The notes under the pieces are model-generated. The model worked only from the letters and a program-made list of their open reading frames with translations. It was not told where the DNA came from and searched no databases. From positions 1 through 64,000 of IMG/VR virus record IMGVR_UViG_3300012928_000001: DNA of 64,000 bases; one strand, written 5' to 3'. The stretch's first letter is position 1; each line of letters starts with the position of its first letter. Source of the DNA: a virus. The position numbers and the translations under genes are program-made. Below, piece after piece: positions 1-64,000 of the stretch.

Positions 1-18
1 CACCGAGAACACCCCATC

Positions 19-348
19 ATGAGCCTCAACGACGACAACTTCACCCCCCGCTACTTGCTGCGCATCGCCTTCACGGCCGTGTGCATCCTCGGCCTGATCG
101 GCCTCACCACCGCAGCGTTCGGCTCATGTCGCGTCGTCGACACGGCCGTGCAGCGCAAGGTCTTTGAGAACTCGCATCAGTACCAAGAGAGCGCCAACGA
201 ACAGGTCCGCTTGCTCGAAGCGAGTCTCATCGAGATCGACGCCCAACTCTCCAACCCCAACCTGAGCGAGGACACTCGAACCTCGCTCTCGATCCAACGC
301 TCAACCGTCAACGCTCAACTACAGGCCGCCAAGGCCAAGACCCGATGA
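19..348 (+). CDS. Membrane-anchored coiled-coil protein (possible inner-membrane spanin)
   Basis: 109 residues. Residues 14-33 form one hydrophobic segment. The remaining ~70 residues are rich in Glu, Gln and Leu with heptad-like spacing and read as a coiled coil. Its stop overlaps the start of the following lipoprotein gene by 4 bases (ATGA). A membrane helix plus coiled coil followed directly by an outer-membrane-type lipoprotein is the layout of i-spanin/o-spanin lysis pairs. That role is inferred from shape and context only; no family signature is visible. Confidence 0.75.
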   Translation: MSLNDDNFTPRYLLRIAFTAVCILGLIGLTTAAFGSCRVVDTAVQRKVFENSHQYQESANEQVRLLEASLIEIDAQLSNPNLSEDTRTSLSIQRSTVNAQLQAAKAKTR

Positions 349-929
349 GAACGTCCATGCACCGCAAGCCCACCTACACCCTCGCCGCCGTCGCCCTGAC
401 CACGGCTTTCGCCTCCATCCTCGCCTGCGATCCCAGCCCCAGCGCCGAGCAGGCCGACCGCAAGGCCGTCGCCAACCAGCAGGCCCAGTACGCCAAGGGT
501 CAACCCGTCCCCGCCTTCGACTGGTCCCTCGAACGCGAGCTCGTGATCCAGCTGTACAACGCCCGCAACCGCAAGGTCGCCACGCACAGCGTGTGGCGCA
601 GCGACACCGGCGTCATCGAGGGCGACTGCCCCAGCATCGGCTACGGCATCCCCTACGACACGAGCCTCACCAACCCGCTCGCGCCCTCGGTCCACGGGGG
701 AGCGAGCGCGCCCGCGGCCGTTGCCCTCGGGCAGGCCGAGCCCAACGGCGTGTTCGCGTCGACGAACACCTCCGCGACCTTCGTCACCTGCGCGGGTCCG
801 GGAGGCACCATCGCCCCGGTCTACGTCGAGTCGAAGGTCACGGTCTACCCGGGCCCCGTCTCGATCGACCACGACACCAACCGCGTCACCCCGGTCGGCC
901 CCTCGGCGGTCTCGATCTCGCTGGACTGA
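345..929 (+). CDS. Lipoprotein of unknown function (possible outer-membrane spanin partner)
   Basis: 194 residues. The N-terminus is a lipoprotein signal: basic MRTSMHRK, a hydrophobic stretch, then ILAC with Cys28 as the likely lipidated residue. The mature part starts with a charged Gln/Ala-rich stretch, then a beta-rich region with three further Cys (C28, one near residue 93, one near 148). No known domain recognised. It is longer than typical o-spanins, so the spanin idea rests mainly on the overlap with the preceding membrane coiled-coil gene. Confidence 0.8.
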   Translation: MRTSMHRKPTYTLAAVALTTAFASILACDPSPSAEQADRKAVANQQAQYAKGQPVPAFDWSLERELVIQLYNARNRKVATHSVWRSDTGVIEGDCPSIGYGIPYDTSLTNPLAPSVHGGASAPAAVALGQAEPNGVFASTNTSATFVTCAGPGGTIAPVYVESKVTVYPGPVSIDHDTNRVTPVGPSAVSISLD

Positions 930-1606
930 TGGACTACATCGCAAGCATGCGATTGGGCGCCGCGGAGTTCCGTGGCGCCTTTTTGCTTTCCAAAAATGAG
1001 CTGGCCGCACTCCTCTCGACGGCCGGACCCAAGCGAGCGCGTCCCGATGAGCGCACGCTTTGGATGTGCTGGGCCGAGCGAGAGGTCATCGCTTCGGATC
1101 GGACCATCATCATCCGCGCGTCGATGCTTCCGCGCGTCGACGTCGAGACCCCGATCAAGCCAAGCCCCGTGCTGGCCGAGGAACTCAAAGCCGCGGCCAA
1201 GGGCGCCAAGGCTTCGCACACCATCGTCATCGCCCGCGGGGTCGCACACACCATCATCGCCGTGGTCGAGACCGCGGCGCTACTGATCGATCGAGACAAC
1301 GACTCCGCGCACACGCTCGAAGACATGGTGCACGTGGATCTACTCCCGCCCGATGGTCTCGTCACGAGCCCGGACCGCATCCGCGCCGAGCTCGAAGGCG
1401 ACCCCGAGCAACCCCCGGCCAGTCACTTCGCGTGGTCGCTCCGCTACACGTCGACGCTGGAGAAGGTGGCCAAGGTCGCGGGCAAGGGCGAGAGCCTCGT
1501 GGTGTGGCCGCCCCTCGGCTCGGGGCCGTTCGTCGTCTCGGTCACCGTCGACGACTCGACCGCGTGGCAAGTCGCCATGATGCCGATGGATGCGGCCGAT
1601 GGCTGA
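929..1606 (+). CDS. Weakly sliding-clamp-like protein
   Basis: 225 residues from ATG 929, which overlaps the previous stop (TGATG). The C-terminal end, with FVVSVTVDD then a short strand and MMPMD, resembles the last strands of bacterial DNA polymerase III beta clamps, which end in a VMPM-type motif. The N-terminal FLLSKNELAALLSTAG also resembles the first helix of a clamp domain. The length would be about two clamp domains rather than three. No canonical Shine-Dalgarno is seen. A strong terminator-like hairpin lies inside the first 55 bases, so the true start may be downstream (for example TTG 983). Clamp assignment is tentative. Confidence 0.55.
   Translation: MDYIASMRLGAAEFRGAFLLSKNELAALLSTAGPKRARPDERTLWMCWAEREVIASDRTIIIRASMLPRVDVETPIKPSPVLAEELKAAAKGAKASHTIVIARGVAHTIIAVVETAALLIDRDNDSAHTLEDMVHVDLLPPDGLVTSPDRIRAELEGDPEQPPASHFAWSLRYTSTLEKVAKVAGKGESLVVWPPLGSGPFVVSVTVDDSTAWQVAMMPMDAADG
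956..984 (+). terminator. Intrinsic terminator for the lipoprotein gene
   Basis: GGCGCCGCGGA pairs with TCCGTGGCGCC (one G-U pair), followed by TTTTT. It lies 27 bases after the lipoprotein stop but inside the next reading frame. Confidence 0.65.
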
Positions 1607-1874
1607 GCTCAGCGGGGACAAGGCGATCACGATCATGGAAGTGCACACCCGCGGCTACACTTCGGAGTCCTGGGAGTGGCGAGATCAGCTGCGCGATGAG
1701 GGCTGGATTTTTTACGACGGGTTTGACCGGCAGTTCAAACTGACCGAGCTTTCGCTCTCCATGCTCGACGGGATCGAGACCATCGCGGTGATCCGACTCG
1801 ACGATCTGCGCGCCCGCGATGGCCCCTTGGACGAAAAAGGGCGAGCCCGCTTTGCGGGCTTCTACGGTGGGTAG
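1599..1874 (+). CDS. Small winged-helix-like protein (paralogue family)
   Basis: 91 residues from ATG 1599, overlapping the previous gene by 8 bases; an in-frame ATG at 1590 would add three residues. The segment FKLTELSLSMLDGIETIAVIRL matches the wing-plus-last-helix signature shared by about 20 small proteins at 14-35 kb (aromatic/basic-x-LTE, then ETIxAIR). The last ~20 codons overlap a 7-bp GC hairpin (1844-1860). Function unknown; the fold is inferred from the pattern. Confidence 0.7.
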   Translation: MAELSGDKAITIMEVHTRGYTSESWEWRDQLRDEGWIFYDGFDRQFKLTELSLSMLDGIETIAVIRLDDLRARDGPLDEKGRARFAGFYGG

Positions 1875-1895
1875 CGCGTTCAGCGCTTGTCAAGC

Positions 1896-1930
1896 AAGAT
1901 CGTACCTGGCACGCCAGGACGATCTTTTTT
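1896..1930 (+). terminator. Intrinsic terminator
   Basis: Two nested stems, AAGATCG/CGATCTT enclosing CCTGG/CCAGG, followed by T6. It separates the upstream genes from the first class A promoter. Confidence 0.85.
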
Positions 1931-1951
1931 CGATTTTTGCCAGAAAAGCGC

Positions 1952-2028
1952 TTGCACAGCCTGCACAACTTCGAGTAAGGTTCTTTCACCGGGCGAGAGA
2001 GACCGCCCGCAAGAAAGCAGACAGAACG
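1952..2028 (+). promoter_or_regulatory. Class A promoter and hairpin leader, copy 1
   Basis: -35-like TTGCAC 1952-1957, 18-nt spacer carrying a TGCACA direct repeat, -10-like TAAGGT 1976-1981. Leader hairpin CGGGCG/CGCCCG around an AGAGAGAC loop, then AAGAAAGCAGACA. No Shine-Dalgarno before ATG 2029. Confidence 0.85.
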
Positions 2029-3189
2029 ATGACCACCGACTCCAAGCTCACCGCCACCGCCCCCAACTTCACCAAGATCGACGACGTCTACTACTGCGCC
2101 GACGCCTACCGCATCGAGCCCTACTACACCAAATCGGGCAAGATCGGCGGTCGCAACCTCTTCGCCCTCACCGACGGCAAGGTCGCCCACGTGGGTTGGT
2201 ACCGCCGGCTCTCTCACGCCAAGACCGCGGCGCACACGCACTGGGTCAACGCTGGCTCGCCCGCCATCGACTTTGACATGCCCGTCAAGATCATCACGGA
2301 GATGACCCCGGTCGACCCCGAGCGCGAGGGCTGGGGCGCCGTGTCCAAGCGCGAGGGCTTGGGCATCGGCCCCGCGAGCACCGGCGACACGATCGAGCTG
2401 CTCACCCCCGCCCCGACCCCCGAGACCGACGAGGAGATTCTGGCCCGGCTCACCGCCCGCTTTGCCGCGATGTCCAACCTGGTCGACTGCATCATCACCG
2501 GGGCCGTTCGCTCCCTGATCATCACCGGCCCCGGCGGCGTCGGCAAAACCTACCCCACTGAGGCCGCCTGTCACGAAGCCATCGACGCCGGGGTGCTCCC
2601 CGCCTTTCAAAAGGTCTCGGGCACCATCTCCGCGAGCAAGCTCTTTCAGGCCCTGCACAACGTCAAGGATGGTGGCGTCCTACTGCTCGACGACGCCGAT
2701 CGGATTTTCGAGGACATCGACGCGCTGAACCTGCTCAAGGCCGCGCTCGACACGTCCAAGGTGCGCACCATCTCGTGGCTGAAAAACTCTAAGTGGCTCG
2801 AAAACGAGGGCATCCCGGCTCAGTTCAACTTTGACGGACAGGTCATTTTCATCAGTAACATCGACTTCCGCCGCGAGCAGTCGCGGACCACGAAGATCGC
2901 CCCCCACCTGAAAGCGCTCGTGAGCCGCTCGCTACTCCTCGACTTGGAAATGTCGAGCCAGCGTGACCTGCTCGTGCGGATCGAAGACATGGTCATCAAT
3001 CAAGGGATGCTCGATGACATGGGAGTCGACAAGGACGGCGCCCGCGAGATCGTCGACTTCATGAAAAAGCACGCCGATAGCTTCCACTCCCTGACCTTGC
3101 GCGAGGCGGTGAAGATCGCCCAGCTGCGCAACGCGGCTCCCTCGTTCTGGTGCGAGATGGCCATGAACACCGTCGCCGGCAAGCGCTAG
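2029..3189 (+). CDS. AAA-family ATPase
   Basis: 386 residues. A P-loop NTPase core occupies the middle: Walker A GPGGVGKT at residues 167-174 and Walker B GVLLLDDAD at 216-224, followed by a sensor-like FISNID strand and a helical C-terminal lid. The first ~150 residues are a separate beta-rich domain ending in a Pro/Thr linker. Phage ATPases of this type often act in DNA replication or recombination, for example as helicase loaders, but nothing here fixes the substrate. ATG 2029 is chosen because every class A leader ends immediately before its ATG. It is first in its transcript, followed by a ribozyme and a small basic protein. Confidence 0.92.
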   Translation: MTTDSKLTATAPNFTKIDDVYYCADAYRIEPYYTKSGKIGGRNLFALTDGKVAHVGWYRRLSHAKTAAHTHWVNAGSPAIDFDMPVKIITEMTPVDPEREGWGAVSKREGLGIGPASTGDTIELLTPAPTPETDEEILARLTARFAAMSNLVDCIITGAVRSLIITGPGGVGKTYPTEAACHEAIDAGVLPAFQKVSGTISASKLFQALHNVKDGGVLLLDDADRIFEDIDALNLLKAALDTSKVRTISWLKNSKWLENEGIPAQFNFDGQVIFISNIDFRREQSRTTKIAPHLKALVSRSLLLDLEMSSQRDLLVRIEDMVINQGMLDDMGVDKDGAREIVDFMKKHADSFHSLTLREAVKIAQLRNAAPSFWCEMAMNTVAGKR

Positions 3190-3196
3190 CACCCAC

Positions 3197-3217
3197 GGGG
3201 AGGGCCCAGCCCTCCCC
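3197..3217 (+). promoter_or_regulatory. Perfect 9-bp hairpin directly upstream of the ribozyme
   Basis: GGGGAGGGC pairs with GCCCTCCCC around CCA. There is no T-run, so it is not an ordinary terminator. After ribozyme cleavage it would cap the 3' end of the ATPase mRNA. Confidence 0.75.
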
Positions 3218-3218
3218 C

Positions 3219-3277
3219 GGCGTCCGCCCCTGTTGCCGGGGCGCTGACGAGGGCCCGCAAGGCAGGGCCGAAACGCC
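3219..3277 (+). ncRNA. Hammerhead ribozyme 1
   Basis: All hammerhead parts are present in order. Stem III GGCGU (3219-3223) pairs with ACGCC (3273-3277). The cleavage nucleotide is C3224, after GU. Stem I CGCCCC (3225-3230) pairs with GGGGCG (3238-3243). The core is CTGACGA (3244-3250). Stem II is GGGCCC/GGGCC with a GCAAGGCA loop and one unpaired G. The second core strand GAAA is at 3270-3273. Predicted cleavage after 3224 would split the ATPase mRNA from the small basic-protein mRNA. A second copy at 7546 differs in stem III by compensating changes. Confidence 0.88.
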
Positions 3278-3291
3278 AAAGGAGAGAGACC

Positions 3292-3498
3292 ATGTCCCGC
3301 AACCGCAATCACGATCAGTCTTCCCCCCGAGCCCGAGCAAAGACCCGCGCCATGATGCGCAAGGCGTGGCGAGCCCGCCGCGAGGCCAAGCGAGCCCGCG
3401 CGGCCGGCCACAACTTCGACGCGGCGCAAGCCGAGATCCGGGCCGCCAAGCTCGACCCCGACGGCGCCCCGACCTTGCTCCCCGCTCCCGCGATCTGA
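3292..3498 (+). CDS. Small highly basic protein
   Basis: 68 residues, with about 20 Arg/Lys in the first 45 (RARAKTRAMMRKAWRARR and onward), then a neutral tail. It looks nucleic-acid binding, but no family is recognised. It has one of the few clear Shine-Dalgarno sites in this region (AAGGAGAG, 8 bases before ATG). The 5' end of its mRNA is expected to be made by the upstream hammerhead ribozyme. Confidence 0.8.
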   Translation: MSRNRNHDQSSPRARAKTRAMMRKAWRARREAKRARAAGHNFDAAQAEIRAAKLDPDGAPTLLPAPAI

Positions 3499-3508
3499 CA
3501 CGATCGTC

Positions 3509-3543
3509 TGTGACTCGCACCCGTGTTTGGCCTACGGTAACGC
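3509..3543 (+). promoter_or_regulatory. Class B leaderless promoter, copy 1
   Basis: TGTGAC 3509-3514, 18-nt spacer, TACGGT 3533-3538, then 5 bases to ATG 3544. Confidence 0.85.
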
Positions 3544-4461
3544 ATGACGCAACCGAACGCATGGACATGGGGCGGGCTCGAAGTTCACTACACAAAGGAC
3601 AACTTGCCCGGCGTGCTCCTGAACGCACTCGCGGTCAAGATCCAGATCAACGCGAGCACGCTCCGCGGGCGATGGCGACGAAGCTTCGCCGCGACGGATG
3701 ACAGCTTGCCGACCGAGTCCAAGACGCCATATCGCACCGTCGTGACCGAGTCGATCGCCGAGACGATCGCCACGGAGTACAACACCGACAACCCCAAGAT
3801 CGCGGCGAGCTTGCGATCGTTGGCCCGCGACCTGTCGGGCCTGTCCGTCATCGCCAAAGCGGGGGTCCAAGTCCCGCCGATCCAAGCCCCGCCGATCCAA
3901 GCCCCGCCGGCCGTGCCCCCGCTCCCCGGCGAGCCCAAGGTCGACCCCTTCGAGCCGGGGCCAACCCCCAGCTTCGATCCCCTCCCGCCTATCGACCGCT
4001 TGGGCCGGCTCCCGCGTCTCTCGCCCGGCCTCCCCCCGGTGCTTCGGACCACGCTCAAAGACACGCTCCGCGAGCTGCTCGCCGAGATGCTGCCCGAGGC
4101 CCTGCACCGCGCCGTGCACGGCCTGAGCGTGAACCTGGGAGACGACGATCTCGGGACGCTCCGGCGGATCGTCCGTGAAGAGCTCGCCGCCGCCCACGGC
4201 CTCGCGGACTACCCCGCCTGGGTGATCGAGGCCGAGCCCCGGTACATCGCGGGCGAGCTCGGGACCTACGCCGCGATCGCGTCCGCCTACGCCGTGCCGC
4301 TCGTCGACGTCGAGGAAGTCGGGCGCGCCCGCTCGTGGCACCGCCGGCAGACCGAGCACGCCCGCGCCAAGCTGGCCGAGGCCCACGCCCGCGCCCGCAA
4401 GGCCGCCGCCGAGACCCCGGCGCCCAAGCCCGCCCCCGGCGTCACCATCGGGCGCTCATGA
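3544..4461 (+). CDS. Unknown protein with terminase-small-subunit-like C-terminal module
   Basis: 305 residues. An N-terminal ~95-residue domain is followed by a Pro-rich linker (~100-160) with a repeated PPIQA unit, a helical region (LRELLAEMLPEAL), and a C-terminal helical module. That module (PAWVIEAEPRYIAGELG, then a run of helices ending in Arg/Ala repeats) is clearly related to the PAWVLEGEAKYLRGELS segment of the terminase-small-subunit-like protein at 18.2 kb. It therefore probably carries the same helix-turn-helix-like DNA-binding unit. Function unknown. Translation should be leaderless. The stop overlaps the next start (ATGA). Confidence 0.85.
   Translation: MTQPNAWTWGGLEVHYTKDNLPGVLLNALAVKIQINASTLRGRWRRSFAATDDSLPTESKTPYRTVVTESIAETIATEYNTDNPKIAASLRSLARDLSGLSVIAKAGVQVPPIQAPPIQAPPAVPPLPGEPKVDPFEPGPTPSFDPLPPIDRLGRLPRLSPGLPPVLRTTLKDTLRELLAEMLPEALHRAVHGLSVNLGDDDLGTLRRIVREELAAAHGLADYPAWVIEAEPRYIAGELGTYAAIASAYAVPLVDVEEVGRARSWHRRQTEHARAKLAEAHARARKAAAETPAPKPAPGVTIGRS
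3877..3906 (+). repeat. 15-bp tandem repeat, 2 copies
   Basis: CCGATCCAAGCCCCG occurs twice head to tail, encoding the repeated PIQAP unit in the Pro-rich linker. Confidence 0.95.
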
Positions 4462-4946
4462 GCTTGCGAGGGAAGCTCGAAGCGCTTGCGCGGGTGCTCC
4501 CCCGTCGACAGGTACACGTCGACGGGGAGCTTTACCTTGACCGCTATTACCTGTGGGGCCGGCCGCCCAATCAGGATGGGTGGGATGGGTTGATCGTCCC
4601 GCGCTTGCGCTTGCTCCCGACGGCCTACCTGCATCACTTCCATCGCCCCGACGGTGATCGGCTTTGCCACAATCACCCGTGGCACGCGATGGGCCGAGTC
4701 CTCGCCGGCCACTACACAGAGCAGCGCTATGCAGGGCATCCCGCCGATGGTGTGCCTACTGGGTTGATCAAGCGCGAGCCGGGAGAGTGGTACGGGATCA
4801 CGCCGGACACCTTCCATCGCCTCGCCCGAGTCAGCGAGGGCGGCGCGTGGACCCTGTTCATCATCATCGGGGACAAGCTCCAGTCGTGGGGCTACTGGGA
4901 TCCGGTCGGAAAGTTGTTCATCCCGTGGCGCGAGCGCTGCCACTGA
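4458..4946 (+). CDS. Cupin-like metal-binding protein
   Basis: 162 residues. The core has spaced histidines typical of a cupin barrel: HHFHRPD, then CHNHPWHAM, a Glu (GHYTEQRY), and later TPDTFHRLARV, followed by final strands. These His/Glu residues could hold one metal ion. The length fits a single cupin domain. Substrate is unknown; phage cupins of this kind are usually annotated as hypothetical metal-binding proteins. The start is set by the ATGA overlap with the preceding gene. A very strong terminator follows. Confidence 0.8.
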   Translation: MSLRGKLEALARVLPRRQVHVDGELYLDRYYLWGRPPNQDGWDGLIVPRLRLLPTAYLHHFHRPDGDRLCHNHPWHAMGRVLAGHYTEQRYAGHPADGVPTGLIKREPGEWYGITPDTFHRLARVSEGGAWTLFIIIGDKLQSWGYWDPVGKLFIPWRERCH

Positions 4947-4970
4947 GCCCCAGGGCGCACACCATCTCGG

Positions 4971-5007
4971 AAGATCGGTCAAGAGAAATCTTGACCGATC
5001 TTTTTTT
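4971..5007 (+). terminator. Strong intrinsic terminator
   Basis: Perfect 14-bp stem AAGATCGGTCAAGA/TCTTGACCGATCTT with a GAAA tetraloop and seven Ts. Confidence 0.97.
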
Positions 5008-5028
5008 CGAAAAATCGCCAGATACCGC

Positions 5029-5106
5029 TTGCACAGCCTGCACAACTTCGACTATATACGTCTGGCGGGGGCGAGAGAGACCGCCCCCGAGAAAGCAGAC
5101 AAGATC
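5029..5106 (+). promoter_or_regulatory. Class A promoter and leader, copy 2
   Basis: TTGCAC 5029-5034; strong -10 TATATA 5053-5058. Longer leader stem CGGGGGCG/CGCCCCCG. Copies 2 and 15 alone have a TATATA-type -10. Confidence 0.85.
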
Positions 5107-5400
5107 ATGGCCCGCAAGTTCACCAAAGACCCCGCCCTTACCGCTCGCGTCACCGGCACCATCAAGCTCCAGGCCATCGGAGAGACCAGCGCCATCCCCG
5201 CGGGTGACCTCAAGCCGGGTGACGTCACGATCTGGAACTTTGGCGGACAGAACACCGTGGTGCGCATCGACCGCGAGACCGCGAAAACCGTGTGGATCAC
5301 GTTCTCCTATTACTGCAACGTCAACAAAGAGGTTGTGGTGTCGAGCAAGCCGCGCCGCCTCAAAAAGGATCGTCTGGTCGGATTCAAGACCTGGCACTGA
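5107..5400 (+). CDS. Small unknown protein
   Basis: 97 residues, no family recognised. Basic and beta-rich: a short basic start (MARKFTK), LKPGDVTIWNFGGQNTVVRI, then a C-terminal Lys/Arg cluster (KPRRLKKDR). The GDVxxWxxGG pattern suggests a small barrel. First gene of a two-gene class A unit. Confidence 0.8.
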   Translation: MARKFTKDPALTARVTGTIKLQAIGETSAIPAGDLKPGDVTIWNFGGQNTVVRIDRETAKTVWITFSYYCNVNKEVVVSSKPRRLKKDRLVGFKTWH

Positions 5401-5423
5401 TCGAAGGGAAGGGACAAAAGACC

Positions 5424-5690
5424 ATGACCGCCAACACCGCCAAGATCATTAAGCGCCACTCCCGCAAGATCCTCGACGCCCTCACCGGCTGGCGCGAGGA
5501 TGCGGCCCGGCATGGCTACCCTAGCACCGGGATCGACCCGGAGCGGCGCGCGGTGATCGTGCTCGTGCGCGATGGTCGCCGCTACAGCGCGATCCCCCAA
5601 TACCGCACTGAGCCCGTGGGTGCTGAGATCGACTGCACTACTGGCCTCATGGCCGACTATGACTGGGCGGTGGTCGCGCAAGTCGCTTGA
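5424..5690 (+). CDS. Small unknown protein
   Basis: 88 residues. Basic N-terminal helix (IIKRHSRKILDALTGWREDAARHG), then a short beta region. Not recognised. It lies 23 bases after the previous gene, with a GGGAAGGGA purine run as possible ribosome site. Confidence 0.75.
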   Translation: MTANTAKIIKRHSRKILDALTGWREDAARHGYPSTGIDPERRAVIVLVRDGRRYSAIPQYRTEPVGAEIDCTTGLMADYDWAVVAQVA

Positions 5691-5723
5691 TCAAGATTTT
5701 TTCGAAAAATCGCCAGATACCAC

Positions 5724-5800
5724 TTGCACAGCCTGCACAACTTAGACTAGAGTACTTTCACCGGGCGAGAGAGACCGCCCGCGAGAAAGCAGACAGAACG
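5724..5800 (+). promoter_or_regulatory. Class A promoter and leader, copy 3
   Basis: TTGCAC 5724-5729; TAGAGT 5748-5753; leader hairpin CGGGCG/CGCCCG. Confidence 0.85.
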
Positions 5801-6583
5801 ATGACCACCGAGACTTTCATCCGCGCCAACCCCACCCGCCTCCCCTCCGGTTACTGGGGCGTCAAAGGCACCGGCCGTATTCCCGCGCTGAATGAGCCTG
5901 TTCGCGTCCAGACGCGTGGTGGAAAGACCTGGTACGCGCAGATCACGAGCAAGCCGCAGGTCACGGCTTGGGGCTGGCGCGCGAGCAGCGAGAGCATGAG
6001 CAAGGCCGACGCGCAGTCTTACGTGCGCAAGCTCCGCAACCGCCCCGTGATCCCCATGACTTGGCCCGAGGACCCCACGCCCGAGCCCGCTCCCGAGCGC
6101 AAGCCGGACGCGAACGGCTTCTATCCTGCGCCCCCGGCCAACGGTCGACCCAAGTGGGAGCCCATGACCCCCGCCGTGCACGGTGAGCCCGTGTGGTCCG
6201 GCGAGTGGTCCACGCTCACGCTCAACCGCTCCGGCAAGTTTGATCTGTCGGTGTTCGGGGACACGCACTGCGGGCTTGCCGACCGAGACGGTAACGTCCC
6301 CTGCACGTACGCGCTCACGCTCGTTTGCGAGGCTAGCGGCCTGGATAAGGACGGTTTCCTGGTCGAGCAGGTCGGGATCGATCGGTTCTTTAACGAGGAT
6401 CTCGGCCCCGTGGGTGTGAGCTGCGAACTGCTCGCCCTGAACTGTGCGCGCGAGCTGTACCGCAAGATTCGCCGCGAAAACCCCCACGTCAAGATCAAGG
6501 GCCTGCGTCTCACCATCGCCCCGACCCCCGAGGGTATGCAGGGCGCCGCGGACATGACTTTCGCGTGGGGGGAGGGGCTCTAG
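5801..6583 (+). CDS. Unknown two-domain protein, faint T-fold (QueD-like) pattern
   Basis: 260 residues. Residues 1-90 form a basic beta-rich domain (RTRGGKTWYAQITS). A Pro-rich linker covers ~90-125. The C-terminal half has a conserved-looking order: YALTLVCEASGLDKDGFLVEQ, SCELLALNCARELYRKI, then IKGLRLTIAP. This order (strand, D-x-x-G-F/M-V-D, then a PTxENLA-like helix, then a strand) recalls 6-pyruvoyl-tetrahydropterin synthase/QueD folds, but the zinc-binding His triad is not evident. Treat as unknown; the resemblance is weak. Confidence 0.7.
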   Translation: MTTETFIRANPTRLPSGYWGVKGTGRIPALNEPVRVQTRGGKTWYAQITSKPQVTAWGWRASSESMSKADAQSYVRKLRNRPVIPMTWPEDPTPEPAPERKPDANGFYPAPPANGRPKWEPMTPAVHGEPVWSGEWSTLTLNRSGKFDLSVFGDTHCGLADRDGNVPCTYALTLVCEASGLDKDGFLVEQVGIDRFFNEDLGPVGVSCELLALNCARELYRKIRRENPHVKIKGLRLTIAPTPEGMQGAADMTFAWGEGL

Positions 6584-6617
6584 CCCGTCCAGGGCTCGCG
6601 CCCGTTCTGCGCCAATC

Positions 6618-6649
6618 TGAGGGCCCCAAACGGGGCCCTCATTTTTTTT
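6618..6649 (+). terminator. Intrinsic terminator
   Basis: TGAGGGCCCC/GGGGCCCTCA perfect stem around AAAC, then T8. Confidence 0.97.
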
Positions 6650-6670
6650 CAAAAATCTGGCGTTTACCCC

Positions 6671-6749
6671 TTGCACAACCTGCACAACTTAGACTAGAGT
6701 ACTTTCACCGGGGGCGAGAGAGACTGCTCCCAAGAAAGCAGACAAGATC
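6671..6749 (+). promoter_or_regulatory. Class A promoter and leader, copy 4
   Basis: TTGCAC 6671-6676; TAGAGT 6695-6700. Leader stem variant GGGGGC/GCTCCC, holding by G-U pairing; loop ends ACT instead of ACC. Confidence 0.85.
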
Positions 6750-6959
6750 ATGACCGCCGCCGACATCGCCATCAAGCTTACCCGCGAGCAACACATCATC
6801 CTCCGTGACTGCACCCACGGCCACACCCGCGAGCTTTCCCGCCTCCCCGCGCCCCTGATCGGGCTGCGCGATTACAAGCTGGCCCTGACTGACCGCGCGT
6901 TCGCGGTCGCCGCGTGCGGCGCGTTCCTGCATGAGGACATTTACTCGGTGGGGAACTGA
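6750..6959 (+). CDS. Small unknown protein
   Basis: 69 residues, mostly helical by composition (DIAIKLTREQHIILRDC, then LALTDRAFAVAACGAFL). Not recognised. Overlap-free 2-base gap to the next gene indicates one transcript. Confidence 0.78.
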   Translation: MTAADIAIKLTREQHIILRDCTHGHTRELSRLPAPLIGLRDYKLALTDRAFAVAACGAFLHEDIYSVGN

Positions 6960-6961
6960 GC

Positions 6962-7210
6962 ATGGCATCCGAGCACCCGATCACCGAAATCAGCGCCAAG
7001 TGCGTCTCTAACTCCCGCGTCAGGATCACCGCCAACCTCGACGGCCACGCCGAAATCACGATCGAGCTCCGCCGCGATGGCGCGCAGGTGATCGCAGAAT
7101 CGGCCAAGTGGCACAATGGGCAGGGCTTCGCTAGCACCGTGCATGTCTCGCGCGTCCCCCGCAACGTTATGCGCGTCTCGAAGAATCTGGCACGCGATCT
7201 GCTCGCCTAA
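6962..7210 (+). CDS. Small unknown protein
   Basis: 82 residues with alternating strand pattern (RVRITANLDGHAEITIELRRDG) and a basic C-terminus. Not recognised. Second gene of the unit starting at 6750. Confidence 0.78.
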   Translation: MASEHPITEISAKCVSNSRVRITANLDGHAEITIELRRDGAQVIAESAKWHNGQGFASTVHVSRVPRNVMRVSKNLARDLLA

Positions 7211-7239
7211 ACTTTTTTCGAAAAATCGCCAGATTGGGG

Positions 7240-7316
7240 TTGCACAGCCTGCACAACTTAGACTAGAGTACTTTCACCGGGGGCGAGAGAGTCCCCGCCA
7301 GAAAGCAGACAAGACC
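7240..7316 (+). promoter_or_regulatory. Class A promoter and leader, copy 5
   Basis: TTGCAC 7240-7245; TAGAGT 7264-7269. Re-registered leader stem CGGGG/CCCCG around a GCGAGAGAGT loop. Confidence 0.85.
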
Positions 7317-7517
7317 ATGCCCACCGAGATCACCTACTTCACCTGCGTTCTCTCCTTCCCCACCAACCCCGACCATCGCACCGCGTGGCACCCCTACTAC
7401 GCCACCGGCAAGCGCTCGCGCCTCACCCGCGGCGCCTTCGACACCGAGCAGGAAGCCCACGATTGGGCGAGCGAGCAGGGGATCCACCCGAGCACCTACA
7501 CTGTCCAGGGCTACTGA
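7317..7517 (+). CDS. Small unknown protein
   Basis: 66 residues. ITYFTCVLSFPTNPDHRTAW followed by a basic patch and an EAHDWASEQG helix; the pattern (strand, strand, helix) suggests a compact alpha-beta fold. Not recognised. Its mRNA is expected to be cut from the next gene by hammerhead ribozyme 2. Confidence 0.78.
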   Translation: MPTEITYFTCVLSFPTNPDHRTAWHPYYATGKRSRLTRGAFDTEQEAHDWASEQGIHPSTYTVQGY

Positions 7518-7526
7518 GCCCGCTCC

Positions 7527-7544
7527 GGGGCCCACGAGGGCCCC
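7527..7544 (+). promoter_or_regulatory. Perfect 7-bp hairpin directly upstream of ribozyme 2
   Basis: GGGGCCC/GGGCCCC around ACGA, no T-run, one base before the ribozyme. Same arrangement as at 3197-3217. Confidence 0.75.
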
Positions 7545-7545
7545 A

Positions 7546-7601
7546 CCCGTCCGACCCCTACCGCTGGGGCGCTGATGATGGCCCAGCAAGGCCGAAACGG
7601 G
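7546..7601 (+). ncRNA. Hammerhead ribozyme 2
   Basis: Stem III CCCGU (7546-7550) pairs with ACGGG (7597-7601). The cleavage nucleotide is C7551. Stem I is CG-A-CCCC/GGGGCG with a bulged A. Core CTGATGA is at 7572-7578. Stem II GGCC/GGCC has loop CAGCAA and one unpaired U after the core. GAAA is at 7594-7597. Compared with copy 1, stem III changes from GGCG/CGCC to CCCG/CGGG, so pairing rather than sequence is conserved. The unpaired base at the start of stem II departs from the strict consensus and might slow cleavage. Confidence 0.85.
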
Positions 7602-7616
7602 AAAGCAGGCAAGATC

Positions 7617-7823
7617 ATGACCACCACCGAGACTGTAATCGTCGTCACCTACGCGAATGGAGCGTCCAGCGCGTACCGCTCCCCCGAGACCATGCGCGAG
7701 TGGGCGGCCGACGCGGACCCGATCAACGCCCAAGCGTTCCGCACGATGGCCGACATGATTGATAGCGCCGCGTTGTCGGGCTCCGCGGGGGGCTTTCGCT
7801 TCCGCGTGATGCGCGTGCGCTAA
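7617..7823 (+). CDS. Small unknown protein
   Basis: 68 residues. ATG 7617 is preferred over ATG 7575 because 7575 lies in the ribozyme core and because GGAAAGCAGGCAAGATC just before 7617 matches the end of the class A leaders. The sequence has an N-terminal strand pair (VIVVTYANGASSAYRS) and helices; not recognised. Confidence 0.78.
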   Translation: MTTTETVIVVTYANGASSAYRSPETMREWAADADPINAQAFRTMADMIDSAALSGSAGGFRFRVMRVR

Positions 7824-7862
7824 GCTCGCCAAAAGTTTTTTCGAAAATCTGGCGATCTGGGG

Positions 7863-7941
7863 TTGCACAACCTGCACAACTTAGACTAGAGTACTTTCAC
7901 CGGGGGCGAGAGAGACCGCTCCCAAGAAAGCAGACAGACAA
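7863..7941 (+). promoter_or_regulatory. Class A promoter and leader, copy 6
   Basis: TTGCAC 7863-7868; TAGAGT 7887-7892. Leader stem GGGGGCG/CGCTCCC with one G-U pair. Confidence 0.85.
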
Positions 7942-8124
7942 ATGCAGATCTTCACCATCTCCGGCGTTACCTACACTTTCGAGATCCTCGGCGCCCTTGC
8001 CAACGCGCGCATTTTGGCCGCCATCGAGATCCGCGCCGAGCGCGGCGAGGACATGAGCTACTTTGACGACCGCATCGCGGCCGTCCAGGCCAAGGCCACG
8101 ATCCGCCCCCGCCGCGCGAACTGA
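7942..8124 (+). CDS. Small unknown protein
   Basis: 60 residues: short strand (MQIFTISGVTYTF) then a helix and a basic tail (IRPRRAN). Not recognised. Confidence 0.75.
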   Translation: MQIFTISGVTYTFEILGALANARILAAIEIRAERGEDMSYFDDRIAAVQAKATIRPRRAN

Positions 8125-8130
8125 GAGATC

Positions 8131-8162
8131 TAGGGCCCCAGGGATGGGGTCCTAACTTTTTT
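8131..8162 (+). terminator. Intrinsic terminator
   Basis: TAGGGCCCC/GGGGTCCTA (one G-U pair) followed by ACTTTTTT. Confidence 0.8.
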
Positions 8163-8183
8163 CAAAAAATCGCCAGATAGCAC

Positions 8184-8260
8184 TTGCACAGCCTGCACAA
8201 CTTCGAGTAATACTTACTCACCGGGCGAGAGAGACCGCCCCCAAGAAAGCAGACAAGATC
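8184..8260 (+). promoter_or_regulatory. Class A promoter and leader, copy 7
   Basis: TTGCAC 8184-8189; -10 TAATAC 8208-8213. Leader stem GGGCG/CGCCC. Confidence 0.85.
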
Positions 8261-8437
8261 ATGACCATCGACAAGTCCAAGCCCCTCACCACCGGCACCC
8301 GTCACTCCATCGTTTGCATGATTCGCGCCGTTGGCGGCTGCAAAAAGCGCCGCGGACAGGATGTCTGGGACACGGTTGATGGTGATGTCCTCGAAATCCG
8401 CGCACACGGCGACACTCTTGCGCTTTTCGCTCGCTGA
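8261..8437 (+). CDS. Small unknown protein (58 residues)
   Basis: Begins MTIDKSKPLTTG and ends DTLALFAR. It starts at the exact position every class A leader predicts and keeps the GC-rich third-base bias of its neighbours. Basic middle (GGCKKRRGQ) and a closing strand pair (VLEIRAHGDTLALF). Not recognised. Confidence 0.75.
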   Translation: MTIDKSKPLTTGTRHSIVCMIRAVGGCKKRRGQDVWDTVDGDVLEIRAHGDTLALFAR

Positions 8438-8466
8438 TCACGCACCCCCACCGGAAAGCCAAGATC

Positions 8467-8748
8467 ATGACCACCGCGACGCCCATCACCATCGAGACCC
8501 GCCCACTCGCCTACTTTCGCGCCCACGCGGAGCCCCACCCCGCACGGGTCGACCTGAACAGCTTCCGGGCCGGCTGGATCCTGTGGTGTTACCTGCGCGG
8601 TGACGAGGACTGCAAGAATGGCGCGGAGCTCATGGGCTACCAATACGCGGCCGAGTACAACGACAACGGGGGCGGCGCTCGCCCGAGTGCGGAAGACGCG
8701 CAAGATCTTGACGCGAGCGATATCAAGCAAGCGATCGAGTGGCTCTAA
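8467..8748 (+). CDS. Small unknown acidic protein
   Basis: 93 residues, acidic C-terminal half (SAEDAQDLDASDIKQAIEWL). Two Cys, one Trp-rich stretch (GWILWCYLRGDEDC). Not recognised. The 29-base gap keeps only the end of the class A leader (GGAAAGCCAAGATC). Confidence 0.78.
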   Translation: MTTATPITIETRPLAYFRAHAEPHPARVDLNSFRAGWILWCYLRGDEDCKNGAELMGYQYAAEYNDNGGGARPSAEDAQDLDASDIKQAIEWL

Positions 8749-8776
8749 CTTTTTTCGAAAAATCGCCAGATTGCTC

Positions 8777-8855
8777 TTGCACAACCTGCACAACTTCGAG
8801 TAAGGTTCTTTCACCGGGGGCGAGAGAGACCGCTCCCAAGAAAGCAGACAAGATC
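8777..8855 (+). promoter_or_regulatory. Class A promoter and leader, copy 8
   Basis: TTGCAC 8777-8782; TAAGGT 8801-8806. Leader stem GGGGGCG/CGCTCCC. Confidence 0.85.
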
Positions 8856-9188
8856 ATGGCCCTTCCCAAGACCTCCCCCGCCCTCCCCGCCCTGACCCTC
8901 GCCATCCTCGCCGCCGATGGCCGCGAGCTCCGCGAGGCCATGTTCCCGAGCGCCAAGACCGCGGGCGACGCGCTCAAGGCGCTGGGCGCCAAGCGCCACG
9001 GCCGCTCCCGCGTCTTTGACGTCGAGTACGCCGGGCGCACCATGACCGTTCAGATCCACAAGATGGGGCACAACGCGTTCCGCGTTTGGCGCATCGACCA
9101 GCTTCAGGCTTTCTGGGCCGAGACCGTGAGCGAGAGTGTCCTTTCGGACTACAGCGAGGGCCGCGCCGTGATCGAGTACATCGGCTAG
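8856..9188 (+). CDS. Small unknown protein
   Basis: 110 residues. Hydrophobic start, then a helix (AKTAGDALKALGAKRHG) and strand pair with a basic surface (RSRVFDVEYAGRTMTVQIHK). Not recognised; compact alpha-beta composition. Confidence 0.8.
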   Translation: MALPKTSPALPALTLAILAADGRELREAMFPSAKTAGDALKALGAKRHGRSRVFDVEYAGRTMTVQIHKMGHNAFRVWRIDQLQAFWAETVSESVLSDYSEGRAVIEYIG

Positions 9189-9218
9189 AACTTTTTTCGA
9201 AAAATCGCCAGATACCAC

Positions 9219-9295
9219 TTGCACAACTCGCACAACTTCGAGTAGAGTACTTTCACCGGGCGAGAGAGACCGCCCGCAAGAAAGCAGACAAGATC
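9219..9295 (+). promoter_or_regulatory. Class A promoter and leader, copy 9
   Basis: TTGCAC 9219-9224; TAGAGT 9243-9248. The spacer repeat is altered (ACTCGCACAA instead of ACCTGCACAA). Confidence 0.85.
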
Positions 9296-9538
9296 ATGAC
9301 CGCCAAGACCGCTCCCGCCCTCGTCGTCCCCGCCCTCTACGATGTCAAGACCCGCCTGATCCTGGTCCGCGTGAGCGACACGCGCAGCGAGCTTCGCATC
9401 GCTACCAAGCGCGGCGCGGTGCGCCCTTTGGCCAAAAACTCGTTCATCATGGACGCTGCACACGAAAACGCGCTCGCTTACGCCAAAACTCTGCACGCGA
9501 CCCCGGGCGAGCTGTTCGGCTGCGCCATCTACGCCTGA
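9296..9538 (+). CDS. Small unknown protein
   Basis: 80 residues. LILVRVSDTRSELRIATKRG reads as two strands; a helix follows (AAHENALAYAKTLHA). Not recognised. Confidence 0.78.
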   Translation: MTAKTAPALVVPALYDVKTRLILVRVSDTRSELRIATKRGAVRPLAKNSFIMDAAHENALAYAKTLHATPGELFGCAIYA

Positions 9539-9567
9539 ACTTTTTTCGAAAAATCGCCAGATACCAC

Positions 9568-9646
9568 TTGCACAACCTGCACAACTTCGAGTAATACTTA
9601 CTCACCGGGGGCGAGAGAGACCGCTCCCAAGAAAGCAGACAAGATC
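9568..9646 (+). promoter_or_regulatory. Class A promoter and leader, copy 10
   Basis: TTGCAC 9568-9573; TAATAC 9592-9597. Leader stem GGGGGCG/CGCTCCC. Confidence 0.85.
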
Positions 9647-10102
9647 ATGACCACCGAGATCGTTACCACCCCCGCCCTCATCGACATCACCAACATGAGC
9701 GATGCCGCCCTCGACGCCCTACTGGGCCTGGAGCCGGCGCGAGAGCTCTACCGCGTCGAGTGCGGGGAGATGGAGCGCGCCCACGCCAAGTGCCTGTCTG
9801 AGCTCGCCAAGGGCGAGATCGGGGCCAAGGCCCTCCGCGCCGCGGTGGCCCGCGGAGCCCACCCCGTGGAGCTCCAAGACTGGGCGGTCAACGTCCTGCG
9901 CGAGGGCGGGATGCGCCGGGTCGGCCCCGCGCACGTCGCGCTCATGGACAAGGAGCTGCGCGTCGCCCGCTCCCTCAAGATCGAGGCCGACGCCGAGGGC
10001 CTGGAGACCTACCTGCGCGCCCGCCGCGCCAGCCACGGGCTCCCCCGTCTCACCCGCGCCGGCCGTGCGCTCATGTTCGCGCTCATCGCTTACAAGCTCT
10101 AA
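9647..10102 (+). CDS. Unknown helical protein
   Basis: 151 residues, almost entirely helical by composition, with many Glu/Arg/Ala (ELYRVECGEMERAHAKCL and onward). Ends in a hydrophobic helix (ALMFALIAYKL). Not recognised. Confidence 0.8.
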   Translation: MTTEIVTTPALIDITNMSDAALDALLGLEPARELYRVECGEMERAHAKCLSELAKGEIGAKALRAAVARGAHPVELQDWAVNVLREGGMRRVGPAHVALMDKELRVARSLKIEADAEGLETYLRARRASHGLPRLTRAGRALMFALIAYKL

Positions 10103-10111
10103 ACCCGGTCC

Positions 10112-10143
10112 GGGGCCCGATCTAGGGCCCCTCGCAGATTTTT
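10112..10143 (+). terminator. Weak intrinsic terminator
   Basis: GGGGCCC/GGGCCCC stem, then CTCGCAGATTTTT; the T-run is 8 bases from the stem. Confidence 0.5.
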
Positions 10144-10165
10144 CGAAAAAAGCTGGCGATTTCAC

Positions 10166-10242
10166 TTGCACAACCTGCACAACTTCGGATAAGGTCTCTT
10201 CACCGGGCGAGAGAGACCGCCCGCAAGAAAGCAGACAGCACG
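10166..10242 (+). promoter_or_regulatory. Class A promoter and leader, copy 11
   Basis: TTGCAC 10166-10171; TAAGGT 10190-10195. Leader stem CGGGCG/CGCCCG. Confidence 0.85.
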
Positions 10243-10701
10243 ATGACCGCCAAGCCCGCCCCCGCCCCCACCTTCACCGACGACGTCACCACCCGCGCCA
10301 CCCTGCTCACCGGCAAGATCGGCGACGACTGCACGGTCCGTTACGATTTCGCCGAGTACTGGATCATGGTCGATGGCGACCATGTCAAGACCGACGGCAC
10401 GCGCGATGCGCTGCTCAACTCGCTTTCCAAGGCGACCACCCTGGCCGAGGCGCAGGAAGACGCGCGCAATGTTCGCAGGGTCCTCTCGGGCCGCGCCGGT
10501 TACGACCTGCGCAGCATCCGCCTGGTCCGTAAAGTCGGTTTCGTGGTCATTGCGTACGGTTTCGAGCAGGATCTGAGCGAGGACGGCGAAGGGGCGATCA
10601 TGGCCACTGAAAAGGTGCTCGCTGGGGAGCGCCCCACGCATGAGCCGCGCTCGCGCGACTTTTTCCGGGAGTTCATCGCGGCCCGCGCTGCCGCGGCTTG
10701 A
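10243..10701 (+). CDS. Unknown protein
   Basis: 152 residues. Strand-rich N-terminal half (GDDCTVRYDFAEYWIMVDGDHV), then LVRKVGFVVIAYGFEQD and an acidic loop, then an Arg/Ala helix. Not recognised. Confidence 0.8.
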   Translation: MTAKPAPAPTFTDDVTTRATLLTGKIGDDCTVRYDFAEYWIMVDGDHVKTDGTRDALLNSLSKATTLAEAQEDARNVRRVLSGRAGYDLRSIRLVRKVGFVVIAYGFEQDLSEDGEGAIMATEKVLAGERPTHEPRSRDFFREFIAARAAAA

Positions 10702-10710
10702 GGGAAGATC

Positions 10711-10740
10711 TAGGGCCCCTGACGGGGCCCTAACTTTTTT
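10711..10740 (+). terminator. Intrinsic terminator
   Basis: TAGGGCCCC/GGGGCCCTA perfect 9-bp stem, then ACTTTTTT. Confidence 0.92.
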
Positions 10741-10762
10741 CTCAAAAATCGCCAGATACCCC

Positions 10763-10841
10763 TTGCACAACCTGCACAACTTCGAGTAGAGTACTTTCAC
10801 CGGGGGCGAGAGAGACCGCTCCCAAGAAAGCAGACAGACCG
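10763..10841 (+). promoter_or_regulatory. Class A promoter and leader, copy 12
   Basis: TTGCAC 10763-10768; TAGAGT 10787-10792. Leader stem GGGGGCG/CGCTCCC. Confidence 0.85.
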
Positions 10842-11231
10842 ATGCAGACCTGGAAATCCGACCACTCCGACGTCACTCCCATCGTTTACCTCATGAACAT
10901 TCTCGACACGTTCATGTCCCTGCTCGCCGTGGACGGCGAGCGCGAGGCCTACGGCGCGCTTTTCCGCTCCCGCTTCGACGGCGCCGAGATCCCGTTTTGC
11001 GAGGAGAGCGCCCGCGAGCTCGCCCTCGCGGAGATCGCGCCCCTGCTTTACGACTCCGCCGTCGACGGTGACCGCGCGCGGCGCGAGGGCTTCGACTTCC
11101 TCTTCGACGCGGAGCCCGCCGACTACTACCCCGGGCGCTACATGCGCGGCACCCCGCTGGACGCCTACGTGTGCCAGATGCTCGATCTCCCCTACCGCTC
11201 CGCCTTTCCCATGATCTTGATCGCCTGCTAA
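10842..11231 (+). CDS. Unknown acidic protein
   Basis: 129 residues with net negative charge, mostly helical, with an Asp/Glu-rich middle (DFLFDAEPADYYPGRY). Acidic small early proteins are often inhibitors or DNA mimics of host enzymes, but nothing specific is visible here. Confidence 0.78.
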   Translation: MQTWKSDHSDVTPIVYLMNILDTFMSLLAVDGEREAYGALFRSRFDGAEIPFCEESARELALAEIAPLLYDSAVDGDRARREGFDFLFDAEPADYYPGRYMRGTPLDAYVCQMLDLPYRSAFPMILIAC

Positions 11232-11259
11232 CTTTTTTCGAAAAATCGCCAGATACCCC

Positions 11260-11335
11260 TTGCACAACCTGCACAACTTCGACTAGAGTACTTTCACCGG
11301 GGGCGAGAGAGTCCCCGCCGAAAGCAGACAAGATC
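11260..11335 (+). promoter_or_regulatory. Class A promoter and leader, copy 13
   Basis: TTGCAC 11260-11265; TAGAGT 11284-11289. Leader stem CGGGG/CCCCG as in copy 5. Confidence 0.85.
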
Positions 11336-11626
11336 ATGGCCCGCAAGACCCGCAAGCCCGCCCGCGCCTACAAGCCCGCCCGCAAGACCCGCAAGCCCGC
11401 CTCCCGGCGCAAGAGCGGAAAGCAGATCATCGCGGACGCGTGGAACGCGGTTGAGTGCGCGATGGACTGGACCATGGCGTGCCTCGATGACATGCCGGAG
11501 CTGCTGGCCGAGGCCGAGGCCGAGGAAGAAGAGGCGCGCCGCGCGTACAAGCTCGCGGTGGCCACGCACGGCGCCAACATCCCCCCGGCCCTGCGCGCCG
11601 CGGCGATCGCCAAGTTCGCGGCATGA
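11336..11626 (+). CDS. Lys/Arg/Pro-rich nucleic-acid-binding-like protein
   Basis: 96 residues. The first ~30 repeat an ARKTRKPA unit (twice, plus a related third copy), a histone-H1-like tail. A helix with an unbroken acidic stretch follows (LLAEAEAEEEEARR), then an Ala-rich helix. The opposite charges suggest a DNA-binding tail joined to a self-associating or partner-binding helix. Family not recognised. Confidence 0.8.
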   Translation: MARKTRKPARAYKPARKTRKPASRRKSGKQIIADAWNAVECAMDWTMACLDDMPELLAEAEAEEEEARRAYKLAVATHGANIPPALRAAAIAKFAA

Positions 11627-11658
11627 TCAACTTTTTTCGAAAAATCGCCAGATTGCTC

Positions 11659-11737
11659 TTGCACAACCTGCACAACTTCGACTAGAGTACTTTCACCGGG
11701 GGCGAGAGAGACCGCCTCCAAGAAAGCAGACAAGATC
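11659..11737 (+). promoter_or_regulatory. Class A promoter and leader, copy 14
   Basis: TTGCAC 11659-11664; TAGAGT 11683-11688. Leader stem variant GGGGGCG/CGCCTCC. Confidence 0.85.
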
Positions 11738-12064
11738 ATGACCATCGAGATCACCGTCACCACGACCGCCCCCGCCCCCCCCCGCGTCACCGCCAACCCC
11801 GAGTGGTCCAGCATCGGCGCCACCCCCGACGCCGAGAACACCTGCCCCGCGGAGCGCGCCCGTCCCGAGCGCAAGGGCCGCCTGGAGATCGTGTCTCTGA
11901 GCAACGACTCGGTTTGGTCCCTGACGGATTGCACCTTGGATCAGGCCCGGCACATCCTGGATCAGGTTCAGGCCACCGGCGACAAGGATGCTGCGCTCAT
12001 GGTGGGCGGCGCGTGGGACGTTCGCCCCGCGAACTACCTGATCACCCTGTACCGCTGCGCCTGA
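11738..12064 (+). CDS. Small unknown protein
   Basis: 108 residues. A Thr/Pro-rich N-terminus, then LEIVSLSNDSVWSLTD, a helix (TLDQARHILDQVQAT) and a final strand. Not recognised. Confidence 0.78.
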   Translation: MTIEITVTTTAPAPPRVTANPEWSSIGATPDAENTCPAERARPERKGRLEIVSLSNDSVWSLTDCTLDQARHILDQVQATGDKDAALMVGGAWDVRPANYLITLYRCA

Positions 12065-12085
12065 GATTTTTTTTTTATAAATCGC

Positions 12086-12164
12086 TTGCACAACCTGCAC
12101 AACTTCGAGTATATAGATCTGGCGGGGGCGAGAGAGACCGCCCCCGCCGAAAGCAGACAAGATC
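12086..12164 (+). promoter_or_regulatory. Class A promoter and leader, copy 15
   Basis: TTGCAC 12086-12091; -10 TATATA 12110-12115. The longest leader stem of all, GGCGGGGGCG/CGCCCCCGCC, 10 bp and perfect. Confidence 0.87.
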
Positions 12165-12473
12165 ATGCGCTACTCCCAGACCGCCCCCACCAAATCCGAT
12201 CTACAAGCGATCCGCGCGCTTGGAAAGTCCCTCAACCTTTCAAGCCCGCTACGCGTGCGCAAAAACGCCGGATCTCTGCGTTACAGCGCCACGGTCAAGT
12301 GCCTCGATATCTCGACTGGCGAGGCTATCGCCCTCCTTGAAGGACTGAGCGCGCTGGGTTTTGACAGTGGCGTCCCGGGGGGCAAGTTTGATCTGGCGCA
12401 CACCATTGCGCAGACGAAAACGCATGGGTTTACCACCGTCAATCTACAGGTGTCGCGCTGGGTGCGCGGGTAA
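12165..12473 (+). CDS. Small unknown protein
   Basis: 102 residues, basic. Helix (KSDLQAIRALGKSL), strand, LDISTGEAIALLEGLSALGF helix, strand. Not recognised. Last gene of the class A array. Confidence 0.78.
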   Translation: MRYSQTAPTKSDLQAIRALGKSLNLSSPLRVRKNAGSLRYSATVKCLDISTGEAIALLEGLSALGFDSGVPGGKFDLAHTIAQTKTHGFTTVNLQVSRWVRG

Positions 12474-12497
12474 GCACAACTGAAAGGATCTCGACCG

Positions 12498-12974
12498 ATG
12501 ATCGTCTACCGCGCCAAGATCAATCGTCCCGCCTCCACTCGCCGCCCCGCAACCGACACGCGCGGCATGGATCCTCGCGTCGCCGCGCAGCACCGCAAGC
12601 GCGACAGCACGGGCCTCGCTGCCGAGGGCAGCCACGCGGGCGGACCCTGCCCCGCTGTGTGCCTCGCGTCGCTCACTGGGTGGTCCTACGGGGAGGCCAG
12701 CACCTTCCTCGCCCAGTACGGCTATCGCCGCGCAGGGTTGACGAGCACGGCGATCAACCGGGCGATCGCCAAGGCCATCGACGCACCCACCCGCCGGCTT
12801 TCGATCTCCATTGGGGCCACGGTCGCGCAGGTCGCCCGCGAGTTCCAGCGCCAAGGCGCAACCGGCTGGATCTACTCCAGCAATCATGTGATGCCCGTCA
12901 TTGACGGCGAGATCCAAAACGCATCGAAAACTCAGTTGCGCATGAAGTGTGAGGAGGCCCATGCGTTCGTCTGA
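12498..12974 (+). CDS. Papain-like (cysteine-protease-fold) protein
   Basis: 158 residues. Order of elements: a Gly-Pro-Cys near residues 49-51 (GGPCPAVCLASLTGWSYGEA), a helical section, ATVAQVAREF, then NHVMPVIDGEIQN. The pattern is nucleophile Cys followed by ATG/LTGxxY, then a His in HVMPVxDGxI and a terminal Asn. It matches a widespread phage protein family with a papain-like fold, giving a candidate Cys-His-Asn triad. No substrate is known. AAAGGA lies before the start. Confidence 0.72.
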   Translation: MIVYRAKINRPASTRRPATDTRGMDPRVAAQHRKRDSTGLAAEGSHAGGPCPAVCLASLTGWSYGEASTFLAQYGYRRAGLTSTAINRAIAKAIDAPTRRLSISIGATVAQVAREFQRQGATGWIYSSNHVMPVIDGEIQNASKTQLRMKCEEAHAFV

Positions 12975-13368
12975 TACTCACCCGAGCTTCGCTATCGTGG
13001 CGGTCCGCGTGACCGCGTCGGAAGCATCAATCATCCAAGACTTACTGGCCCAACGTGGCAAGGATTTTGAACCGCTCGCGCGCAAGTTCGCCGCTGCAAT
13101 GACGCAGTGCATTTTCACTCGCGCCATGGATCGGGACTATCACAACGGACTCGACGAGCGCCGCAAATGGCTTGTCCGTGTCCCGCTGGACAGCAACCGC
13201 AAGCCCGGTGATTTCGTGAACGTCTCGCGCCGAGACTCCACTACATCATCGGTCAAGCTCGGTCCCATGATCCGCAAGGGCCACCGCTACGCCTACCACA
13301 CCACGGACCGCAAGCGAGCCGAGGGCGAGCCCAAGGCCGAACGGAAATACCGCTACTCGGAAGTGTGA
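12961..13368 (+). CDS. Unknown protein, paralogue of the gene at 26.4 kb
   Basis: 135 residues. ATG 12961 follows GTGAGGAGGCCC, a strong ribosome site. Residues ~15-110 align with the protein at 26449: an N-terminal AVRVTASEASIIQDLL helix region, then KWLVRVPLDSNRKPGDFVNVSRRD and RYAYHT, against EWFIRAPKNTFAVGDLVMVRRRD and YEWYT. A basic tail follows. Not assigned to a family. Confidence 0.78.
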   Translation: MRSSDTHPSFAIVAVRVTASEASIIQDLLAQRGKDFEPLARKFAAAMTQCIFTRAMDRDYHNGLDERRKWLVRVPLDSNRKPGDFVNVSRRDSTTSSVKLGPMIRKGHRYAYHTTDRKRAEGEPKAERKYRYSEV

Positions 13369-13405
13369 CTCACGCCCCCATTCGGCCTACAGAGAGATAC
13401 CTCCA
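13364..13405 (+). promoter_or_regulatory. Degenerate class B promoter
   Basis: TGTGAC 13364-13369 (containing the previous TGA stop), 18-nt spacer, TACAGA 13388-13393, then 12 bases to ATG 13406. Confidence 0.65.
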
Positions 13406-13864
13406 ATGACCGCTCACCACTACACGCCCGATCCCTCGATCCTCATCATCACCGGCCCGCAGTTCCGAAAGCAGACACGCGCCGAGCAGGTCGCCCAGTA
13501 TGACGCACAGTTGCGATTCATCATGGAGGCCATCGCCAACACTCCGACCACGCCGACAAAGCCCACCGACGTGATCGAGATCCGCGTGCTACTCACGCGG
13601 AAGCTCTTCACCGCCGTGCATGACGTGCTGAATCGGAACGGGTGGGAAGTCCACGAGGGCGAGCCCAACCCCGCGGGTCACCGCGGTGACGGTACATGGC
13701 CGATCATGCTGCGCCCGTCGATCGTGCGCGGGCCCAGCACGCGCACACAGCCCGTAGACACCGTCGAGAGCCCGCCGGCCGGCTGGGCGCCGCCCCCCGA
13801 CTGGATCCGCACTCGGGACGAAGCGCGCGCCCGTCTCGTGGCCGCCACGGAGGGCGAGGAATGA
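13406..13864 (+). CDS. Unknown protein
   Basis: 152 residues. Central IEIRVLLTRKLFTAVHDVLNRNGWEV suggests an alpha-beta domain. The C-terminal third is Pro-rich and ends in an acidic helix (ARARLVAATEGEE). Not recognised. Overlaps the next gene by 4 bases. Confidence 0.78.
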   Translation: MTAHHYTPDPSILIITGPQFRKQTRAEQVAQYDAQLRFIMEAIANTPTTPTKPTDVIEIRVLLTRKLFTAVHDVLNRNGWEVHEGEPNPAGHRGDGTWPIMLRPSIVRGPSTRTQPVDTVESPPAGWAPPPDWIRTRDEARARLVAATEGEE

Positions 13865-14109
13865 GCGGCGCGTGTCAGGCCTACTACGCCCCGATCACCA
13901 TCGGACCGCGTACCGGCGTGGTCATCGTGAGCGCCCCCGACAAGCCCACCGCGCGGCGCATGATCGCGGAGCACGTGCGGGATAACGTGCCCATTGAATC
14001 GCGCTACATCTCAGGCAAAGGTCTCTACATGGGGCCCAGCATGAACGCGATCCAACCCGTCAACGGCGACCCCGGTAAAGTCGTCTACTTCGATTCGGGG
14101 GTGTCCTGA
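13861..14109 (+). CDS. Small unknown protein
   Basis: 82 residues; GACQAYYAPITIGPRTGVVIVSAPDKPTARR then a helix and a short C-terminal strand. GGCGAGGA precedes the ATGA-overlapping start. Not recognised. Confidence 0.75.
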   Translation: MSGACQAYYAPITIGPRTGVVIVSAPDKPTARRMIAEHVRDNVPIESRYISGKGLYMGPSMNAIQPVNGDPGKVVYFDSGVS

Positions 14110-14480
14110 TGAGCCTCGCCGACGCCAAAGTGGGGGACCAGCTTGTCTGGGTTGCTGGGTTCCGCCGCCATCGCACAATCGTCACGGTCACTCGCGTCAC
14201 GGCCACACAGATCATCGTCGGGACGCGCAACAGGGTAGACCGGATCCGCAAGCGCAACGGTAGCGTCATTGGCCGGAAAGGCTATCACTGCCCTACTGTC
14301 CGTGTGCCCCGCGAGGGAGAGCTCGACGAGATTCGAGCGGAGGAACGCAGGTCCGAAGGGCTGCGGCGAATCGTCGACTTCTTCGCCTACGCGGACGAGC
14401 GCCAACATATTTCGATCGAAGATCTCGACAAGATCTGGGAGATCATCAGTGGCTATCAAAAGCCCGATCCTGACAGTTGA
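14109..14480 (+). CDS. Small-barrel phage protein
   Basis: 123 residues. The first ~60 read as a small beta barrel (KVGDQLVWVAGFRRHRTIVTVTRV, TQIIVGTRNRV), a pattern common in uncharacterised phage proteins. A helical C-terminal part follows (IRAEERRSEGLRRIVDFF). Starts on the last base of the previous stop. Confidence 0.76.
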   Translation: MSLADAKVGDQLVWVAGFRRHRTIVTVTRVTATQIIVGTRNRVDRIRKRNGSVIGRKGYHCPTVRVPREGELDEIRAEERRSEGLRRIVDFFAYADERQHISIEDLDKIWEIISGYQKPDPDS

Positions 14481-14757
14481 TCGAGTGGTCGCGGACATCT
14501 TCGTCCAAGATTACGGCGACCGCGAACGCATCATCAACTGGCTTCGAGGATTCTACACAAGCGAAAAAGGCTCGCTACTGACAACGCGGGAACGTGTGTC
14601 TGTCGGGATTGAGTATCTGATTGCTAATGGGTGCATCGAGACCGGTGATCTAGTGTACCTCAACGATCACGACGCATACCGAAACTGGTCCATCACTGAG
14701 TTCGGTCAGCTAGTCTATGAGTGCGTCGAGACCATCGAAAGCATACGGAAAACATGA
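14449..14757 (+). CDS. Winged-helix-like paralogue
   Basis: 102 residues from GTG 14449, with GGGAG seven bases upstream. It ends NWSITEFGQLVYECVETIESIRKT, the family signature of wing strand plus closing helix. Overlaps the gene before by 32 bases and the gene after by 4. Likely DNA-binding by fold; target unknown. Confidence 0.75.
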   Translation: MAIKSPILTVDRVVADIFVQDYGDRERIINWLRGFYTSEKGSLLTTRERVSVGIEYLIANGCIETGDLVYLNDHDAYRNWSITEFGQLVYECVETIESIRKT

Positions 14758-15134
14758 GCGCGCCTGATCCCGATCTCGTCGACCTGTCCGCGGCGATCGT
14801 CCTCGATGTCCGAAACCCAACCTGGGAAATCGGCTATCGGGCATGGTGGCTAATGCAGCTCGCCAATCACGACGGGGGCGTGCCCGAGGACCTGGCCGGC
14901 TATCTCGATATGCTCAAACGCAAGCGCACCCAAGATTGGGGCGACTTGCAAAGGATGTCGGAGTGGCGGCCCTATGAGTTCAAGCGCTCCCAAGCCTGCC
15001 ACGCGATGCGTCAACTACAGCTCGCCGACGCGGCTCGATGGGAGCGCAACACGTGGCTCGCAACTCCACTCACTGAGCCGGTGCTAGATCGGTGCATGCT
15101 GATCCTGTCGATCAAGAAAGCCACGCACACATGA
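14754..15134 (+). CDS. Winged-helix-like protein
   Basis: 126 residues. Helix-rich first 90 residues (WEIGYRAWWLMQLANHDGGVPEDLAGYLDML), then AARWERNTWLATPLTEPVLDRCMLILSIKKA, a divergent version of the family wing and last helix. Overlaps both neighbours by 4 bases. Confidence 0.72.
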   Translation: MSAPDPDLVDLSAAIVLDVRNPTWEIGYRAWWLMQLANHDGGVPEDLAGYLDMLKRKRTQDWGDLQRMSEWRPYEFKRSQACHAMRQLQLADAARWERNTWLATPLTEPVLDRCMLILSIKKATHT

Positions 15135-15721
15135 TTACCCCAACACACGAGATGGTCCTCATTAGTGAGGCCGTTCATCGCCTCACAGAGAAGACACCGG
15201 ACGCGCCTATCCTGCTTTTCTGGACCGTGCTCATTGGCGAGTTTCGGGTGATCTCGAATGTCTCCCACTGGACCACCATCACGCACGAAGCGTTGCGGCC
15301 GGTGATTGGCTACACCGACTTTTTCGGGGAGCGTCTAACGGCCTACCAAGTCCGCGCAATGGATCACATCACGCGGATCAACTTCCTCGGCTCACTCGAC
15401 GCGATGCGGGTCATCGAGCGAATCCCCCACCGACGCAGCGGCGACCCCCTCGACTCCCCGCCCCAGGAGGCATGGACCATCACGCGAATCGGGGAGCGGG
15501 TCATCGAGGCAATCGAGACAATCCAGGCCATCCGCAACGATGCCAAGGTCACGGCCAAAGCCGGCACCCCGGAGTGGGCTGTCCAAGCCGCCCGCGTAGC
15601 CCAGCAACGCCAACGCGACTACTCCGTGGCCTATGCCACCCGGGAAGAGCTGGCCCAAGCTAGCGCGGATGCCCTCGGCCAACTATTCAAAAAGTACTAC
15701 CACACAGCGATCAAACTCTAA
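15131..15721 (+). CDS. Winged-helix-like paralogue with C-terminal helical extension
   Basis: 196 residues. The family signature AWTITRIGERVIEAIETIQAIRND is at about residues 116-139. Unlike its paralogues it continues ~55 residues as a Gln/Arg/Ala-rich helix (VQAARVAQQRQRDYSVAY and onward). Overlaps the next start by one base. Confidence 0.78.
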   Translation: MITPTHEMVLISEAVHRLTEKTPDAPILLFWTVLIGEFRVISNVSHWTTITHEALRPVIGYTDFFGERLTAYQVRAMDHITRINFLGSLDAMRVIERIPHRRSGDPLDSPPQEAWTITRIGERVIEAIETIQAIRNDAKVTAKAGTPEWAVQAARVAQQRQRDYSVAYATREELAQASADALGQLFKKYYHTAIKL

Positions 15722-16323
15722 TGCTGAATCACGATCAGATCATCGTTGTGCTGACTGCTAACGACATCTGGGCACGTCATTACGCGCACTGGATTCACAC
15801 AGTCGTTCGGTTCCGTGTTTGGTACGCGATCAAAAATCTCATCCCGGTGTACCACGATCGGAATGTCCGAGGACTCGACGCGGCGAGCTTCCGCCCCCGC
15901 CATTCGCTGCCTACACGCAATGAGCATACTCTCGCCGACGACGCTTTCAAGACTATCGCCGACCTGCGCAAAGCTGGCCTGATCAAGATCGTACACATTG
16001 ATGATGAGCCCTTCTATGCAGTGACCGACCTGTGTAAGCAGGTCGCCGCCACGCTAAAGACCATCGACGCAATCAAGCGCGACACCCGTCGCGCCGAAGC
16101 TGACAAGCTCTGCGAGAGCATCACCATCGAAGTGGACGGCGAGGCCATCGCGTATCAGCTCTCGGACCTACAGCGACAACTACAGTTGCCGGAGAATCAG
16201 AGCGCCAATATGCAGACCATCCTGAATCAGACCATCCTGAATCAGACCGCACACCTGAAAGCACTAGAGCCCCGCTCAGCTCGACTCGAACAGTTCATTG
16301 CCGACTTGGAGAAACCCGAATGA
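15721..16323 (+). CDS. Winged-helix-like paralogue with coiled-coil extension
   Basis: 200 residues. PFYAVTDLCKQVAATLKTIDAIKRD near residues 98-122 is the family signature. A C-terminal coiled-coil-like stretch follows, carrying a duplicated TILNQ pentad. Confidence 0.78.
   Translation: MLNHDQIIVVLTANDIWARHYAHWIHTVVRFRVWYAIKNLIPVYHDRNVRGLDAASFRPRHSLPTRNEHTLADDAFKTIADLRKAGLIKIVHIDDEPFYAVTDLCKQVAATLKTIDAIKRDTRRAEADKLCESITIEVDGEAIAYQLSDLQRQLQLPENQSANMQTILNQTILNQTAHLKALEPRSARLEQFIADLEKPE
16216..16245 (+). repeat. 15-bp tandem repeat, 2 copies
   Basis: ACCATCCTGAATCAG twice head to tail, in frame. Confidence 0.95.
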
Positions 16324-16673
16324 TCGTAATCAAGATCGAACTCTGGCCCGCCAGCTCTCCCAACCCCGAAGCCAACGCCCACGAGATCGGGCGGATGCAC
16401 ATCTCGAACGATGGGACGTGCACCGACCCCTCCCGCGGCTCCTACGATGTCCGTGTGATGCGTCGAGGGAAGCGCACCCAAGTCCAGCGCACCGCCCACG
16501 TGAGGCACTTCCCGAGGCGCAGCTACAACGTGTGGCGTCTGGTCCTGCGGGCCCTCGCCCTCGCGTTCCCCGAGGACTCGACCGGCCGCGGCCTCGACCC
16601 CTTGCCCAACCTGAACGCCGACCCCGGCGGAGAGCTCCCCACCCCCGCCGAGTGCGAGCCATTCGAGGAGTAG
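16320..16673 (+). CDS. Conserved phage hypothetical (MIVIKIELWP family)
   Basis: 117 residues. The pattern IELWP, EIGRMHISNDGT, GSYDVRVMRRGK, HFPRRSYNVWRLVLRAL belongs to a hypothetical protein I recall as widespread in tailed-phage genomes. It is a small beta sheet followed by a helix; function unknown. The start overlaps the previous stop (ATGA). Confidence 0.82.
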   Translation: MIVIKIELWPASSPNPEANAHEIGRMHISNDGTCTDPSRGSYDVRVMRRGKRTQVQRTAHVRHFPRRSYNVWRLVLRALALAFPEDSTGRGLDPLPNLNADPGGELPTPAECEPFEE

Positions 16674-16678
16674 AGACG

Positions 16679-16951
16679 ATGACCATCGAGCCCGACGATC
16701 CAACACTCACCCACGATCTACCCCTCCCCGTAGGAACGCACTACGAAAACCCGCCGATCTGTCCGTGGTGTGAGCAGATCGCAGACGATATCCCGTGGGA
16801 TTGGAACCTCAGTGATGGCGAATCTGCTGAGGCCGAGTGCGCACACTGTGAGAAGCCAATCACCATCACGTGCAACATCTCGGTCACCTACTCGACCACT
16901 GCCCGGCGTGACCCTCCCGACCCCACGCCAGAAGAGGACCCCGACCGATGA
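16679..16951 (+). CDS. Small zinc-ribbon protein
   Basis: 90 residues with two knuckles, CPWC and CAHC, separated by ~30 residues, forming one likely zinc ribbon. Acidic and Pro-rich ends. GAGGAG precedes the ATG. Overlaps the next gene by 4 bases. Confidence 0.8.
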   Translation: MTIEPDDPTLTHDLPLPVGTHYENPPICPWCEQIADDIPWDWNLSDGESAEAECAHCEKPITITCNISVTYSTTARRDPPDPTPEEDPDR

Positions 16952-17466
16952 GCCCAATCAAGTCCCCCCGCAACCCTCAGTGTGACTCATGCATCCACTA
17001 CACGGAAGGGCCTCCCGTCGACTGTGCAGCTGTCCGCGCTGATCATCCCTACCGCAACATCGCAGTTGTCCACAAACTGTGGTCCGCCGATAACCCTATC
17101 TGCCCCGACCACGATCCTGGCCCCATCATGATCAAGTCCAACACTCCCGCGCTCCCCAACTGCGAGAGCTGCTCCCACTTCGTCGACTGCTACTCAGCCG
17201 AAGCCGACGGATGGTGCTCCGACCACAAGCCCCACCCAGACCTCGACGTCAAAATCGAGCGACTCCGCCGGACCCTACACGGCTCCCCTCCCGAGCCCAC
17301 CGAGCCCAACACCTTCACCCTCCCGCTCCCCCGAGCTCGCTGGGCTTGGGACCCCCGAGGGCTCGCCGTCCTGGGAGTCTCGTGGGAGTCTCACTACATG
17401 CGCGGCATCGACTTGACCCTACACATCATCGGGTTCGAGCTCACGCTACACATCGGCCCACGATGA
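16948..17466 (+). CDS. Cys-rich protein with two similar C-x2-C units
   Basis: 172 residues. Two related halves: QCDSCIHYTEGPPVDC with a later ICPDH, and NCESCSHFVDCYS with a later WCSDHKPHPD. Each could bind a metal through Cys and His. The C-terminal ~60 residues form a separate beta-rich part with a repeated LTLHI motif. Not recognised. Confidence 0.78.
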   Translation: MSPIKSPRNPQCDSCIHYTEGPPVDCAAVRADHPYRNIAVVHKLWSADNPICPDHDPGPIMIKSNTPALPNCESCSHFVDCYSAEADGWCSDHKPHPDLDVKIERLRRTLHGSPPEPTEPNTFTLPLPRARWAWDPRGLAVLGVSWESHYMRGIDLTLHIIGFELTLHIGPR

Positions 17467-17798
17467 TCATCACCGCCGCGGAGTATGTGCGAGTCGCGTA
17501 TCTCGCCCACAAAGAAGAGATCGAGCAAGCCCTCAATATCGTCGAGCACACGCTAATCGAGAAAGGCCGCATCGTATCGCAAACTCGCGTCAAAATCTCA
17601 TGTACTCCCGAAGCGCGAAGGCTAGTCGTCGCTATCCTGGAGTACCGCGGGTACAGGGTAGAAGTCGACGGAGCGTCTATGTACGTCAATCCAGACCCAT
17701 CCATCACCGCGGAGACCCTCGCGGCCATCATCGACGAGACCCCCGGCCCGAGCCCACTCCCCCCACGAGACGCAGATGCAGCCCCACGAACTAGCTAG
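17463..17798 (+). CDS. Unknown protein
   Basis: 111 residues. MIITAAEYVRVAYLAHKEEIEQALNIVEH helix, VKISCTPEARRLVVAILEYRGYRVEV alpha-beta unit, then a Pro-rich tail. Not recognised. ATGA overlap with the previous gene. Confidence 0.75.
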   Translation: MIITAAEYVRVAYLAHKEEIEQALNIVEHTLIEKGRIVSQTRVKISCTPEARRLVVAILEYRGYRVEVDGASMYVNPDPSITAETLAAIIDETPGPSPLPPRDADAAPRTS

Positions 17799-18156
17799 CC
17801 GAGTGATGGATGTCGAAGCGTACAAAAACACAGAGTACATCGACACACTACATGTTCGGGTAGAAACACCAAACAATCGGACCGTCGAGGATTGCTTGTT
17901 TGATCTACCCGTCGACGCGCATTTTGAAGATTTCTACAACGATCGTCACTACTGGCGAACTCTCAGTTTCACCGGCCGCACTGCTGACGAAGCGCTACGC
18001 CGGGCGAATGCTTGGATACGTCGACGGGACCGACTCAGGGCAGGGACCTACGGGGGGCAAGGGTGGACCGAGAGGCCCAACACAACGGAGCGCGACCCCG
18101 AGTTTTTGCGCCGGCTCGGTGATGGTGCGGAGTATGACGACGGGGACGAAACTTGA
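17776..18156 (+). CDS. Unknown protein
   Basis: 126 residues from ATG 17776 (23-base overlap). ATG 17806, eight bases after the previous stop, would remove 10 residues and is equally plausible. Acidic C-terminus (LGDGAEYDDGDET), basic centre (RRANAWIRRRDRLR). Not recognised. Confidence 0.72.
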   Translation: MQPHELASRVMDVEAYKNTEYIDTLHVRVETPNNRTVEDCLFDLPVDAHFEDFYNDRHYWRTLSFTGRTADEALRRANAWIRRRDRLRAGTYGGQGWTERPNTTERDPEFLRRLGDGAEYDDGDET

Positions 18157-18192
18157 CCCGTCACCACTAGTCGGCACACACTCGTCAGGGTC

Positions 18193-19062
18193 ATGAGTGC
18201 CGATCCCAAGACGACGAGCGCCCCGCCTGTCCAAGCCGCACAACTCGGCCCGGTATCCGTGGGGCCGTCGCCCGACAAAGGGCTACTTTGCCAACCTGAC
18301 GATCATGCACAGTCCGATGTGTGCGAACGCGATGGGTGTGAAGTCGAAGAGACCGATTCGAACACACTCGCGGATGACTGGGATGGGGGTACCGACTGCC
18401 CCGCATGGGTGCTCGAAGGCGAAGCGAAGTACCTACGCGGCGAGCTCTCTTCGCAAGGCGCCGTCGCGCAGTTCGTCGACCGCCCGCGGACCACGGTCTC
18501 GTGGTGGGCTACCAAACGCGAGTGGACTACCCGCCGTGCGGCGATCAAGGAAGCGGCTGCCGAGCGCCTGCGCAAGAGCATGGACAGCGCGGCCACTCAG
18601 GATTTGGTCGACAGCTTCGAGGCCATCGACCACGACACGGTCAAGGCCGGTCGCTTCGCTGCCCGGGTCACGCTCACATTCGTGACGCAGGTCGCCCAAG
18701 ATCAAGCGAGGCACGTGCGCCAGAAAAAGCGCGGCGTGTACATCCCCCCGGCGTTCCCTTCGAGCTTCCTCGCCATCGCCGAGCGGGCCGACGCGCTGCG
18801 CCCTCAGACCTCCGAGGAGAGCGAGCAAAAGACCGCGCTCGACGAGATGGCCGAGGCCCTGAACCCTCGCCGTCGTGGTCGCACCGCGCTGGCCCTGCGC
18901 ATGCGCGAGGAGGAGGCCAAGCGAGCTCGCGCCGCCGGCATGATGCCGCCCACGGTGAAAGTCGAGCTCGCCACGGTCGCAAGCGAGGCGGAGATCGCCG
19001 AGGAGAGGCCCGACGACAAGGGGCCGGCTCCAGAGCTCGACAAAGATCGTGTGACTCACTAG
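18193..19062 (+). CDS. Terminase small subunit-like protein
   Basis: 289 residues. A disordered ~65-residue start leads into PAWVLEGEAKYLRGELSSQGAVAQF and RPRTTVSWWATKREW, a helix-turn-helix-like unit. A long helical region and a charged C-terminus follow. This order (HTH, helical oligomerisation region, charged tail) is that of phage terminase small subunits. The large terminase is 20 kb away, so the call is by shape only. The HTH unit is shared with the protein at 3.5 kb. Confidence 0.55.
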   Translation: MSADPKTTSAPPVQAAQLGPVSVGPSPDKGLLCQPDDHAQSDVCERDGCEVEETDSNTLADDWDGGTDCPAWVLEGEAKYLRGELSSQGAVAQFVDRPRTTVSWWATKREWTTRRAAIKEAAAERLRKSMDSAATQDLVDSFEAIDHDTVKAGRFAARVTLTFVTQVAQDQARHVRQKKRGVYIPPAFPSSFLAIAERADALRPQTSEESEQKTALDEMAEALNPRRRGRTALALRMREEEAKRARAAGMMPPTVKVELATVASEAEIAEERPDDKGPAPELDKDRVTH

Positions 19063-19088
19063 CCGACATGGGCTAGTTAAGTGGGCCA
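19050..19088 (+). promoter_or_regulatory. Degenerate class B promoter
   Basis: TGTGAC 19050-19055 lies inside the end of the terminase-like gene. 18-nt spacer, TAGTTA 19074-19079, then 9 bases to ATG 19089. Confidence 0.6.
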
Positions 19089-19661
19089 ATGTCTAGCACC
19101 GACAAAGACCCCACTCACCGCACCATCTCGATCAAGGTCGACAACTACACCGCCACGCTCGGCGCCCTCACCCTGCTATTCGCCCTGGGCATCGCGGCCA
19201 TCCTCTTCGGGTGCCCTCGGCCGGAGCAGCCCAAGCCGGAGCCCGACACGACCGAGGCGAGCGACAGCGACGGCGACGGGGCCGACGAGGCCGCCACGGT
19301 CACGGAGAGCGGCGACACGGCGCCCGCCGAGCGCCCGGACCCCAGCATCCCCCAGGGGCAGCTGTGGGGCCCGTGCTTCCCTGACGCGAGCTGTGAGCAG
19401 CCGGCCGGGCTCACCCTGACCTGCGCCGCGACCATCGACGAAGACGGGGTGACGGGGGCCATCTGCGCGCCCATGCTCGACGAGAGCATCACGTGCGCCG
19501 ATCCCTTCCTGACCTTCGGCCAGCCCGAGACCATCGAGGTGATCGAGCAACGGGGCCATTGCATGATCAAGAGCCCGTGTCCCTGGGAGGGGATGATCAT
19601 CGGCACGGGCTCCGTGTGCGTCTGGCCCTGGGCTCTCGACCGAGCCCTCGCGTTGCTGTGA
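19089..19661 (+). CDS. Membrane-anchored Cys-rich extracytoplasmic protein
   Basis: 190 residues. Hydrophobic segment ~23-41 ends in LFGC, which could be a lipidation Cys or just a membrane anchor. Then a Pro/Glu/Asp/Thr-rich linker (~43-85) and a ~100-residue domain with eight Cys, suggesting disulfides outside the cytoplasm. Not recognised; the linker composition resembles Myxococcota surface lipoproteins. Confidence 0.8.
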   Translation: MSSTDKDPTHRTISIKVDNYTATLGALTLLFALGIAAILFGCPRPEQPKPEPDTTEASDSDGDGADEAATVTESGDTAPAERPDPSIPQGQLWGPCFPDASCEQPAGLTLTCAATIDEDGVTGAICAPMLDESITCADPFLTFGQPETIEVIEQRGHCMIKSPCPWEGMIIGTGSVCVWPWALDRALALL

Positions 19662-19691
19662 CTCGCTGACCTGCTCGGCCTACGGTAGGGC
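19657..19691 (+). promoter_or_regulatory. Class B leaderless promoter
   Basis: TGTGAC 19657-19662 (containing the upstream TGA stop), TACGGT 19681-19686, 5 bases to GTG 19692. Confidence 0.87.
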
Positions 19692-19979
19692 GTGACCCCG
19701 CGCCCTGAGACCGTCGCCCTTTTGGAGTTGCCCGCATCGGCCTTTGCGCTGTTGCGGGCTCTTGACATACACAGCCCTCAAACGGGCAGCGGCCTAATGG
19801 CGTGGACTCGGGACGCGACATTCATCATTCTTGCAGAGCTTCGAGAGTTAGGCCTCATTCGGAATGACGCTAAGCCCCCGCGCCGCCACGCGCTCTGGCA
19901 AATCACTGAATTGGGCCAGCAGGTCTTTGCCGAAGCGAAGCCCATCGTCGAGACCCTCCGCGCGGTCAAAGAGGCCTAG
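19692..19979 (+). CDS. Winged-helix-like paralogue
   Basis: 95 residues from GTG 19692, fixed by the promoter. ALLELPASAFALLRALDIHS helix, FIILAELRELGLI recognition-helix-like segment, ALWQITELGQQVFAEAKPIVETLRAVKEA wing and last helix. It is a compact example of the whole family: helix, helix, recognition helix, wing, helix. Confidence 0.8.
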   Translation: MTPRPETVALLELPASAFALLRALDIHSPQTGSGLMAWTRDATFIILAELRELGLIRNDAKPPRRHALWQITELGQQVFAEAKPIVETLRAVKEA

Positions 19980-19980
19980 C

Positions 19981-20016
19981 TGTGACTCGCATCGCCGAGC
20001 GGCCTACGGTAGGACC
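19981..20016 (+). promoter_or_regulatory. Class B leaderless promoter
   Basis: TGTGAC 19981-19986, TACGGT 20005-20010, 6 bases to ATG 20017. Confidence 0.87.
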
Positions 20017-20370
20017 ATGACCCCGATTCCCATCATGCTGATCCTCGACCGTTGCGGCGAGGGTACTCCTGATCTCTACTTTCTCACCGACCCGCCCGAT
20101 TGGCTCGTCGAGATTGACGGTGTGTACTTGGGCCAGTGGGTTGGCTCGGATGATCCGTCTCCCGAGCAGAAAGCCAATCACGAGCGACGGCAAGAGCTGT
20201 GTTTGCGGGTCTACACCGCAACCTGCGAGAACGCGAAGTACCTCGACGAAGACGCCGACCCGGAGCTGGCCCAGGCGTGGGTCAAACACAAGGTCGGGAC
20301 CGAGTTCACGCCCCCGCGCTCGACGGCTCGCTACTCGGTCCGCGTCGTGCGGACAGGCATCCTCCCCTAG
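20017..20370 (+). CDS. Unknown acidic protein
   Basis: 117 residues. MTPIPIMLILDRCGEGTPDLYFL, then a long acidic helical section (YLDEDADPELAQAWVKHKVG) and a final strand. Not recognised. Confidence 0.78.
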   Translation: MTPIPIMLILDRCGEGTPDLYFLTDPPDWLVEIDGVYLGQWVGSDDPSPEQKANHERRQELCLRVYTATCENAKYLDEDADPELAQAWVKHKVGTEFTPPRSTARYSVRVVRTGILP

Positions 20371-20379
20371 GGCGAGCTC

Positions 20380-20583
20380 ATGGCACACACGCCAGTATTC
20401 ACCGCCCGCGTTGTCGGGACCTTCCAGAGCAGCGAGGGCACGCTCGACAGCGCGGCGCGTCGACTCGCCACCGTCCAGTGGCGCAACGCCATGTGTGCGG
20501 CCGGTTATGTGTTTGTTGAGGAGACCGAGTTACAACTCTACGGCGGAGTCGAGGTCAAGATCGTCATGGAGCTTCCCACCTAG
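20380..20583 (+). CDS. Small unknown protein
   Basis: 67 residues with strand-helix-strand-strand pattern (VFTARVVGTF, AARRLATVQWRNAM, VFVEETELQLYGGVEVKIVMEL). Not recognised. Shares the transcript of the previous gene, 9 bases downstream. Confidence 0.75.
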   Translation: MAHTPVFTARVVGTFQSSEGTLDSAARRLATVQWRNAMCAAGYVFVEETELQLYGGVEVKIVMELPT

Positions 20584-20584
20584 C

Positions 20585-20619
20585 TGTGACTCGCATACCG
20601 GATTGGCCTACAGTAGGGC
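20585..20619 (+). promoter_or_regulatory. Class B leaderless promoter
   Basis: TGTGAC 20585-20590, TACAGT 20609-20614, 5 bases to ATG 20620. Confidence 0.88.
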
Positions 20620-20907
20620 ATGCAATCGGACAAGCCCATCGCGGCTATCTTCCTCGCGGCGCTGATCGTGTTCAGCGTCTCGGCCATCACCACTCTCGCA
20701 AGCTGCTCCGCGCCGGACAAGTCCCGTGAGACGCTCGAAGCGGCCGGCTACAAGGACATCGAGATCACGGGCTATCGCCCGCTCATGTGCAGCGAGGACG
20801 ACAGCCTCAGGACCGGCTTCACGGCCAAGGGCGCCAACGGGGCCCGGGTCTCCGGCGCCGTGTGCTGTCGGTACCTGTTCAAGGGCTGCACGATCCGCAC
20901 CGACTGA
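20620..20907 (+). CDS. Small phage lipoprotein
   Basis: 95 residues. Signal-like N-terminus ending LASC (Cys29), matching a lipobox. The mature part (ETLEAAGYKDIEITGYRPLMCSEDD, FTAKGANG, VCCRYLFKGCTIR) matches a short phage hypothetical family I recall with an AGYxDIxITGY...CSxDD pattern. Probably membrane-tethered and facing outward. Role unknown. Confidence 0.82.
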   Translation: MQSDKPIAAIFLAALIVFSVSAITTLASCSAPDKSRETLEAAGYKDIEITGYRPLMCSEDDSLRTGFTAKGANGARVSGAVCCRYLFKGCTIRTD

Positions 20908-20917
20908 GGAACACACC

Positions 20918-21517
20918 ATGTCCAACTACCACCCCACGACCGCCGCCGAGATCTTCCTACCCACCCTGCGCGACCCGACCATGGGCCTAGTGGCCACCAT
21001 GGTCGAGCTCGACCAGCTCATGCGTCGCCGCCCCGACATGCTGCGCACCGACGCCCCCCTGCCGGCGGTCCCCTTCGCCGACCTGCGCGTCGTCTGGGTC
21101 ACCCCCGACGACATCACCACGACCAAGGAGCGGACCCCCGGGGGCAAGACCACGCGGACCGTCTCCATCCCCATCGGCAAGAGCGACTCTCACCCCCGCG
21201 TCGTCGAGCTCCAGACCTTCTCAAACGAGATGACCCTCAACCCCATGACCGCGGTGCTGTGGAGCACGGCCGAGGAGATCATCAAGGCCGTGTCCGCCGA
21301 GCTGTATACCGTGCTCGTCGAGAGCGACCCGGAGCACGCCAACGACTGGCTCACCCAGTTCGAGGGCATCAACCTGCGGCACGAGCAGGGCAAGCCCGTG
21401 ACCACCCTCGTGCTGTGCCTCGACTCGCTCGACATCCTGTGGGGGACCAAGGGCAAGGAGGCAGGCCCCCCGCTCGCGGTCATGACCCGCACGGCGCTCA
21501 GCATCGGGCTGGCCTGA
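20918..21517 (+). CDS. Unknown protein
   Basis: 199 residues. Helical N-terminus, then a middle with TPGGKTTRTVSIPIGKSDSHPRVVEL. The PGGKTT run recalls a P-loop, but the surrounding pattern (no Walker B) does not support an ATPase. A mixed C-terminal half ends LAVMTRTALSIGLA. Followed by a terminator. Confidence 0.78.
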   Translation: MSNYHPTTAAEIFLPTLRDPTMGLVATMVELDQLMRRRPDMLRTDAPLPAVPFADLRVVWVTPDDITTTKERTPGGKTTRTVSIPIGKSDSHPRVVELQTFSNEMTLNPMTAVLWSTAEEIIKAVSAELYTVLVESDPEHANDWLTQFEGINLRHEQGKPVTTLVLCLDSLDILWGTKGKEAGPPLAVMTRTALSIGLA

Positions 21518-21574
21518 GTAGCTCATGCCCGAGCTACCCTGCCCCCGCGACGATCCGTTACCGCACCGACCCGG

Positions 21575-21604
21575 GCCCCCGGAGCACACCGCTCCGGGGG
21601 CTTT
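21575..21604 (+). terminator. Intrinsic terminator
   Basis: GCCCCCGGAGC/GCTCCGGGGGC around ACACC, then TTTG. The same stem sequence recurs at 22037. Confidence 0.88.
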
Positions 21605-21611
21605 GTTGATC

Positions 21612-21646
21612 TGTGACTGACATCCCAGATTGGCCTACAGTAGATT
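21612..21646 (+). promoter_or_regulatory. Class B leaderless promoter
   Basis: TGTGAC 21612-21617, TACAGT 21636-21641, 5 bases to ATG 21647. Confidence 0.88.
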
Positions 21647-22021
21647 ATGCAGATGCACAAATCAGTCCGCACCGCGTTGGTCCTCACCTTCGCCGCCGCG
21701 TGTACCACCACGGACGTCGACGGCGGCTACTCGGACAGCTCCGTCCCCGTCGACCCGTACGTGCAGCGCCTGCGCAATAGCAACGACTACCTCGGGTTCG
21801 CCGTGTTCGAGAACGGCGAGATCGTCGGCTTCGTCGACGGCGACGGCAACACCACCGAGGCCCTCGGGGGCGAGTGCTACGGCGAGCGTCTGTGCTGCGA
21901 CGTCGTCACCCTGGGGTGCTTTTGCGCCCCGGACAGCGAGCACAACGCGGTGTGCCCCTCGGGCTCCGTGGCGGCCCCCGAGACCACGGGGAGCCAGGTC
22001 GACGCGGGCGACGAAGACTAG
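21647..22021 (+). CDS. Cys-rich lipoprotein
   Basis: 124 residues. Signal MQMHKSVRTALVLTFAAAC with Cys19 as likely lipid site. The mature domain has six Cys clustered at ~80-105 (ECYGERLCCDVVTLGCFC), so probably disulfide-bonded, and an acidic tail. A single-gene unit between two near-identical terminators. Confidence 0.8.
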   Translation: MQMHKSVRTALVLTFAAACTTTDVDGGYSDSSVPVDPYVQRLRNSNDYLGFAVFENGEIVGFVDGDGNTTEALGGECYGERLCCDVVTLGCFCAPDSEHNAVCPSGSVAAPETTGSQVDAGDED

Positions 22022-22036
22022 TCCGCGCTCGAACAC

Positions 22037-22070
22037 AAAGCCCCCGGAGTGGTCATGCTCCGGGGGCTTT
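22037..22070 (+). terminator. Intrinsic terminator
   Basis: AAAGCCCCCGGAG/CTCCGGGGGCTTT around an 8-base loop. Confidence 0.88.
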
Positions 22071-22077
22071 GTTGATC

Positions 22078-22113
22078 TGTGACTCGCACTCCCGATTGGC
22101 CTACAGTAGATCG
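22078..22113 (+). promoter_or_regulatory. Class B leaderless promoter
   Basis: TGTGAC 22078-22083, TACAGT 22102-22107, 6 bases to ATG 22114. Heads an eight-gene overlapping run to about 24.46 kb. Confidence 0.88.
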
Positions 22114-22473
22114 ATGCACTCGCTTGCTGTCAGCACCGGACCCAACGACGTCCACCCCGAGCACGCTCGACAGATCATGCGCCACCGCAAGAGTCTGCCC
22201 CGCATGAGCTCCGCCGACATGCACACGGCCTGGGGACTCGTCGATGAGCTCGCCTGCACATACCGTGCGGTCGATACAGTCCACGCGATGCGCATCGCAA
22301 AGGTGCTCGTCGACTCGCGCAACATCGGCAAGGCGGGCTTGCGGACGATGCAAAAGCTTCGGCCAGCGATGCACGCGATCCGGTGGACGGGCAAAGCACA
22401 GCACCCGGCGCCGCCCGTCCACGGCAACCCGGGGATGATCCTCGCCCTCCGCCGCGCCGGGTGGCTCAAGTGA
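22114..22473 (+). CDS. Unknown helical protein
   Basis: 119 residues, all-helical, His/Arg-rich. HPEHARQIMRHRKSLPRMSS, then RIAKVLVDSRNIGKAGL. The C-terminus (HGNPGMILALRRAGWLK) resembles the recognition helix of winged-helix proteins, but the wing is absent. Not recognised. Confidence 0.76.
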   Translation: MHSLAVSTGPNDVHPEHARQIMRHRKSLPRMSSADMHTAWGLVDELACTYRAVDTVHAMRIAKVLVDSRNIGKAGLRTMQKLRPAMHAIRWTGKAQHPAPPVHGNPGMILALRRAGWLK

Positions 22474-22832
22474 GCATCTACCCCGCCGGGGCCAAGCTCA
22501 CCCGAGGAGAGCTCGCAGCGCTCCCCCTGGAGCGTCGCCGGGCCCTCGCGGTCGCGTGCCTCTCGTCGTGGCACATCGCCTCTCAGAACGCTTTGGAGCT
22601 GCTCCGTCTGTGCGTATATCGCAGCGAGCACGGCGTGAGTGTGGCGCTCATCGAGTCGGATCTACTGACCACCGAGACCCGCGCCGCGCAGGCCATGAAC
22701 ACGCTACAGCGATTCGAGCTTGTCCGGCTTGGGCCTCACCCCATACGGGGTTACCCGACTCTATGGGCGACCGAGGAAGGACAAGCCGTGTTCGAAGCGG
22801 TAGAGACAATCAAGGCAATCAGGAACTCATGA
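22470..22832 (+). CDS. Winged-helix-like paralogue
   Basis: 120 residues from GTG 22470 (GTGA overlap). ETRAAQAMNTLQRFELVRLG is the recognition-helix region; LWATEEGQAVFEAVETIKAIRNS is the wing and last helix. Confidence 0.8.
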   Translation: MSIYPAGAKLTRGELAALPLERRRALAVACLSSWHIASQNALELLRLCVYRSEHGVSVALIESDLLTTETRAAQAMNTLQRFELVRLGPHPIRGYPTLWATEEGQAVFEAVETIKAIRNS

Positions 22833-23143
22833 GCGCGCAAGCCTACACTGAGGAAGAGGCCAAACTGGCCGAGGTCTTGCTCGATTACCCTACAGCGATT
22901 GCGCTGTTCCGTGCGCTACTGGACAACCCGGGGGTTAGCGGTAGCGCCCTCGTGTTGACCGCCTATCACGGTCACCGCCGCGACATGGCGAAGCAAATCA
23001 TCGCCGCAGCTGAGTTCGGGCTCATCGAGCCGATCGACTCTTCCCAGGGCCTCGATTGGTACAAGAATCGATGGCGCATCACGACGAAGGGCTATCGTGT
23101 TTGGGACCTAGCGCTCATGCTTCGATCCGTGAGGGATGCATGA
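22829..23143 (+). CDS. Winged-helix-like paralogue
   Basis: 104 residues. AIALFRALLDNPGVSGSALV, RRDMAKQIIAAAEFGLIEPI, RWRITTKGYRVWDLALMLRSVRDA: three helices plus wing. Confidence 0.8.
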   Translation: MSAQAYTEEEAKLAEVLLDYPTAIALFRALLDNPGVSGSALVLTAYHGHRRDMAKQIIAAAEFGLIEPIDSSQGLDWYKNRWRITTKGYRVWDLALMLRSVRDA

Positions 23144-23451
23144 GGCCGAATCACGTCAACTTTGTTGAATACCTACTGCACGAGGGCCTTGTGTTCTCGG
23201 TGCTCGAAGCCATTGCACGGCCTCACTCTAAACCCCCGACAGGGACGCATATTGCAATAGCCTGCCGGACAACTAGCGTTCACGACAACACGAAAGTCGC
23301 AACCGCAATGGAAGGCGCCCAGCAGCTCGGGCTGATCACCCAAGTCGGTCCGCGTTCCTCGAATTGGTGGCGGCGCCGATGGGAGCTCACCGCGGAGGGG
23401 CGCGCCGCCTTCGAGGTTGCGGAGACCCTCCGCGCTGTGAGGGACGCATGA
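23140..23451 (+). CDS. Winged-helix-like paralogue
   Basis: 103 residues. VFSVLEAIARPHS, TKVATAMEGAQQLGLITQV, RRWELTAEGRAAFEVAETLRAVRDA. Ends in the same AVRDA pentad as a neighbour, which supports recent duplication. Confidence 0.8.
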   Translation: MRPNHVNFVEYLLHEGLVFSVLEAIARPHSKPPTGTHIAIACRTTSVHDNTKVATAMEGAQQLGLITQVGPRSSNWWRRRWELTAEGRAAFEVAETLRAVRDA

Positions 23452-23816
23452 TGCTTTGGACCATGCCCACTGACCCCCAAAAGTGCGCCTCGCTATCCAT
23501 CGCTGACGCGGTGACGCCGTGGCTCGACCAAGCGCGCGAGGGCTGGGCCCACGGGCACGACTTGACCGAGATCATCGCCCGGATGCCCTACACCCAAGCG
23601 CCGCGCGACGCGGACGATTTGCTCGTTTGGTGGCACCACAACGGTCTGGTCCGCCCGTCGGATCTCAGCTGCCCCACGACGTCACAACGCACGCTCGGTC
23701 ATGGGGGACGGCTCATGGGCTACGGCGGGAAGGGCAAGCCCAACGGAGAGCACCCACCGACGTGGCACCATTGGAAGATGTGCGGCCCTTTCTGGATTCG
23801 CGGATACTCCCCATGA
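23448..23816 (+). CDS. Unknown protein in the winged-helix gene run
   Basis: 122 residues. An early helix pair (SIADAVTPWLDQAREGWAHGHDLTEII) resembles the start of its paralogous neighbours. The C-terminal part is Gly/His/Trp-rich (GGKGKPNGEHPPTWHHWK) and lacks the wing signature. Overlaps both neighbours by 4 bases. Confidence 0.74.
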   Translation: MMLWTMPTDPQKCASLSIADAVTPWLDQAREGWAHGHDLTEIIARMPYTQAPRDADDLLVWWHHNGLVRPSDLSCPTTSQRTLGHGGRLMGYGGKGKPNGEHPPTWHHWKMCGPFWIRGYSP

Positions 23817-24154
23817 GCGATTACCCCTATACCGAAAAGGACGCAGAACTGGCCCGACAGATCGCAGCCGATGGGCCCATGTTGCGCACGCTCTTGAAGC
23901 TCGCGCAGCACGGGCCCGGCGAAGCGTGGGTTGCCCACGACCTCGCCCGGAGCTTGCGACACGTGCACGGCATAACCCAACAATGCCTCCACGGCGCACT
24001 CAATGAGCGGCTCGTGGTCTTTGACGACCGCGGCGAGAGCCGATGGTGGCGTCACCTGTGGACCATGACACGGCGGGGGCGCGCCATCACGGAGCTCGCC
24101 GGGACCCTCGCCGCCGTCTCGCAGGCTGCCCAGGATCAGCTCGATGGCCGATGA
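23813..24154 (+). CDS. Winged-helix-like paralogue
   Basis: 113 residues. MLRTLLKLAQHGPGEAWVAHDLARSL, TQQCLHGALNERLVVF, HLWTMTRRGRAITELAGTLAAVSQA with a short extra tail. Confidence 0.8.
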   Translation: MSDYPYTEKDAELARQIAADGPMLRTLLKLAQHGPGEAWVAHDLARSLRHVHGITQQCLHGALNERLVVFDDRGESRWWRHLWTMTRRGRAITELAGTLAAVSQAAQDQLDGR

Positions 24155-24461
24155 CTCCGAGCTCGCTCGCGCGAGCGAACTGCTCACCCGCACCAACCTG
24201 CACTACGCCGCATTCATGATGCGCATGCTTCGTGCGCTCAAAGAAAAGCCAGCATCTGCGTCTGACCTACAATACGAAGTGGTCTGTTCAGCTCGCACGA
24301 TTGAGGCGACGCTCAATAGCGCAGTCGGCTATGGGTTGATCGTTGGAACGGTCGCACACGTGTCGGTGTGCAATACGATCTACACGGTCTATGGGCTGAC
24401 CGACTTTGGTCGCACAGTTACTGAGCTCGCCGAGATGCTGATTGCTGTGACTCGCGCCTGA
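24144..24461 (+). CDS. Winged-helix-like paralogue
   Basis: 105 residues. FMMRMLRALKEKPASASDLQ, ARTIEATLNSAVGYGLIVG, TVYGLTDFGRTVTELAEMLIAVTRA. Its last codons contain the -35 of the next promoter. Confidence 0.8.
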   Translation: MADDSELARASELLTRTNLHYAAFMMRMLRALKEKPASASDLQYEVVCSARTIEATLNSAVGYGLIVGTVAHVSVCNTIYTVYGLTDFGRTVTELAEMLIAVTRA

Positions 24462-24481
24462 GATTGGCCTACGGTAGATCG
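24446..24481 (+). promoter_or_regulatory. Class B leaderless promoter
   Basis: TGTGAC 24446-24451 inside the upstream coding sequence, TACGGT 24470-24475, 6 bases to ATG 24482. Confidence 0.87.
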
Positions 24482-24757
24482 ATGCAAGACCACGACCCCT
24501 ACTCGACCCCGCGCTACTATGACGCTCTGCTGTCGGAAGACGACCGCCGCAAGCCGGTGCGCCCGCGCAAGCGGCCCGCTCGCCGCGAGCCCGAGCCCGC
24601 TCCCGAGCCCAACGCCTGGGAGAACGTGAAGGGTGGAGCGCTCAACTTGATCATCGGTTGCCTCGCCTTCGTGTTGGTGGTCGGGACCCTCGGCGCCGCC
24701 GCGGGCGTGGGGAACTACGCCTACACCGCGATCACTGGGGAGTGCTTCGGCCGATGA
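24482..24757 (+). CDS. Small membrane protein
   Basis: 91 residues. A basic, Pro/Arg-rich cytoplasmic half (KPVRPRKRPARREPEPAPEP), then one membrane helix (LNLIIGCLAFVLVVGTLGAA). Not recognised. Confidence 0.8.
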   Translation: MQDHDPYSTPRYYDALLSEDDRRKPVRPRKRPARREPEPAPEPNAWENVKGGALNLIIGCLAFVLVVGTLGAAAGVGNYAYTAITGECFGR

Positions 24758-25188
24758 CCGCTGAGGATCGCCCCTACAGCTCGACCTACCCGCATCCCAC
24801 GTGGGGCAAGTCGACGCTCACCCTGCAAGAGGGCCTCGATCTCGTCGAGTCCAACCCACGCGGCGTGATCGAGGCATGGCTAGAGCTGCTCGACGAGACG
24901 CCACAGAGCCAGCAAAGGGCCGGCGTCTTTGACTCCATCCGCGGCAGCGACGGGTGCACCCATTGCGCGATGGGCCTGCTGTACGCAGCCCTCGGCATCC
25001 CGAGCTGCAAACCGATGCTGACAATCGAGGTCAACGGGATGCTGCGCAGCTTCGGCATTCAGGTGTCCATCGTCATTCGGCACAACGACCGGTTGAACGC
25101 CCCATTCGACGGTTCCCGCTACGCGTCGGCCGCGGACTACATCCGCCGGCGCCTCGCCGTCTACGACAAAAAGCAGCTCCAGCAATGA
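24754..25188 (+). CDS. Unknown protein
   Basis: 144 residues. LTLQEGLDLVESNPRGVIEAWLELLDE helix, SDGCTHCAMGLLYAALGIPSC (Cys-rich helix), then a helix-rich end (ASAADYIRRRLAVYDKKQLQQ). Not recognised. Confidence 0.78.
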   Translation: MTAEDRPYSSTYPHPTWGKSTLTLQEGLDLVESNPRGVIEAWLELLDETPQSQQRAGVFDSIRGSDGCTHCAMGLLYAALGIPSCKPMLTIEVNGMLRSFGIQVSIVIRHNDRLNAPFDGSRYASAADYIRRRLAVYDKKQLQQ

Positions 25189-25691
25189 TCACTCATCGCT
25201 ATCTCTTTCTCGACATCGACGGAGTGCTCAACTCCTCGATCTACCACAATCGGGTCACGTTCCTGCGCAACGCAAAGTGGCCTGAGATCAACGGCGTGCC
25301 CGTCCGGCTGGAGCCGTCCAAGATCCCGCTGCTCAATCAGCTGGTCCATCCGAGTGTGCAGATTGTGCTGAGCTCGATGTGGCGAGTGAAGGGGCACGCG
25401 CAGGTCGAGTCGTGGCTCCGCCACCTGGGATTCACCGGCCGGCTCGTCGACGCGACCGCGCTCGACATCACCGACCCCCGCCGCTGCCGGGGAAAGGAGA
25501 TCGCCGCGTGGCTCAAAGCGGCGGGCCACGAAGAGCGCGACTGGGGCGGGGCCGTCCGCTTCGCATGCCTCGACGACGATCGCCGCATGGAACCCGTCCG
25601 GCCCCACTGGGTGCCCGTTGACAGCGTCGACGGGCTCACCGGTAACGACGTCGAAAAGGCCCTCAAACTTCTGGCCCTGGACAAGGTCTGA
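25185..25691 (+). CDS. HAD-superfamily phosphatase-like protein
   Basis: 168 residues. DIDGVLN at residues 10-16 is the HAD nucleophile motif I (DxDGVLN type). VLSSMWR at ~65-71 fits motif II, and FACLDDDRRM in the C-terminal third fits the acidic motif IV. It matches the group often called HAD hydrolases of the Swiss Army Knife RNA-repair type, where phage polynucleotide 5'/3' phosphatases belong. A nucleic-acid end-processing role is possible but not shown. Confidence 0.87.
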   Translation: MITHRYLFLDIDGVLNSSIYHNRVTFLRNAKWPEINGVPVRLEPSKIPLLNQLVHPSVQIVLSSMWRVKGHAQVESWLRHLGFTGRLVDATALDITDPRRCRGKEIAAWLKAAGHEERDWGGAVRFACLDDDRRMEPVRPHWVPVDSVDGLTGNDVEKALKLLALDKV

Positions 25692-25864
25692 TGCGGTTCT
25701 CTGAGGCTGAGGTGAGGGGTGCGGGAGCACTGCTCGGCGCTATCGCGTGTGCGTGTATCGCCGCGCATGCGTTCGAGAGTGGCGAATGGTCGTCTGGGAT
25801 CAACGCGACATTCGTGTGCCTGCTCTACGGTGCCTGCGCGGTGGCGTGGCATCGCAAGCTGTGA
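25691..25864 (+). CDS. Small membrane protein (57 residues)
   Basis: Begins MRFSEAEVRGAG and ends VAWHRKL. Two hydrophobic segments (GALLGAIACACIAAH and NATFVCLLYGACAVAW). Starts on the last base of the previous stop (TGATG). Its own stop is part of the next promoter -35. Possible holin or antiholin by size, without further support. Confidence 0.75.
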   Translation: MRFSEAEVRGAGALLGAIACACIAAHAFESGEWSSGINATFVCLLYGACAVAWHRKL

Positions 25865-25894
25865 CTCGCACACACGATTGGCCTACGGTAGATC
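25860..25894 (+). promoter_or_regulatory. Class B leaderless promoter
   Basis: TGTGAC 25860-25865 (containing the upstream TGA stop), TACGGT 25884-25889, 5 bases to GTG 25895. Confidence 0.87.
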
Positions 25895-26329
25895 GTGTCG
25901 CGGTCACCACCTGATCCAATCGGACAAGCGCTCGGGTTCATGGCCGTGTGGAACGGCCTTTTGTTCTCGTGGCGCCCGCAGCCCATGAACAAGTGGGCGG
26001 AGTTGGTGGCTGCTCCGCCCCTGCCATTGGACATCGATTTCACAACGCAACAGTGGGACCGGTGGGTGCATAATCACACCACTGGGATCTACATCGCGTT
26101 GACGGTGGTCGACACCATGCACCTGTGTACCGAGAAAATCGACTACGGCAGGTACGGCCCCAACGTCTGGCGATTGTCTGATAGGGGAATCGAGTTGGTA
26201 CGGGCCAACAATCTAGACGTGATTGCGGCGATCAAGCTGGACGGACGAGTCGGTAACAAGCCCCACTATGTTTGGGATTCGCGCTTGCAGTCATACGAGC
26301 TTTCACGGAGTGAACCGAAAGATGGATGA
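25895..26329 (+). CDS. Winged-helix-like paralogue (NxDVLAA subgroup)
   Basis: 144 residues from GTG 25895. NVWRLSDRGIELVRANNLDVIAAIKLDG is the wing and last helix in the form used by the 25-35 kb subgroup (N-x-D-V-x-A-A-I). A ~25-residue tail follows. Confidence 0.78.
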   Translation: MSRSPPDPIGQALGFMAVWNGLLFSWRPQPMNKWAELVAAPPLPLDIDFTTQQWDRWVHNHTTGIYIALTVVDTMHLCTEKIDYGRYGPNVWRLSDRGIELVRANNLDVIAAIKLDGRVGNKPHYVWDSRLQSYELSRSEPKDG

Positions 26330-26459
26330 TCACGGATACGAATGCGGAACGTGTGGCTACGTGCCCACCTACGAAGAGCTCCACAACGGCACGTGCCCGC
26401 AGTGCGAGCTGAATCGACAGATTGATCGCGCACGCGAGGAGACCGAGAATGGAGACTGA
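26322..26459 (+). CDS. Tiny zinc-ribbon protein (45 residues)
   Basis: MDDHGYECGTCGYVPTYEEL, then CPQCE: two C-x2-C knuckles 18 residues apart, a rubredoxin-like zinc knuckle, then a charged helix. Overlaps the genes on both sides. Confidence 0.75.
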   Translation: MDDHGYECGTCGYVPTYEELHNGTCPQCELNRQIDRAREETENGD

Positions 26460-26784
26460 GCCCGACGAGGAAATCGTTACGGTCGCCATGCCGGCGAGCA
26501 TGGCCCGACTCGTGGCGTCGCTACTACTAGCATTCGACCTGTACGAGGCGGCGGAGGGCTTCGCAGAAATGCAACGGCCGTGCATCTTCGTGAGCGCAGA
26601 CGTTTCGCCAGACCCGGATACAGAGTGTAGGGAATGGTTTATTCGCGCTCCCAAGAATACATTCGCGGTCGGTGACTTGGTCATGGTCCGTCGACGGGAT
26701 GGAAGCAACCCGGTGATCGTGCAGCTCACCGGCCTAGTGCGCACGCGTCGGCTGTACGAATGGTACACATTCGAGAACGTCTGA
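26449..26784 (+). CDS. Unknown protein, paralogue of the gene at 12.96 kb
   Basis: 111 residues from ATG 26449 with GAGGAG upstream. Shares SIIQDLL/RLVASLL helix, then W-F/L-V/I-R-x-P and GDxVxVxRRD with its paralogue. Here the basic C-terminal tail is missing. Confidence 0.78.
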   Translation: METEPDEEIVTVAMPASMARLVASLLLAFDLYEAAEGFAEMQRPCIFVSADVSPDPDTECREWFIRAPKNTFAVGDLVMVRRRDGSNPVIVQLTGLVRTRRLYEWYTFENV

Positions 26785-26785
26785 G

Positions 26786-27106
26786 ATGGCAAACACAACC
26801 GAAGTCAAGTGCATCGAGACCCTTACGCACAACGACGCTCTATTTGATCGTGAAGTGCTGCGCAAGCTGTCGGGATTCCAGCTGACCGCTACTGCGCTCA
26901 CGGCCTGCATGGATGAAGAGTTCCTAGACGCATTCTCCGCCGATGCTGTGATCGATGCTTTGGGCAACCTGCGCGTCCTCGGTCTGGTCCGACGTCGCGG
27001 TGACGAATACGTCGTGACGAAAAAGGGCAAGGCGGTGCTCGAGGTTGTGAACACGCTCTGTGCGGTGCGAAGCGCCGCCGAGACCTTGCCTGGGGGCTCG
27101 CTGTGA
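26786..27106 (+). CDS. Winged-helix-like paralogue
   Basis: 106 residues. VLRKLSGFQLTATALTAC, ADAVIDALGNLRVLGLVRRRG, EYVVTKKGKAVLEVVNTLCAVRSAAE. Confidence 0.8.
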   Translation: MANTTEVKCIETLTHNDALFDREVLRKLSGFQLTATALTACMDEEFLDAFSADAVIDALGNLRVLGLVRRRGDEYVVTKKGKAVLEVVNTLCAVRSAAETLPGGSL

Positions 27107-27537
27107 ACGTGGGTCGCGGCGATCCTCCGGGGCTTTGGCGTCGGATCAGCAGTACCCCGGTCGCGCTTGGGTTGCTGACTCCCGCTGATCGGTATTTCAC
27201 ATTTCCACGGACCGGTGAGCTACCTGCTCACGCCGGGGAGCTGCTAAAGTGCGCCCGAGATCCGTGGGATTGCGTTATCTGGCGTCGCGAGGAGAGTGGG
27301 GAGCTGCTAAAGTGCGCCCGAGATCCGTGGGATTGCGTTATCTGGCGTCGCGAGGAGAGTGGGGCCTATAACGTTTTGGTCTTCTTTGGCGACACGGAGC
27401 TCGTTCCTAGGTCGGCGCTGCGTTTGGCTCAGTGCGCCGAGCCTGATGTTTACGAGCTCACCGACGAAGCGCGGGCCGACGCCCTCGCGCAAAACTTCGA
27501 TGTCCTCGCCGCGGTTTTTCTTTCAGATGGCCTGTGA
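27103..27537 (+). CDS. Winged-helix-like paralogue with a fresh internal duplication
   Basis: 144 residues from GTG 27103 (GTGA overlap). A 21-residue block (ELLKCARDPWDCVIWRREESG) occurs twice in tandem, identical at DNA level. Then VYELTDEARADALAQNFDVLAAVFLSDGL closes the protein as in the NxDVLAA subgroup. Without the duplication it would be ~123 residues, the subgroup's usual size. Confidence 0.8.
   Translation: MNVGRGDPPGLWRRISSTPVALGLLTPADRYFTFPRTGELPAHAGELLKCARDPWDCVIWRREESGELLKCARDPWDCVIWRREESGAYNVLVFFGDTELVPRSALRLAQCAEPDVYELTDEARADALAQNFDVLAAVFLSDGL
27235..27360 (+). repeat. 63-bp perfect tandem duplication
   Basis: Units 27235-27297 and 27298-27360 are identical, followed by four more matching bases. 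63 is a multiple of 3, so the frame is kept. Confidence 0.98.
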
Positions 27538-27562
27538 CTCGCACCGCCGACCGGGCTACAGT
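27533..27562 (+). promoter_or_regulatory. Class B promoter driving a structured leader
   Basis: TGTGAC 27533-27538 (containing the upstream TGA stop), TACAGT 27557-27562. No ATG or GTG start follows at 5-9 bases; the transcript runs into the structured RNA. Confidence 0.82.
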
Positions 27563-27567
27563 AGATT

Positions 27568-27725
27568 GTCGCCGGTCGAGCAAACTGCGACCGTGGCCGA
27601 CCTACCTCCTAGGCTTGGGTTGGGTTCCAGCGGCCACGTAAGTCTCGGATTTCGATCCTCCTTCCAACACGACGCGTCCGAGACTAGAACGCTCCCGGGA
27701 ATGGTCCCGGGAGCGTTCACCTTTT
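27568..27725 (+). ncRNA. Structured leader RNA or small RNA 1
   Basis: About 158 nt from the expected transcription start to a strong terminator. Three stems are visible by eye: GTCGC/GCGAC (27568-27591), GTGGCC/GGCCAC (27594-27640), and AGTCTCGGA/TCCGAGACT (27642-27685). The terminator is a perfect 14-bp stem, GAACGCTCCCGGGA/TCCCGGGAGCGTTC (27687-27718), then ACCTTTT. An in-frame TTG at 27566 opens a 53-codon frame through the whole element, so a peptide cannot be excluded. Confidence 0.65.
27687..27725 (+). terminator. Terminator of structured RNA 1
   Basis: 14-bp perfect stem with ATGG loop, then ACCTTTT; it ends 16 bases before the next ATG. Confidence 0.9.
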
Positions 27726-27741
27726 GAGGGGACCAAAACAA

Positions 27742-28158
27742 ATGAACGCGTACACCATCCAAGAAATGATCTCATCTGCCGAAGTGCTGCAAGGGCTCAT
27801 GGTCACGCCTGGACGTGTCCTGCATTTGTGCACAGCCGGAATGGTCTCTGGCGAGCTTTGGGATTGTGCCCCGGTTCAACTTCGTCTCAACGACAGAACG
27901 TCTCTCGGTCAGGCCAGCCAAGCCATCGGGGGTGCTCCCTCCAAATGGACCTACATGGGGCCGGTGAGCGCGACTGTACTCGATGTGCTCGGCTTTTCTC
28001 CCGAGTCTGCGCCTCCCGGATTTGTCGCGGTGGAAAGCACGGTCCACGATATCGGACGCACCCGATTTCAGGGCCCGCTGTATGTGCTCACGGATGCTGG
28101 CCGACAACGTGCGCAAGAGCAGAACTTCGATACACTCGCGGCCGTGTTCCTAGCTTAG
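27742..28158 (+). CDS. Winged-helix-like paralogue (NxDVLAA subgroup)
   Basis: 138 residues from ATG 27742, with GAGGGG ~11 bases upstream. Ends PLYVLTDAGRQRAQEQNFDTLAAVFLA. Its only visible promoter is 200 bases upstream, across the structured RNA and its terminator, so expression probably depends on readthrough. Confidence 0.78.
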   Translation: MNAYTIQEMISSAEVLQGLMVTPGRVLHLCTAGMVSGELWDCAPVQLRLNDRTSLGQASQAIGGAPSKWTYMGPVSATVLDVLGFSPESAPPGFVAVESTVHDIGRTRFQGPLYVLTDAGRQRAQEQNFDTLAAVFLA

Positions 28159-28161
28159 GCC

Positions 28162-28198
28162 TGTGACCCGCACGCGCTTTCGGCCTACAGTAAAGCGC
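28162..28198 (+). promoter_or_regulatory. Class B leaderless promoter
   Basis: TGTGAC 28162-28167, TACAGT 28186-28191, 7 bases to ATG 28199. Confidence 0.87.
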
Positions 28199-28576
28199 AT
28201 GCGGACCATCATCCAAAAGCACACGATCATCGAGGTTCCCGGCAGGCCCTACGATCCGCACACGCTCAACGCGGAGATGATCGAGCGGTTCGCCGCGGAT
28301 CACAGCGACGACCCTGCACCGCTCTGGAAGCTGCGCATGATCGCCGGGTTCCCCATCGTGCTGGAGTGGCTCGCTAGGGTGCTCTCGCCAATCGTGGGCG
28401 CGTCGTGGCTGTACTTGATGGCGTATCCGCTGCTCCCGTGGTGGCTCGCGGGGGGCATGTTCGCGTTCGCAGCATGGCCGACCCTCACGGCGCACGTCGG
28501 GCTCATGGGCGAGCTTCGATCTCTCAAGACCATTCGCTACAGGACCCCTGAGGATGACGAAAAGTACGATCTATGA
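28199..28576 (+). CDS. Small integral membrane protein
   Basis: 125 residues. Charged N-terminus, then two or three hydrophobic segments (IVLEWLARVLSPIVGASWLYLMA, PLLPWWLAGGMFAFAAW) and a charged C-terminus. Not recognised. Confidence 0.8.
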   Translation: MRTIIQKHTIIEVPGRPYDPHTLNAEMIERFAADHSDDPAPLWKLRMIAGFPIVLEWLARVLSPIVGASWLYLMAYPLLPWWLAGGMFAFAAWPTLTAHVGLMGELRSLKTIRYRTPEDDEKYDL

Positions 28577-28967
28577 CCGTCTTTCAGCGCTGTTTTCGGA
28601 GGTTCACGATATCACCGCTGAAAGCGTAGACCTGTCGCACCCTTCTCCACGGGTTAGCGACCAACAACTCGTGCTCGGGATGCTGGCTTTGCCTGATACG
28701 GTGCTGCTAATGCTCGACACGCCGAAGCTGGACACCTGCCCTATTCGGCAAGAGATCGAGCCCACGTCGATGAGAGGCCCTTGGGGTTACGTGGACATCG
28801 CTAGGATTCCGCGCACGCTCGCGGAGCGCCTTGTCGATAGCGGGTACTTTCGAGGCAAAGAAGGCTTCGGGCGCTACCGGTTGCGCGCTAGCGTGCGCAG
28901 GTATTGTCGCCAGTATAACTACGATGTCCTCGCGTCGATCCGCTTGCAGGACCACCCCGATGGATGA
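28554..28967 (+). CDS. Winged-helix-like paralogue (NxDVLAA subgroup)
   Basis: 137 residues; overlaps the previous gene by 23 bases. Ends RYRLRASVRRYCRQYNYDVLASIRLQD. A ~45-residue N-terminal extension precedes the usual core. Confidence 0.76.
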   Translation: MTKSTIYDRLSALFSEVHDITAESVDLSHPSPRVSDQQLVLGMLALPDTVLLMLDTPKLDTCPIRQEIEPTSMRGPWGYVDIARIPRTLAERLVDSGYFRGKEGFGRYRLRASVRRYCRQYNYDVLASIRLQDHPDG

Positions 28968-29235
28968 GAAGAGCATCGCCCTCGGGCTACTCGCTAATCC
29001 GGCGCATCAGATTTTTGCGGGGTTCAGTTGGTGGCTCATCGCAAACGTCGAAACGAATACCACAGTTATGCGCATGTCCGATAGCCTATTTAAGGTACTT
29101 GGCGCCGACGGTTGGCTTGAGCGTGACGAGGAATACCGCGAAGTTTGGCGGCTCGCGCCGGAGCGGCGGGCCGAGCTCGTCGAGCAAAATCTTGACGTAC
29201 TGGCCACAGTTCACCTGATGCAGGATGTCGATTAG
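28960..29235 (+). CDS. Winged-helix-like paralogue (NxDVLAA subgroup)
   Basis: 91 residues. IALGLLANPAHQIFAGFSWW, DSLFKVLGADGWLERD, EVWRLAPERRAELVEQNLDVLATVHLMQD. A minimal-length member. Confidence 0.78.
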   Translation: MDEKSIALGLLANPAHQIFAGFSWWLIANVETNTTVMRMSDSLFKVLGADGWLERDEEYREVWRLAPERRAELVEQNLDVLATVHLMQDVD

Positions 29236-29618
29236 TGGATCATCTCAAATACCGGGGGTTCATGATAGCGCTTGGCCTACTAGCCAAGGGTGGGGGTGGG
29301 CGTATACGGTGCTCCGGTTCCGGCGATGTCGTGATTCTTCAACCGGCCGAAACGGGGGTCCACTGCCGTGCGCTCGCTCTCGCTACACGTGAAGTGTTTG
29401 CCGATCTGTGCGATAGCGGTTGCTTGTCTGAACTCGTCGCTAAACCTGGGGTGTACGTAATCACGGAGCATGGTAAGAAGCTGGCGCGCGAGCTCAATGC
29501 TGACATCGTCGCATTGCTCGCCAAGGAGTCGGCCGGCCAAACTATGCTCGAGTGCGGCGGACGTGCTTGGCCGCCGGAGTCGGAGGATCCGCCGGAGCCG
29601 GATCCCGATTTTCGGTGA
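29235..29618 (+). CDS. Winged-helix-like paralogue
   Basis: 127 residues from GTG 29235, on the last base of the previous TAG. VFADLCDSGCLSELVAKPGVYVITEHGKKLARELNADIVALLAKE is the core; an acidic Pro-rich tail follows. Confidence 0.76.
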   Translation: MDHLKYRGFMIALGLLAKGGGGRIRCSGSGDVVILQPAETGVHCRALALATREVFADLCDSGCLSELVAKPGVYVITEHGKKLARELNADIVALLAKESAGQTMLECGGRAWPPESEDPPEPDPDFR

Positions 29619-29623
29619 TCGCC

Positions 29624-29653
29624 TGTGACTCCCTCCGCCGTTCGGCCTACAGT
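29624..29653 (+). promoter_or_regulatory. Class B promoter driving a structured leader
   Basis: TGTGAC 29624-29629, TACAGT 29648-29653. No start codon at the usual distance. Confidence 0.8.
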
Positions 29654-29711
29654 ACATCGAGGGCGGCGCGGAACCTGTCTGCTCTGCGCTGACCTCACGG
29701 GGGTGAGAGTG

Positions 29712-29727
29712 TCTCTCTCTCTCTCTT
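29712..29727 (+). repeat. CT dinucleotide run
   Basis: Unbroken TC/CT repeats ending in TTT, in the loop of the GTGAGAG hairpin. Length variation here would change only the loop. Confidence 0.9.
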
Positions 29728-29744
29728 TCTCTCACTGCCCAACC

Positions 29745-29783
29745 GAGGGCCCGGGACGCCCCTCCCGGGCCCTCACCTATTTG
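29745..29783 (+). terminator. Terminator of structured RNA 3
   Basis: 12-bp perfect stem, CGCCCC loop, then ACCTATTTG; ends 4 bases before the next ATG. Confidence 0.75.
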
Positions 29784-29787
29784 AGCC

Positions 29788-30234
29788 ATGCACGATCTCA
29801 GCCCAGCCATGATTCAGCAGCTCTCAGTTGCCTTCGAAAAGCCGCCGCTTTTGGAGATAGGTACTGATTCAATCAAGGCATGGGAAAAGCTGGTCGAACT
29901 TGGCTACTTGCTCCCGATCTATGCCCCGGCAAAGTGGCCCGACGAGGAGTTTCTCGCGGTCGAGCTTTGCGAGGGCGGGGTGTGGGAAAATCATGTCCAG
30001 CTGCGCCCGACCATGCGGGCCGAACGGTGGCGCGATTCGATCGAGACGGTCGCCGCAATCGCCCTCATGGACCGCCAACCCTATCGCGTACTGGCAAAGA
30101 CCGCGCGCTTTGGGATTGACTACGGCACCGCGGAGATGCGGGCTCTCGCGCACGCGAGCGCATCGATCCGCGCGCAAATCGAGATGACCCATGAGAGGCT
30201 TCGCCAGTTCGCTGATCGGTGGGGGAAGCTGTGA
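29788..30234 (+). CDS. Winged-helix-like paralogue with C-terminal extension
   Basis: 148 residues. AWEKLVELGYLLPI recognition-helix-like region. ERWRDSIETVAAIALMD (at ~residues 78-94) is the last helix of the family. A ~50-residue helical tail follows, as in the 15.1 kb member. Expression again appears to need readthrough of a terminator. Confidence 0.76.
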   Translation: MHDLSPAMIQQLSVAFEKPPLLEIGTDSIKAWEKLVELGYLLPIYAPAKWPDEEFLAVELCEGGVWENHVQLRPTMRAERWRDSIETVAAIALMDRQPYRVLAKTARFGIDYGTAEMRALAHASASIRAQIEMTHERLRQFADRWGKL

Positions 30235-30264
30235 CTCGCGCCTGCCCTCGGCCTACAGTAGGCC
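30230..30264 (+). promoter_or_regulatory. Class B leaderless promoter
   Basis: TGTGAC 30230-30235 (containing the upstream TGA stop), TACAGT 30254-30259, 5 bases to GTG 30265. Confidence 0.87.
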
Positions 30265-30678
30265 GTGAGCATGTCCCCCACAAAGCCTGACCATCTCGCG
30301 GTCTTCCGGTCGAGCCACGCAAGCGTGCGCCGAAAATACTACGCTGTCGATCAAGGCGTGGGAGAGCTCCCCCATGTCTGCCACGACCACCCCGTGACGG
30401 GAGAGCGCCGCATCACGGAGAGCCTCGAATCGCGCGAGTTGGCCTACATCGTGTTGCATGGCTCCGCCCGAAAAACTCTGGCCCCCAAAGCGCGCGAGCG
30501 GTTGACCCTGCGCGCGCGGGCGGTCGAGCTCTGCGGCATCGAGCACACCGTGCGCACCGCGGGCGGATGGATCACGACCACGATCGTTTTCGCCGATGGC
30601 AAGTTCGAATCCGCGGAAGCCGAGTACTTCCGTGAGCAAGCTCCGAATCAACACAGTGAACAAACGGTCGTGTCATGA
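30265..30678 (+). CDS. Unknown protein
   Basis: 137 residues from GTG 30265; ATG 30271 is also in frame. Basic first half (RSSHASVRRKYYAVD), a helix-rich middle, then GIEHTVRTAGGWITTTIVF. Not recognised. Confidence 0.78.
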   Translation: MSMSPTKPDHLAVFRSSHASVRRKYYAVDQGVGELPHVCHDHPVTGERRITESLESRELAYIVLHGSARKTLAPKARERLTLRARAVELCGIEHTVRTAGGWITTTIVFADGKFESAEAEYFREQAPNQHSEQTVVS

Positions 30679-31016
30679 TCAAGCCTGAGCCTCCCAGCTT
30701 TACGTACCCGCTGACTCCCGAGCACGCGCAGTCAATCGCGCGCTTTGTCCTGCACAGCTTCGAGCGAGCAACCCTGCATCCGCGTCTGGTCTCGATATTC
30801 ACCGACGGGCTCGTCGGCGCCGGAGATCTCGCCGAGATCCGCGAGCGCTTGCTAGAGCTCATGGTGGACAACATCGATCTCATCGTCACGGCTAACGGCG
30901 CGACGCTTTCCCCCGGGTCTCTCGTCAACATCAAGAAGCACCTGCGGAAAGTCCTGCGGGCCCGTGCGAGCAAAATCGATGAGGGCTTTGTGCACGATCT
31001 TCGAGTCTTGCACTGA
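30675..31016 (+). CDS. Unknown helical protein
   Basis: 113 residues, nearly all helix (AQSIARFVLHSFERATLHPRL, LAEIRERLLELMVDNIDLIV, VNIKKHLRKVLRARASK). Not recognised. ATGA overlap with the previous gene. Confidence 0.78.
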   Translation: MIKPEPPSFTYPLTPEHAQSIARFVLHSFERATLHPRLVSIFTDGLVGAGDLAEIRERLLELMVDNIDLIVTANGATLSPGSLVNIKKHLRKVLRARASKIDEGFVHDLRVLH

Positions 31017-31020
31017 TAGC

Positions 31021-31058
31021 TGTGACCCGCATCGCTGCACGGCCTACAGTAGGACACC
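31021..31058 (+). promoter_or_regulatory. Class B leaderless promoter
   Basis: TGTGAC 31021-31026, TACAGT 31045-31050, 8 bases to ATG 31059. Confidence 0.87.
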
Positions 31059-31463
31059 ATGAGCAAGTCTCAGTTCACCTACACACTCCGCGGACGCAAG
31101 TTCCGGCGCCTGGACCCCCCAGCCATCATGGCCAAAGTCGACGGGCGCACGTGGCCGCGAAAGGTCCCGCTGCTCGACGCGGAGGACATCTACACCGGCG
31201 CCTACGCGTCCCCGGAGAACCCGGAGTGCCGGTGCCTGCTCGGCCACGCGCGGCACGTCTTCGGCGCCAAGACGGCGCGGCTCAAGGCCGTCAAGGTGGC
31301 GCTTGTCAACCGGATCCGCGACATCACCGACGCCGCCCCCGTCGGTGGAGAGTTCGGCACGATCACGAACTTCAACGACTGCTACGCGTCCCCGGGTCTC
31401 GTCGCTCGGGTGTGGAATGAGACCATGGCGGATCTCGGCTACACCCAGACCGTGAGCGCCTGA
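31059..31463 (+). CDS. Unknown protein
   Basis: 134 residues. Basic N-terminus (YTLRGRKFRRLDPP), ECRCLLGHARHVFG segment with two close Cys and two His, helix (LKAVKVALVNRIRDI), then GEFGTITNFNDCYASPGLVARVWNETM. Not recognised. Confidence 0.78.
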   Translation: MSKSQFTYTLRGRKFRRLDPPAIMAKVDGRTWPRKVPLLDAEDIYTGAYASPENPECRCLLGHARHVFGAKTARLKAVKVALVNRIRDITDAAPVGGEFGTITNFNDCYASPGLVARVWNETMADLGYTQTVSA

Positions 31464-32605
31464 TGTTCCGCAACGGCTACTACATCGTCGACAGTTCAGA
31501 CATCTACCGGCTGCCCACACTGCACACGGGCGAGTCGCTAGAGCTCGACCTCTCGAAGCCGCGCGGCTTCTACATGGTGCGCGTGATTCAGACTGCTCAG
31601 TTGCGCCACCGCAGTCAGCACGAATACCGCGAGTCCTACATCGGCGATGGCTGGGCTCAAGACTACCACGAGGTATACAGCTATCGCGCTACCATCATTC
31701 AGTCGTGCGATGAGAACACCTTCAAGGTGGCAGCAATGCTGCACCGCGGGGACAAGGTCTTTACCGACGTGCAGCTGCCCGCGGTGGTGTTCAAGCGCAA
31801 TGGGTCTCTCACGACATTTCGCACCGCCACCGGCCACGACATCATCCATCGGCATGGATTCTTGACGCCGGACCCGATCGCCCGGAGCATCGGATACTAC
31901 ATGATCAACATCGACGACATGGGAGAGATCTCCGTCGGCGACAAGATCAGCGAGACCGTGTTCATGGCTCATTACGCCATGTACCAAAAACTGGTCGGAC
32001 TCAGGATCCCTGACTACGATTCAGAGACACACAACCTCGAAGCGCGCGAGCGCATCGAGGCCGCGGGCAAGCGCAAGCAAAAGCCCGTGCAACCCAAGCC
32101 CCAACCCCAACCCCAACCCGAGATCAAAGACAACGCGGAGACCAAGCCCATGAGCAAGCCCACCGAGACCACCACCGACCCCAACCCCTTCGGCGACCTC
32201 AAAGACGCCTTCACCGAGGGCGCCAAGGATGGCACCGCCGCCGGCTTCGCCCAGATCGCCGGCAAGTCCCTGGCCCGCCACGCCGGCCGGAGCCTGGGCA
32301 TCCCCTCGACCTTCTTCGAGGGCCCGCTCGCCGCCGCCTTGCTCGGGGTCCTCGCGCCGCTCTTCATCATCGCGCTCGGGTGGCTCTGGGCCGACATGCC
32401 CCGCCGCGCGTGGCTGCTGGAGCAGAGCAACCGGGCCCTGCGCGGCGCCGCGACGCAGCACTCCGCCAAGCTCATCGAGTTCGCGGGCGGGTGGCTCGTC
32501 GAGCTCTTCTCGGCCGTCGACGGCGAGCCCCCGAAGGGCAAGGACAAGGGCAAGCCGGCCAGCGACGACATCGACGACACGGGCCCCCACGACTCGCCCA
32601 ACTGA
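31463..32605 (+). CDS. Large membrane-associated protein of unknown function
   Basis: 380 residues. N-terminal ~190 residues are soluble and beta-rich (YYIVDSSDIYRL, QTAQLRHRSQHEYRESYIG). Then a QPKPQPQPQPE linker, an Asp/Thr-rich stretch, and a hydrophobic segment at ~290-312 (AAALLGVLAPLFIIALGWLW). The tail is acidic and Lys-rich. Not recognised. Followed by a terminator. Confidence 0.82.
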   Translation: MFRNGYYIVDSSDIYRLPTLHTGESLELDLSKPRGFYMVRVIQTAQLRHRSQHEYRESYIGDGWAQDYHEVYSYRATIIQSCDENTFKVAAMLHRGDKVFTDVQLPAVVFKRNGSLTTFRTATGHDIIHRHGFLTPDPIARSIGYYMINIDDMGEISVGDKISETVFMAHYAMYQKLVGLRIPDYDSETHNLEARERIEAAGKRKQKPVQPKPQPQPQPEIKDNAETKPMSKPTETTTDPNPFGDLKDAFTEGAKDGTAAGFAQIAGKSLARHAGRSLGIPSTFFEGPLAAALLGVLAPLFIIALGWLWADMPRRAWLLEQSNRALRGAATQHSAKLIEFAGGWLVELFSAVDGEPPKGKDKGKPASDDIDDTGPHDSPN

Positions 32606-32646
32606 ACCTCTCGCGCAGCTCATGGATGAGCGCGAAGGCCATCGCA

Positions 32647-32678
32647 AAGAGCCGCCCACGGATGGGCGGCTCTTTTTT
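32647..32678 (+). terminator. Intrinsic terminator
   Basis: AAGAGCCGCCCA/TGGGCGGCTCTT perfect 12-bp stem with CGGA loop and T-run. Its last T is the first base of the next -35. Confidence 0.95.
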
Positions 32679-32715
32679 GTGTCTCGCACTCGGTTTTGGC
32701 CTACGGTAGATCGAC
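32678..32715 (+). promoter_or_regulatory. Class B leaderless promoter
   Basis: Variant -35 TGTGTC 32678-32683, TACGGT 32702-32707, 8 bases to ATG 32716. Confidence 0.82.
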
Positions 32716-32856
32716 ATGATCGAACTCTGGAATCGCTACCTGCACGACCCGACCGTGTTTGTGGAATACACATTCTGCGGCGGTCTGATCTTGGTCTTTG
32801 TCGCCTGCGCGCTGCGGTCGGCCTGGGTCGAGCTACTCAAAAAGGCGGGGTGGTGA
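32716..32856 (+). CDS. Membrane peptide (46 residues)
   Basis: Begins MIELWNRYLHDP and ends LLKKAGW; one membrane helix (CGGLILVFVACAL) with a basic C-terminal end. The start is fixed by the promoter, and the stop overlaps the dUTPase start (TGATG). Confidence 0.78.
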   Translation: MIELWNRYLHDPTVFVEYTFCGGLILVFVACALRSAWVELLKKAGW

Positions 32857-33308
32857 TGGCTGACCTGCTCGTCGAGGTCACCACGGCGCCCCAGGCCCCG
32901 ACCAAGGGCACGCCGCTCGCCGCTGGGTGGGACTGCTACGCGCCCACCCCCGGCTGCGTCCGGCCGGGCGAGACCGCCGTCATTCCGCTGGGGATCAAGC
33001 TGGCCCCCTCGATCGGCCTGACCCGCGACACGGCGCACGGCCACGACTTCATGGTCGAGCTGCGCGGGCGGTCGAGCCTCGCCGCTCAGGGCGTCCTGAC
33101 GCACGTCGGGACCATCGACGCGGACTACCGCGGCGAGGTCTCGGCCATCGTCACCAACCTCGGCGGCGCCCCCTTCGAGTGGCGCCGCGGCGACCGGGTC
33201 TGCCAGCTCGTCGTGGTCCCGCTGATCCCCGTCGAGATGCGCCGCGTCGAGCGAGTCGAGGCCGACACGGAGCGCGGCGACGGAGCCATGGGGAGCACGG
33301 GACGATGA
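32856..33308 (+). CDS. dut: Trimeric dUTPase
   Basis: 150 residues, full length for the trimeric family. It hydrolyses dUTP to dUMP and pyrophosphate, keeping uracil out of DNA and supplying dTMP synthesis. All five motifs are present: AAGWDCYA (22-29), GRSSLA (71-76), GTIDADYRGEV (85-95, with the catalytic Asp), RGDRVCQL (111-118), and RGDGAMGSTG (140-149, the mobile C-terminal arm, with Met where Phe is usual). Overlaps the membrane peptide gene by one base and the next gene by 4. Confidence 0.97.
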   Translation: MADLLVEVTTAPQAPTKGTPLAAGWDCYAPTPGCVRPGETAVIPLGIKLAPSIGLTRDTAHGHDFMVELRGRSSLAAQGVLTHVGTIDADYRGEVSAIVTNLGGAPFEWRRGDRVCQLVVVPLIPVEMRRVERVEADTERGDGAMGSTGR

Positions 33309-33877
33309 GCGACCCGACGGCGCCCTCGAAGCTGCCCGAGACCTACGCGCCCCACTCCAGCCCCGCCCGCGCGTGGCGGCTCCTGGAGTGGCACGCCCGC
33401 GGGCGCCTGCTCGTGCACGGGGCCGAGGCCTATCGCTGCATGCACGGCGACGGCTACGATCTCAAAGACGTGATCAAGGCCATGGTCGAGGCCAAGATCC
33501 TGGTCCCGTGCAAGGTCGACTTGACCGGCACCGCGACGTTCCGCGGCGGACGTTTGGCGTTGCAGTTCAAGAGCCCAAAGCACATCGCCAAGGCGCCATG
33601 GTGCACCGACCATGCAACTTTCTGGACCTACACGCCCGGCAACCCGGTACCGATGATCTCGCCGCACACGCCCACGCGGGCGCAACGAATCGAGGCCTAC
33701 GAACGCGCCACCGAGCAAGCCCTCTCCGTGCGTGACGCGTGCAAGCTGCTCAACCTCTCCGTGGTCCCCACCCAAGTGCAGCCGCACTCGCGTGCGGTGA
33801 TCCTGGACGCGGCATCCATCGAGCACGCGGAGGGCACCCCGTCGATGTTGTGGGAGTGGCTCCGGGGCGGGAAGTGA
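33305..33877 (+). CDS. Unknown protein
   Basis: 190 residues. ARAWRLLEWHARGRLLVHGAEAYRCMHGDGYDLKDVIKAMVEAKILVPC resembles the three-helix start of the winged-helix family, followed by strands (GTATFRGGRLALQF) that could be the wing. The C-terminal half (TRAQRIEAYERATEQALSVRD) is helical. Not otherwise recognised. Confidence 0.77.
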   Translation: MSDPTAPSKLPETYAPHSSPARAWRLLEWHARGRLLVHGAEAYRCMHGDGYDLKDVIKAMVEAKILVPCKVDLTGTATFRGGRLALQFKSPKHIAKAPWCTDHATFWTYTPGNPVPMISPHTPTRAQRIEAYERATEQALSVRDACKLLNLSVVPTQVQPHSRAVILDAASIEHAEGTPSMLWEWLRGGK

Positions 33878-34128
33878 TCCGCGACGCCGCGACCTTTTGG
33901 TACTGCTTCGGCAGGCTCCCCGATCACCGAAAGCGGATGGTCGGGGAGCTCGCTGCTAGGGGCCGGGTTGAGTGGTCGCTACAGCGCGACTTTCTTGGCG
34001 ACCATTTCGGCGTTGAGGTTGTCTCTCGCGGGTCGGTGATTAGTGCGGTGCTCATCATCGAAGCGTCCCCACTACTGCGCGAGCTGTCCGATCAAGTCTT
34101 GACCATGATCGCAGTACTCGACTCGTGA
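33874..34128 (+). CDS. Small winged-helix-like protein
   Basis: 84 residues from GTG 33874 (GTGA overlap). Short and helical, ending ASPLLRELSDQVLTMIAVLDS, which resembles the closing helix of the paralogue family; the wing is weak. Confidence 0.68.
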   Translation: MIRDAATFWYCFGRLPDHRKRMVGELAARGRVEWSLQRDFLGDHFGVEVVSRGSVISAVLIIEASPLLRELSDQVLTMIAVLDS

Positions 34129-34159
34129 CTCGCATGCTCGATCGGCCTACGGTAGATCG
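34124..34159 (+). promoter_or_regulatory. Class B leaderless promoter
   Basis: Variant -35 CGTGAC 34124-34129 (containing the upstream TGA stop), TACGGT 34148-34153, 6 bases to ATG 34160. Confidence 0.84.
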
Positions 34160-34531
34160 ATGGCAAAGCCCGCCATAGCACTACGCATACGTCGCACCCT
34201 GATTGTGCTCGGCCAAGGCGGCGAGCTGCGCGAGATAATCCGCCTCCCGAAAGACACCTACAGGCGCAGCGCCAACATAGCGTATTCGTTCTACGGCAAA
34301 GATAGGACGCTGAACACCTACGCGCTTTTTCTGGACGGCAACCCGTACGCATTCAAGGGCAAGCCGATAGAGCTCGGCCACAAAGTGCTCAGCATCTTGC
34401 TCGAACTGGACCTGATCACGAACGAATGGCCAGAGTTTGCGTGCTCGAAAACCTACGTGATTTCAGATGCCGGGCGGGCCCTCATCGAGGCGACCAACAT
34501 GGACGTGATCGACGCGGTGAAACAGCTATGA
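34160..34531 (+). CDS. Winged-helix-like paralogue (NxDVLAA subgroup)
   Basis: 123 residues. VLSILLELDLITNEW recognition region; KTYVISDAGRALIEATNMDVIDAVKQL wing and last helix. Basic N-terminus. Confidence 0.79.
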   Translation: MAKPAIALRIRRTLIVLGQGGELREIIRLPKDTYRRSANIAYSFYGKDRTLNTYALFLDGNPYAFKGKPIELGHKVLSILLELDLITNEWPEFACSKTYVISDAGRALIEATNMDVIDAVKQL

Positions 34532-34959
34532 CCAAAGGACCCACAAAGAAAGATCGAAAGGCTCGGGCCCTGCGCAAGCGATTGCAGGGTCTACCGGATG
34601 ATCATATCATGGTACTGGGCGGGCTGCTGGCATGGTATCCCGTGCTGTTGCCTGAGTCGGCGGGCACTGTTGCCGAGGCCCATGAGTACCTGACGCGCGG
34701 GTACTCGCCCATTTGCTGGCCCCACTACAAGACCTCGCTCGGTGCGCTGTTCTCCCGAAATCTGTTGACTCTCGCACGGTGGACTGTCGAATATAGGTTC
34801 GACGATTGGACCACAAAAGAGCGGCGCTTTTCAGTTGAGCTATGCGATGATTTGGCCGAACTGGCGAAAGCGCGTAACTTCGATGTGCTGTTTGCAATCA
34901 AGCATGGAGAGTCACGCGACGGCGTGAGCAGGTACATGGAGAGTCACGCGACGGCGTGA
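34528..34959 (+). CDS. Winged-helix-like paralogue with a frameshifted C-terminus
   Basis: 143 residues. Basic start (KKDRKARALRKRLQG), core, then RRFSVELCDDLAELAKARNFDVLFAIKHGE. A 32-bp tandem duplication just after this point shifts the frame, so it now ends in MESHATA. With one repeat copy the frame would run to a TGA at 34989-34991, overlapping the next ATG exactly as neighbouring genes do. Confidence 0.76.
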   Translation: MTKGPTKKDRKARALRKRLQGLPDDHIMVLGGLLAWYPVLLPESAGTVAEAHEYLTRGYSPICWPHYKTSLGALFSRNLLTLARWTVEYRFDDWTTKERRFSVELCDDLAELAKARNFDVLFAIKHGESRDGVSRYMESHATA

Positions 34960-34966
34960 GCAGGTA
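34903..34966 (+). repeat. 32-bp perfect tandem duplication
   Basis: Units 34903-34934 and 34935-34966 are identical, plus two more matching bases. 32 is not a multiple of 3, so the reading frame changes in the second copy. Confidence 0.98.
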
Positions 34967-34987
34967 CATTGGGAAAACGGCCGTACG

Positions 34988-35200
34988 ATGATCGCAACAT
35001 GGGACCAAGCGCGCGCGACCTTTGAACACATGATGGATTTGCGCGAGCAGATGGCCGCCGTCAAAGCGGTGATTGCTGATCTCTACTTTTGGGAGTGGCG
35101 CGAACGCAGACGGCTCAATGCGCAACTGAACCGGCTAGCCGGTTTGGAAGCGGAATGCGCACGCATGTATTGGTGGTCGATCCGTCAGCTTACCGTGTGA
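34988..35200 (+). CDS. Small helical protein
   Basis: 70 residues, all helix with coiled-coil-like spacing (FEHMMDLREQMAAVKAVIADLYF; RRRLNAQLNRLAGLEAECARM). Not recognised. ATG 34988 overlaps the ancestral stop of the previous gene. Confidence 0.76.
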   Translation: MIATWDQARATFEHMMDLREQMAAVKAVIADLYFWEWRERRRLNAQLNRLAGLEAECARMYWWSIRQLTV

Positions 35201-35231
35201 CTAGCAGGTCTATTCGGCCTACAGTCATTCG
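35196..35231 (+). promoter_or_regulatory. Class B leaderless promoter
   Basis: TGTGAC 35196-35201 (containing the upstream TGA stop), TACAGT 35220-35225, 6 bases to ATG 35232. Confidence 0.86.
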
Positions 35232-36014
35232 ATGCTGATTCACCCAAAACTGATCATACCCCTCCTGATAGCTAGCCTCGCGGGCTGTGTCATCGACGAT
35301 GGCACGACGCCTTGCGAGGAATCGGCCGACGAAGACGGGGGCGACGAGAACGGCGAAGAGGGAGCGACGTGCGAGGCTCTGATCATGCCCGAGTACACCC
35401 GTAACGGGTACATGTACTGCGGGCAATCGGAGTCTCTCGGCGAGCACCTTCCCGATGGCACGGTCACGGCCTACGGCGTGACCGACTACGTCTTCGAGAC
35501 GAGCACGCACACCCAGACGATGCTCTGGGATTACGTGGATCTCAACTGGCAATCGCCAGACCCGTGGTCGGCCGAGTACAACGCCTATGTGCAGTTGCCG
35601 GGCGTCGTCTCGCACACCGTGCTCGGGCAAGAGTACATGGCCTTCATGTCGCGCGGTTGCTGCCCGCAACGCGTGATCGAAGGTTGGTACGGCGACCCGC
35701 TGCCCAACGCCGCGTGCAGCGGCGGGCACCAACTCAACGACACGCCGATGGCGTGGTGCCTCGACCTGCTCGACGGCACCGACTCGGGTGCGTGCGTGTA
35801 CCCGTGCGACGACGATCTCGACTGCCCCAACCCCGCGCAAGAGTTCTGCGACACGACCGTCCAGGACTTCTACGGCACCGCCGCGGGCGTGTGTCGCTAC
35901 GATGCGACGTGGCAGGTTCCCACGTCGCTGGAGATGATCGGCGACCCGATGCCCCCGCCCCCGCCCTCGCCCGAGGGCCAGCCTTCCACCCACACCCCCA
36001 ACGTCAACCGCTGA
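35232..36014 (+). CDS. Surface lipoprotein with acidic linker
   Basis: 260 residues. Clean lipoprotein signal MLIHPKLIIPLLIASLAGC (Cys19). An Asp/Glu/Gly-rich linker (~25-45) is followed by a ~190-residue domain with about ten Cys, including CVYPCDDDLDC and CDTTV; the CDxDxDC style is typical of Myxococcota secreted proteins. The tail is Pro-rich. Domain unknown. The next gene encodes a second lipoprotein with a related RGCC/DVGCC motif, so the two may be distant relatives or partners. Confidence 0.85.
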   Translation: MLIHPKLIIPLLIASLAGCVIDDGTTPCEESADEDGGDENGEEGATCEALIMPEYTRNGYMYCGQSESLGEHLPDGTVTAYGVTDYVFETSTHTQTMLWDYVDLNWQSPDPWSAEYNAYVQLPGVVSHTVLGQEYMAFMSRGCCPQRVIEGWYGDPLPNAACSGGHQLNDTPMAWCLDLLDGTDSGACVYPCDDDLDCPNPAQEFCDTTVQDFYGTAAGVCRYDATWQVPTSLEMIGDPMPPPPPSPEGQPSTHTPNVNR

Positions 36015-36025
36015 CCCACAAGCCC

Positions 36026-37837
36026 ATGAACACGACCAAGACCAAGATCAAGCTTCGCCTCGCCGCGCTCCTGCTCGGCCTCCCCATCGCCGCGTGCGGC
36101 GTCCTGGAGGGCGAGCAGAACGACGGACAGATCGGCGACGACGACATCGGAGCCGCCGACGAGGTGGGCGACGAGGCCGACGGCGGCGACGAGTGGAACG
36201 AGCCCGAGCCCGTGGTCGACCACGGCGTCGCTGACTTCTGCGTCGAGCGGGTGCAGGACCACACGGAGAACGGGACCTACTTCGTCCCCGGCGCCGAGCA
36301 GATCGCAGACCACGAGCGCTGGGCGACGCACATCGGGCGGACCTACGATGGCCACTTGTCGATCAAGGACAAGCCCTCGCCCAAGCAAGTTCCGCTCATG
36401 TGCCCCATCGACTGGCCGCACTTCGAGGACTACGCCGGACAGGCGCTCAAGGATGGCGGCTCGCCGTCCTGCCTGAACGCGAACTACCACTTGCAACTCC
36501 CCTTCCTCGGGTTCTCGGACTGGTCCGATCCGGGCTACCGCGTGCACGGCTACAGCCGCGACATCATGGTGTCCACGATCGGCAACCCGCCCGAGAGCGG
36601 TCGGCACACGCTCATGGACGTGGGGTGCTGCGCGGTCCCGCCGACCGAGCTCGAACTCGACTCGCCGACGTGGCATCCCGTCGTGTCGACCTACGGGCTG
36701 ACGGCCTTCGCCGGCAAGCCCGATGCCGACTGTGCGGCCTACGTCGGTTCGGTGGGCGTGCACAGCGACGCGGAGGGCTACCCGGCCTTGTACGCGCCGG
36801 CCGAGAACATCTCGGGCGTGATGACGTTCTCGACGTGCAACAACTCGACGAGTTACGACGGGATTCACGATGCGATGTTCGGCGCGCTCAAGATCGGCGC
36901 CCCGATCCACTTCCACCCGACGCGCTCGGCGGACCAGGCCCCGATCAACCTCAACTATGAGTATATGGTGAAGTTCAACACCTTCTCGTGGGAGGACTTC
37001 GCCGCCTTCGGGCCGATCATCGACGGCGCGATCAAGTGGCTGATCGGCAAGCTGTACTTGCCCCCGGGCGAGGAGGACTACCCCCACGCCCGCATGCGCG
37101 CGGGCGGGTTCTGTCACTTCCCGGTGGCGCTGCGTTGGTCCAACAGCAGCAACACGATCGGGGCGCGCTTCACCTGCCCGCTCGGCTACTACGCGGATTT
37201 CCCCAACTTCTACGTGGCCGAGGAGACCACGCAAATCAACGGCGTGGTCGGGACGTGTCGTCTCGACGGCGGCGAGTACGGGAGCGGCTCCGGCTTCGCT
37301 CCCCAAGGCCGCGTGGTCGACTACATCGACGGGCACAACAGCGGCTTCGGGCAGGTCGGGCAGGGCGGGGCCTACTACGTCGTGTCGGACCCGGCCAAGC
37401 TCGGCGAGCTCTTCGAGGCCGCCGAGGGCGACGGGCGCATCGGCCCCGAGCTCGCCCAGCTGCTCTCGGCCGTCGACGCCGACGGGAGCGAGCTCGACGT
37501 GGTGAGCGAGAACGCGGCGATCGAGTGGTGGAGCTCGCCCCACCGCGCCGACCCGCAGCCCATCGCCGACGCCCTCGTGCAGACCTTCGAGTATGACCTC
37601 GACGCGCTGCTGGCCGAGGGCATCGACGCCGACGATGCCAAGCGCTGGGCGGACGGCCCGATCCAGCGGCTCTCTGAGCTCGTCGAGGGCCTGCCCGAGC
37701 ACCTCGCCGACCGCTCGACCGTGACGCTGCGGGAGCACCACACGTGGCACCTGCGCGTCCGCGATCGGGTCGACGGCCAAGAGGTGATCAAGTTCCTCCA
37801 CTTCGTGGAGAACCCGAACCTCGACAACCCCGAGTGA
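36026..37837 (+). CDS. Large surface lipoprotein
   Basis: 603 residues. Signal ending LPIAACG (Cys24), then ~30 residues of Asp/Glu/Gly-rich linker. The large extracytoplasmic part has ~12 Cys, shares HTLMDVGCCAVPPTE with the RGCCPQR region of the previous lipoprotein, and ends in a helical, acidic ~130-residue region. It could mask or alter the host surface, for example to block superinfection, but that is speculation. Starts 11 bases after the previous stop without a Shine-Dalgarno. Followed by a terminator. Confidence 0.86.
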   Translation: MNTTKTKIKLRLAALLLGLPIAACGVLEGEQNDGQIGDDDIGAADEVGDEADGGDEWNEPEPVVDHGVADFCVERVQDHTENGTYFVPGAEQIADHERWATHIGRTYDGHLSIKDKPSPKQVPLMCPIDWPHFEDYAGQALKDGGSPSCLNANYHLQLPFLGFSDWSDPGYRVHGYSRDIMVSTIGNPPESGRHTLMDVGCCAVPPTELELDSPTWHPVVSTYGLTAFAGKPDADCAAYVGSVGVHSDAEGYPALYAPAENISGVMTFSTCNNSTSYDGIHDAMFGALKIGAPIHFHPTRSADQAPINLNYEYMVKFNTFSWEDFAAFGPIIDGAIKWLIGKLYLPPGEEDYPHARMRAGGFCHFPVALRWSNSSNTIGARFTCPLGYYADFPNFYVAEETTQINGVVGTCRLDGGEYGSGSGFAPQGRVVDYIDGHNSGFGQVGQGGAYYVVSDPAKLGELFEAAEGDGRIGPELAQLLSAVDADGSELDVVSENAAIEWWSSPHRADPQPIADALVQTFEYDLDALLAEGIDADDAKRWADGPIQRLSELVEGLPEHLADRSTVTLREHHTWHLRVRDRVDGQEVIKFLHFVENPNLDNPE

Positions 37838-37841
37838 TCCG

Positions 37842-37868
37842 AAGGGCCCGCGAGAGCGGGCCCTTTTT
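37842..37868 (+). terminator. Intrinsic terminator
   Basis: AAGGGCCCGC/GCGGGCCCTT with GAGA loop, then T3. Confidence 0.93.
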
Positions 37869-37869
37869 C

Positions 37870-37907
37870 TGTGACTTGCACTCGTCTACGGCCTACGGTA
37901 GGGCACC
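37870..37907 (+). promoter_or_regulatory. Class B leaderless promoter
   Basis: TGTGAC 37870-37875, TACGGT 37894-37899, 8 bases to ATG 37908. Confidence 0.87.
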
Positions 37908-38177
37908 ATGCCCAAAGACCCCAAGACCAAGACCAAACCCCGCCTCGACCTCAAAGACAAGGCCTTGATCACCGGCGTCGTGATGTCGCTGATCGCCGGG
38001 CTCTGTCTCTTGCTGATCCCCAGTCTCGTGTGGTCCGTGATGACGTACATCATCATCGCCCTCATCGGGATGAGCTTTCCGCACATGTACAACATGCGGA
38101 ACGCGACCAACCTCGCCCTGGTCATCGACCTGCTGTTTCTGCTCGCGTGGGCCCTCTTGCAGGTCCAGCAAAACTAG
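37908..38177 (+). CDS. Small membrane protein, holin candidate
   Basis: 89 residues. Lys-rich N-terminus (KDPKTKTKPRLDLKDK), then about three hydrophobic segments (LITGVVMSLIAGLCLLLIPSL, SVMTYIIIALIGMSFP, LALVIDLLFLLAWALL). Size and topology suit a holin, but no endolysin gene is in the window. Confidence 0.8.
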   Translation: MPKDPKTKTKPRLDLKDKALITGVVMSLIAGLCLLLIPSLVWSVMTYIIIALIGMSFPHMYNMRNATNLALVIDLLFLLAWALLQVQQN

Positions 38178-38178
38178 C

Positions 38179-38208
38179 TGTGACTCGCAGGCCCGAGCGG
38201 CCTACAGT
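38179..38208 (+). promoter_or_regulatory. Class B promoter driving a structured leader
   Basis: TGTGAC 38179-38184, TACAGT 38203-38208. The first ATG is 13 bases on and lies inside a hairpin stem region. Confidence 0.82.
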
Positions 38209-38345
38209 AGGGTGCCCGGATGGTCCGGGCATGCGCGCCGAGTTCAAAAAACTTTGGCGAGTGGAGGGCTCGGCGCGTTTCGGGGAGAAGTCGCAAGACA
38301 CCCAACGAACCCCGGAGATCGGTGGATCTCCGGGGTTCACCTTTT
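38209..38345 (+). ncRNA. Structured leader RNA or small RNA 2
   Basis: About 130 nt. Visible pairings: TGCCCGGA/TCCGGGCA (38213-38231), CGCGCCGAG/CTCGGCGCG (38235-38278), and GGGT/ACCC possibly closing the whole. The terminator is a perfect 14-bp stem GAACCCCGGAGATC/GATCTCCGGGGTTC (38307-38338), then ACCTTTT. Same architecture and same TTCACCTTTTG ending as structured RNA 1, without sequence identity in the body. It precedes the adenine methyltransferase gene by 18 bases. Confidence 0.68.
38307..38345 (+). terminator. Terminator of structured RNA 2
   Basis: 14-bp perfect stem with GGTG loop, then ACCTTTT. Confidence 0.92.
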
Positions 38346-38363
38346 GTGTGCTACCATGATTAG

Positions 38364-39098
38364 ATGCGCTACGTAGGCGGCAAGACTCGGATCGCAAAAG
38401 AGCTCACCCCGTTCATCCTCGCGGCGGCCAAGAAAGCTGGCACATCGACGATCATCGAGCCCTTTTGCGGGGGCCTGGGCATGACGTGCGCACTCGTGAA
38501 AGCGTCGCCGTTCGTTCGCGTCGAGGCCAGTGATTACGCGCCCGGACTCATCACGCTCTATCGCAGCATCCGCGCCGGATGGAAGCCGCCCACCGATCTA
38601 GACAAAGCGCAGTGGGCGGAGCTCAAAAAGCGCGCGGGCGAAGATCACCGCCTAGTTGCATTCGCGGGGTTCGGGTGCAGCTTCAATGGGATCTACTTTT
38701 GCGGGTACGGGACCGAAAAGTTCCCCGGACAGGCCGCGCGAGGGCTCCGCAAAAAGCTCGACATCTGCACGCCCAAGCGGGTCACCCTAGAGTCCCGCAG
38801 CTATGCGGACATCGAGGTCACCGGCCCGTGTGTGATCTACTGCGATCCGCCCTATCGTGGCTGTGACCGCGACTCCTATCGCGCCCTGCACGGCACCCCA
38901 CACGAGCGATTCGACAGCGACGCGTTTTGGGAGTGGGCTCGCGTGTGCGCGGACAAGGGCGCGCATGTGCTCGTGAGCGAGTACGTAGGCCCGGACTGGG
39001 CGCGCGTACTGTGGCAGCGCGAGATCGTCTCCATGACCGGGAATCACAACGGTAAGGGCGACAAGGCAACCGAGAGGTTGTTTTACGTCGCGCCTTGA
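38364..39098 (+). CDS. Dam-type N6-adenine DNA methyltransferase
   Basis: 244 residues. Class alpha/Dam order: N-terminal YVGGKTRI, SAM-binding EPFCGGLGM (32-40), a helical specificity region, catalytic CDPPYRG (160-166, DPPY motif IV), and a final strand LFYVAP. It transfers a methyl group from SAM to adenine N6; the site recognised cannot be read from sequence. Phage Dam enzymes usually protect against restriction. Its transcript must read through, or start after, the terminator at 38307. Confidence 0.93.
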   Translation: MRYVGGKTRIAKELTPFILAAAKKAGTSTIIEPFCGGLGMTCALVKASPFVRVEASDYAPGLITLYRSIRAGWKPPTDLDKAQWAELKKRAGEDHRLVAFAGFGCSFNGIYFCGYGTEKFPGQAARGLRKKLDICTPKRVTLESRSYADIEVTGPCVIYCDPPYRGCDRDSYRALHGTPHERFDSDAFWEWARVCADKGAHVLVSEYVGPDWARVLWQREIVSMTGNHNGKGDKATERLFYVAP

Positions 39099-39115
39099 TT
39101 CATGCTGGTCCCACC

Positions 39116-40639
39116 ATGGGCGTACCAAAAGAGCAATTCGATGAATGGGTAGAGATCCCCTGGACGTTTCCCGAGGACACCATGTGTTGGGACGGCGACC
39201 GAGGTGGGACGGCGCCGCTACTCCTCGAAGACTATCAGCGGCAGTTCATGGACTGTCCGGCGAAGTATCGGGGTGTGAACAAATCGCGCCAGGTGGGGTA
39301 CTCATTCGTGTTCGCGGTCGAGTCGCTCACTCGGGCGATCATGGACCCCGGCCACACGTCGATGTTTGTCAGCTACAACCTCGACGACGCGCGAGAGAAG
39401 ATCACGATCATCCACAAGCTGCTCGATCTCAGCCCGGCGCTGCACGGTCTCGCTGATTTCGACGCGCTGAAAAATGACGTGAAAGTGAAGCCCAAGTGGG
39501 CGCGCAAGTGGTCGCTGATTCGGTCCCTCCCGTGCAGGCCCGTGCGAGGAAAGACCAAGGCTGATCTGTACCTCGACGAGATCGCCCACTATCAGGACGC
39601 AGAGCAGGTCTATCTCGGCAGCGCGCCCGCGACCGTGCGCTCCCTGACCGGTGGACAGATCACCGTTGCCAGTACCCCGAACGGGCGTGCTGGCATTTTC
39701 TGGGAGTGCATCGAGGGCCCGCGCTCGCGCCCGTACTGGAAGCAAAACGTCCCGTGGTGGGAGAGCCGGTATCTGTGCAGCGATGTCGAGCTCGCGCGCC
39801 GCGAGGCCGGGCTCATGACCACGGACGCGCGCATCTCAAAGTTCGCGCTGCCCAACCTCGTCGAGCTCTACGATGGCATGGCGCTGATCGACTTCCAGCA
39901 GGAATTCGAATGCGATTTTGTCGACGATGGATCGTCATACTTCCCGATGGACCTTCTCAACAAGAACGTCTGTCGGGATCGCCGATTGTGCCGAGATTTT
40001 GATGAGGTCTTGGAGAAGCGCCACCCCAAGGGCCAGCTTTTCGCCGGGGTCGACATCGGGCGATTCAAGGACACCACCGAAGTGGTGATTCTCGATCGGT
40101 GGCCTACGGAAAGCGCGTCAACGGGGTACGCCTATAGCCCGATGATGGTCATGACCATGGACCGCGTGAACACTCAGGAGCAAGGCGACCGGCTAGAGAC
40201 GCTCTTGAAGCATCCTGCGATTGAGCGGCTCTGGATCGACACTACTGGCATTGGTCTCGCCATCGGCGAGCGCCTGCGCAACGCCTTCCCTCGCAAGGTT
40301 GTGGGCGTCATGTTCACGACCCCGAGTAAAGAGCTCATGTGCGTGCTAGCTCGGCGCTCGTTCGAAAGGCTACTCGTCGACTTGCCTGATCCCGAGCACG
40401 AGGACAGCCGCGCCGGCCGTGAGGCCCGACTGTTCATCGATCACATCCACTCGATCAAGCGCCACGCGGGGACGGGCCGGCACGCTCGCTATGAGGCCGA
40501 GAGCACGACACACCACGGCGATCAGTTCTGGGCCTTTGCGCTCGTCATGCTGTGCGCCCATGAGGACCTGAAACCGCGACGCGATACGGCAACCCTGCGA
40601 GACGTTATCGACGTTTCGCTAGAGGCGAGTTTGGTATGA
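39116..40639 (+). CDS. terL: Large terminase (DNA packaging ATPase-nuclease)
   Basis: 507 residues from ATG 39116. An in-frame TTG at 39095 overlaps the previous stop (TTGA) and would add seven residues. The ATPase half has KSRQVGYS (56-63), a displaced Walker A like that of phage lambda gpA in which the Lys leads the motif. Walker B is ADLYLDE (148-154). The nuclease half begins at FAGVDIGRFKDTT, with Asp312 as likely metal ligand, and has LWIDTTGIG with a second Asp. It cuts and pumps DNA into the prohead through the portal at 47.8 kb. Confidence 0.94.
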   Translation: MGVPKEQFDEWVEIPWTFPEDTMCWDGDRGGTAPLLLEDYQRQFMDCPAKYRGVNKSRQVGYSFVFAVESLTRAIMDPGHTSMFVSYNLDDAREKITIIHKLLDLSPALHGLADFDALKNDVKVKPKWARKWSLIRSLPCRPVRGKTKADLYLDEIAHYQDAEQVYLGSAPATVRSLTGGQITVASTPNGRAGIFWECIEGPRSRPYWKQNVPWWESRYLCSDVELARREAGLMTTDARISKFALPNLVELYDGMALIDFQQEFECDFVDDGSSYFPMDLLNKNVCRDRRLCRDFDEVLEKRHPKGQLFAGVDIGRFKDTTEVVILDRWPTESASTGYAYSPMMVMTMDRVNTQEQGDRLETLLKHPAIERLWIDTTGIGLAIGERLRNAFPRKVVGVMFTTPSKELMCVLARRSFERLLVDLPDPEHEDSRAGREARLFIDHIHSIKRHAGTGRHARYEAESTTHHGDQFWAFALVMLCAHEDLKPRRDTATLRDVIDVSLEASLV

Positions 40640-40929
40640 GCAAACGGAACATCAACGCACTGATTGAAAAGCGCTACCAACAGCACGTCGCCGCGGCGCG
40701 CAAGCGCAATGGGGGCAAGTCGCTGACGCCGATAGAGCAATCGAAGCTGCGCCAATTCGCCGAGCTCGACGTGCTCGGAACCGATCGCACGTCACTCGCC
40801 GACTACGACAAGGAGCAGGCCGAGAAACGGCGTCACGAGCAAGTGGTCAGCGATTTGAAGCGCGACGAAGCGCGCGAGGTGTTCGAGGCCCGGCGACTGC
40901 TGGAGCTTTTTCCTGACGATCCATTGTGA
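40636..40929 (+). CDS. Small helical charged protein
   Basis: 97 residues, Lys/Arg/Glu-rich with long helices (EKRYQQHVAAARKRNGGKS, YDKEQAEKRRHEQVVSDLKRDEAREVFEARRLLELF). It directly follows terL with a 4-base overlap; a packaging accessory role is possible but unproven. Confidence 0.78.
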   Translation: MSKRNINALIEKRYQQHVAAARKRNGGKSLTPIEQSKLRQFAELDVLGTDRTSLADYDKEQAEKRRHEQVVSDLKRDEAREVFEARRLLELFPDDPL

Positions 40930-40959
40930 CTCGCATTGCTGGCCAGCCTACAGTCGAGC
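40925..40959 (+). promoter_or_regulatory. Class B leaderless promoter
   Basis: TGTGAC 40925-40930 (containing the upstream TGA stop), TACAGT 40949-40954, 5 bases to ATG 40960. Confidence 0.86.
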
Positions 40960-41205
40960 ATGGAGAACGCGATCCCCGATCGACTGTACACACTCGCGCA
41001 AGCTGGCCTCGCTACCGACGACCCCGATTCAGGGCTAGAAGTCACGTTTGAGCTGCGCCGCGGCATCACGGAGCAGGCCGCGAGCGGCTACTTGACCCCG
41101 TGGCGCCTCGCGGGGTGGCGCGTGCACGTGGCCATGCGCCGCAAGCGAGTTCGCGTCACCCTCGACGGGCGGCTCCCCCGTGCGCCCCGTTGCCGGCTCG
41201 TGTAA
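40960..41205 (+). CDS. Small unknown protein
   Basis: 81 residues. Acidic start, then a strongly basic end (HVAMRRKRVRVTLDGRLPRAPRCRLV). Not recognised. Confidence 0.75.
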   Translation: MENAIPDRLYTLAQAGLATDDPDSGLEVTFELRRGITEQAASGYLTPWRLAGWRVHVAMRRKRVRVTLDGRLPRAPRCRLV

Positions 41206-41214
41206 GCTCGCCTC
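41179..41214 (+). promoter_or_regulatory. Possible degenerate class B promoter
   Basis: TAAGCT 41203-41208 lies 6 bases before GTG 41215, the usual class B geometry. The matching -35 (CGTGCG 41179-41184) is poor. Confidence 0.45.
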
Positions 41215-42474
41215 GTGGCAACGCTCACCGATGCTGATTGGTACACGCTCACCGGGGATACGTATGTCCAAAACACGGCGCAGCTTTTTGCCGCTAGTTT
41301 CGAGGACACGATCACTCGTGCGCTCGCAGTCTTTGGCCCACGCACTGGACCGTTTGGCGCCGAGCTGGACAACGCGCAGCTTTACGGGATCTTGCAGACG
41401 CAGGGGATCACGTTCACGTCCGCGCAAGTGATCGACTCGGTCAACGTGCTTTTGCAGCGCGGGATCTTCTACCGCACGCTCGGCCCGAACCGTGCCGAGT
41501 ACATCAAAGCCGAGAATCAGGTGCCGCCTTTTTCCGAGGGTGGTGCTGGCTTTGGCGACGCGGCCACGAGCACGGCCGTCCCGGTGATCCGCCGCGGCCC
41601 TCAGGGGGAGCCCGGGCTGCAAGGCCCCGCCGGCCCCCAGGGGCCGCGAGGAATTCAGGGCACGACCGGCGTCCAGGGTCCCCAGGGAGCCACAGGCCCG
41701 GCCGGTGCCATGGGACCCCCAGGGCCCCAGGGCGACCCAGGGCCCGCGCTCGTGCCCGAGTCGTTCGCGTGGGCGTCGACGCAGCTCATCACCGCGGTCG
41801 CCAACACCTTCTACCTCATCTTCCCGGGGGCGCCCTCGGGCATGTTGACGCTTCGGCTCCCGGTCACGCCCCCGAACGGGACGCGGATCGGCCTGAGTCT
41901 CCCGACGAGCTCGCTCGCGGCGGCGGGGCAGCCCCTGACCTTGCTCGGCGGCGGCGCGACCATCTCGCTCCCGGTGGCCAATGAAGCCATGACTGTCCTC
42001 CTACAGCCAACCGATCCGCTGCTCCGCCCCGGCTTCGGATTGATCTTGACCTACTCGCAGAATGGCAATAGGTGGGTTACGTCTACCTGGTTTCAGGATG
42101 AGATCAATTTGCCGATTGGGCCTGATCGGCGAAACTCGTTTACGTCGACCGGAACTTACATCGATCTCGAAACACTCGGTACGGTTGCCGAAGGCGAAGC
42201 GTTCACATTCGAGGGGTCGGTGTCCGCGAGCTATCAGACCGGAGCGGGCGCGCGCTTCGTGGACATCATCCAAGTTCGTGGCACTGCTCGGCGCAACATG
42301 GGTGCACCCGGAACAACCGTGACAAGCAACATGCTTCCGAGCGGCAACCTACCCGGCGGCGACGCGCGGATCTTCGTGGTCGCCGGACAGAACGACGTGC
42401 GTCTACAGGTTCGCACGACCACCGCGGGCCAGACGTTGATCGTCGCGTGGAATGGAATTTGGCGATCGCTGTGA
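41215..42474 (+). CDS. Collagen-repeat virion protein (probable tail fibre or head fibre)
   Basis: 419 residues from GTG 41215. N-terminal ~120 residues are helical, probably the attachment domain. Residues 128-177 are an unbroken Gly-x-y collagen-like run (~17 triplets). The rest is a beta-rich head with Thr/Gly/Leu-rich strands. Such layouts occur in phage fibres, where collagen repeats make trimeric stalks. Expressed from its own unit between packaging and zinc-ribbon genes. Confidence 0.82.
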
Positions 42475-42504
42475 CTCGCATGATCGTTCGGCCTACAGTA
42501 GGCC
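42470..42504 (+). promoter_or_regulatory. Class B leaderless promoter
   Basis: TGTGAC 42470-42475 (containing the upstream TGA stop), TACAGT 42494-42499, 5 bases to GTG 42505. Confidence 0.88.
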
Positions 42505-42789
42505 GTGCCACGCAAAAAGACATACGACCCCAGCCGGGGTAAGCAGACCTGCAAGCGCTGCGGCACCGAAGCCCGGCCGCTCCGCCACAACAAAACGTGC
42601 GCGCTTTGTGGGGTCACGTGTTGCATGAATCAGCCCGGCACCGTCTCCGGCTTGGTCTGCGAAAAGCCGACCCGGCAGTCTCGCCGTAGCCGCCGGATAA
42701 ACCCGGAGGGCGTGTGGGTGACCAAGGTTTTTTGCTCACAAAAATGCGTCGACAACTTCGCCGTTGTGCAGACGATCAGAGGTCTTTGA
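42505..42789 (+). CDS. Zinc-finger protein
   Basis: 94 residues from GTG 42505. CKRCG, CALCGVTCC and a C-terminal FCSQKCVDNF give at least two metal sites. Very basic (PRKKTYDPSRGKQ; RQSRRSRRINP). Probably nucleic-acid binding; family not recognised. Confidence 0.8.
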   Translation: MPRKKTYDPSRGKQTCKRCGTEARPLRHNKTCALCGVTCCMNQPGTVSGLVCEKPTRQSRRSRRINPEGVWVTKVFCSQKCVDNFAVVQTIRGL

Positions 42790-42790
42790 C

Positions 42791-43162
42791 ATGAACGAAA
42801 ACGAGCTACTTCAATCCGTATTCAGCAAATGCCCCGTGTGCGAGGGCCCGGTCGACATCACCACGGCGGAGACCGTGAGCGTGCCGCGAACAGACGGGGG
42901 CGACTTCACCGAAGTCGTGGTGGTCTGCTCGGAGAGCTGCGCCGCCGCGGCCGAGACCATCGCAGCGATCGAGGCCGACGACGGCCGCCACCGCGAGCAC
43001 GAGGAAGAGCCCGAGGCCGACGTGAAGCCCGGAGCCAAGTTCCACGCGTACACGCTCGACGAGTTCAAGCGGCCCGAGCCTGACGAGGCCGACGACATCT
43101 CGCGCAAGTCGATGGCCGAGCTCATGGCCGGCGAGCTCCAAGAGCGCAGCGACGCATACTGA
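42791..43162 (+). CDS. Small zinc-binding protein with acidic tail
   Basis: 123 residues. CPVC and CSESC (C-x3-C) flank a strand pair (TAETVSVPR, FTEVVVV), a one-zinc ribbon. The acidic C-terminal half (HREHEEEPEADVKPGAK, DDISRKSMAELMAGEL) is helical. AGAGGT precedes the start. It sits just ahead of the DNA-modification cassette. Confidence 0.8.
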   Translation: MNENELLQSVFSKCPVCEGPVDITTAETVSVPRTDGGDFTEVVVVCSESCAAAAETIAAIEADDGRHREHEEEPEADVKPGAKFHAYTLDEFKRPEPDEADDISRKSMAELMAGELQERSDAY

Positions 43163-43188
43163 CTCGGGTGTGGTAGGCTGGGCGCTCC

Positions 43189-43755
43189 ATGACCGCGCCT
43201 AACCTCGAACACATCGTGACGCCGTTGCGCCAGTTCGCCGTCCCGATTTCCGACCTGACCCCGGACCCGAAAAACGTCCGAATCCACAGCAAGCGCAACC
43301 GCGATGCGCTGCGCGTCAGCTTGACGAAATACGGGTTCATTGAGCCGATCATCGTCCAGCGGCAGGGCATGATCATCCGCGCGGGGAACTGTCGCACGAA
43401 GCTCGCGGGAGAGCTCGGATGGACCCACGTCCCCGCGCTCATCGTCGACCACAACGACGTCGAGGCGACGGCCTTCGCCATCACGCACAATCGCACAGGC
43501 GAGCTCGGCGAGTGGGATGAGAAGGCCCTCGCGCAACAGCTCGCGGAGCTGCAAGCGAGCTCGATCGAGCTGTTCACGACGACGGGTTTTGACGCGGCCG
43601 AGGTCGATAGGCTGCTCGGGACCCCGCTCGTGATTCCTGACGACCCCGTCGAAGAGCTGACCCCGCCGGACAGCTTCCCGGAGATCGACGGGACCGAGCC
43701 CACCGATCACCGCTGCCCCTCGTGCGGCTACGAATGGAACGGGAAGTCGAAGTGA
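43189..43755 (+). CDS. ParB-like N-terminal-domain protein with zinc ribbon
   Basis: 188 residues. Residues ~10-100 show the ParB/Srx order: PISDLTPDPKNVRIHSKRN, then SLTKYGFIEPIIVQ, and GNCRTKLAGELGWTHVPALIVD, which replaces the usual GxRR/GxHR loop. A helical linker follows, and the C-terminus is a zinc ribbon half (CPSCGYEWNG). ParB-like domains are often encoded beside or fused to phage DNA methyltransferases. Its 3' end overlaps the chorismate mutase gene, making it the first gene of the cassette. Role in modification or site selection is inferred from position. Confidence 0.87.
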   Translation: MTAPNLEHIVTPLRQFAVPISDLTPDPKNVRIHSKRNRDALRVSLTKYGFIEPIIVQRQGMIIRAGNCRTKLAGELGWTHVPALIVDHNDVEATAFAITHNRTGELGEWDEKALAQQLAELQASSIELFTTTGFDAAEVDRLLGTPLVIPDDPVEELTPPDSFPEIDGTEPTDHRCPSCGYEWNGKSK

Positions 43756-44006
43756 TCGAGCAGCTCCGCCGTCGGCTCGACTATACCGACCGCCTACTGG
43801 TCCGGCTGCTCTCGCAGCGGTCGGGTCTCGTGGCCAAGGTCCAGCGCGCCCGCGCAGCCGGGGGCGGGCCCTCGCGGGACCCTGAGCGTGAGGAGGTCGT
43901 GCGAGCCCGCGCCGAGCAGCTCGCCCGCGAGCTCGGGGGCTACCCGCCCGATGTTGTGCTCACGATCTTCGAGATTCTGTTCGCCAACGCGGAGCGGGCC
44001 CAATGA
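43752..44006 (+). CDS. aroQ: AroQ-type chorismate mutase
   Basis: 84 residues from GTG 43752 (GTGA overlap). Full single-domain AroQ length and pattern: LRRRLDYTDRLLVRLLSQR (helix 1), RDPEREEVV (helix 2 start), FEILFANAERAQ (helix 3). Aligned by eye to E. coli chorismate mutase, active-site Arg11, Arg28, Asp48, Arg51, Glu52 and Gln88 are kept as Arg6, Arg23, Asp43, Arg46, Glu47 and Gln84. Lys39 becomes Arg34. The reaction is chorismate to prephenate. The next-but-one gene encodes a homologue of CmoA, an enzyme that consumes prephenate. Confidence 0.88.
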   Translation: MIEQLRRRLDYTDRLLVRLLSQRSGLVAKVQRARAAGGGPSRDPEREEVVRARAEQLARELGGYPPDVVLTIFEILFANAERAQ

Positions 44007-45091
44007 AGCCGCCGTACTACGTGCCGACCATGGCTGTGGTCGAGGCCGCGCGGGGGACCAATGGCTACACCGCGGTCTCGACGTTCTCGGGCGCGGGCGG
44101 CAGCTGTCTCGGGCACACCCTCGCCGGCTTCGCTGTGCTGTGGGCGAATGAGTTCATTCCCGCTGCGCAAGATACCTACATGCGGAATCATCCTACCTCG
44201 CATCTCGATACCCGAGACGTGCGAGAGGTGCAGGGCGCCGACATCCTGAACGCGGTCGGAAAAGACATCGGGGAGATCGATCTTTTCGATGGCAGCCCGC
44301 CGTGCTCCGCGTTCTCGAATGCGGGGAGTCGGGGCCAGCAGTGGGGAAAGATCAAAGGCTACAGCGACACCAAACAGCGGGTTGATGATCTGCTCTTCGA
44401 GTTCGCGCGTCTCGTCGCGTTCACGCGCCCGCGGGTGTTCGTCGCTGAGAACGTTGGGGGGTTGCTCCGCGGTAAGGGGTTGGGACGGTTTCGGGAGCTC
44501 GTCAAGCGTCTGCCGGGGTACACGATCCGCGCTCAGACCATGGACGCGGTTTGGATGGGCGTCCCCCAACGCCGCGAGCGGGCGATCATCATCGGTGTTC
44601 GCAGTGATCTAGGAGTGCCGCCAGCATTCCCGAAGCCGCTGAAATACTACTACACGGCCGGAGACGCGCTCCCGTGGCTACGCGCTCCCGCGGGCACCCG
44701 CGTTGCGCGTCTGGGCGAGATCACCGATCGCGTCCCTCTAGCCAAGAGCCGGCGCGAGGGCAAAAAGTACAACACCTACGAAGTGCTCCCACATAGGCCC
44801 TGTCCCACCGTCACCGTGGCGAGCGATGGCAATGACCTGTTTATCATCGGTCCGACTGAGCAGGAAGCCAATGCTGGCATCATCGCGCCCGCGGACCCGC
44901 GGAAGATCAATATCTCCGAGCTCCGCCGCCTGTGTGGCTTTCCTCCAGACTTCCAGCCTACTGGGTCGTTCTCGAAGCAATATGAGCGACTCGGCCGCGC
45001 TGTTCCGCCACCCATGATGTGCGCCGTAGCCTCGACGATCCGCGATGCTGTGCTACGAAAAGCAGACCATGGGCAGCAACAGCAGCATTGA
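44003..45091 (+). CDS. C5-cytosine DNA methyltransferase, candidate carboxymethyltransferase
   Basis: 362 residues. Motifs in order: I TFSGAGGSCLGH (27-38), II WANEF, IV GSPPCSAFS with nucleophile Cys101, VI ENV (149-151), VIII QRRERAIIIG (189-198), a variable target-recognition region (~200-300), IX RRLCGFP, X ERLGRAVPPPM. The motif X Asn of GNxVPP, which lies by the methyl donor, is Arg332 here. A basic residue there could hold the extra carboxylate of carboxy-SAM. Because the genes on each side are predicted to make carboxy-SAM, the product may be 5-carboxymethylcytosine. Ordinary 5-methylcytosine is the alternative. Confidence 0.92.
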   Translation: MKPPYYVPTMAVVEAARGTNGYTAVSTFSGAGGSCLGHTLAGFAVLWANEFIPAAQDTYMRNHPTSHLDTRDVREVQGADILNAVGKDIGEIDLFDGSPPCSAFSNAGSRGQQWGKIKGYSDTKQRVDDLLFEFARLVAFTRPRVFVAENVGGLLRGKGLGRFRELVKRLPGYTIRAQTMDAVWMGVPQRRERAIIIGVRSDLGVPPAFPKPLKYYYTAGDALPWLRAPAGTRVARLGEITDRVPLAKSRREGKKYNTYEVLPHRPCPTVTVASDGNDLFIIGPTEQEANAGIIAPADPRKINISELRRLCGFPPDFQPTGSFSKQYERLGRAVPPPMMCAVASTIRDAVLRKADHGQQQQH

Positions 45092-45782
45092 TCACACCCC
45101 CGAGGACCGCTGGGTCTTTGACGAGTCCGTCGCGGATTGCTTCGAGGACATGTTGTCCCGATCCATCCCACAACACGACGAGATGCGCCGACTCGTCGGC
45201 AACGTCGGCGGGGTCGGGGTGGCCGACGGGACCCTTGTCGTTGACTTGGGATGTAGCCTCGGTCAGGCGATTGTCGACGTGCGCCGAGTAGCTCTCTCGC
45301 GTGGCATCAATGCGGTGTATCATGGGCTGGAGACGAGCGCTCCGATGCTTGATCGTGCCAAAGCGCGATTCGACTCTGTCGATGTCTTTGTAACGAACGA
45401 AGATGTGCGGACATGGAACGGCGACAACTGTAGCGTGGTGCTGGCAGTGCTTACGCTACAGTTCATCCCGATCAACTACCGACAGCAAATCATCCGCAAC
45501 GTATTCGAGTCCCTGAACCCCGGTGGGCGCTTCGTGCTCGTCGAGAAAGTGCTGGGCGAAGGGGCGCAGGTCGATGATCTCATGGTCGCGCACTATCACC
45601 ACAACAAACTCCAACAGGGCTATTCGAGGCAAGCTGTACGAGCGAAAGCGGAGTCCCTCGAAGGTGTGTTGGTCCCGGTGACTGCTGGCATGAACGAATC
45701 GATGCTTCGCCGTGCGGGCTTCCGTGAGGTAGACTGCTTTTGGCGATGGATGAATTTCGCGGCATGGGTGGCGATCAAGTAG
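45045..45782 (+). CDS. cmoA: CmoA homologue (carboxy-SAM synthase)
   Basis: 245 residues, the length of bacterial CmoA (E. coli 247). Matches through the whole chain: WVFDESVADCFEDMLSRSIP (23-42), VVDLGCSLGQAIVDVRR (65-81, SAM-binding), TLQFIPINYRQQII (137-150), SLNPGGRFVLVEKV (156-169), HYHHNKLQQGYS (183-194), MNFAAWVAIK at the end. CmoA makes carboxy-SAM from SAM and prephenate. In bacteria CmoB then uses it on tRNA U34; no CmoB is in this window. By eye, the position of E. coli Arg199 is Ala here, with an Arg one helical turn earlier. ATG 45069 is an alternative start. Confidence 0.93.
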   Translation: MLCYEKQTMGSNSSIDHTPEDRWVFDESVADCFEDMLSRSIPQHDEMRRLVGNVGGVGVADGTLVVDLGCSLGQAIVDVRRVALSRGINAVYHGLETSAPMLDRAKARFDSVDVFVTNEDVRTWNGDNCSVVLAVLTLQFIPINYRQQIIRNVFESLNPGGRFVLVEKVLGEGAQVDDLMVAHYHHNKLQQGYSRQAVRAKAESLEGVLVPVTAGMNESMLRRAGFREVDCFWRWMNFAAWVAIK

Positions 45783-45976
45783 CCTGCGAACACCCGAGCC
45801 CCACAGAGCTCGTGCCCGGCGTGAAGTTGTGTCGGGGCTGTGGGGCTCTCCATGTGAACGGTCGATGGGGGCGCGTCCCGTTGCCCCCAAAGCCGTGCTG
45901 TGAGGAGTGCGAGCAGAACCGTCGACGGCTCGCCGATACTTGGTACAGAGAGCGTAAGTGTGCAGGTTGCAAATGA
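45764..45976 (+). CDS. Cys-rich zinc-binding protein
   Basis: 70 residues from ATG 45764 (19-base overlap with cmoA; ATG 45746 also in frame). Cys pairs: CRGCG, CCEEC, CAGC plus one early Cys, enough for two zinc sites. Basic middle (NGRWGRVPLPPKP). Last clear member of the modification cassette; it could be a nucleic-acid-binding partner. Confidence 0.75.
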   Translation: MGGDQVACEHPSPTELVPGVKLCRGCGALHVNGRWGRVPLPPKPCCEECEQNRRRLADTWYRERKCAGCK

Positions 45977-46295
45977 GATCCGGCGCGCGTTTCTCCGCGC
46001 CCAAATGCGCGTTGATCTGGAGCGCAACCTAGACGCGCTAGCAGATGCGCATGGGGTGAGCGTCGAGTACGTCGCGGGTATGATCAAACACGTGATCGAG
46101 ACCTGCGCGGGGGACCACGTTGACATGCTCTTCGCCGTAGACAGTCGGCTCCAGCGGGGCGTGCATGTCGAGCCCGTCGCGCCCCTGACCGAGACCGTCA
46201 ACAAAGTACAGGCGGCGCTGTCGTCAGGCCTGAAAGACGTGGTATCGTCTGGCCCGAATGCGCTACAGCGTGAAAGTCTTCGCCGTCCGGTGTGA
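45960..46295 (+). CDS. Unknown helical protein
   Basis: 111 residues from GTG 45960; ATG 46002 is an alternative. ALADAHGVSVEYVAGMIKHVIE resembles a helix-turn-helix. The final residues overlap the next gene by 38 bases. Not recognised. Confidence 0.65.
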   Translation: MQVANEIRRAFLRAQMRVDLERNLDALADAHGVSVEYVAGMIKHVIETCAGDHVDMLFAVDSRLQRGVHVEPVAPLTETVNKVQAALSSGLKDVVSSGPNALQRESLRRPV

Positions 46296-46494
46296 CGAGA
46301 AGGGCCGGCGCCTGCCCACCCCCGAGGGCAAAAAGCCCTACGTCGCCCAGGACCGGGTTCACGTCGAGGCCCAGGGACACGATGCCGCCAAGGCAGCTGC
46401 GCGCGCCGAGCTGTCCAAGGGCCGTGGCCGGGTCATCTCGATCAACTTCGAAAGCGATACCGCGCTCGTGGCGTACGTGGAGAGCAGCAAATGA
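46258..46494 (+). CDS. Small unknown protein
   Basis: 78 residues. Strand (YSVKVFAVRCDEKG), helix (HDAAKAAARAELSKG), strand (RVISINFESDTALVAYV): a compact alpha-beta unit. Not recognised. Confidence 0.75.
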   Translation: MRYSVKVFAVRCDEKGRRLPTPEGKKPYVAQDRVHVEAQGHDAAKAAARAELSKGRGRVISINFESDTALVAYVESSK

Positions 46495-46856
46495 GTCGCC
46501 GTGCAATCATTGGTAACGAGGCCGATCTAACGCGGCATCTCCCGACCGACCCCAACGACCCCGACACGCTCGTCACGGGCAATTCGGAGACCTACGATGT
46601 GTCGCGGTTTCAGATGCAGACGGCGGCGGTACACTTCGGTTTTGACGCGGGCTCTTCTGGCGACTACACGCTACAGGGAGCCGTTGGTAGTTCGAGTCCT
46701 TGGGTGGATATTCAATCGAACATCACAAGCGATACGCTGATCAACTTCTCGGAGCCGCCGAATAATCATTACTGGGCTCGGTTGCGTGTTGTTGTGAATA
46801 CTGTAGGCGCCGAAGATGATACAATCACCCTCGGCGCGCACGAGTACGTTTGGTAG
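46491..46856 (+). CDS. Probable minor virion protein
   Basis: 121 residues, beta-rich, Ser/Thr/Asp/Asn-rich, with SGDYTLQGAVGSSSPWVDI. Looks like a small beta-sandwich structural protein. Base composition drops from here to ~48.1 kb. Confidence 0.7.
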   Translation: MSRRAIIGNEADLTRHLPTDPNDPDTLVTGNSETYDVSRFQMQTAAVHFGFDAGSSGDYTLQGAVGSSSPWVDIQSNITSDTLINFSEPPNNHYWARLRVVVNTVGAEDDTITLGAHEYVW

Positions 46857-46876
46857 TCGCAAAAAGGAAATAAAAG

Positions 46877-47791
46877 ATGCCCGGCCGCAATCCAGTTTTT
46901 CCTGCCCCGCGAGATATTCGTCGTCAAACGTACTATCCCGGCGTTTCGCTATCGCTTGCCGAGATGGTCGCGCTCGGCCATATCGCGGGCGCAAAAATTG
47001 TGCACTTTACCGGACGCCGAGAAGATGTAGACGGTGAGGCCGAAGCATGGTCGGCACTCCTACCGACTACGCGTGCCCCATACCGGCCCGATATTTCTGG
47101 CGGACCTATTGGGTGGACTCCCGAGCCTTTGACGGCGCAGAGTACTTCGTCAGATGACGGGGGCGCCGGATCGGGTGCGCAGGTACTACTAGTTGAATAC
47201 CTGAACGCGGATGGGTTTGAACGCATTGGTCTCGCACTGCTCGCGGGAACGGGGACAGTACCGGTTCTCGAAGCAACGTCACAAGGTGTTGGTAATGCAA
47301 ACACCATTGTCCCGTTGATGCCTCCAACGCCTGCTACGGGAGTACGCGTAAACCGCGTAACAGTAGTTGCCGGTGGTGTGCCAGCAGGGAACTGCACCGT
47401 CGAACTTGGTGGTCAAGCTGCACAGCGGCTGCTTCCGGGTCAAGCGCTGTCATCGACAAGTCGCTTTACTGTGCCACGTGGATTTATTGGGTTGATTCAC
47501 GGTCTCGGCTATGGTGTTGATCGTGAACAGCGGGGGCTCGTGCGTGTTTATGCACAGCCGCTCGGGCGGCTGGACTATGAGTTCACCGCCTACGAGGCCA
47601 GTAACGGTGCCCTTGCGGTACCGCTTGCAGAGCCAATTCGGCTAGCACCGCTGGGTGAGTTGGGACTAACTTTTGAAAAGGACTCGGGTGGTGGAAACAT
47701 CGATGTATCCAGCATTCTGCAACCGATCTTCCTCCCGGATCCCAACGACCCTGATCCAGCGCCAGAACGACAAGCGCCGCCGTTGGGCTGA
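46877..47791 (+). CDS. Probable virion structural protein
   Basis: 304 residues with AAGGA before ATG. Largely beta, Gly/Pro/Ala-rich (VTVVAGGVPAGNCTVELGGQAA), ending in a Pro-rich tail (LPDPNDPDPAPERQAPP). Upstream of the portal, so likely head or fibre related. Composition is clearly less GC-rich than the flanks. Confidence 0.76.
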   Translation: MPGRNPVFPAPRDIRRQTYYPGVSLSLAEMVALGHIAGAKIVHFTGRREDVDGEAEAWSALLPTTRAPYRPDISGGPIGWTPEPLTAQSTSSDDGGAGSGAQVLLVEYLNADGFERIGLALLAGTGTVPVLEATSQGVGNANTIVPLMPPTPATGVRVNRVTVVAGGVPAGNCTVELGGQAAQRLLPGQALSSTSRFTVPRGFIGLIHGLGYGVDREQRGLVRVYAQPLGRLDYEFTAYEASNGALAVPLAEPIRLAPLGELGLTFEKDSGGGNIDVSSILQPIFLPDPNDPDPAPERQAPPLG

Positions 47792-47798
47792 GTAGAAC

Positions 47799-49778
47799 AT
47801 GAGTGCTCTAGACGCTTTTTTTGCTACTGAGTTGCCGCCTCAACGCTCCTCGGTAGAAAAAGTCGACACAGCAAATGACGCCGTAAGTAAGGGGTCTGTG
47901 CGTACGTCATACACGGGACGAGACGGTACAGAGCGAAGCAACGTACTACAGACAGACGCAGGGACGCGACGGTTGTTCGCACGGCATGGTGCCATTGAGC
48001 CGCCTTTGGACCCTATTATGCTTGCGCATTTGCACGAGATGAGTGGGGCGCTGCGCTCAAACATCGATGCATATGTCACTAACATTGACGGTTTCAGCCA
48101 CACGTTTGAGCCGTCACTAGATCTTGACGATGACGAGACCCGCGAGCGCATCGCCCAGGCCATGCTCGAAGAGCGGATCCTCGGGGTGGTCCAAGAGGCG
48201 AGTGTCGAGGAGCAGGCCAAGCGCCTGCTGAAAGAGTTCGCCGCCGCGAATGATGGGGAGGATGGAGAGCCGACCGGGGCCGACGATCAAGCCCCCCTCG
48301 ACGTCACGCCACCGACCGATGCCGAGGTCGAGGCACGGATCGACGCCATCCGCCGGGAGATGATCCGCGAGCGCATGCGGCTCGAACGGTTTTTTGAGTT
48401 CTGCTGCGTCACGGAGAGTTTCATGTCTCTTCGCATGCGCACGCGGCAGGACATCGAGCTGATCGGGAATGGCTATTGGGAGGTGCTGCGCAACTCCAAC
48501 GGCGACATCGTGCAGTTCACGTATGTGCCAGCATTCACGGTGCGACTACTCCCGGCCGACAAGGACCCGATCGAGGTCGAGATGCCGGTGAAGCTCACCG
48601 CCATCACGGAGAACACCGAGACCGTCGTTCGCCGCTTCCGCCGATTCTTGCAGATCAGCGAGACCCGCGAGCGCACGGTGATCTACTTCAAGGAGTTCGG
48701 CGACCCACGCGTGGTGAGCTCGAAGACCGGCGAGGTCTACGAAACCCCCGAACTACTGGCAAAGGCGGAGGGCGACACTCGCCCCGCTACCGAGATGATC
48801 CACTTCAAAGTTCACAACTCCCGGACGCCCTACGGCGTGCCCCGGTGGGCGAGTGAGCTGCTCGGAGTGCTCGGCAACCGCAACGCCGACGAGGTCAACC
48901 TCGCGTACTTCGAGAACCGTGCGATCCCGCCGATGATCCTCACCGTCTCGGGTGGTCGTCTCGCGGGTGACTCCGCGACGGTCTTTGAGAACTACTTCAA
49001 ATCCCAGATCCGCGGCAAGCGGCACCATCACAGTGTGGCGATTGTCGAGGCCGAGCCCCCGGGACTCGCGGGCGGCATGACGAACGGCACCGTCAAGCTC
49101 GACGTGATCAAGCTGCGCGATGTCCAGCAGGATGACGCGATGTTCATGGGCTACCGCGAGGCCAACGTCGACGCGATCGGCTCCGTGTTCCGCATGCCCC
49201 GGCTGCTCCGCGGCGACGTGCGAGACTTCAACCGCGCGACCGCCCAGACCGCCCTCGACTTCGCCGAAATGCAGGTGTTCGCACCGCTCCGCGCTGAGTT
49301 CGATTTCACGATCAACCGGCAGATCCTCGCCGACTTTGGCGTGCGGTTTTGGAAGTTCAAGAGCGGCACGCCGGACTTCTCCGACCCCGCCGAAGTGCTG
49401 CAAAATCTCCAGCTCGCGGAGAAGTACCTCGTGCCCAACGAACAGCGCGAGGCGGCCGCGGGAGCCCTCGGCCGCGAGCTCGAAAAGCTCGACGCGGCCT
49501 GGGCCCGGGAGCGTCCTCTCGCCGTCACGCTCGCCGCCATCGAGCGCAAGACGAACCTGGTCGACGTCGACGGCGAGGCCCTGCCCGAGCAGGAGCCCCC
49601 GCCCCCACCCGAGGCCAAGCCGCTCGCGGGCGGGCCCCCAGGAGTCGACGAGGGCGAGGAAGAGCAGGCCAAGGCTATCCGCAAGAGCGTCGACGAGCGC
49701 GTGCGCGACCTGATCGAGCTGCGCGACGCCGCCGATCGGCTCGGGTTCCTGTCGACCAAGGACATGCTCGATGTGTGA
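47799..49778 (+). CDS. Portal protein
   Basis: 659 residues. Portal landmarks: a long helical stretch (EVEARIDAIRREMIRERMRLERFFEFCC), then HNSRTPYGVPRWASELLGVLGNRNADEVNLAYFENRAIPP, the YGxPxW region of PBSX/HK97-type portals, then ENYFKSQIRG and FRMPRLLRGD. The C-terminal ~120 residues are an acidic, Pro-rich, variable tail. It forms the dodecameric DNA gate at the head vertex and docks the terminase. The first ~108 codons differ in base composition from the rest, suggesting a recombination joint near 48.12 kb. Confidence 0.92.
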   Translation: MSALDAFFATELPPQRSSVEKVDTANDAVSKGSVRTSYTGRDGTERSNVLQTDAGTRRLFARHGAIEPPLDPIMLAHLHEMSGALRSNIDAYVTNIDGFSHTFEPSLDLDDDETRERIAQAMLEERILGVVQEASVEEQAKRLLKEFAAANDGEDGEPTGADDQAPLDVTPPTDAEVEARIDAIRREMIRERMRLERFFEFCCVTESFMSLRMRTRQDIELIGNGYWEVLRNSNGDIVQFTYVPAFTVRLLPADKDPIEVEMPVKLTAITENTETVVRRFRRFLQISETRERTVIYFKEFGDPRVVSSKTGEVYETPELLAKAEGDTRPATEMIHFKVHNSRTPYGVPRWASELLGVLGNRNADEVNLAYFENRAIPPMILTVSGGRLAGDSATVFENYFKSQIRGKRHHHSVAIVEAEPPGLAGGMTNGTVKLDVIKLRDVQQDDAMFMGYREANVDAIGSVFRMPRLLRGDVRDFNRATAQTALDFAEMQVFAPLRAEFDFTINRQILADFGVRFWKFKSGTPDFSDPAEVLQNLQLAEKYLVPNEQREAAAGALGRELEKLDAAWARERPLAVTLAAIERKTNLVDVDGEALPEQEPPPPPEAKPLAGGPPGVDEGEEEQAKAIRKSVDERVRDLIELRDAADRLGFLSTKDMLDV

Positions 49779-50832
49779 CCTGCACGTCGACTGGCACGAG
49801 GCTGCCAAGGCGGCCGATGATCTGTTGCGGATGCTCCGAATCGACGTCTCGAAGGCGCTCGATCCGATGGACCCGGACGACTTTATCAAGATCACCGCTC
49901 AGCTCTCGCGGGATCTCGAAGCAAAGCGCCGCGAGCTTGTCGCTGCCGATGTCGACGAAGCGCTCGCCGGCCTCGACGTCGATTGGGTCGGCCTCGATCC
50001 AGCGAGCCGGGACGCGCTCGTGCAGGCGACGAATCTTGCGATCACACAAGCCGAGCTCCGCACGCTGCCGACCATCAACGCCACGATCACGACCAAGGCC
50101 GAGGCCACGATCAAGGGCGCCAAACAATCGGTATCCTCGACTTTCGATCTCAACATCGGAATCAGCACAGACTTGATCGACGAGACGGTGGTCAACTCGG
50201 TCGCTCGCCAAGATGTCTACTTTCGAACCGAGATCGGCAACCGCTCGCAGGCGTTCACACAGAAAGGTCAAAAGATCATTCGTGATGGTCTCGACCAAGG
50301 ATTGCGCTCCGCCGACATCACCGCGGACCTTGTGAAGGCCGGACGGGCTGTCCACTTCGAGCGGTCCGCTCACTACATGCGCGTTGTGGCGACCCAGGCG
50401 ATGAACTCCAGTCGCGTGTTTGGAGCGCTGCGCAGCTTCGACGCGGCGGGCTTCGAAACCTACGCCTTCGACGCGGTGCTCGACGAGCGCACCACCGAGA
50501 TTTGCCGAATGCTCGACGGCTCCGTGTTCCGTGTGGGCGCCGCTCTACAGCGCTTTGCAGACATCGCGGCCAACCCCGACCCGGAAGCGGTGCGCGACCT
50601 GAAACCGTGGGTGCGCGAGCGCATCGACCCCGTGACCGGCAAGCGCGAGCTCTTCGTGCAGGACCGGCAGGGCCACCGCACCAGGCTCGCCGTGGTCGAG
50701 TCCCCGGGCTTTGGGGTGGCCGATCGCGTCGGTGTGTACTCCGACAAATTGGCGATCCCGACCATGGAGCAGCTCGGGATTAGCTATCCCCCCTTGCATG
50801 GATTGTGTCGGTCCACCATCATCCCAGAGTGA
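49771..50832 (+). CDS. Mu gpF/SPP1 gp7-like head morphogenesis protein
   Basis: 353 residues. The C-terminal FDAVLDERTTEICRMLDGSVF and SYPPLHGLCRSTIIPE match the conserved end of phage Mu protein F-like minor head proteins (DERT...C..DG then PP.H..CRS). The N-terminal two thirds are helical. These proteins are few per virion and are encoded right after the portal, as here (8-base overlap). Confidence 0.92.
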   Translation: MCDLHVDWHEAAKAADDLLRMLRIDVSKALDPMDPDDFIKITAQLSRDLEAKRRELVAADVDEALAGLDVDWVGLDPASRDALVQATNLAITQAELRTLPTINATITTKAEATIKGAKQSVSSTFDLNIGISTDLIDETVVNSVARQDVYFRTEIGNRSQAFTQKGQKIIRDGLDQGLRSADITADLVKAGRAVHFERSAHYMRVVATQAMNSSRVFGALRSFDAAGFETYAFDAVLDERTTEICRMLDGSVFRVGAALQRFADIAANPDPEAVRDLKPWVRERIDPVTGKRELFVQDRQGHRTRLAVVESPGFGVADRVGVYSDKLAIPTMEQLGISYPPLHGLCRSTIIPE

Positions 50833-50834
50833 CC

Positions 50835-51167
50835 ATGCAGCTGGCGGACCTACACGACCAAGCCAACTTGGACCGCGTCGCCTCGGCCATCGCGCGCGCC
50901 GTGTCGATGTCCTATCTCGACGAGGACATCGGCGGCACGCAAACCGCCGACGAGACCAAGCGGCGCACCCAGCTGTGCACCGAGTATTTCAAGATCATGC
51001 GACACGACATGAACTGGTCGATCGCCAAGATCTGTGACCTCATGCCGCGTGTCCTCTTCGCCGCGATGATGGGCGAGGCTGACAAGTACATCGAATCCAT
51101 GAACAAGCGCGCCTGGGCGCGGCCCGTTGAGTACCGCACCCCCGCGGGCCTGATCATCCCCAACTGA
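50835..51167 (+). CDS. Small head-region protein of unknown function
   Basis: 110 residues, helical (LDRVASAIARAVSMSYLDEDIGG; LCTEYFKIMRHDMNW), ending in a short strand (YRTPAGLIIPN). Located between minor head and scaffold-like genes. Confidence 0.76.
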   Translation: MQLADLHDQANLDRVASAIARAVSMSYLDEDIGGTQTADETKRRTQLCTEYFKIMRHDMNWSIAKICDLMPRVLFAAMMGEADKYIESMNKRAWARPVEYRTPAGLIIPN

Positions 51168-51175
51168 GAGCCATC

Positions 51176-51850
51176 ATGAAGAGCCAACTGACCGCCCTCC
51201 AGACCTCGCTTGCCGAAGTGCTCGGCGAGACGCCCGACACCGGCTTCGCCTGCGAGGTCATGACTCCCGAGCAGCTGCTCACCTACGCCCACAGCGAAGT
51301 CGATCTCAGCAAGGCCGAGACCGACGACGAGGCGCGCCCGCGCCTGAGCCACCTGCTCAAGAACGTCACGACGATGCTGAGCAAGAACGCCTTCGACGGC
51401 ATGGGCACCGCCGTCCCCGTCTACCGCGGCGAGAACTCGCGCACGTCCATGACGGCCGCGTCCGAGATGAAGGCCGCCGACATGGGCAAGGGCATGGGCA
51501 TGCGCGTCAGCTTCGAGTCCGCGAACACCGAGGCCAACCCGGGCAGCAACGCCTTCGGCCGCGGCGGCCCGCAGCACGGGAACATCGGCTACAGCTTCCG
51601 CGGCATGATCGGCAAGTCGGCCGACGGCGGCGGCGAGGAGCCGACCGAGGAGAACCGCTCCGAGACCGTCGAGGCCATCGCCAAGGCCGCCAAGAGCGAC
51701 GCCAAGTTCCGCGAGATGCTGCTGGCGCAGCTCGCCGGTGAGGCCGACGACCCCGACGGCTCGCCCGCGACCAAGAGCAACCTCGGCGACGGGTGGCCCC
51801 GGGACATGGCCGCCGACGAGATCGACAACGATCCCGACCTCCAGTTCTGA
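51176..51850 (+). CDS. Scaffold-like head protein
   Basis: 224 residues. Helical N-terminus, Met/Gly-rich centre, acidic helical C-terminus ending DGWPRDMAADEIDNDPDLQF. That tail is closely matched by the tail of the protein at 52.8 kb, next but one. A shared C-terminal tail suggests binding to a common partner such as the capsid protein or the protease. Confidence 0.75.
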   Translation: MKSQLTALQTSLAEVLGETPDTGFACEVMTPEQLLTYAHSEVDLSKAETDDEARPRLSHLLKNVTTMLSKNAFDGMGTAVPVYRGENSRTSMTAASEMKAADMGKGMGMRVSFESANTEANPGSNAFGRGGPQHGNIGYSFRGMIGKSADGGGEEPTEENRSETVEAIAKAAKSDAKFREMLLAQLAGEADDPDGSPATKSNLGDGWPRDMAADEIDNDPDLQF

Positions 51851-51858
51851 GGGCCAGC

Positions 51859-52749
51859 ATGCGCGCCCGAGTCCGCAAAGACAGGGGCGGCGAGCAGCTG
51901 CCCCCTTGGCCCGCGTTGGTGGCCGCCACGCTCCCGCGCGGGGTCGCCGTCGTCTCGCCCTACGATGAGCCCGACGTTCCCGCGGCGCTGATCAAGGCGA
52001 TGGCGAGCGACGCGGTGATCGTCCTCGACACGCCGAACGGCGAGCTCACCCCGGTGCTCGGCCTGCTCCCGACCCGCAAGGCCGGGAGCTTGGTCGGGTG
52101 CGCCGACTCGGCGGTCAACCGCCGGGCCCTGCTCGGCGCGGGCTTCAACGTCTTCAAGGTCCACGGCGCCGCGTCGCGGTTGTTCGGGGCGACCTACGAT
52201 CTCGCTGCCGCGCCGTGGGTCGACGTGATCAAGGCCGACCCCGTCTCGAAGCCCTTCGCCGGCTTCGAGGACTTCGGTGCGTGCGTCTCGGCTCAGCTCG
52301 CCGCGGGCAAGAGCCAAGAGAGCGCGGAGAGGATCTGCGGCTCCCTGCAAGCCGAGACCAAAAAGGCTTTTGATGATCGTCCCGTTCGCTTGATCAAGAC
52401 GGCAGACGAGGGCGAAGAGCGGTTGGTGTACGGAATCGTGTTGGAGCCCAATGGGGTCGACGCACAAGACGACACCATCTCCCCCGAGGAGATTCGACAG
52501 GCCGCGCACAAGTTCATGCAGTCCTACGGCAACGTGGGGCTACAGCATCAGACATTCATCAACGGGCAGGCCCGGATCCTCGAAAGCTACATCGCTCCCG
52601 CCGACATGGTGATCGGTGGCTACGCGGTCCGCAAAGGGACTTGGCTGATGGCGATGCGCGTCATCAGTGACGACATTTGGAAGGCCGTGAAGAGCGGTCT
52701 AATCACCGGGTTCTCGATTGGTGGGAGCGCCGTGCGAAAGCCGGCTTGA
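51859..52749 (+). CDS. XkdF-like prohead protease
   Basis: 296 residues. The N-terminal ~185 residues are unrelated to known families. The last ~100 match XkdF-type phage serine proteases: VYGIVLEPNGVDAQDDTISPEEIRQAAHKFM, then VGLQHQTF (likely catalytic His), then GFSIGGSA with the Ser. It would cleave scaffold and capsid during head maturation. GAGGG precedes ATG 51859. Confidence 0.87.
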   Translation: MRARVRKDRGGEQLPPWPALVAATLPRGVAVVSPYDEPDVPAALIKAMASDAVIVLDTPNGELTPVLGLLPTRKAGSLVGCADSAVNRRALLGAGFNVFKVHGAASRLFGATYDLAAAPWVDVIKADPVSKPFAGFEDFGACVSAQLAAGKSQESAERICGSLQAETKKAFDDRPVRLIKTADEGEERLVYGIVLEPNGVDAQDDTISPEEIRQAAHKFMQSYGNVGLQHQTFINGQARILESYIAPADMVIGGYAVRKGTWLMAMRVISDDIWKAVKSGLITGFSIGGSAVRKPA

Positions 52750-52790
52750 CAACCCACCAATCGCCAGACCAGAATCAGAGCACTCTCCCG

Positions 52791-53960
52791 ATGCCCGAGA
52801 TGCAAACCGGCACCGTCTACCGCCTCCATGACCTCCTCGTGAAAGAGGTGTCCATGGTGGACGTCCCGGCCAACGAACGCCCCTTCTTGATCGTCAAGAG
52901 CGACGACATGACCAACCCCACCGCCACCACGAAGACCGACGAGAACGTCGACGCGGCCATGGGCGCGAAGGCAGCCACCGAGACGGCGCTGCTCACCGCG
53001 ATCCACCCCGAGATCCAGCTCGCTTTTGGCGAGACGCTGGAGAAGGCCGGGCAACGAATCCTCGCGCTCGCGGGCGCGGTGAAGTCGGCCAAGGCCGCGG
53101 ACACCGAGAAGCCGCAGATCCCCGCGAAGCTCATGGAGGAAGTCGTGAACATCACGGCCGCGCTCGGTGGGCTCGTGGGCGTCGACAAGGCCCCCGCGCC
53201 CCCGCAGCCCCCGGGTAAGAAGCCGCCCGGCGCCGGCCAGGGCCAGGCTCGCCCCGAGGGCGAGAGCACCGACGACGAGCTGCCCGAAGGCGGGAGCAAC
53301 GTCGCCGGGGGCAAGGGCAAGGGCAAGCCGCAGTACAAGGCCGAGGAGCTCGACGCCCTCGTCAAGAGCATCGCCACCATGGAGAAGCTCGGCGACATCG
53401 ACATGTCCGCGATGGGCATGCTCTACATGACCGCGGGCAAGGAAGCTCTCCGCACGGCGATGGACGCTTGCTACGATGGCGACTACGCCAAGGCCGGCAA
53501 CTACGCGGGCATGGCCTACAAGCTGCTCGGCAAGTACACCGGCGGCATGTCGATGGACATGACGATGGCGGCCAAGATCGACGCGCTGCACAAGCAGCTC
53601 GGCGAGATGGTCGAGAACGGCGTCAGCAAGGCCGGGCGCAAGATGAGCTCGGCCCGCTTCGCCGAGTTCGACAAGTCGATCCGCGCCCTCCTGGAGCTCG
53701 CCGAGCAGGTCTCGCCCGGCTACCTGGAGTCGCTCGGCACCGTCGCCAAGGCGGCCCAACCCAAGCTCATGCGCGGGCTCGTCGAGCTCGTGCGCAAGCA
53801 AAAGGCCGAGCTCGCGGCGGCCACGGCCGCGCGCACCGAGAGCAACGCCAACCCCGTCGGCGAAGGTTCCGCCGCGCCCGAGGACAAGGACCCGGGCTGG
53901 CAAGTGGACATGGCCGCCGACTACAACGGGGAGGACTTCCCCGCTGACCTCAAGTTCTGA
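52791..53960 (+). CDS. Probable scaffolding protein
   Basis: 389 residues. Begins with a short beta segment KEVSMVDVPANERPFLIVK, similar to the end of many prohead proteases. Then Ala/Lys/Glu-rich helices, a flexible Pro/Gly linker (~140-180), a Met/Gly/Tyr-rich middle and a helical end. The tail (GWQVDMAADYNGEDFPADLKF) is shared with the 51.2 kb protein. Position between protease and major capsid fits a scaffold. Confidence 0.78.
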   Translation: MPEMQTGTVYRLHDLLVKEVSMVDVPANERPFLIVKSDDMTNPTATTKTDENVDAAMGAKAATETALLTAIHPEIQLAFGETLEKAGQRILALAGAVKSAKAADTEKPQIPAKLMEEVVNITAALGGLVGVDKAPAPPQPPGKKPPGAGQGQARPEGESTDDELPEGGSNVAGGKGKGKPQYKAEELDALVKSIATMEKLGDIDMSAMGMLYMTAGKEALRTAMDACYDGDYAKAGNYAGMAYKLLGKYTGGMSMDMTMAAKIDALHKQLGEMVENGVSKAGRKMSSARFAEFDKSIRALLELAEQVSPGYLESLGTVAKAAQPKLMRGLVELVRKQKAELAAATAARTESNANPVGEGSAAPEDKDPGWQVDMAADYNGEDFPADLKF

Positions 53961-53984
53961 TCCAGATCGAGACGAGACAAAACC

Positions 53985-54944
53985 ATGCGAGTGACCACCA
54001 ACCGTGAAATTCTGACCAAGGCCAACCTGGAGCTCGCCGACCTCCAGAGCGACGGCGGCCTCCTCGTGCCTGAGCAGGCTCGACGGTTCATGCGGATTCT
54101 GATCTTGCGCTCTGTCGTGATCGGGATGAGCACGGTCGAGCCGATGAAGTCGCCCCGCAAGGAGATCGACAAGATCAACTTCGGGTCCCGCGTGCTCCGG
54201 GCCGCGAGCCCCGGCGTCGCCCTCGGCCACAACGACCGCAGCAAGCCCGACCTGTCCAAGGTCGAGCTCGACTCGAAGCTGTTCAAGGCCGAAGTGCGCC
54301 TGAACAACGAGGTCCTCGAAGACTCGATCGAGCAAGGCAACCTCCGCAACACGGTCATGCAAGAGTTGACCAAGGCCGTCGCGCGCGACATGGAGGACAT
54401 GGTCATCAACGGCGACACCGACAGCTCGGTGCCCTTCTACGCCCAGTTCGACGGCATCCTCAAGCAGGCCACGAGCAACGTCGTCAACGCCAACGGGGCC
54501 AAGCTGTCCAAGTCGATCCTGCGCGACCTGAAGAAGGTCATGCCCAACCAGTTCCTGGTCTCGCCCAGCTCGATGCGCTACTACACGAGCGTCGACGCCG
54601 AGATCGACTTCCGCGACTCGATCGCGGACCGGGCCACCGACCTCGGCGACGTCGGCTTCGGCGGCAAGGTCGGCTCCGCGCCGACGGTCGCCTACACGGG
54701 CATCCCCGTGATGCCCGTGCCGATCTTCCCGGAGAACCTCGGCGCCAACACCAACCAGACCAACGTGCTGTTCCTCGACCCGAAGAACGTGCACATCGGC
54801 ATCCACCGCGAGATCCGCATGGAGACCGACAAGGACATCTCCGCGGGTCAGGTGATCATCGTGGTCACCCTCCGCTTCGACACCCGCTACGCGCACGAGC
54901 CCGCGGTCGCCAAGGCCACCAACGTCCTGACCGGCGTCGGCTGA
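53985..54944 (+). CDS. Major capsid protein (HK97 fold)
   Basis: 319 residues. Order matches HK97-type capsids: N-terminal arm, an E-loop-like region with Lys/Arg, long spine helix (NEVLEDSIEQGNLRNTVMQELTKAVARDMEDMVINGD, the LNNEVLED then INGD pattern), then P-domain PNQFLVSPSSMRYY, and A-domain VAYTGIPVMPVPIFPE and HIGIHREIRMETDKDI. Position after scaffold supports it. Confidence 0.93.
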   Translation: MRVTTNREILTKANLELADLQSDGGLLVPEQARRFMRILILRSVVIGMSTVEPMKSPRKEIDKINFGSRVLRAASPGVALGHNDRSKPDLSKVELDSKLFKAEVRLNNEVLEDSIEQGNLRNTVMQELTKAVARDMEDMVINGDTDSSVPFYAQFDGILKQATSNVVNANGAKLSKSILRDLKKVMPNQFLVSPSSMRYYTSVDAEIDFRDSIADRATDLGDVGFGGKVGSAPTVAYTGIPVMPVPIFPENLGANTNQTNVLFLDPKNVHIGIHREIRMETDKDISAGQVIIVVTLRFDTRYAHEPAVAKATNVLTGVG

Positions 54945-55001
54945 TCCTCGCCTCGCTACGCCAACCCCTACCCGGTTCAACACCAACAGGAAGGACAGAT
55001 C

Positions 55002-55328
55002 ATGCCCCTTGGAACTGCCACCCTCGGCTCTCGCTCCGGCGAGTCGGCGAGCCAGCCGACCTTCACCGAGATCCTCACCTTCGCGGGCGACGACGCCTAC
55101 CCGGCCGGCGGCACCACCGGCTTCGCGGCCTACGTCGCGGCGGCGCGCTCGATCGAGAACTTCGAGGTACTCTCGGTCGTCACCCTCAACGCCCCCGCCA
55201 ACCCCAACTACATGGAGTACGACAAGGCCAACGAAAAGCTGGTCGTGTACGTCCGCGCGACGGGGCTCCAGCGGGCCGCGGGCGACGACTCGGCCAACTC
55301 CTACACCGTCGCGGTCACGGGGCGCTGA
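55002..55328 (+). CDS. Probable head decoration protein
   Basis: 108 residues, Gly/Ala/Thr-rich beta protein beginning PLGTATLGSRSGESASQP. AGGAAGGA lies before the ATG. Small beta proteins directly after the capsid gene are usually decoration proteins; no sequence match is recognised. Confidence 0.72.
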   Translation: MPLGTATLGSRSGESASQPTFTEILTFAGDDAYPAGGTTGFAAYVAAARSIENFEVLSVVTLNAPANPNYMEYDKANEKLVVYVRATGLQRAAGDDSANSYTVAVTGR

Positions 55329-55332
55329 GACC

Positions 55333-55572
55333 ATGGCCACCATCACCTCGAACATGTTCTCGGGTGGGGCCAACATCACCCCGAACGACTCCGCCGGTGT
55401 GCCGTCGCTCGCCACGGTCCTGCAAGACGTGGCCGACGACCTGACCGCGATCCGCACCGCGCTCACCGGTGCCGCGGCCAAGCTCGACGCGGACACGGGA
55501 GTCACCGACACCGACTACGCGGCGAACCTCAACACCGCGCTTGGCACCCAGAAGACGATCAACGGCGGCTAG
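55333..55572 (+). CDS. Small virion-region protein
   Basis: 79 residues. ATVLQDVADDLTAIRTALTGAAAKLDADTGVTDTDYAANL is a helical segment. Not recognised. Ends just before a terminator that closes the capsid transcript. Confidence 0.75.
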   Translation: MATITSNMFSGGANITPNDSAGVPSLATVLQDVADDLTAIRTALTGAAAKLDADTGVTDTDYAANLNTALGTQKTINGG

Positions 55573-55585
55573 CCGCTGACAACGA

Positions 55586-55615
55586 CCGACCGTGCATTCG
55601 CACGGTCGGATTTTT
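55586..55615 (+). terminator. Intrinsic terminator after the capsid genes
   Basis: CCGACCGTGC/GCACGGTCGG with ATTC loop, then ATTTTT. Confidence 0.95.
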
Positions 55616-55651
55616 GTGGACCCTGACAAAACCCAAACCAGGAGATCATCG

Positions 55652-56188
55652 ATGCCCTACTACGTTCGCCTCAAGCCCTACGACAAGTCGAAGGGATTCA
55701 CCTGTCGCCGCTACATCACGCACGGCGTCCTCTTCGAGGGCGGCAAGTGGATGAAGCTCGCCAAGGATGCCGCGAGGGAACTCGCCAAGCACACGCAGCC
55801 GGGCTCGCGCCCGCACGTGCCGATCCCTCTCTTCGACATCGCGCCGAACCGCAAGGCCGCGCTCGCCATGGACCGCAAGGCGATCCCGCAGACCGAGGTG
55901 GACGGCGCCGTCGCGGTGACCGAGATGCGAGCCCTCCCCGTCGACAACCTCGCCGCCGACGACGGCGAGCTCGACTTCGACCGGGCGCTCGCCGTCGAGA
56001 AAGCCCGCATGGCCCTCGAACAGGCCGAGGCCGTGGCCGCCGAGGGGGCCCAGGCCGACGCCCAGGCCCTCGCGCAGCTGGAGACCCAGGACCTGCCGAC
56101 CGTCGCCGCCGCGGCCGAGACCGCGGCGCCCGAGGACGAGTCCAAGGCCGACGCGGACGCGCGCGCCCGCATGCGCCCGCGCAAGTAG
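55652..56188 (+). CDS. Unknown structural-region protein
   Basis: 178 residues from ATG 55652 (AGGAG upstream). Basic N-terminal ~60 residues (PYYVRLKPYDKSKGFTCRRYITHG), then an acidic Ala/Glu/Asp helix (LAVEKARMALEQAEAVAAEGAQAD). Not recognised. Confidence 0.77.
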   Translation: MPYYVRLKPYDKSKGFTCRRYITHGVLFEGGKWMKLAKDAARELAKHTQPGSRPHVPIPLFDIAPNRKAALAMDRKAIPQTEVDGAVAVTEMRALPVDNLAADDGELDFDRALAVEKARMALEQAEAVAAEGAQADAQALAQLETQDLPTVAAAAETAAPEDESKADADARARMRPRK

Positions 56189-56258
56189 TTGCGGCACACC
56201 GTCGCGCCGGGCACCATGGGATCGGCGCTCATGGACTCGGCGCCTCGCCAGCGTCACC

Positions 56259-56297
56259 GCTGCCCCCTTCGCACTCGCGTTGGGGGCAGCACTTTTT
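56259..56297 (+). terminator. Intrinsic terminator
   Basis: GCTGCCCCC/GGGGGCAGC with a 14-base loop, then ACTTTTT. Confidence 0.82.
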
Positions 56298-56302
56298 GCC
56301 CG

Positions 56303-56338
56303 AGGGACGCGCGCCCTCGCGTGGGGTAGACTGAGCCC
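56303..56338 (+). promoter_or_regulatory. Possible degenerate class B promoter
   Basis: AGGGAC 56303-56308, 18-nt spacer, TAGACT 56327-56332, 6 bases to GTG 56339. Confidence 0.5.
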
Positions 56339-57475
56339 GTGGCCGCGTTGAAGCCTGGACAGAGCAGCTCGAAGACCGACCCCGCGCCCGCGGGCCTGTT
56401 CGGCTATCAGGAGCGCGACGTCGACGAGGGAGGCTTTTTCCGAGACCTCGCAGAGCTGGAGTACCGGCTGGTCGACAGCAACGGAGCAGAGGCGCAGGCG
56501 TGGACCGTGGTCATCGTCGACCGCGACGCGGCGAACACCGACGCGGTGCTCGACGTCAAGCAAGGCCTGTACGCGCCGACCATCACGATCCCCGACCCGG
56601 CCGCGGTGGGGGAGTGGCGGATCGAGTGGCGCTTTCGCGTCGAGACCGGCGACCCGCAAAAGACGAGCTTCACCCCGCTGTATGTCGTGGCCGCGGACCA
56701 CCCGATCGCGGACGGCTACGTGCAGGTGCAAGAGATGCTCGACGAGGGCGTGCCCGTGGCCATGTTCACGTTCACCCGGATCGCTCGCGCGATCAAGACG
56801 GCGAGCGAGCTCTTCGAGACTTGGACCGGCCGCCACTTCGAGCCCCGCTTGATCACCGTGGACGTCGATGGCGAGGGCAGCCCGATCAAGCAAATGGGAA
56901 TGCCCATCATCGGGCTCGCCAATGTTGAGTTCACGTTCACCACGTTCTCGCCCGCCGACCTGCCGATCGAAGAGGGCGATTTGCGGGTGTACAATCGGCA
57001 CATCCGAAACGCGATGACCCAGCCCGACGACCGCGATGATCCGCGGATCGAGTTCCTGCGCATCGAGAACTTTCGCTACCCCCGTGAAACCCTGCTCGGC
57101 GACACCGACTTGCTGAGCTCGACTATCGGCTTTCCCCTAAGCCAGCAGAACATCAAGATCTCGGGCATGTTCGGATTCACCGACCCCGACGGCTCCGCGT
57201 TCGGGCGCACGCCCTCGCTCGTGAAAGAGGCCGTGATGCGAATCGCCATGGGCAAGCTACAGCCCCTGTGGGTGACCACCGGCGGCGGGGCAAACATCGG
57301 AGTCACCGGCCCGGTTGCGAGCGAGCGCACCATTGATCAACACGTCACCTATGGTGACCTCGCGGACAAGGGAACGACGGGTGCATTCACCGGCTATTTC
57401 ACGGGTGATCCTGCCATCGATCAGATCATCTCCACTTTCCGCCGCCCCCCGCGGCTGCGCTCGACGAGTCCCTGA
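56339..57475 (+). CDS. Probable head-tail connector protein
   Basis: 378 residues from GTG 56339. N-terminal ~115 residues form a beta-sandwich-like unit (WTVVIVDRDAANTDAVLDVKQG; EWRIEWRFRVETGDP). The rest begins with SELFETWTGRHFEPRLITVDVDG, a helix-strand unit of the kind found in head-tail adaptor proteins. Position just before the neck genes supports this. Confidence 0.77.
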   Translation: MAALKPGQSSSKTDPAPAGLFGYQERDVDEGGFFRDLAELEYRLVDSNGAEAQAWTVVIVDRDAANTDAVLDVKQGLYAPTITIPDPAAVGEWRIEWRFRVETGDPQKTSFTPLYVVAADHPIADGYVQVQEMLDEGVPVAMFTFTRIARAIKTASELFETWTGRHFEPRLITVDVDGEGSPIKQMGMPIIGLANVEFTFTTFSPADLPIEEGDLRVYNRHIRNAMTQPDDRDDPRIEFLRIENFRYPRETLLGDTDLLSSTIGFPLSQQNIKISGMFGFTDPDGSAFGRTPSLVKEAVMRIAMGKLQPLWVTTGGGANIGVTGPVASERTIDQHVTYGDLADKGTTGAFTGYFTGDPAIDQIISTFRRPPRLRSTSP

Positions 57476-57993
57476 TGCCCAACTATCGCGGACGCCTGAT
57501 CTGGCCTTTCGTGGCCGACATCGCACGCCTCGACACGGCCGGCACCGTCGCGGAGCCTGGGGCGGGCAACGTCGTGACCGGCTATGACCCCGACTTCCGC
57601 GAGCCGGTGGTGTACGCGGCCGGAGACAGCCCACGCGCCGAGATCGAGGTGCTCGGCTTGCCCTGCCAAGTGCACCCAGACAAGGGCGATTTCAACAACC
57701 TGCAAATGATGCTGTCCGGCGCCGTCAAAGCGTACAGCCTGCATTTGTGCTTTCACTACATCGACCTCGAAGCCCGCAATCTCGTCGACACGGACGGATC
57801 AGCGCTGATCAAGAACAACGATCGCCTGATTCGGATTCGGCACTTGATTACCGGTCAAATCGTGTCTGACTTCACCAACCGCCCGGTCTACGTGACCCAG
57901 CCGCAGGATCGCGGAATGGGCATGTCGGCGCTCAGTCGGAACCTGCTCATGGTGCGATTCGAAGAGCGCGAGACCAGCATTTTGTCTGTCTAA
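57475..57993 (+). CDS. Probable head closure / neck protein
   Basis: 172 residues. IEVLGLPCQVHPDKGDFNNLQMM then HLCFHYIDLEARNLVD and INxxDRLIRI: a beta-barrel pattern similar to head-closure proteins. Starts on the last base of the previous stop. Confidence 0.7.
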   Translation: MPNYRGRLIWPFVADIARLDTAGTVAEPGAGNVVTGYDPDFREPVVYAAGDSPRAEIEVLGLPCQVHPDKGDFNNLQMMLSGAVKAYSLHLCFHYIDLEARNLVDTDGSALIKNNDRLIRIRHLITGQIVSDFTNRPVYVTQPQDRGMGMSALSRNLLMVRFEERETSILSV

Positions 57994-58604
57994 TGGTCGC
58001 CACCGTCAAACGCACTGGGGATTGGAAGCTGCTCAAGCGCACGCTGAGCGGGCTACCCACGCGCGTGAAGGCGGCACAGAAAATCGCCACCTTCGAGGAA
58101 GCGCATCACTATCGCCGGATGGTGCTCAAGGCGTTCAAAACCTCGGGCCGATCCAACGGCAAAGCGTGGGAGCCAAACAAGCGATCTGTGCTCGCAAACA
58201 AGGGGTCAAGCAAGCCACTGATCGACCGCGGCGACCTGCGAAACTCGATCGTGGTCGTGAAGCGCGGTAAAGGCTTTTGGGTGGGCGTGTCGAGCCGCAA
58301 GCGCAGCCGCGACGGCTCCCGGCTTGTCGACATCGCAGCGGTGCACGAGTTCGGCCGAGTCATCGCTATGCAGGTCACCCCGAAAATGCACGCTTACGTG
58401 ATGGCGCAGCTCGCCAAAAACGGGGGAGGTGGTGGCGGTGGCTCGGGCAAATTCAAGCCCGGTGCGATCATCGTGATCAAGATCCCTGAGCGGTCATTCC
58501 TCCGCGCTACCGCGAAAGCCCACTTCAAACCGGCGCAAGTTCAGGTTCGGATGGTCAAGCGTATGTCTCGGCTACTCGGGGGCGCATTCAGGGGGCCCCG
58601 CTAA
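57993..58604 (+). CDS. Mu gpG / HK97 gp10-like tail morphogenesis protein
   Basis: 203 residues. KPLIDRGDLRNSIVV, AAVHEFGRVI and IPERSFLRATAKAH are the landmark motifs of phage virion morphogenesis (Mu gpG) proteins. A Gly-run linker (GGGGGGGS) precedes the last motif. Functions at the tail-head joining end. Confidence 0.88.
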   Translation: MVATVKRTGDWKLLKRTLSGLPTRVKAAQKIATFEEAHHYRRMVLKAFKTSGRSNGKAWEPNKRSVLANKGSSKPLIDRGDLRNSIVVVKRGKGFWVGVSSRKRSRDGSRLVDIAAVHEFGRVIAMQVTPKMHAYVMAQLAKNGGGGGGGSGKFKPGAIIVIKIPERSFLRATAKAHFKPAQVQVRMVKRMSRLLGGAFRGPR

Positions 58605-59581
58605 TGGCTGTCCCGACTATCGACACCATCGCGCCCACCGAGGGCGCGCCCACGGGCGGGCAGGTGATCGAGATCAACGGCACCAACTTTCAGATGCCGC
58701 CCGCGCCTCCGGCTGAGGGCGTTGTTCCGATCCCCGCCCCGACGGTCCGGGTCACCTTCGCTGGAGTCGCGGCACCCGTCGTGGCTGTCGTGAGCGAGAC
58801 GCGGTTGTTTGTCCGCGTGCCTCGAATCTCCATGCCCGTGGTCAGCGGTCTGACTCAGGGCAGCTTGGCCGCTGACGTCGTGGTCGAGAACATCGACACC
58901 GACGGCGTGCTGATTCCCGGCGAGACCGTGACGCTCGCGGGCGGGTACACCTACCAACGGCCGCGCCTCGGGACCGCGGCCGAGTCGTCGCTTGCGTCGG
59001 TGGTCCGGCAGCTGTTGCGCCGCCTCAAGTCGGAGGTGATCGGCGAGGTCATCCTCTCGATGCACACCGATTACGACCGCGACACTGGCACGATTGCAAC
59101 CGACGTTGCGGTCGTTCCCGCGATGGTCCTCGTCGGCCCAACGCTGACCAAAAACACGATCTTCACTGAGAACGCGCCGACCACTAACATTTTCGGGAAT
59201 GACGAATTCGGGGAGCGTCGACGCGCGATTTATTTCGACGTTGGATTCGACGTCATCTTGATCACGCAAAGCGATGTCCAGCTTTTGAACTTGATGGAGC
59301 TGACGACTACGGTCATTGATCGAAGCTCTGCGTTTCAGTTCTCCAGCCCGGCATTGCCAGCAGGATTCCAGCTCAACTTGGAGTGGACCGACGGGCTCGC
59401 GGTCTCAAAGCAGACGAATCAGCTGAATTCCAATGTGCGCGTGGCCGAGGGAACGTTTACAATCATCGGGCTCCCGTTCAACACCCTGATTGGCAGCACC
59501 CGCGACGCGATTCAGGAAGTCGGCGCCGCGCTTGCTGGCTCGCCCAGCTTGCAAACCCCCCAGAACTTCGGCGACACTTAG
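58604..59581 (+). CDS. IPT/TIG-domain fused to tail-terminator-like protein
   Basis: 325 residues. Residues 1-115 form an IPT/TIG immunoglobulin-like domain (PTIDTIAPTEGAPTGGQVIEINGTNF, and VTVNxAGVAAPVVAVVSETRLFVRVP pattern). The C-terminal ~190 residues begin with a helix (SLASVVRQLLRRL) and continue as strands. This resembles the small tail-terminator or tail-completion proteins encoded between gp10-like and sheath genes. The fusion is unusual. Confidence 0.75.
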   Translation: MAVPTIDTIAPTEGAPTGGQVIEINGTNFQMPPAPPAEGVVPIPAPTVRVTFAGVAAPVVAVVSETRLFVRVPRISMPVVSGLTQGSLAADVVVENIDTDGVLIPGETVTLAGGYTYQRPRLGTAAESSLASVVRQLLRRLKSEVIGEVILSMHTDYDRDTGTIATDVAVVPAMVLVGPTLTKNTIFTENAPTTNIFGNDEFGERRRAIYFDVGFDVILITQSDVQLLNLMELTTTVIDRSSAFQFSSPALPAGFQLNLEWTDGLAVSKQTNQLNSNVRVAEGTFTIIGLPFNTLIGSTRDAIQEVGAALAGSPSLQTPQNFGDT

Positions 59582-59596
59582 GTCGCCGGTCGAGTC

Positions 59597-59944
59597 ATGC
59601 CCAAGTTGTACACGCTCAAGTCCCGGGCGAAGCGCATCCTCACGGTGCAGCTCCCCGCCAGCCTCGCGTCGCCGCGCTTCCCCGCGCAGACCCAGACCGT
59701 CTACCGCACGCGCCGGGTCCCGAAGTCGGACGAGCGCGTCGTGCGTGGCGAGGCGCACCGCTTCCCGCCCACGATGACCATCCTCCCCGGCGAGGCCCTC
59801 GACAACCTGCCCCAGACCATCGCCGAGCTCCCGGCGGTGCGAGCCCTCGCCCTGGGCCGCGAGCTCGTCATCATCGAGCAGACGCCCGCCCCCGCGCCCA
59901 CCCGCGCCCCCTCGACTCGCCGCGTCCGTCGGCGCAAGGACTGA
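59597..59944 (+). CDS. Small basic tail-region protein
   Basis: 115 residues. N-terminus PKLYTLKSRAKRILTVQLP, then RFPPTMTILPGEAL and a Pro/Arg-rich tail (RAPSTRRVRRRKD). Located before the sheath gene. Not recognised. Confidence 0.75.
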   Translation: MPKLYTLKSRAKRILTVQLPASLASPRFPAQTQTVYRTRRVPKSDERVVRGEAHRFPPTMTILPGEALDNLPQTIAELPAVRALALGRELVIIEQTPAPAPTRAPSTRRVRRRKD

Positions 59945-59947
59945 CCC

Positions 59948-62200
59948 ATGCCCGAGCTGCTTTCGTCCAAGATCATCATCCGCGAAGAGCCCCCGCAGAT
60001 CCGCAGCATCACCGCGCTGCCCACCGCCGTCCTCGGCATGATCGGCATCACCCAACGGGGCCCCGTGGGCCAGCCGGTGCTCGTGCTGTCCTTCGAGGAA
60101 TGGCGCAACACCTTCGGCGGCTACACCCTCACGAGCCGCGACACGATCGCCGCGGTCGAGGGCTTTTTCGAAGAGGGCGGCCAGTTCCTCTGGTTCACCC
60201 GGACGGTGCACTACACCGACGTCACCGACAACACCACGAGCACGTCGACGCGTGGCTCGGTCGACCTGAGCACGCTGCTACTCGCGGCCCAGGGCGCCCA
60301 GGCCCTGAGCACCCTCGCCGGCCCCTTCTCGCTCCCCGACGGCGCCACCATCACCACGAGCGAGGACGGCAACGCCGCGGTCACCACGACGATCAACGGC
60401 GGCCCCGCGCAGGTCACCGCCGTGGCCGCGGGCAACGTCGCGCTCGCCGACGGACAGACGCTCACCCTGCGCGTGAACAACGGGCCCGAGCAGACGCTCA
60501 CCCTGCAAGCCGCGAGCTTCGCCAACATCGCCGCCGCGACCCCGGCCGAGGTGGCTACGGTGATCTCCGCCTTCACGGGGGCCACGGGCGACGTCGATGG
60601 GACTTCGCCGCGCCTGTCCACCGACGGGGCCGGCAACGGATTCTCGATCCAGGTCACCGGCGGCACCGCCAACGCCGTACTGCAATTCCCGACCACCGTC
60701 CAGAACGGCACGGGCAACGTCGGCAACCTCGCCGCCATCTCGAACGCCGAGCTCATCTCGCTGGTCGAGGCCGCGACCACGGGCCTCTCGGGCTCGGAGA
60801 TCAACAGCCGACTCGCCATCACCACCGACGCCACCGGGGCCGCCAAGACCCTGACCATCGGCGGCACTGCGGCGGCCACCCTCGGGCTCCCGACCGCCGA
60901 GCAGACCGGCGCCGACGCGGTGGCGGCTACGCCAACCCTGCGCGTCCAGGGACGCTGGGATGGGGCCTACACCGACGACCTCACGGTGAGCATCACCGCC
61001 GCGAGCTCGGGCGAGGCCGACCGCTTCAACCTCGTCATCCGCGAGAGCGGGGTCATCCGCGAGACCTGGGCCAACCTGTCCATGCTCGACACGGACCCCA
61101 ACTACGTCGAGACGGTGATCAACGCGGAGATCCCCGCGGGCTCGGTCTACATCACCGTGACCGACCTCGACGCGGGCCTGGGCTCGCCCACCAACGACCG
61201 CCCCGCGACGCTCGCCAACACGGCGATCCCCGGCGGCGGCGACGGGCTCGTGGGCATCGCGGACACCGACTTCATCGGCGATGTCGACGAAAAGACCGGT
61301 CTCTACGCCCTCGACGCGGACAACTCCCAGCCGATCACGCTGCTCGCCTCGCCGGCTCGCATCACTGCGGTCGTGCACAACGCGATGTTGACCTACGCGG
61401 AGATCCACCGGAACGGCTCGATGCTCGCGCTCATCGACGCGCCCGCGGGGAGCACCGCCCAGGGCATCGTCGACTACGTGCGCGAGCAAGCGCTACTCGA
61501 AGGCGCGAGCGAGTTCGGGGCGCTCTACTGGCCCCACGTCCGCGTGATCAACCCGAACACCACGCTGTTTGGGGATCAGGACTACATCACCATCCCCCCG
61601 TGTGGGCACGTGGCGGGCGCCATGGCGCGCACCGACGCGAGTCAGCCGGGCGGCGTATACCTGACTCCCGCGGGGCAGGAGAACGGCCGGCTGCGGTCGA
61701 TCGTGGGCTTCGAGATCCTGCCCGGTCGGCAGATCCCCGAGAGCTTCGACGAGACCAAACGCGATCTCGTCGTGCCCGCGCGCGTCAACCCGCTCGACGC
61801 GAACGGAGGACTCCGCATCATCGACGGCGCGCGCACGCTCCGGGCCGACGGGTCCTTCCCCTTCGTGGGTGAACGCCGCGGCGTGATCTTCATCGAGCAG
61901 AGCGTCAAGGCGGGGATCGAGTTCGCTCGCTTCGCCAATCACGACGCCCGCTTGCGGGCCGAGGTGGCGCGCGTGATCGACAAGTTCCTCGCGGACCAGA
62001 TGAGCGTCGGAGCCTTCCGCACGCGCAACCCCGAGACCGCCTACTTCGTCGACGTCGGCGAAGGCCTCAACCCGCCCAGCGTCGTCTTCAACGGCGAGCT
62101 TCGGGCGCGCATCGGGCTCGCCACGCAAAAGCCGGCCGAGTTCATCACCCTGACCTTCACCCAAGACACGCGCGCGCTCACCCAAGAGCTCTCGCAGTAA
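59948..62200 (+). CDS. Tail sheath protein
   Basis: 750 residues. The N-terminus (GMIGITQRGPVGQPVLVLSFEEWRNTFGGYT) and the C-terminal third (DYITIPPCGHVAGAMARTD, DLVVPARVNPLDANGGLRIIDGART, GERRGVIFIEQSVKAGIEFARFANHD, TYFVDVGEG) match contractile tail sheaths. Between ~100 and ~350 lies a Thr/Ala/Gly-rich insertion, probably an extra surface domain. It defines the phage as contractile-tailed. Paired with the tube gene 13 bases downstream. Confidence 0.95.
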   Translation: MPELLSSKIIIREEPPQIRSITALPTAVLGMIGITQRGPVGQPVLVLSFEEWRNTFGGYTLTSRDTIAAVEGFFEEGGQFLWFTRTVHYTDVTDNTTSTSTRGSVDLSTLLLAAQGAQALSTLAGPFSLPDGATITTSEDGNAAVTTTINGGPAQVTAVAAGNVALADGQTLTLRVNNGPEQTLTLQAASFANIAAATPAEVATVISAFTGATGDVDGTSPRLSTDGAGNGFSIQVTGGTANAVLQFPTTVQNGTGNVGNLAAISNAELISLVEAATTGLSGSEINSRLAITTDATGAAKTLTIGGTAAATLGLPTAEQTGADAVAATPTLRVQGRWDGAYTDDLTVSITAASSGEADRFNLVIRESGVIRETWANLSMLDTDPNYVETVINAEIPAGSVYITVTDLDAGLGSPTNDRPATLANTAIPGGGDGLVGIADTDFIGDVDEKTGLYALDADNSQPITLLASPARITAVVHNAMLTYAEIHRNGSMLALIDAPAGSTAQGIVDYVREQALLEGASEFGALYWPHVRVINPNTTLFGDQDYITIPPCGHVAGAMARTDASQPGGVYLTPAGQENGRLRSIVGFEILPGRQIPESFDETKRDLVVPARVNPLDANGGLRIIDGARTLRADGSFPFVGERRGVIFIEQSVKAGIEFARFANHDARLRAEVARVIDKFLADQMSVGAFRTRNPETAYFVDVGEGLNPPSVVFNGELRARIGLATQKPAEFITLTFTQDTRALTQELSQ

Positions 62201-62213
62201 TCGGAGCTGATCA

Positions 62214-62681
62214 ATGCCAGTCGTCGGAGCCCCTCGCGTTTTTGAGGATCGATTCAAGTACCGCGTCGAGATCGATGGGGTCGCGCACGCGGGATTCAAC
62301 AAGTGCAGCGCCCTCGAAGCTGAGATCGACAAGATCGAGTACCGGGAGGGCGGGCGGCTCACGCCGCAAAAGAGTCCCGGGCTCGTCAACATTTCCGACA
62401 TCACGCTCGAACGCGGCGCCGTCTCGTCGGATTCGGATCTCTACGATTGGTTCACGCAGGTCGTGGATCTCGTGGCGAACACCGGACAGATCGAGGACAC
62501 CTTTCGGCGCAACTTCGACATCGTGGTGCTCGACCGGGACAACAACCCGATCAAGCGGTGGCGGTGCACCGACGCGTGGCCGACCAAGTTCACCGCGGGC
62601 GATTGGGACAACGACGCGAGCGAGCACAACATCGAGATGGTCGTGGTCACCATGAACTCGTTCCGTCGCGTGCCTGTCTGA
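62214..62681 (+). CDS. Tail tube protein
   Basis: 155 residues. FEDRFKYRVEIDGVAHAGFNKCSALEAEIDKIEYREGG, then LERGAVSSDSDLYDWF and FDIVVLDRDNNPIKRWRCTDAWPTKFTAGDWD: the T4 gp19-like tail tube family pattern (FxVxIDG...GFxxVSGL...YREGG...LxRG...W). Full length for the family. Confidence 0.95.
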   Translation: MPVVGAPRVFEDRFKYRVEIDGVAHAGFNKCSALEAEIDKIEYREGGRLTPQKSPGLVNISDITLERGAVSSDSDLYDWFTQVVDLVANTGQIEDTFRRNFDIVVLDRDNNPIKRWRCTDAWPTKFTAGDWDNDASEHNIEMVVVTMNSFRRVPV

Positions 62682-62704
62682 GCCTCGCCGGCTCGTGGCG
62701 ACCT

Positions 62705-62728
62705 AGGGCCTGCGAGAGCGGGCCCTTT
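62705..62728 (+). terminator. Intrinsic terminator
   Basis: AGGGCCTGC/GCGGGCCCT with GAGA loop (one G-U pair) and a short T-run. Its stem is close to the one at 37842. Confidence 0.75.
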
Positions 62729-62775
62729 GTCTTGGGCTGCGCCAGCCCCCGACCGCGTGTATCATTGCCAGCACC

Positions 62776-63594
62776 ATGGGACGCCAAATCACCACCACCA
62801 CCCCGTCTGGACTCATCGCCACCGTGCGCGGCTTGAAGGGCGCCGAAATCAACCTCTTCGCCAACAAGACCGAGGCCGAGCAGCGCAACGTCGGCATGGA
62901 GCTGCTCGACAGCATCACGCTCTCGGTCGAGGACGCGGGCCCGCTGTACGAGCTCGACGACAAGGGCCGCCCGGACTGGGAAAAGCTGATCGACGCCGAT
63001 CGCTTTTGGCTCTACATGTTCGGGCGGATCGCCACCTACGGGGCCGACTACGTCTTCCGCTACCAATGCGGCAAGGCGACGTGTCGGCATCGCTTCGGAT
63101 GGGGCGTGCAGCTCGATCGGGACTTGAAGCAAAAGCAGCTGCCCGCAAGGAGCATCGAGCAGTTCCTCGAAGGGAACTGCTTTGGTCCGATCCACTTCGG
63201 CGACGACGAGATCCACTTTCAGCTGCTCACGGGTGAGATCGAAAAGGCCGGACTCGCCATGAAGAACCGGCGCCCCGACGAAGCGACTACGCTCACCGTG
63301 GCCAACCGGATCAAGGCCCTCAACGCCGACGAGTCAAAGGTCAACATCCACAATTGGGTGAAGGCGCTCGACCTGCTCGACCTGCTCGACCTGATCGACG
63401 AGCTCGATCGGGTCGACGGCGGCATCGACACGGACATTGAAATCCAGTGTCCCAAATGCGGGCACATCCAGGAGGTGCGCCTCCCTTTGGGCGTCGATTT
63501 CTGGACCCCGGACAAGCGGCTGCGCTCGCTCGTGAAGAAGGGCGTGAAGATCCCGGAGGGCGGTGGGCATATCCGGCTGAGCTCGGATTCCTGA
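62776..63594 (+). CDS. T4 gp26-like tail/baseplate assembly protein with split zinc ribbon
   Basis: 272 residues. N-terminal ~70 residues are the TPSGLIATVRGLKGAEINLFANK region. A first Cys pair is in YQCGKATCRH and a second in CPKCGHIQEVRLPLGVDFW. This spaced arrangement with the closing hydrophobic DFW is typical of gp26-like baseplate hub / tail assembly chaperones in contractile phages. A LLDLLDLIDELDR acidic repeat lies just before the second pair. Confidence 0.82.
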   Translation: MGRQITTTTPSGLIATVRGLKGAEINLFANKTEAEQRNVGMELLDSITLSVEDAGPLYELDDKGRPDWEKLIDADRFWLYMFGRIATYGADYVFRYQCGKATCRHRFGWGVQLDRDLKQKQLPARSIEQFLEGNCFGPIHFGDDEIHFQLLTGEIEKAGLAMKNRRPDEATTLTVANRIKALNADESKVNIHNWVKALDLLDLLDLIDELDRVDGGIDTDIEIQCPKCGHIQEVRLPLGVDFWTPDKRLRSLVKKGVKIPEGGGHIRLSSDS

Positions 63595-63830
63595 GCGTCT
63601 TTCCTCTCCCAGATCTCAAAGACTACTGGGAGATGGCGTTCAATCTCACCTATCAGCGATACCCCGGTTCAGGTACTACGCTTACCCTCGCCGATGTACA
63701 CGCAATGGATTGGGATCAGATTCTGTGGTGGTCAAAGCGACTACGTCGCGCGTGGGATGAGGAAGTCTCCGCACTGAGTGGGCGCAAAGAACTCGATCAA
63801 CTGAACGACGATCACCAACTAGACGAATGA
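63591..63830 (+). CDS. Small tail protein, second tail-assembly gene
   Basis: 79 residues if read from CTG 63591, which overlaps the previous stop as CTGA. ATG 63633 would give 65 residues but leaves out LSVFPLPDLKDYWE, which looks like real protein. It ends ILWWSKRLRRAWDEEVSALSGRKELDQLNDDHQ. In many tailed phages the gene between the chaperone and the tape measure is made by frameshift from the chaperone gene. No slippery heptamer was found here. Confidence 0.72.
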   Translation: MSVFPLPDLKDYWEMAFNLTYQRYPGSGTTLTLADVHAMDWDQILWWSKRLRRAWDEEVSALSGRKELDQLNDDHQLDE

Positions 63831-63848
63831 CAGCAGAGGTGTGAGCAC

Positions 63849-64000
63849 ATGGCATTGAACGGACTCGGCCTAGGGCTCACCTTTTCCGCGGCGGATCTTG
63901 CTAGCGGACCGATCCGGCGACTGACTCACTCGGTCGCTTCCTTGGACATCGCGTTGACGCGAGTGACCAAGCGGATCGCAGGATTCAACGCTTCGCAGCG
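63849..64000 (+). CDS. Tape measure protein (5' end only)
   Basis: The first 50 codons are visible and the gene runs off the window. GLGLTFSAADLASGPIRRLTHSVASLDIALTRVTKRIAGF is typical of tape-measure starts (a short strand, then amphipathic helices). Position after the chaperone genes fits. The protein sets tail length and would be very long. Confidence 0.82.
   Translation, partial: MALNGLGLGLTFSAADLASGPIRRLTHSVASLDIALTRVTKRIAGFNASQ

Follow-up and report, generated by a model that had tools for sequence, protein, structure and literature searches.

A chorismate mutase gene in a phage CmoA-CmoX operon: a predicted prephenate supply for the carboxymethylation of DNA cytosines

The window analysed here comprises the first 64,000 nucleotides of the virus record IMGVR_UViG_3300012928_000001, a contig of 105,163 bp. 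As the first 123 bases of this contig are identical to its last 123, the record represents a phage genome that is complete and closed, with a length of 105,040 bp. A run of four overlapping genes on the plus strand (43189-45782) encodes, in this order, a ParB_N-domain protein, a chorismate mutase (CM), a C5-cytosine transferase (CmoX) and a homologue of CmoA (Table 1). The ParB and CM genes have the letters GTGA in common at position 43752, the CM and CmoX genes share ATGA at position 44003, and the last 47 bp of cmoX are shared with cmoA, or the last 23 bp if translation of cmoA starts at the internal ATG. These overlaps suggest that the genes of the operon are translationally coupled. An earlier, sequence-only reading had described three overlapping genes at 43752-45782. 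All three are genuine and correctly placed, and their overlaps were confirmed; matches to PF01817, PF00145, phrog_4752 and PDB entry 4gek show that none of them is a chance frame. The same reading overlooked the ParB_N gene with which the coupled run begins. ParBc proteins are known companions of CmoX (PMC12783734), and a ParB-homologous family adjoins CmoX/CmoA in 167 of 204 loci.

Table 1. Coordinates of the operon and its diagnostic residues, and arrangement of the seven CM-bearing cassettes (window coordinates unless a record or locus is named).
Feature	Position or locus	Strand	Remarks
Direct terminal repeat	window 1-123 and record 105041-105163		123 bp
ParB_N-domain protein	43189..43755	+	first gene of the coupled run; PF02195, E 9e-7
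Chorismate mutase, AroQ class, monofunctional	43752..44006	+	84 aa; PF01817; GTG start on the ParB stop
CmoX, predicted DNA cytosine C5-carboxymethyltransferase	44003..45091	+	362 aa; closest PDB entry by sequence and fold 8yf3; SPPC, ENV, motif-X Arg
Catalytic Cys101 codon (SPPC motif)	44303..44305	+	equivalent to SpCmoX Cys98; alignment to 8yf3
Arg332 codon, replacing the usual motif-X Asn	44996..44998	+	equivalent to SpCmoX Arg350; alignment to 8yf3, ERLGRAVPP vs ERVGRMVPP
CmoA, predicted carboxy-SAM synthase	45045..45782 (or from ATG 45069)	+	245 aa; 4gek, phrog_4752
ParB-CM-CmoX-CmoA	window, L052, L197
ParB-CM-CmoX-CmoY-CmoA	L080		CM carrier with CmoY
CM-CmoX-CmoA	L217
CmoX-CmoA-CM	L153		CM overlapping the cmoA stop
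CmoX-CmoA, CM downstream	L062		distance 0.8 kb

The transferase belongs to the C5-cytosine methyltransferase family (PF00145, E 2e-45). Its closest PDB chain by sequence is 8yf3 (E 4e-51), which is also the best fold match (E 3e-28) of its AlphaFold model (mean pLDDT 81.7). The catalytic SPPC motif is formed by residues S98-P99-P100-C101. Motif X of C5 methyltransferases usually reads G-N-x-V, and in the phage protein it reads G-R-A-V. The chain 8yf3 is the CmoX of Synechococcus phage S-B43 (SpCmoX), in which the equivalent arginine, Arg350, contacts the carboxylate of carboxy-SAM (Cx-SAM); the enzyme takes only this cofactor, and its R350N variant is dead with both Cx-SAM and SAM (PMC12783734). 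Judged by its best PDB match in both sequence and predicted fold, and by Arg332, the phage transferase is a CmoX. In the engineered carboxymethyltransferase M.MpeI N374K, as cited in PMC12783734, a basic residue in place of the motif-X Asn likewise permits the use of Cx-SAM; from what is given there, it differs from the present protein in being an engineered CpG enzyme rather than a natural one and in having no supply genes. No hint of the motif targeted by the phage CmoX came from the dinucleotide bias of the genome.

The PF00145 fold is common to all C5 methyltransferases and plain enzymes of this type are found in many phages, as would suit an ordinary, SAM-using 5-methylcytosine methyltransferase that merely has CmoA as an unrelated passenger. 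This reading is nevertheless very improbable in view of the motif-X arginine, the cofactor requirement of the Arg-bearing SpCmoX and its R350N variant, and the distribution of cmoA, which cleanly separates the Arg-type relatives from the others. Among 134 relatives that were retrieved with CmoX queries alone and are readable at the motif-X column, a nearby cmoA was present for 124 of 129 Arg-type proteins and for none of the five non-Arg proteins (four Asn, one Leu; Fisher p 8e-7, a value that serves only as a guide as the records are related to each other). Of the five Arg-type records without cmoA, three (L036-L038) belong to a single phage type, and two are contigs that are short or cut near the gene. 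In L036, L037 and L038, no cmoA was found in the stretch examined and a second C5-methyltransferase-like frame is situated approximately 3 kb downstream; CmoX of these phages may depend on host Cx-SAM or on a distant cmoA.

CmoA of the window is a full-length homologue of the E. coli enzyme (EcCmoA, 4gek; E 2e-34, residues 22-245 aligned) and is 34% identical to it, and 28% identical to the proven CmoA of phage S-B43 (SpCmoA). R199 of EcCmoA, a residue in contact with the cofactor carboxylate, aligns with Ala in the phage protein and with Glu in SpCmoA; this position was dropped as a diagnostic residue, since a proven enzyme has no Arg there. The best-matching phage family, phrog_4752 (E 4e-67), is annotated as "tRNA methyltransferase," and in the bacterial pathway to tRNA cmo5U, CmoB spends the Cx-SAM that CmoA makes from prephenate. 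The phage CmoA might serve tRNA cmo5U modification through a host CmoB, the C5 transferase being a separate matter. We regard this as hardly credible: no match to the CmoB family (PF08003) exists anywhere in the phage record, in agreement with the sequence-only reading, cmoA overlaps an Arg-type cmoX within one operon, and a phage CmoA without CmoB has been proven to serve DNA in S-B43 (PMC12783734). In contrast to the bacterial pathway, the predicted acceptor here is DNA cytosine, reached via CmoX.

The core of this pathway has already been published. In a report of December 2025 in Nature Communications, phage CmoA and CmoX were found to make natural 5-carboxymethylcytosine (5cxmC), often amidated by a third protein, CmoY, and 5,615 candidate CmoX sequences were reported (PMC12783734). 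The central idea of the sequence-only reading, namely that the carboxymethyl group is transferred from Cx-SAM to cytosine, was therefore right, and it is strongly supported by the homology to a proven CmoX, the replacement of Asn by Arg in motif X and the linkage of cmoA. Its remark that no natural source of 5cxmC was known did not hold, as S-B43 is such a source and the pathway is not new. The present operon resembles that of S-B43 in its CmoA homologue, in a CmoX with SPPC and motif-X Arg, in the adjacency of the genes in a phage genome and in the lack of CmoB. It differs in that CM is part of the operon, CmoY is absent and ParB is coupled, and its proteins are only 25-40% identical to those of S-B43. 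A second comparison is provided by Streptomyces phage TurkishDelight (NC_073473), whose gp121-125 are arranged as ParB, ParB, CmoX, an asparagine synthetase-like protein and CmoA. Its CmoX is 43% identical to that of the window, but TurkishDelight possesses a CmoY-type ligase and no CM, as judged by a PF01817 search of the whole record. What is new relative to the published system is the presence of CM in the cassette, with a proposed role in prephenate supply, in a CM-equipped and CmoY-less form of the CmoA-CmoX system.

The CM is a bare AroQ domain without a regulatory domain (PF01817, E 8e-14; 52 bits at a cut-off of 27). Its AlphaFold model (pLDDT 93.8) matches the chorismate mutases 2d8d (TM 0.88) and 1ecm (TM 0.89). 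Residues R6, R23, R34, D43, R46, E47 and Q84 align with R11, R28, K39, D48, R51, E52 and Q88 of EcCM, and all seven active-site positions are suitably filled; the exchange of K39 for Arg is also present in the enzyme of M. tuberculosis. The protein thus passes family, fold and active-site checks, and the conversion of chorismate to prephenate is its predicted activity.

A PF01817 profile search was carried out on 202 virus records with CmoX/CmoA (4.37 Mb, many of the records being fragments) and gave matches in seven of them. All seven lie inside the cassette or within 1 kb of cmoX/cmoA, a zone covering 17.6% of the sequence searched (p about 5e-6), and no match was obtained in the remaining ~3.6 Mb. 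In five of the seven, the CM gene immediately precedes cmoX; in the other two it follows cmoA, overlapping its end in one case and lying 0.8 kb downstream in the other. This recurrent linkage supports the predicted role of CM in prephenate supply. The profile detected no CM in 23 terminase-related phages used as a control (1.09 Mb); a PolA-based control group yielded no relatives, and another terminase-based control recovered only the phage of origin. Single-sequence searches of viral contigs (queries P0001 and the CM of L153) added none to those already found. The CM alignment is too variable for scanning, so that the Pfam profile was required. Between the CM of the window and those of the remaining six phages, identity reaches only 21-34%, and the CM of L197 is without the active-site Asp. 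In cultured phages, no CM was found by tblastn, which is insensitive for such a short, variable domain; a single match was rejected as a Salmonella chromosome contig.

On the CmoX tree, the CM label needs six changes for six rows, the same as shuffled labels, and L051, whose CmoX is 84% identical to that of L052, shows no PF01817 match. Given this scatter and the pair L051/L052, the sequences indicate more than one gain or loss of CM, each at the CmoX/CmoA cassette. Such a constant location is expected if CM serves the CmoA/CmoX pathway. As 195 of the 202 records, many of them fragmentary, show no CM, the gene is optional in CmoX phages. It could also have a purpose apart from CmoA, such as draining host chorismate, reshaping the supply of aromatic amino acids, or another activity of the AroQ fold, for example that of an isochorismate-pyruvate lyase. 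The fold does include PchB lyases, and a survey of the rumen virome places CM among the amino-acid auxiliary genes (PMC10465536). However, the folds and sequences closest to the phage protein are those of true chorismate mutases, PchB lyases ranking lower among the fold matches, and every CM in the surveyed records lies beside cmoX/cmoA and none elsewhere, which makes a separate purpose unlikely.

Taken together, the operon very probably enables this phage to put an acidic carboxymethyl group on the cytosines of its own DNA, and we consider it likely that it represents a CM-equipped variant of the CmoA/CmoX system, in which CM feeds prephenate, CmoA makes Cx-SAM and CmoX makes 5cxmC. Many host chorismate mutases are under feedback inhibition. 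Going by what is known of the family, the phage enzyme, being devoid of a regulatory domain, should escape this control and would convert host chorismate to prephenate. CmoA would then combine prephenate and SAM to yield Cx-SAM with release of phenylpyruvate, and CmoX, gripping the carboxylate with Arg332, would pass the carboxymethyl group on to the cytosines of the phage DNA, at C5, both reactions being proven in homologues. The resulting 5cxmC would block restriction. Anti-restriction is the likely purpose of the modification, since carboxymethylation blocks HhaI in vitro (PMC12783734).

The final base need not be the 5cxmC that the sequence-only reading had proposed, even though the placement of a carboxymethyl group on cytosine is strongly supported. 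CmoY is a glycine ligase, and the DNA of S-B43 holds only the glycine amide and no free 5cxmC (PMC12783734); of the 204 loci, 68 have a linked CmoY-like gene. By analogy, 5cxmC could be an intermediate whose acid is capped by a phage or host enzyme that was not recognised here. Such capping would be compatible with the CM-equipped CmoA/CmoX pathway and would alter only the final base. It seems possible, though less likely than not, given that neither phmmer with two CmoY queries nor PF00733 gave a match in the closed genome and that many other cassettes consist of ParB-CmoX-CmoA only. Ten genes of the left arm were scanned with Pfam, and no further modification enzyme emerged. As no CmoY is detectable, free 5cxmC, or a further modification of another kind, is predicted for this phage, with the acid probably staying free unless capped in the manner described. 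The wider proposal that phages repeatedly added their own CM to the CmoX cassette, taking chorismate directly for the cofactor, and that the free acid is the final base in this CmoY-less phage, has in our estimation about an even chance of being correct.

The recurrence of CM inside the CmoX/CmoA operon bears on the prephenate supply of phages, a matter left open in the 2025 report, whose text does not mention chorismate mutase and names the availability of prephenate as needing study (PMC12783734). Among open-licence papers, no other account was found that ties CM to phage DNA modification. The question is now directly testable with three small proteins. In the rumen virome survey, DNMT1, asparagine synthase and chorismate mutase appear side by side as auxiliary metabolic genes (PMC10465536); by inference from the cassettes described here, these may in part be the CmoX, CmoY and CM of DNA-modification cassettes.

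Several further features of the genome and of related loci were observed. Very often, the ParB-CmoX-(CmoY)-CmoA cassette immediately precedes the terminase and portal genes (three clusters, with 66, 37 and 31 loci), a fixed place at the packaging module. The window carries a second DNA modification gene, coding for a D12-class adenine-N6 DNA methyltransferase (PF02086; 38364-39098), with the large terminase gene directly downstream (39095-40639). A protein with a collagen-like Gly-x-y stretch (41215-42474) is probably part of a tail fibre. DNA polymerase A combines a 3'-5' exonuclease with an N-terminal uracil-DNA-glycosylase domain in one frame of 898 aa (L144:12206-14902; record 96206-98902). 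A DUF2201 metallopeptidase/VWA protein and a nearby AAA_5 ATPase form a MoxR/VWA-like pair on the minus strand (L143:18694-19977 and L144:1119-2324; record 82694-83977 and 85119-86324). Several lipoproteins are predicted (window 345-929, 19089-19661 and 35232-36014); they have a lipobox-like Cys and tails that are acidic or rich in Pro, and in a high-GC phage they may hint at the host group.
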